Shown here piece after piece: positions 1 to 12,597 of a stretch of 12,597 nt of DNA. How positions within the stretch are numbered: position 1 is the stretch's first letter; every line of letters starts with the position of its first letter. A program made the position numbers and the translations under genes. The notes under the pieces were generated by a model. The model saw nothing but the letters and a program-made list of their open reading frames with translations, had not been told where the DNA came from and searched no databases. Source of the stretch: Planctomycetota bacterium (GTDB lineage: Bacteria > Planctomycetota > Phycisphaerae > WQYP01); assembly GCA_021828935.1 (NCBI GenBank), contig JAJZCU010000018.1, positions 1 through 12,597 on the forward strand. Direction: 5' to 3'.

Positions 1-82
1 GGGCGTTTAACAGCGGGCGCCGGAGTGCGCAGCGTCGGGCGCCGATGGGGCGGGATGGGCGCAAGCAAAAAAGGTTGGCAGT

Positions 83-3000
83 ATGCAAACAAGCTCTATG
101 CAAACAAAAGGTCTGGAAATGAACCTGAAATCTGGTCCGGAAGCCACAGCCCAAACGCCGCACACGTTTGATCCGGAATTTCTCAAACACACCGGCAATA
201 CATCCGTGGTGGGGCTGCAGTGGGGCGATGAGGGCAAGGGTAAATTGGTGGATTTGCTCACGCCGCACTTTGACGTGGCCGTGCGCTGGAACGGGGGCAG
301 CAACGCCGGACATTCGGTAAAAATAGGCGAGAAAAAATACGCTTTGCATTTGATGCCCGTGAGCATTTTGCGCCGCAATTGTCTTTCGGTCATTGCCGGG
401 GGCGTGGCGCTGGACCCTATTAAACTATTGGAGGAAATGGACCAATTGGCCACGCAGGGGGTGGAAATTGGGGATAACTTTAAGTTGTCCAGCGCCGCCC
501 ATGTCGTGCTGCCGTACCACAAATTGCAGGATCAGCTGTCCGAACAGCGGCTGGGTACGGGTAAAATAGGCACCACGGCGCGGGGCATTGGTCCGTGCTA
601 TGCGGACAAGGCGAATCGATCGACGGCCATTCGCGTGGCGGATTTGTTGGACGATCATCGGCTGCGCGACAAATTGCGGCGAAAAAAATCGGCTGCCACC
701 ACGCCTGCGCCCGATTCCACGCCATTGCCGCATCGGGCGGGGCTGATGCTCTGCCAGCTTGTGGACCAGCCGTTCGATCACCCTGATTGGATATTCGAGC
801 CGAAGCTCGACGGTTTGCGCGCCCTGTGCCGATGTGACGGGCACGCCATTGAAATCATCAGCCGCAATGACAAATCGCAAACGCACCGCTTTCCGGAAGT
901 GGCGGGTTGCCTGCGAAAAGCAGTAAAAAAGCCGGCCCTGCTGGATGGGGAAATTGTCTGTCTGGACGACGCGGGCCGCAGCAGTTTTCACCAAATTCAG
1001 CAGCGCTTTGGGTTGGAAAATCCCGCGGTGATTGCCCAACGCGCGGCCGCCTTTCCCGCCTTATTATTTGTGTTTGATATCCTGCACTTTGATGGGCACG
1101 ATCTTACGGGCTTGCCGTTGAGCCAGCGCAAGAAAATTCTGGCCCGCGCGGTGCGGCCCAATGATTGCGTCCGCCTGACGCCCGTGTGGCCCGAACAGGG
1201 CAGGGAACGTCACGCCGATGCCTGCCGGAGGTCCGAAGAGGGCATTGTCGGCAAGCGGCTGGACAGCACGTATGTCGCGGCGCGCAACGGGGCGTGGGTG
1301 AAAATTAAGTGCGTGAATCGGCAGGAATTTGTCATTGGCGGATACACGGATCCGCAGCGGTCGCGGGTGGGGTTCGGGGCGTTGTTGCTGGGCTATTTTG
1401 ACTCCGCCGGAAAGTTGGTCTACGCCGGCAAGGTTGGCACGGGATACTCCGATGCGCTGCTGACCAGCTTGTTAGAAAAATTGAATGGGTTGGCCAGCGC
1501 TGCAAACCCTTTTAACGCGGGCGTTGCGCCGGGCGACCAGGGCGTGCATTGGGTGAAGCCAAGGTTGGTCTGCGAGATAGGCTTTGCCGAGTGGACGCAG
1601 GACGGCCTCGTGCGGCAGGGGCGGTTTAAGGGGCTGCGGGAAGACAAAGATGCCCGCAGCGTACGGCGTGAGCAGCCCGAGCATGTGGCCGCGGCTGGGA
1701 AAAATAAGGACGGCAAACACTTGGAGCGAAACGTGAAAACAAGCAACAAGACAGCGACGGGCGGAAGCCAAACTTCGCGATCAAGCAAGCGTAATCCGGC
1801 CGAGCAGCCCAAAGAGCCCGCGGGGGACGAAGCCCAACCGCTGGATACGTACCGCCAGAAGCGCCGCTTTAACGCCACGCCAGAGCCCAGTGGCACAGCT
1901 CGCCGCAGCGCGCCCGCCGCCGGCCACAGTTTTGTTATTCAGGAACACCACGCCTCGCATCTGCACTATGATCTTCGACTGGAGGTTGACGGCGTTCTGA
2001 AAAGCTGGGCCGTGCCCAAGGAGCCGGTGATGGACGTTGCAGTGAAGCGTCTCGCCGTGCAAGTGGAAGACCATCCGCTGGAGTACGCCACGTTTCACGG
2101 TGATATTCCGCAGGGGGAGTACGGCGGCGGGCATGTGGAAATCTGGGATTCCGGCGCGTATGAAAATTTGATGGCGGAAAAAAATCCGCCGCTGGACATG
2201 CCCGCGGCGTTGGAGGCTGGACATCTGGAATTTGCGCTGCATGGACAGCGGCTGCACGGGGCGTTTGCCATGGTGCGCATGAAGGGGCCGCGGCAAAAGG
2301 CCAACTGGCTGCTTATTAAGATGAAAGACGCCCGGGAGGGCGGCGGGCCTGACCCCGCTGGCCGAACCGCAGCCAATCCGGATGCGCCGGGCGCCGCGCC
2401 GGCCAGGGCGGCGAAATTGCGAAAGCCGCCCAAACACGCTGCGCACCCCCATGCCGCGGCCACGCATTCCAACGCTGCCAAGGGGACAACGGCCGCCGCC
2501 GCGCCGGGCATTCCTGAATTTACCCATGTCGACAAGGTGTTATTTCCCGAAACCGGCGTGACCAAGGGCGACGTATTAAAATACTATTTATCCGTCGCCG
2601 ATCGGCTGCTGCCGTGGTTAAAAGACCGGCCCATCACCGTGGAGCGCCTGCCGGACGGGGTTCAAGCCGGGGCGCCGCAATTCTGGCAGAAAAACACGCC
2701 GACGTATTATCCGGACTACATTCCGCGCATCACCCTGGCGGACGAGCATGGCAAGCATAAGAAAATAGACTATGCCTTAATTAACAATGTTGAGGCGCTC
2801 CTGTATTTTGTCAACGCCGGCGCCCTGACGTTTCACACCTGGTTTTCACATGTGGGGTCGTTGGATAAACCTGGTTATGTGCTCTTTGATTTTGACATCG
2901 GCCCCGCGGACTTCGCGGACTGCGTAACGGCGGCGAAAAATTTGCGCAAGCTGCTGGAAGACCAGCGGCTTGACCCCGTGGTGAAAACTTCGGGCAAGTC

Positions 3001-3358
3001 CGGCCTGCATGTGCTGGCCGCGCCGCCGCAGCCCACATTTGAGGCCGCCCGGGGATGGGCCATGGACCTGGCGCTGCAGTTGGTGAAGCTGCAGCCCGCG
3101 GCGCTGACCGTTGAACGTTCCAAGGAAAAACGCCAGGGGCGCATTTACGTGGATGTCATGCAGAATGGCAAGGGCAAGCATGTCGTGCCGCCGTATGTGT
3201 TGCGGCCCACGCCGCTGGCCACGGTTTCCATGCCGTTGGAATGGAAGGATATAACCGCCAGCCTGGATGTGAAAAAATACACGCTGGCCAAGGCGCAAGA
3301 CATTCTTGATAAACGAAAGACTGACCCGCTGGAGCCCCCGCGGGCGGCCCTGGGGTAG
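83..3358 (+). CDS. ligD: Fusion of truncated PurA N-terminus with three-domain DNA ligase D (LIG-PE-POL)
   Basis: LigD repairs double-strand breaks in bacterial NHEJ with Ku: it adds nucleotides, trims 3' ends and seals. Seen in the 1091-aa frame: residues 40-199 are PurA-like (separate entry); ~216-530 are an ATP-dependent ligase with motif I EPKLDGLR (nucleotidyl Lys241), motif [11 protein letters not shown] (331-338), motif [10 protein letters not shown] (385-392), motif V WVKIKC and an OB fold; ~587-750 are a phosphoesterase with H622, H628, D630, R632, H664 and Y668 matching the Pseudomonas active site; ~812-1080 are an AEP-type polymerase with D936/D938, SGKSGLH (970-976) and D1024. Lys/Ser-rich (531-586) and Ala/Pro/His-rich (751-811) linkers separate the domains. 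LIG-PE-POL differs from Pseudomonas (PE-LIG-POL) and mycobacteria (POL-PE-LIG). Starts at 83, 98 and 119 are all possible; 119 has AAAGG upstream. No stop lies between the PurA and LigD parts. LigD identity is very sure; a single native protein is not. Confidence 0.9.
200..679 (+). pseudogene. purA: purA remnant: N-terminal third of adenylosuccinate synthetase inside the fusion frame
   Basis: Adenylosuccinate synthetase joins IMP and aspartate using GTP in AMP synthesis. Residues 40-199 of the fusion follow the family closely: the phosphate loop [11 protein letters not shown] (44-54) with its catalytic Asp, GGSNAGHS (71-78) with its catalytic His, and the IMP-binding stretch [10 protein letters not shown] (162-171). 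Similarity stops after [10 protein letters not shown] (191-200), about a third of the way through a ~430-residue enzyme, and the next residues read as a LigD-type linker. The GTP base-binding and aspartate-binding C-terminal part is absent, and I found no continuation in the other frames after the A7 run at 682-688. It should therefore be inactive as PurA. A second, complete purA elsewhere would be expected, but this window cannot show that. Confidence 0.78.
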
Positions 3359-3455
3359 TTGTTGGGCAATGGGTTTCCCACTTTAAAGTTCGTTTTTTTG
3401 AACACTGTAGGCTGCGTTTCGCACGCCGCTCCCGCCCCATCAAGGAAATTTCCGC

Positions 3456-5153
3456 ATGGCCAAACCGTCGCCCCAACCCAACGTGCTGGACGATGAAAGT
3501 TCGCCCAAGCTGCCGCCGCGGTTCTGGCTTTTGGTAATTATCACAGGGGTTGGCGCGGGCCTGGGCGCCTCCGCCCTGATGGCGCTTCTGCGCCTGGCCC
3601 AGCACCTTTCATTTTCCTATTCACACTGGCAATTCCAGCATGCGGTGGAAATGGTCTCCGACCGGCGCCGGGTGCTGGTGCTGGTGGCCGCGGGCGTGTT
3701 AACGGCCTTGGCGCCATGGTTACTTCGTAAGATATTTAAGAAAGATCCTGGGCAGGTGTGCAAATCCATTTGGTTCGAGGCGGGGCAACTGCCCTTTGTG
3801 CATACGGTATTGAACGCCGCCTTGTCTATTATTTTAGTTGGCATGGGCACGTCCGTGGGGCGCGAAGGGGCGCCGAAGGAAGTCGGGGCCACTATTGGCA
3901 GCAAGCTTTCCAATTGGGCAAAACTCACGCCCGCGCAACGCCGGCTGCTGGTGGCCTGCGGGGCCGGCGCGGGCATGGGCGCGGTTTACAATGTGCCATT
4001 CGGCGGGGCGCTTTTTGCCGTGGAGGTGCTGCTGGGTACGCTGGCGCTACCGCTGGTGGTTCCAGCGCTGTTAACCGCGATGATTGCGACGGCAGTGTCA
4101 TGGATCACGCTGCCCATCCGCCCCACTTATACCGTGCCCACGTATCATCTTGCGGCGCCGGTGGTGGTGTGGGCCATTGTGCTGGGCCCGCTGGCCGGTC
4201 TGGTGTCCGTGCTGTACATCAAGGCCATTGCGTGGGCCACGGAAAACAAGCCCAAGCGCGTCCGCGGCATGATCGTGCCGCTGGTGGTGTTCACGGGCCT
4301 GGGTTTTTTGTCAATCCCGTACCCGCAGCTTCTGGGCAACGGCAAGGATCTGGTGCAGCAGGTATTTTTTGGCCAGCACCTGGGTATTTTACTGCTGATC
4401 GCACTTTTCCTGCTAAAGCCCACGGTTACCTCGGGCTGCTTAAGCAGCGGAGCGCCCGGAGGATTGTTCACGCCCACCATCACCACGGGCGCGCTTTTCG
4501 GCGCCCTGCTGGGCTCAGTCTGGAACCGTTATTGGCCGGGATCTCCGCTGGGCAGTTATTCCGTTGTCGCAGCCGCGGCGTTTCTGGCCGCCGCCACGCA
4601 GGGGCCAGTATCTTCTTTGGTACTGGTGCTTGAGCTTACCCGTTATACCGATTCGATCATGGTTCCCATGCTGTTGGCCGTGGCCGGCGCCACGCTGGTG
4701 TCGCGGTATATCGACCCGCGTTCCATTTATTCAGCGCGAATTGTACGTGCGGAAAAAGACGCCAAACCGCCGGGCAAGGCCGCGGGCACGGCTTTCGACG
4801 ATTTAATATCAGTCAAATGCGGCGTGGTCTCCGCCGCCACGCGCTACATGATTGTGCTGGAACGCATGATTAAACAAACCGACGCCCAGGGCCCGCTGTA
4901 CGTGGTGGATGAAAAGGGAAAACTCACCGGCCAAATTACGCCTGAGACCATTGATAATGCCGGCCACATGGGCGCCCCTTTGGAAGCGCGCACGGCCTCG
5001 GATATTACAGTTCCCGTGAGAAAGCTTAGTTCGACCATGCAGCGAGAGGAGGTCAGGCAACAACTCAAAGAATGGGGCGAGCCCGAAGTGCCCGTGGTGG
5101 ATGCGAAGACGGAACAGTTTTTGGGCGTTGTAAGAGTCAGTGATCTGCCATGA
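3456..5153 (+). CDS. CLC-family anion channel/transporter with C-terminal CBS pair
   Basis: Membrane protein moving chloride or another anion, 565 aa, with about ten hydrophobic stretches between residues 22 and 418. Family motifs seen: GREG (135-138) with the gating glutamate E137, the half-turn GAGAGMGAVYNVPFGGALFAVE (169-190, pieces quoted), GGLFTP (335-340), and Tyr425 in SIYSAR, which aligns with the central-gate Tyr445 of E. coli CLC-ec1. Residues ~448-565 form a cytosolic CBS pair, a likely nucleotide or regulatory module. Two deviations: the usual GSGIP selectivity loop is replaced by DPGQV around 97-101, and the internal proton glutamate (E203 in CLC-ec1) is Val191. The second is typical of passive channels, so it may be a channel rather than a Cl-/H+ exchanger; this is inference. 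The start has AAGGAAA about 6 nt upstream. A 97-nt gap follows the LigD frame. Confidence 0.93.
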   Translation: MAKPSPQPNVLDDESSPKLPPRFWLLVIITGVGAGLGASALMALLRLAQHLSFSYSHWQFQHAVEMVSDRRRVLVLVAAGVLTALAPWLLRKIFKKDPGQVCKSIWFEAGQLPFVHTVLNAALSIILVGMGTSVGREGAPKEVGATIGSKLSNWAKLTPAQRRLLVACGAGAGMGAVYNVPFGGALFAVEVLLGTLALPLVVPALLTAMIATAVSWITLPIRPTYTVPTYHLAAPVVVWAIVLGPLAGLVSVLYIKAIAWATENKPKRVRGMIVPLVVFTGLGFLSIPYPQLLGNGKDLVQQVFFGQHLGILLLIALFLLKPTVTSGCLSSGAPGGLFTPTITTGALFGALLGSVWNRYWPGSPLGSYSVVAAAAFLAAATQGPVSSLVLVLELTRYTDSIMVPMLLAVAGATLVSRYIDPRSIYSARIVRAEKDAKPPGKAAGTAFDDLISVKCGVVSAATRYMIVLERMIKQTDAQGPLYVVDEKGKLTGQITPETIDNAGHMGAPLEARTASDITVPVRKLSSTMQREEVRQQLKEWGEPEVPVVDAKTEQFLGVVRVSDLP

Positions 5154-5232
5154 AATTTTAAGCCGCGGGATTGCCGGCGTCATGGGTACGGCGTCAACGT
5201 CGCGCCACGGGTGCAACGCCGCCGCGTTCGAT

Positions 5233-5238
5233 TATAAT
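5233..5238 (+). promoter_or_regulatory. Candidate -10 box TATAAT upstream of the GHMP kinase
   Basis: A perfect TATAAT lies in the 172-nt stretch between the CLC stop and the first kinase ATG that makes sense (5326). The possible -35 (GTGCAA, 5211-5216, 16-nt spacer) matches the consensus at only three of six bases. In a GC-rich genome a perfect sigma-70 -10 box is unlikely by chance, but the weak -35 keeps this tentative. If real, transcription would begin near 5245, so a translation start at 5140 or 5182 could not be used from this transcript. Confidence 0.33.
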
Positions 5239-5325
5239 CGGCGGCGATGTTTGCACCATGAAAGCTTGAGTACGCCCTTGACCATCAGCGACCATGCACC
5301 TCAGACAAATTTTCACAGCGCGGCG

Positions 5326-6711
5326 ATGGACATTCTCCGGGGGCGCCTTGTCGCCGTCGGCAGCGCGTTTACCGCGGATTTTAATCAACCCATTATTCTG
5401 GCACGGGCGCCGGGTCGTATGGACATCATGGGCGGAATTGCCGATTACACGGGCAGCCTGGTGTGTGAAATGCCTCTGGGCACGGATGCGGCGGTGGCCG
5501 TGCAGAAGCGGGCGGACCGGCGGTTGCGCATCACCACCTTCAACGCCCTGCCTGACAACGCCCCGCAGACGGTGGAACTTTCGCTGGATGATTTATACGG
5601 GTCGGGCGCGTTGATATCGCCGGCGGCGGCGCAGGCATTGTTTGCTAATAACCGTTGGGCAGCCTATCTGGCCGGGGCGTATTGGGTGCTGGCGAAACAG
5701 CGGAAGCTTAACCGGCGGGCATCGGGGGCGAACATTGCCTGTTACAGCGAAGTGCCGCTGGGGGCGGGGGTTTCCAGCAGCGCCGCGTTGGAAGTGGCGG
5801 CGCTGTGCGCCCTGACCCGCGCTTATCATCTTATTCTTGACCCCATGGAAACGGCGCTGTTGGCCCAGCGTATTGAAAACCAGATTGTCGGCGCCCCCTG
5901 CGGCGTGATGGACCAGGTGGCCAGCATGATGGGCCGGGCTGAACAATTGCTATTGTTAAAATGCCAGCCGCATACCGTGCAGGGATATCTTGATATTCCA
6001 CCCGGCGTGACGTTTATTGGAATTAACAGCAATGTAAAGCACAGCGTGGGCGGCGGGGCCTATGGCCGCACCCGCGTGGCGGCGTTTATGGCGCGGGCCA
6101 TCATTGCCCGGCTGGCCATGCGGCTGGGGGCGCGGGCGGATTTAACCGGCGGTTATCTGGCCAATGTTGATGGGGAACTGTATCGCAATCAATTGCGGCT
6201 GGTGCTGCCGCGAGCCCTTTCAGGACGCGATTTTACGCGCCGTTATGGCTCAACCGGCGACGCCGCCACCACCGTGCAGGATGATGTTTTGTACCATGTC
6301 CGCGCCGCCGCCGACCATCATGTGCTGGAAAACCACCGCGTGGAAACATTTGTCAAGGTGCTTGGGCAACCCGGCGCCGGGGACGCTGAATTTGCCCGGG
6401 CCGGCCGGCTGATGCTGGCTTCGCACGCCAGCTATGGGCAACGGGCCAAATTGGGCAGCGCGGAAACGGATTTATTGGTAAGCGCGCTGATGCGAGCCGG
6501 GCCGGGCAAAGGCATTTATGGCGCGAAGATCACCGGTGGCGGCAGCGGCGGGACGGTGGTGGCCCTGTGCCGGCCCGATGCGCGGCCGGCCGTTGACGAA
6601 GCATGCCGGCATTATCAGGAAAAGACGCATCTAGCGCCGCAGATTATCACCGGCAGCGGCCCGGGGGCGGCGTTTACCGCGCCCGTGACGTTGCGGCTGG
6701 AAGGCCAATAG
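5326..6711 (+). CDS. GHMP sugar kinase, L-arabinokinase/galactokinase-like
   Basis: Cytosolic ATP-dependent sugar kinase of the GHMP fold, probably making a sugar 1-phosphate. With the start at 5326 the protein has 461 residues. Seen: the N-terminal sugar-binding motif APGRMDIMGGIADYTG (28-43), the phosphate loop PLGAGVSSSAA (144-154), GAPCGVMDQ (189-197) with the likely catalytic Asp196, and GAKITGGGSGGT (399-410). The wording is closer to the kinase half of plant ARA1 L-arabinokinase (GRLDVMGGIADYSG, VGAPCGVMDQ, RHSVGG) than to bacterial GalK, which has IGEHTDY at the first motif; here KHSVGG is at 238-243. L-arabinose is thus the best guess, not proven. The frame is open from 5140, overlapping the clc stop, but residues before 5326 show no family similarity and include the TATAAT box. 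No clear Shine-Dalgarno precedes 5326; in-frame TTG codons at 5266 and 5278 are alternatives. Confidence 0.85.
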   Translation: MDILRGRLVAVGSAFTADFNQPIILARAPGRMDIMGGIADYTGSLVCEMPLGTDAAVAVQKRADRRLRITTFNALPDNAPQTVELSLDDLYGSGALISPAAAQALFANNRWAAYLAGAYWVLAKQRKLNRRASGANIACYSEVPLGAGVSSSAALEVAALCALTRAYHLILDPMETALLAQRIENQIVGAPCGVMDQVASMMGRAEQLLLLKCQPHTVQGYLDIPPGVTFIGINSNVKHSVGGGAYGRTRVAAFMARAIIARLAMRLGARADLTGGYLANVDGELYRNQLRLVLPRALSGRDFTRRYGSTGDAATTVQDDVLYHVRAAADHHVLENHRVETFVKVLGQPGAGDAEFARAGRLMLASHASYGQRAKLGSAETDLLVSALMRAGPGKGIYGAKITGGGSGGTVVALCRPDARPAVDEACRHYQEKTHLAPQIITGSGPGAAFTAPVTLRLEGQ

Positions 6712-6745
6712 GGCCCACAGGAACAACCTGGTTTACCCAACAGAC

Positions 6746-6754
6746 GGAAAGAAG
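6746..6754 (+). promoter_or_regulatory. Ribosome binding site fixing the gltX start
   Basis: GGAAAGAAG sits 4 nt before the ATG at 6759. The open frame extends upstream to 6603 inside the kinase gene, but GluRS homology begins at residue 7 of the 6759 start, so this site decides the start. Confidence 0.6.
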
Positions 6755-6758
6755 TTTC

Positions 6759-8378
6759 ATGACAACCCCAATGGTTAAAACCCGCTTCGCGCCTTCCCCC
6801 ACCGGCTACCTGCATGTGGGGGGCGCGCGCACAGCGTTATTTAATTATCTTTTTGCGCGCCGCGCCGGCGGCCAATTTGTGCTGCGCATTGAAGATACCG
6901 ATCAGGTGCGTTCCACCGCCGAATCCGCCGCCGGAATACTGGCGGACATGCAGTGGCTGGGCCTGAATTGGGATGAGGGGCCCGCGCCCGGCGCCGCCAA
7001 AAACCAGTACTTTCAAAGCATGCGGCTGGAGCTTTACAACCAATTTATTGATGAACTGGTGCGCCAGGGCCGGGCGTATGAGGCCTATGAAACCCCGGCG
7101 GAACTCGCCGCCATGCGCCAGCAGGCGGAACGCGAGAAGCGGCCGTTCCGCTATCGGCGTGATATGCCCGGACGGGCACAAAGCCGGATTGGAAGCGGGC
7201 CGGCGGTGCTCCGCTTCGAGATGCCGCGGAAGGACATTGTGATCTCTGATTTGGTGCTGGGCCAGGTGATCGTGGGCGCCGATGAACATGACGATATTAT
7301 CATCAGAAAGTCGGATGGCTTTCCCACGTATCATTTTGCGGTGGTTATTGATGACCACGACATGGGCATTACGCATGTGCTGCGGGCGCAGGAACATTTG
7401 ATGAACACGCCCAAGCATCTGGCGCTGTATGATGCCTTCAACTGGACCCCGCCGGAGCACGGCCATCTGCCGCTGGTGTTCAACATGGACGGCACAAAAA
7501 TGTCCAAGCGGGAAAAGGCCCGCACGGCGCGGGCGGCGGTTCAGGCCGCCACGCCCAAGGGGCAGAAGCCGGATTTGGAAACGCTGGCCGCCAACACCGG
7601 CGTTGCCCCCGACGCGCTGGCGGCATTTATGGCCAAAAAAAACGATGACGCCCAAATCGCGGTGACAGTGGCGGCCTTCATGCGCACGCCGCTGCCGGAA
7701 ATTGACGTACAGGATTTTCGCCGCAGCGGCTACCTTGCGGACGCCTTGTTAAATTTTGTGGCGCTGGTGGGCTGGTCCCCCGGCGGCAATCAGGAAATTC
7801 TTGCCCGCCCGGAGATGATTGACAAATTTCTGGTGGAAGGCATCGGCAAGACCAATGGCCGGTTTGATCGCAAGAAATTGCTTTGGATGAACGGCCAATA
7901 TGTCCGCGACCAGTCGCTGGAAGCGTTGCTTGCGGCGTTGGAAAGTTTTTTGCAGGTTACGGATTACCCTCTGGCGCGGGCCGACGGGCCAACCAGGCTC
8001 GCGCTGCTGGAAATGTACCGCGAACGCACCGGCACGTTGGCGGAAATGGCGGAGAATTCCCGTTTCTTCTTTGAAGAGCCGACGATTGACCCCAGGGCGT
8101 TTGAAAAATTTGTGATAAACAACGATGGCGCGCAACTGCTGCAAACCAGCCGCAAGATTTTGGAACCCGTCACGCCCTGGAACGTGCAGACGCTGCGGGA
8201 GCCGGTGGAACAAATTCTGGCCCTGGGGGAAAAGCGAGGCGCGGCGGCCCAGCCAATACGCGTGGCCGTCAGCGGCGGCTCCGTCACCCCGCCGGTTCTG
8301 GAGATGCTGGCGCTCCTGGGCCGCGAAACCACGCTGCGGCGCATCGATCAGACTCTCGCGAACGTGAAGGCAACATGA
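6759..8378 (+). CDS. gltX: Glutamyl-tRNA synthetase (class Ic)
   Basis: Charges tRNA-Glu (and often tRNA-Gln where GlnRS is lacking) with glutamate in the cytosol. The protein has 539 residues, longer than the usual ~470-490. Seen: HIGH-type signature FAPSPTGYLHVGGART (10-25), LRIEDTD (42-48), a catalytic core with THVLRAQEHLMNTPKH (205-220), and KMSKR (247-251). The helical anticodon-binding half starts around residue 370, after the KTNGRFDRKKLLWMNG stretch (364-379). Between KMSKR and the conserved GYLADALLNFVALVGWSPG (324-342) there are about 70 residues, where most bacterial enzymes have about 10-15; this insert explains the extra length. The cysteine zinc site of the E. coli enzyme is absent; there is no Cys in the protein. 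It lies 47 nt after the kinase stop, so the two may be co-transcribed. Confidence 0.96.
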   Translation: MTTPMVKTRFAPSPTGYLHVGGARTALFNYLFARRAGGQFVLRIEDTDQVRSTAESAAGILADMQWLGLNWDEGPAPGAAKNQYFQSMRLELYNQFIDELVRQGRAYEAYETPAELAAMRQQAEREKRPFRYRRDMPGRAQSRIGSGPAVLRFEMPRKDIVISDLVLGQVIVGADEHDDIIIRKSDGFPTYHFAVVIDDHDMGITHVLRAQEHLMNTPKHLALYDAFNWTPPEHGHLPLVFNMDGTKMSKREKARTARAAVQAATPKGQKPDLETLAANTGVAPDALAAFMAKKNDDAQIAVTVAAFMRTPLPEIDVQDFRRSGYLADALLNFVALVGWSPGGNQEILARPEMIDKFLVEGIGKTNGRFDRKKLLWMNGQYVRDQSLEALLAALESFLQVTDYPLARADGPTRLALLEMYRERTGTLAEMAENSRFFFEEPTIDPRAFEKFVINNDGAQLLQTSRKILEPVTPWNVQTLREPVEQILALGEKRGAAAQPIRVAVSGGSVTPPVLEMLALLGRETTLRRIDQTLANVKAT

Positions 8379-8412
8379 TCACATTGTAATATTTTCAGAC
8401 CAAAATTGGATG

Positions 8413-8478
8413 CGGCGGCCCGCTGTTTCTATTTCCAACTTCCATTATCCAATTCCGCCGTATCCGCGCTCATCCGCG
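8413..8478 (+). repeat. 66-bp direct repeat, copy 1
   Basis: Begins CGGCGGCCCGCTGTTTCTAT and matches 8669-8734 at 60 of 66 positions without gaps. The 3' part is built of roughly 10-nt units of the form TCATCCGCG, which continue to 8490. Confidence 0.88.
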
Positions 8479-8600
8479 TCATCCGCGGTTCCCGCCATTT
8501 TGCCTTAGCGCGGCCCCGTGCGACACCGCTATTTGGACCGGCAAGACCGCGGTAGCGGCAGGAATTATGAAACCGCTGATTACGCTGATTTACGCGGATA
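8461..8600. repeat. Imperfect inverted repeat, 30-nt arms
   Basis: 8461-8490 (TATCCGCGCTCATCCGCGTC...) is the reverse complement of 8571-8600 (AACCGCTGATTACGCTGATT...) at 24 of 30 positions. The 80-nt interval contains a perfect CCGCTA/TAGCGG pair (8526-8531, 8553-8558). The arms resemble the short CCGC-TGAT repeats I recall scattered between genes in planctomycete and verrucomicrobial genomes; that link is from memory. Confidence 0.7.
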
Positions 8601-8668
8601 GGGACGACGGCATACCCGATTTCTCCGACAAAATAATTAACTCATAACATTAAAAACTAAAATGAAAT

Positions 8669-8734
8669 CGGCGGCCCGCTGTTTCTATTTCCAAGTCCCG
8701 TTATCCATTTCCGCCGTATCCGCGTTCATCCGGG
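8669..8734 (+). repeat. 66-bp direct repeat, copy 2
   Basis: Second copy of 8413-8478, 256 bp downstream in the same orientation. The match ends near 8730, where a GC-rich GGGGCGCCCTCTGGGCG follows before ATCTGTGGATT, as if the repeat had been interrupted. Confidence 0.88.
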
Positions 8735-8897
8735 GGCGCCCTCTGGGCGATCTGTGGATTCGGTCGCCATCGGCACGGTTTTACCAAGTCGGCAGGAAAG
8801 CGTATGCTTGACGGGTGATGTTTCGCCGGGGCTGCGGCCTAATCTGGACGCCCGGCCAATGCCTCATTGCGCGGCGCCTCACTCGCGGAGAATTCTC

Positions 8898-9206
8898 ATG
8901 TCTCGTCTTGAACAACTTAAAACCATGCTGGCGGAGGAACCTGCCGATACCTTCCTCCGGTATGGCGTGGCCATGGAATACGCCAAAGCCCAGCAACTGC
9001 CCGAAGCCTTGCAGGAATTTGCCGAACTGTTAAAGCGCGATCCAAATTATGTGGCCGGGTACTTCATGGCCGGCCGCACGCAGGAACAGGCCGGCGACGT
9101 GGCCGCCGCCAAACAGTTGTATGAACAAGGGGTTGAAGCCGCACGGCGCACGGGCGATACGCACGCCGCCGCTGAGATCGGTGACGCGCTGGCCGCGTTG
9201 CAGTAA
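8898..9206 (+). CDS. Small TPR-repeat protein
   Basis: A 102-residue cytosolic protein made almost entirely of tetratricopeptide helices. Two TPR units fit residues ~17-50 (TFLRYGVAMEYAKAQQLPEA and onward, ending in DPNY) and ~51-84 (AGYFMAGRTQEQAGDVAAAK and onward), with a third partial helix to the end. TPRs are protein-binding scaffolds; no enzyme motif, signal peptide or membrane segment is visible, so the partner is unknown. The start at 8898 is chosen because GGAG (8887-8890) lies 7 nt upstream and the TPR pattern begins soon after. The frame stays open from 8754, but that stretch is not TPR-like. It lies 66 nt before the aldo/keto reductase gene, in the same direction, and may be co-transcribed with it. 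Confidence 0.88.
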   Translation: MSRLEQLKTMLAEEPADTFLRYGVAMEYAKAQQLPEALQEFAELLKRDPNYVAGYFMAGRTQEQAGDVAAAKQLYEQGVEAARRTGDTHAAAEIGDALAALQ

Positions 9207-9258
9207 AATACGAGCACCGGAGAAAAACGCGCGCGTGCGCCCCGGCAAGGAGTCTTTT

Positions 9259-9265
9259 GAGGAGG
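9259..9265 (+). promoter_or_regulatory. Strong Shine-Dalgarno of the aldo/keto reductase gene
   Basis: GAGGAGG with a 7-nt spacer to the ATG at 9273, the strongest ribosome binding site in the window. It suggests efficient translation of this gene. Confidence 0.75.
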
Positions 9266-9272
9266 CAGTAAA

Positions 9273-10148
9273 ATGAAGTACCGCAGGCTTGGAAAATCAA
9301 ACCTGGAAGTCAGCGCCATCGGCTTGGGCTGCATGCCGCTGTCCATTTCGCCACAGCGCCCCACCGAAGAACATGCCATCCGCGTGATTCATGCCGCGAT
9401 TGATCTGGGCATTACTTTAATAGACACCGCGGACGCCTATTGCATTGACGACACCGAACCGGGGCACAATGAAAGATTAATTGGCAAGGCGCTGGCGCAA
9501 CTGCCCCCGGCCCGGCGGGAAAAACTCGTGGTGGCCACCAAGGGTGGACTGGTGCGCCCCGGCGGCCGGTGGGAACGCGATGGCCGGCCCGAACATCTGC
9601 GAAAGGTGTGCGAACAGTCGCTGCTGAATCTGGGCGTGGACCGCATCACGCTGTACCAATATCACCGCATCGATCCAAACGTGTCGCTGGAGGCCAGCAT
9701 GGGCGAATTAAAACGGCTGCAGGAAGAGGGAAAAATTCAATACATCGGCGTGAGCAACTTTTCTGTTATGGAAATGGAGACCGCCGCGCAAACGGCCGCG
9801 TTTGTCAGCCTGCAAAATGAATACTCGCGCCAGCATCGTGCGCCGGAAACCGACGGCACGCTGCGCTACACGCGCGACAACGATCTGGCGTTTTTGGCAT
9901 GGAGCCCCCTGAACGGCATCGGCGGCGCCAAAAATCTGGGCCGGCGCCATCCCTTCCTGGAATCGGTCGCTGAAGCCCATGGCGTAAGCCCGCACCGGGC
10001 CGCACTGGCGTGGCTGATGGGCCGGGGCCCGCAGGTTATTCCCATCCCCGGCGCCACGCGCATCGAAAGCGTTCGCGATAATGTTGAAGCCGTCAATCTG
10101 GTGCTGCGCAGCGAAGAATTGGAAGAACTTAACCGGCCAAAATCTTAA
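9273..10148 (+). CDS. Aldo/keto reductase
   Basis: NAD(P)H-dependent oxidoreductase of the AKR (TIM-barrel) superfamily acting on aldehydes or ketones; the substrate cannot be told from sequence. The 291-residue length is normal. Seen: N-terminal YRRLGKSNLEVSAIGLGCM (3-21), the catalytic tetrad as Asp51 and Tyr56 in IDTADAY, Lys90 in VATKGG and His131 in YQYHRID, then IGVSNFS, LQNEYS and the cofactor-end IPIPGATRIESVRDNVEAV stretch near the C-terminus. The D-T-A-D-A-Y form and the short C-terminus suit the general AKR11/AKR13-like bacterial group, which is only an impression. The gene ends just before a probable intrinsic terminator, so it closes a TPR-AKR unit. Confidence 0.94.
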   Translation: MKYRRLGKSNLEVSAIGLGCMPLSISPQRPTEEHAIRVIHAAIDLGITLIDTADAYCIDDTEPGHNERLIGKALAQLPPARREKLVVATKGGLVRPGGRWERDGRPEHLRKVCEQSLLNLGVDRITLYQYHRIDPNVSLEASMGELKRLQEEGKIQYIGVSNFSVMEMETAAQTAAFVSLQNEYSRQHRAPETDGTLRYTRDNDLAFLAWSPLNGIGGAKNLGRRHPFLESVAEAHGVSPHRAALAWLMGRGPQVIPIPGATRIESVRDNVEAVNLVLRSEELEELNRPKS

Positions 10149-10156
10149 AAAGCAAC

Positions 10157-10194
10157 CGGCCCGCCGTCGGACGTGGCGCGGGCCGTTTCATTTT
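10157..10194 (+). terminator. Probable rho-independent terminator after the aldo/keto reductase
   Basis: Perfect 8-bp GC stem CGGCCCGC (10157-10164) with GCGGGCCG (10178-10185), a 13-nt loop, then TTTCATTTT. It lies 8 nt after the stop codon. The T run is interrupted by CA, so it may be only partly efficient. Confidence 0.65.
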
Positions 10195-10221
10195 GCTAAA
10201 GTGTCCTACAGGCGTAATCCC

Positions 10222-10857
10222 ATGCGCTTCACCGAATCATTAATTGTCAACCGCATTCACGGCGCCGCCGCCGCCATCAGCGACCTGGCGCAGCAGGCGG
10301 CGGCCATCGGTGAAATGGGCCACCTGCTGGCTTCCACCATGACCAGCGGCCACAAGCTGTTGGCCGCCGGCAATGGCGGTTCCGCCGCGGAGGCCATGCA
10401 TGTCTGTGAAGAACTTATTGGCAAATACCGTTCGCCGCGCCGGGCGTTGCCGGCCATTTGCCTGAACAGCGATTCCACCGCCCTTACCTGCATTGCCAAT
10501 GATTGGTCGTTTCAAGAGATATTTTCCCGACAGGTTGAGGCGCTGGCGGCGCCCGGAGATCTGCTCATGCTGTTTTCCACCAGCGGCAACAGCGAAAATC
10601 TCCTGCGCGCCGCGGAAGCCATGCGCCAGCGCGGCGGCGTCACGTTGGGCGTCCTGGGCCGCGACGGCGGCAAACTGCGGCGCCAATGCAACCATGCGTT
10701 GGTGGTCCCCAGCGCCGATACCGGCCATGTGCAGGAAGCCCATCAGGTGTTGTTGCACCTGTTTCTGGAATGTGTCGAAGCCGCCCTGGAGGCCTCGGGC
10801 GCCCAAAAGGAAACACGCGGCGTGGAAGGAATGCCATGCACGGAGATCTCGGCGTGA
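10222..10857 (+). CDS. gmhA: Phosphoheptose isomerase (SIS domain), GmhA family
   Basis: Converts sedoheptulose 7-phosphate to D-glycero-manno-heptose 7-phosphate, the first step to ADP-heptose for the LPS inner core; cytosolic. The 211-residue protein is close to the ~190-residue family size, with ~20 extra residues at the C-terminus. Seen: AAGNGGSAAEAMH (48-60), EELIGKYR, FSTSGNSENLLRA (118-130), GRDGGKL and VQEAHQ. By comparison with E. coli GmhA, the active-site and zinc residues are present as His60, Glu64, Gln171 and His174. The start at 10222 removes a 47-codon extension that would run into the reductase gene; AGG at 10210-10212 is a weak ribosome site. It lies after a terminator and so probably has its own promoter, not identified. 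Its stop overlaps the next gene. Confidence 0.93.
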   Translation: MRFTESLIVNRIHGAAAAISDLAQQAAAIGEMGHLLASTMTSGHKLLAAGNGGSAAEAMHVCEELIGKYRSPRRALPAICLNSDSTALTCIANDWSFQEIFSRQVEALAAPGDLLMLFSTSGNSENLLRAAEAMRQRGGVTLGVLGRDGGKLRRQCNHALVVPSADTGHVQEAHQVLLHLFLECVEAALEASGAQKETRGVEGMPCTEISA

Positions 10858-12361
10858 CGCCAAGTGCGCGCGGCACGCAATCCGCGGCTTCACGCGACGG
10901 CGTCCCGGCTTGGAGGCGCCTGCCAACCGGCGGGCTTCTGCTGGCCGCCGCGCTGGCCGCACCCGCAGGCGTCGCCGGCGCCCGTTCGCGCAACGCCGGA
11001 TCATCCGGAACCGTGGTGCTGGGCGAATCACCCGCGTTCTATAACGCCCGCTGGCGCAAGCGTATGCGCAGGTATGTTGCTTTTTACCGCGCGGCGCTTT
11101 TCACGGGCTTTCAACGTTCCGCCTACCATAATAAACCATGGGACGCGCCGGCCGAACAGGCCCTGGCGTTACGCGCCGCCAACCAGACCCCTACCACTGG
11201 CCCAACGGCGAAGCGTTCTACCGCATCCTGTATTATTCTAATAAAGCCATTGCCGCCGGCTGCCGCGACCCGGAGATTCATCTGTTAAAAAGTCGGTCCC
11301 AGATGAAGCTGGGAATTCATCCGGCGGCGGCGGAAAAGGACGTGTTAAAGTATTACCCCGCCATGCAGCGCAGCGGGTATCCGCCCTGCCTGAAGGCTTA
11401 TGATCTTATTGCCGCCCTGCACGCCGCCGCCGCCGTCAAGCCGCCCTGGCCCGGGGCCGCCCGCAAAGTCATGCTTACTAAACTCCAGCGCCTGTTCCCG
11501 GCGATCCTGGCGGAAAAGGGCCTGCCCGGCCCGGACGTTGTCGAATTAATGGCCCGCTACGAGGGCCTGTATAAAACGCTTTACGGCGCCCGGGCGCCGG
11601 CCCTGCGCCGCATGATCGTTCTTATCAACAAAGCCCGGCCGCTGCGGTCCGTGTGCTGGGATGTCAAGGGCATTTCTTACATTAACTACGCCTGGGACGC
11701 CCGCGGCTTTTCCCCCGCCGTTCCGCCCGATCGTCTGATTTTATTTGTTAAACGCCTGGCCGTTGCCCGCGCCGCGCTGCAGCACGCCTATGGCATCAAC
11801 CCGCGCGATTACATGGCCGCCACGTTGATGATCATGGTGGACATGGGCCTGGGCCGGAAAATCCCCGACATGAACCGCTGGTTCCACCGCGCCATTGACG
11901 CCAATCCCGATGATTTCCTGGCATATTCCAAGAAGAAACGTTTTCTCTACCGCCGCTGGGGCGGCAGCCGCCATCAGTTGCTGCGCTTCGCCCGGCAATG
12001 CGCCGCCAATCACGGCTATGCCGGCGGAGTGCGGTTTATGGCGTGCCTCATTTACAACCATGTCGCGGCTTACAATGGAGCGGCCCTGAACCCGTACACC
12101 GGCAACGCGTTTTTCAAGCACGCCCGACGGTGGAAACGCATCGACGCCCTTTTCACAAATTATCTCCGCCGCTTTCCGCATGATTATTACCATCGCTGGT
12201 GGCTGGCGCAATACGCCGCCTGGTGCGGGCATTGGCGCATCGCCCGGCAACAAATCGCGCTGTGCGGGAAACACCTGCGTCCGCGGATTTTCGGATTAAA
12301 AAACAACGCCGCCATGCTGCGTGAGTTTGTCAAGACAGTCAACGCGCATGTGAAGAAATGA
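10836..12361 (+). CDS. Secreted protein of unknown function, interrupted by a -1 frameshift near 11186
   Basis: I do not recognise the family. The first part (10836-11186, 117 codons) has a signal peptide: a basic stretch ending WRRLP (26-30), hydrophobic TGGLLLAAALAAPAGVAGA (31-49) and an AGA cleavage site. The frame then becomes non-homologous-looking, while the frame one base back carries on with DPYHWPNGEAFYRI to 12361 (391 codons). One missing G in CAGACCCC would rejoin them into about 508 residues. No slippery heptamer is visible, so programmed slippage is unlikely; a sequencing error or a real mutation is likelier. The mature part is rich in Tyr, Trp, Arg and Ala helices (AIDANPDDFLAYSKKKRFLY, RFPHDYYHRWWLAQYAAWCG), loosely TPR-like. 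The start may be ATG 10836 (AAGGA 5 nt upstream) or GTG 10854, whose GTGA overlaps the gmhA stop; either implies coupling to gmhA. Probably periplasmic. Confidence 0.72.
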
Positions 12362-12454
12362 ACGAACCGGGCCATCCCGGAGCACGCGCAGCATGAACGC
12401 AGGACGAAAAAAAAGTGCGTATGGGCATCCGCAATTGAGGCGGGCTTTATGGGG

Positions 12455-12490
12455 GGGGCGTTATGGGGGGTGGGCTTCCAGCCCGGCGTA
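12455..12490 (+). repeat. 36-bp G-rich direct repeat, copy 1
   Basis: GGGGCGTTATGGGGGGTGGG followed by CTTCCAGCCCGGCGTA; identical to 12561-12596 except for one G/A change. It contains the hairpin GGGCT-TCC-AGCCC (12472-12484). Confidence 0.92.
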
Positions 12491-12501
12491 GGTATGTCAA
12501 C

Positions 12502-12550
12502 GCCAAGATTTGGCACTTGGCATGCGTGCGATCTGGCGGCCAAGATGGCC
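12502..12550. repeat. Two short hairpins between the 36-bp repeats
   Basis: GCCAA-GAT-TTGGC (12502-12514) and GGCCA-AGA-TGGCC (12538-12550) both have a 5-bp perfect stem and a 3-nt loop, the same design as the hairpin within the 36-bp repeats. REP-like palindromic intergenic DNA is the closest known category. Confidence 0.65.
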
Positions 12551-12579
12551 ACCCCCCACTGGGGCGTTATGGGGGGTGG
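12549..12579. repeat. 10-bp inverted repeat with C/G runs
   Basis: CCACCCCCCA (12549-12558) pairs perfectly with TGGGGGGTGG (12570-12579) across an 11-nt loop. No T run follows, so a classical terminator is not supported. Confidence 0.6.
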
Positions 12580-12596
12580 GCTTCCAGCCCAGCGTA
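12561..12596 (+). repeat. 36-bp G-rich direct repeat, copy 2
   Basis: Second copy, 106 bp after the first and in the same orientation, one base different, with the same internal hairpin at 12578-12590. It reaches the window edge. Confidence 0.92.
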
Positions 12597-12597
12597 A

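Follow-up and report, generated by a model that had tools for sequence, protein, structure and literature searches.

The window, the whole 12,597-nucleotide stretch of DNA analysed here, is the entire contig C261 of its own genome bin, which holds 2,657,951 bases in 490 contigs and is 53.69% complete. Near its left end, a single reading frame (83-3358, + strand, 1091 aa) passes from adenylosuccinate synthetase (PurA) sequence into DNA ligase D (LigD), with no stop between the two. An earlier sequence-only reading had described an N-terminal third of PurA fused in frame to a complete LigD, and this description was borne out by the frame and by its Pfam domains. Adenylsucc_synt (PF00709, profile positions 2-162 of 416, 203.7 bits) was placed at residues 42-202 of the fused protein, followed by the DNA ligase domains at residues 231-409 and 429-522 (PF01068, PF04679), LigD_N (PE) at residues 620-732 (PF13298) and LigD_Prim-Pol at residues 827-1082 (PF21686), the domains of the LigD part all scoring above cut-off. 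Among the NCBIfam models, TIGR02776 (LigD; 497.2 bits vs a cut-off of 373.2), TIGR02779 and TIGR02777 were also above cut-off, TIGR02778 was slightly under it (210.9 vs 214.7) and PRK05972 was under it (738.6 vs 895). The LigD part therefore carries ligase, phosphoesterase and primase-polymerase in a single chain, as the definition of DNA ligase D demands. The PurA part is not a full-length synthetase by the curated cut-off, as TIGR00184 (PurA) reached 173.6 bits vs 395.55 and aligned over profile positions 2-161 of 425 only. This piece of approximately 670 bases, at the contig end, shows 61-74% identity with the PurA proteins of family relatives, and both its GDEGKGK loop and its N-terminal PurA third are intact. 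It is not expected to work as a synthetase because Pfam profile positions 163-416 are missing. GC and GC3 are 0.562 and 0.676 in the purA piece vs 0.607 and 0.709 in ligD, a small gap that settles nothing, and the actual purA start may be a later ATG, e.g. at 119.

Table 1 Features of the window.
Feature	Position	Strand	Basis
5' piece of purA (approximately 160 N-terminal positions out of ~430), lying at the contig end	83..673	+	PF00709, family identity
Joint between purA (...RDK) and ligD (KKSAATT...), the L-R-R codons ttg cgg cga being probably in part common to both	671..685	+	P0001, PurA homologues
ligD minus its first 7 residues (MPTGTKT in P0001), LIG-PE-POL	674..3358	+	Pfam, NCBIfam, P0001
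CLC-type chloride channel protein	3456..5153	+	Pfam PF00654
GHMP kinase, galactokinase-like	5140..6711	+	Pfam PF00288, PF08544, PF10509
gltX, glutamyl-tRNA synthetase (start probably downstream of 6603)	6603..8378	+	Pfam PF00749, PF19269

The CLC protein has near full-length matches (49-51% identity) in 4 of 24 family relatives, and the window gltX is 63-67% identical to its counterparts in 23 of the 24, G015 being without a match. An ORF at window 11138-12361 (407 aa) has a weak DUF4034 match alone (22.4 bits). LigD is known as the three-domain partner of Ku, as set out in PMC7719229, and such a partner is present in the bin: Ku (PF02735, 174.3 bits) was found on contig G000:C416, and the same model matched only Bacillus subtilis among 14 control genomes. 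Since Ku is present, end joining is likely to be real in the bin organism. LigD-like pieces were seen in just one of the 27 other family genomes (G009, 32-48% identical), so this ligD was perhaps acquired. In the class relative G027, the LigD matches are ordered PE, LIG, POL, and those of the window LIG-PE-POL.

The fused protein was searched against 5.8 billion proteins, giving 1139 matches of which the best 120 were listed. Among these, P0001 is a LigD of 901 aa without the PurA piece; its cluster has 2 members and sits on a single contig of 11,989 bases. Over 894 of its 901 residues it equals the C-terminal part of the fused protein, i.e. nt 674 to the stop, and its first seven residues are MPTGTKT; none of PTGTKT, MPTG and TKTLRR is encoded in any of the window's six frames. 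Because P0001 is identical from nt 674 and begins with MPTGTKT, the same LigD has an ordinary start of its own. MPTGTKT is further supported as the native start by the homologue P0003 (LigD, 52% identical), which begins MPTSLKTRRARAP and thus resembles the start of P0001. In the match list P0001 bears the sign given to proteins of the window itself, although its start is not encoded there; our guess is that it may stem from the same sample in a different assembly. Given equal right ends, the left end of its contig would fall 44 bases before the ligD start, a figure based on the difference in length (12,597 - 11,989 = 608 bases). Using P0001 to scan genome contigs returned 22 loci at 32-42% identity and the P0001 contig was not among them, in a scan that may leave out records of the window's own genome. 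Searching window positions 500-900 against the bin returned the self-match only and no other copy of the joint.

Comparison with P0001 also shows that the joint is slightly upstream of the position given in the sequence-only reading. The A7 run that had been taken to mark the joint does lie at 682-688, but both this run and the stretch of about 15 residues thought to separate PurA from the ligase belong to the ligD coding sequence, namely its N-terminus, because P0001 matches the fused protein without a difference from nt 674 onward. Sequence that must be of purA origin extends as far as ...RLRDK, up to nt 673. In the listed PurA homologues (best 120 of 7952), the residue following LxR is I in 88, V in 25, T in 5, S in 1, N in 1 and K in 0, this position being extrapolated where the alignment of a homologue stopped early; LQR was read in 46 and LRR in 3 of the same 120. 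With I or V at this position in 113 of these 120 homologues, the stretch common to purA and ligD is probably no longer than ~11 nt. If native purA resembles its homologues, the ceiling on the overlap would probably be the nine L-R-R bases plus one base on each side, and the overlap would be smaller still if native PurA reads LQR. Preservation of the frame says little, since a random joint stays in frame one time in three. P0241, a 179-aa PurA fragment from a 710-base contig, departs from PurA after DLLDET, approximately 5 residues before the window joint, and represents a second broken purA with nearly the same break point.

The same architecture was not found in any independent genome or protein record. 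No PurA-LigD fusion was present in the 27 other family genomes, and the PurA motif GDEGKG was found in none of the 119 other listed LigD homologues (P0002-P0120; best 120 of 1139), near the top of which any second fusion would be expected. The search for other fused homologues that the sequence-only reading had proposed thus returned none. Ahead of the ligase core, these 119 homologues carry <60 residues in 104 cases, 60-150 in 1 and at least 150 in 14. The nearest LigD relatives among the matches listed are approximately 50% identical and share the Pfam domain set of the window LigD, which differs from P0001 and the 119 others in its N-terminal PurA piece. In the open-licence literature, no paper was found that has 'adenylosuccinate synthetase' together with 'LigD'.

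In family relatives, purA has a different and recurrent setting. The PurA frame is uninterrupted (437-554 aa) in 24 of the 27 other family genomes; it is cut by a contig end in 2, and 1 has no match. Downstream of purA, within 4 kb and on the same strand, uppS was found for 21 of the 23 family relatives having both genes and for 13 of the 15 such genomes elsewhere in the class (34/38 in total), and the four exceptions carry purA and uppS on separate contigs. Of the 7 neighbourhoods read (L104-L110), 4 have panB following, one of these calls being made by Pfam and the other three by similarity. In the window, the joint is followed instead by ligD, the CLC channel, the galactokinase-like gene and gltX. 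Family relatives with both matches carry purA and gltX on separate contigs (22/22); in 13 of these the purA contig continues for >6 kb downstream of purA and has no gltX there, and the remaining 9 have contigs of too little length to be informative on the distance between the two. A protein of 725 aa, P0218, found on 5 contigs under the source name adenylosuccinate synthase, carries both PF01255 (UppS) and PF00709 (PurA); given the purA-uppS order of relatives, it could represent either a natural fusion or a frame that runs through two adjacent genes.

This native purA neighbourhood is absent from the bin. The family model for uppS, which finds the gene in 14/14 control genomes, did not find it in the bin, nor did a relative's protein used as a query, which finds uppS in 38 of 41 genomes. 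A relative's panB was likewise unmatched in the bin, a weak negative from a search without a positive control. UppS is essential in bacteria, and the absence of its gene is therefore better read as incompleteness of the bin than as a deletion. Neither a second PurA orthologue nor the rest of purA was found in the bin, and the missing remainder may be compatible with a bin that is 54% complete. Among the PurA matches listed, none with >76% identity to the window piece was seen, either full-length (best 120 of 7952) or short (best 120 of 4359).

Looking for another full-length purA in the genome, as the sequence-only reading had advised, gave no orthologue but only a divergent full-length PurA-like protein of 473 aa on G000:C442 (L103, 3729-5150, - strand), in which GDSGKGS replaces GDEGKGK. 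As a replacement PurA this protein was rejected, being 29% identical over the N-terminal third and scoring 148.5, far under the purA equivalog cut-off of 395.55; the two scanned ORFs flanking its gene had no Pfam match. On these sequence features, we regard it as a paralogue of a different type. A whole purA and a ligD at a locus of its own, the arrangement in related genomes that by the sequence-only reading would speak against a fusion, were seen in pieces only: ligD stands separate in P0001 and purA is intact in relatives, and the intact purA of the species itself was found neither in the bin nor among the matches listed.

The fused purA-ligD frame is most likely not a real biological feature. 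We consider it highly probable that it is a chimera produced by assembly, sitting at the left terminus of a short contig in a fragmentary metagenome-assembled genome. Approximately 670 bases from the 5' end of purA, of the same organism or a close relative, would have been joined to a ligD contig within a short stretch of the L-R-R codons that is probably common to both genes. The real ligD would then begin at its own Met, seven residues ahead of LRR, and its product would be an ordinary LIG-PE-POL LigD acting with Ku in end joining, while the real purA would run on elsewhere, adjoining uppS. Chimeric contigs are a general problem of metagenome assembly, as described in PMC7299287. The window resembles such contigs in its short piece at the contig end, its fragmentary bin and the other recorded version of the gene, and differs in that both of its parts resemble the same family. 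A cross-phylum chimera is not supported, given the identities to the family of the contig's gltX (63-67%) and of the purA piece (61-74%); since both are family-like, the purA piece and the ligD contig probably come from one family. As to the assembly step that made the joint, an overlap of at most ~11 nt is shorter than the usual assembly k-mers, so that ordinary repeat collapse does not explain it; making the joint would have required either gap closing on short overlaps or a chimeric read.

The sequence-only reading had left open a fusion by deletion or an assembly chimera; the start of P0001 and the purA-uppS order of relatives speak for the latter, as do the uninterrupted purA of 24 of the 27 other family genomes and the lack of other fused homologues among those searched, and a deletion giving LigD the purA promoter gained no support. 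A genuine rearrangement in certain cells or strains, joining purA to ligD at L-R-R microhomology beside the P0001 form, nevertheless has a small chance of being correct. The joint preserves the frame and falls where purA and ligD probably have a few bases in common, as expected of a genuine microhomology joint, both sides resemble the same bacterial family, the bin has no other PurA orthologue and its Ku makes end joining plausible. However, a simple purA-to-ligD deletion is unlikely: by the relatives' order it would remove the rest of purA and uppS, and also panB in 4 of the 7 neighbourhoods, and the loss of an essential synthase together with AMP synthesis would be hard to survive. A translocation would be needed instead, since 13 of 22 family relatives have no gltX in the 6 kb that follow purA, and the joint was found nowhere else in the family genomes or the matches listed. 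Slightly less probable again is the specific case of a strain with a real in-frame purA'-ligD, formed by microhomology of ~3-11 nt after a larger rearrangement and expressing LigD with the PurA third, other cells having the P0001 form.

That the frame encodes a true conserved enzyme, in which the PurA third serves LigD as a nucleotide-binding domain, is very improbable: the GDEGKGK loop and the N-terminal third are intact, but the architecture is absent from the 119 listed LigD relatives (best 120 of 1139) and the 27 family genomes, the piece has 160 of ~430 positions and is cut within the fold, and P0001 is entirely without it, so that the nucleotide-binding role imagined in the sequence-only reading gets no support. 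Were the fusion real, a piece of a purine enzyme would sit on a repair ligase and the cell's own AMP synthesis would be in question. The preferred reading, an assembly chimera, means that a convincing in-frame fusion can arise at a contig end in a low-completeness genome, and that such frames should stay out of domain-architecture databases unless they are backed by reads.
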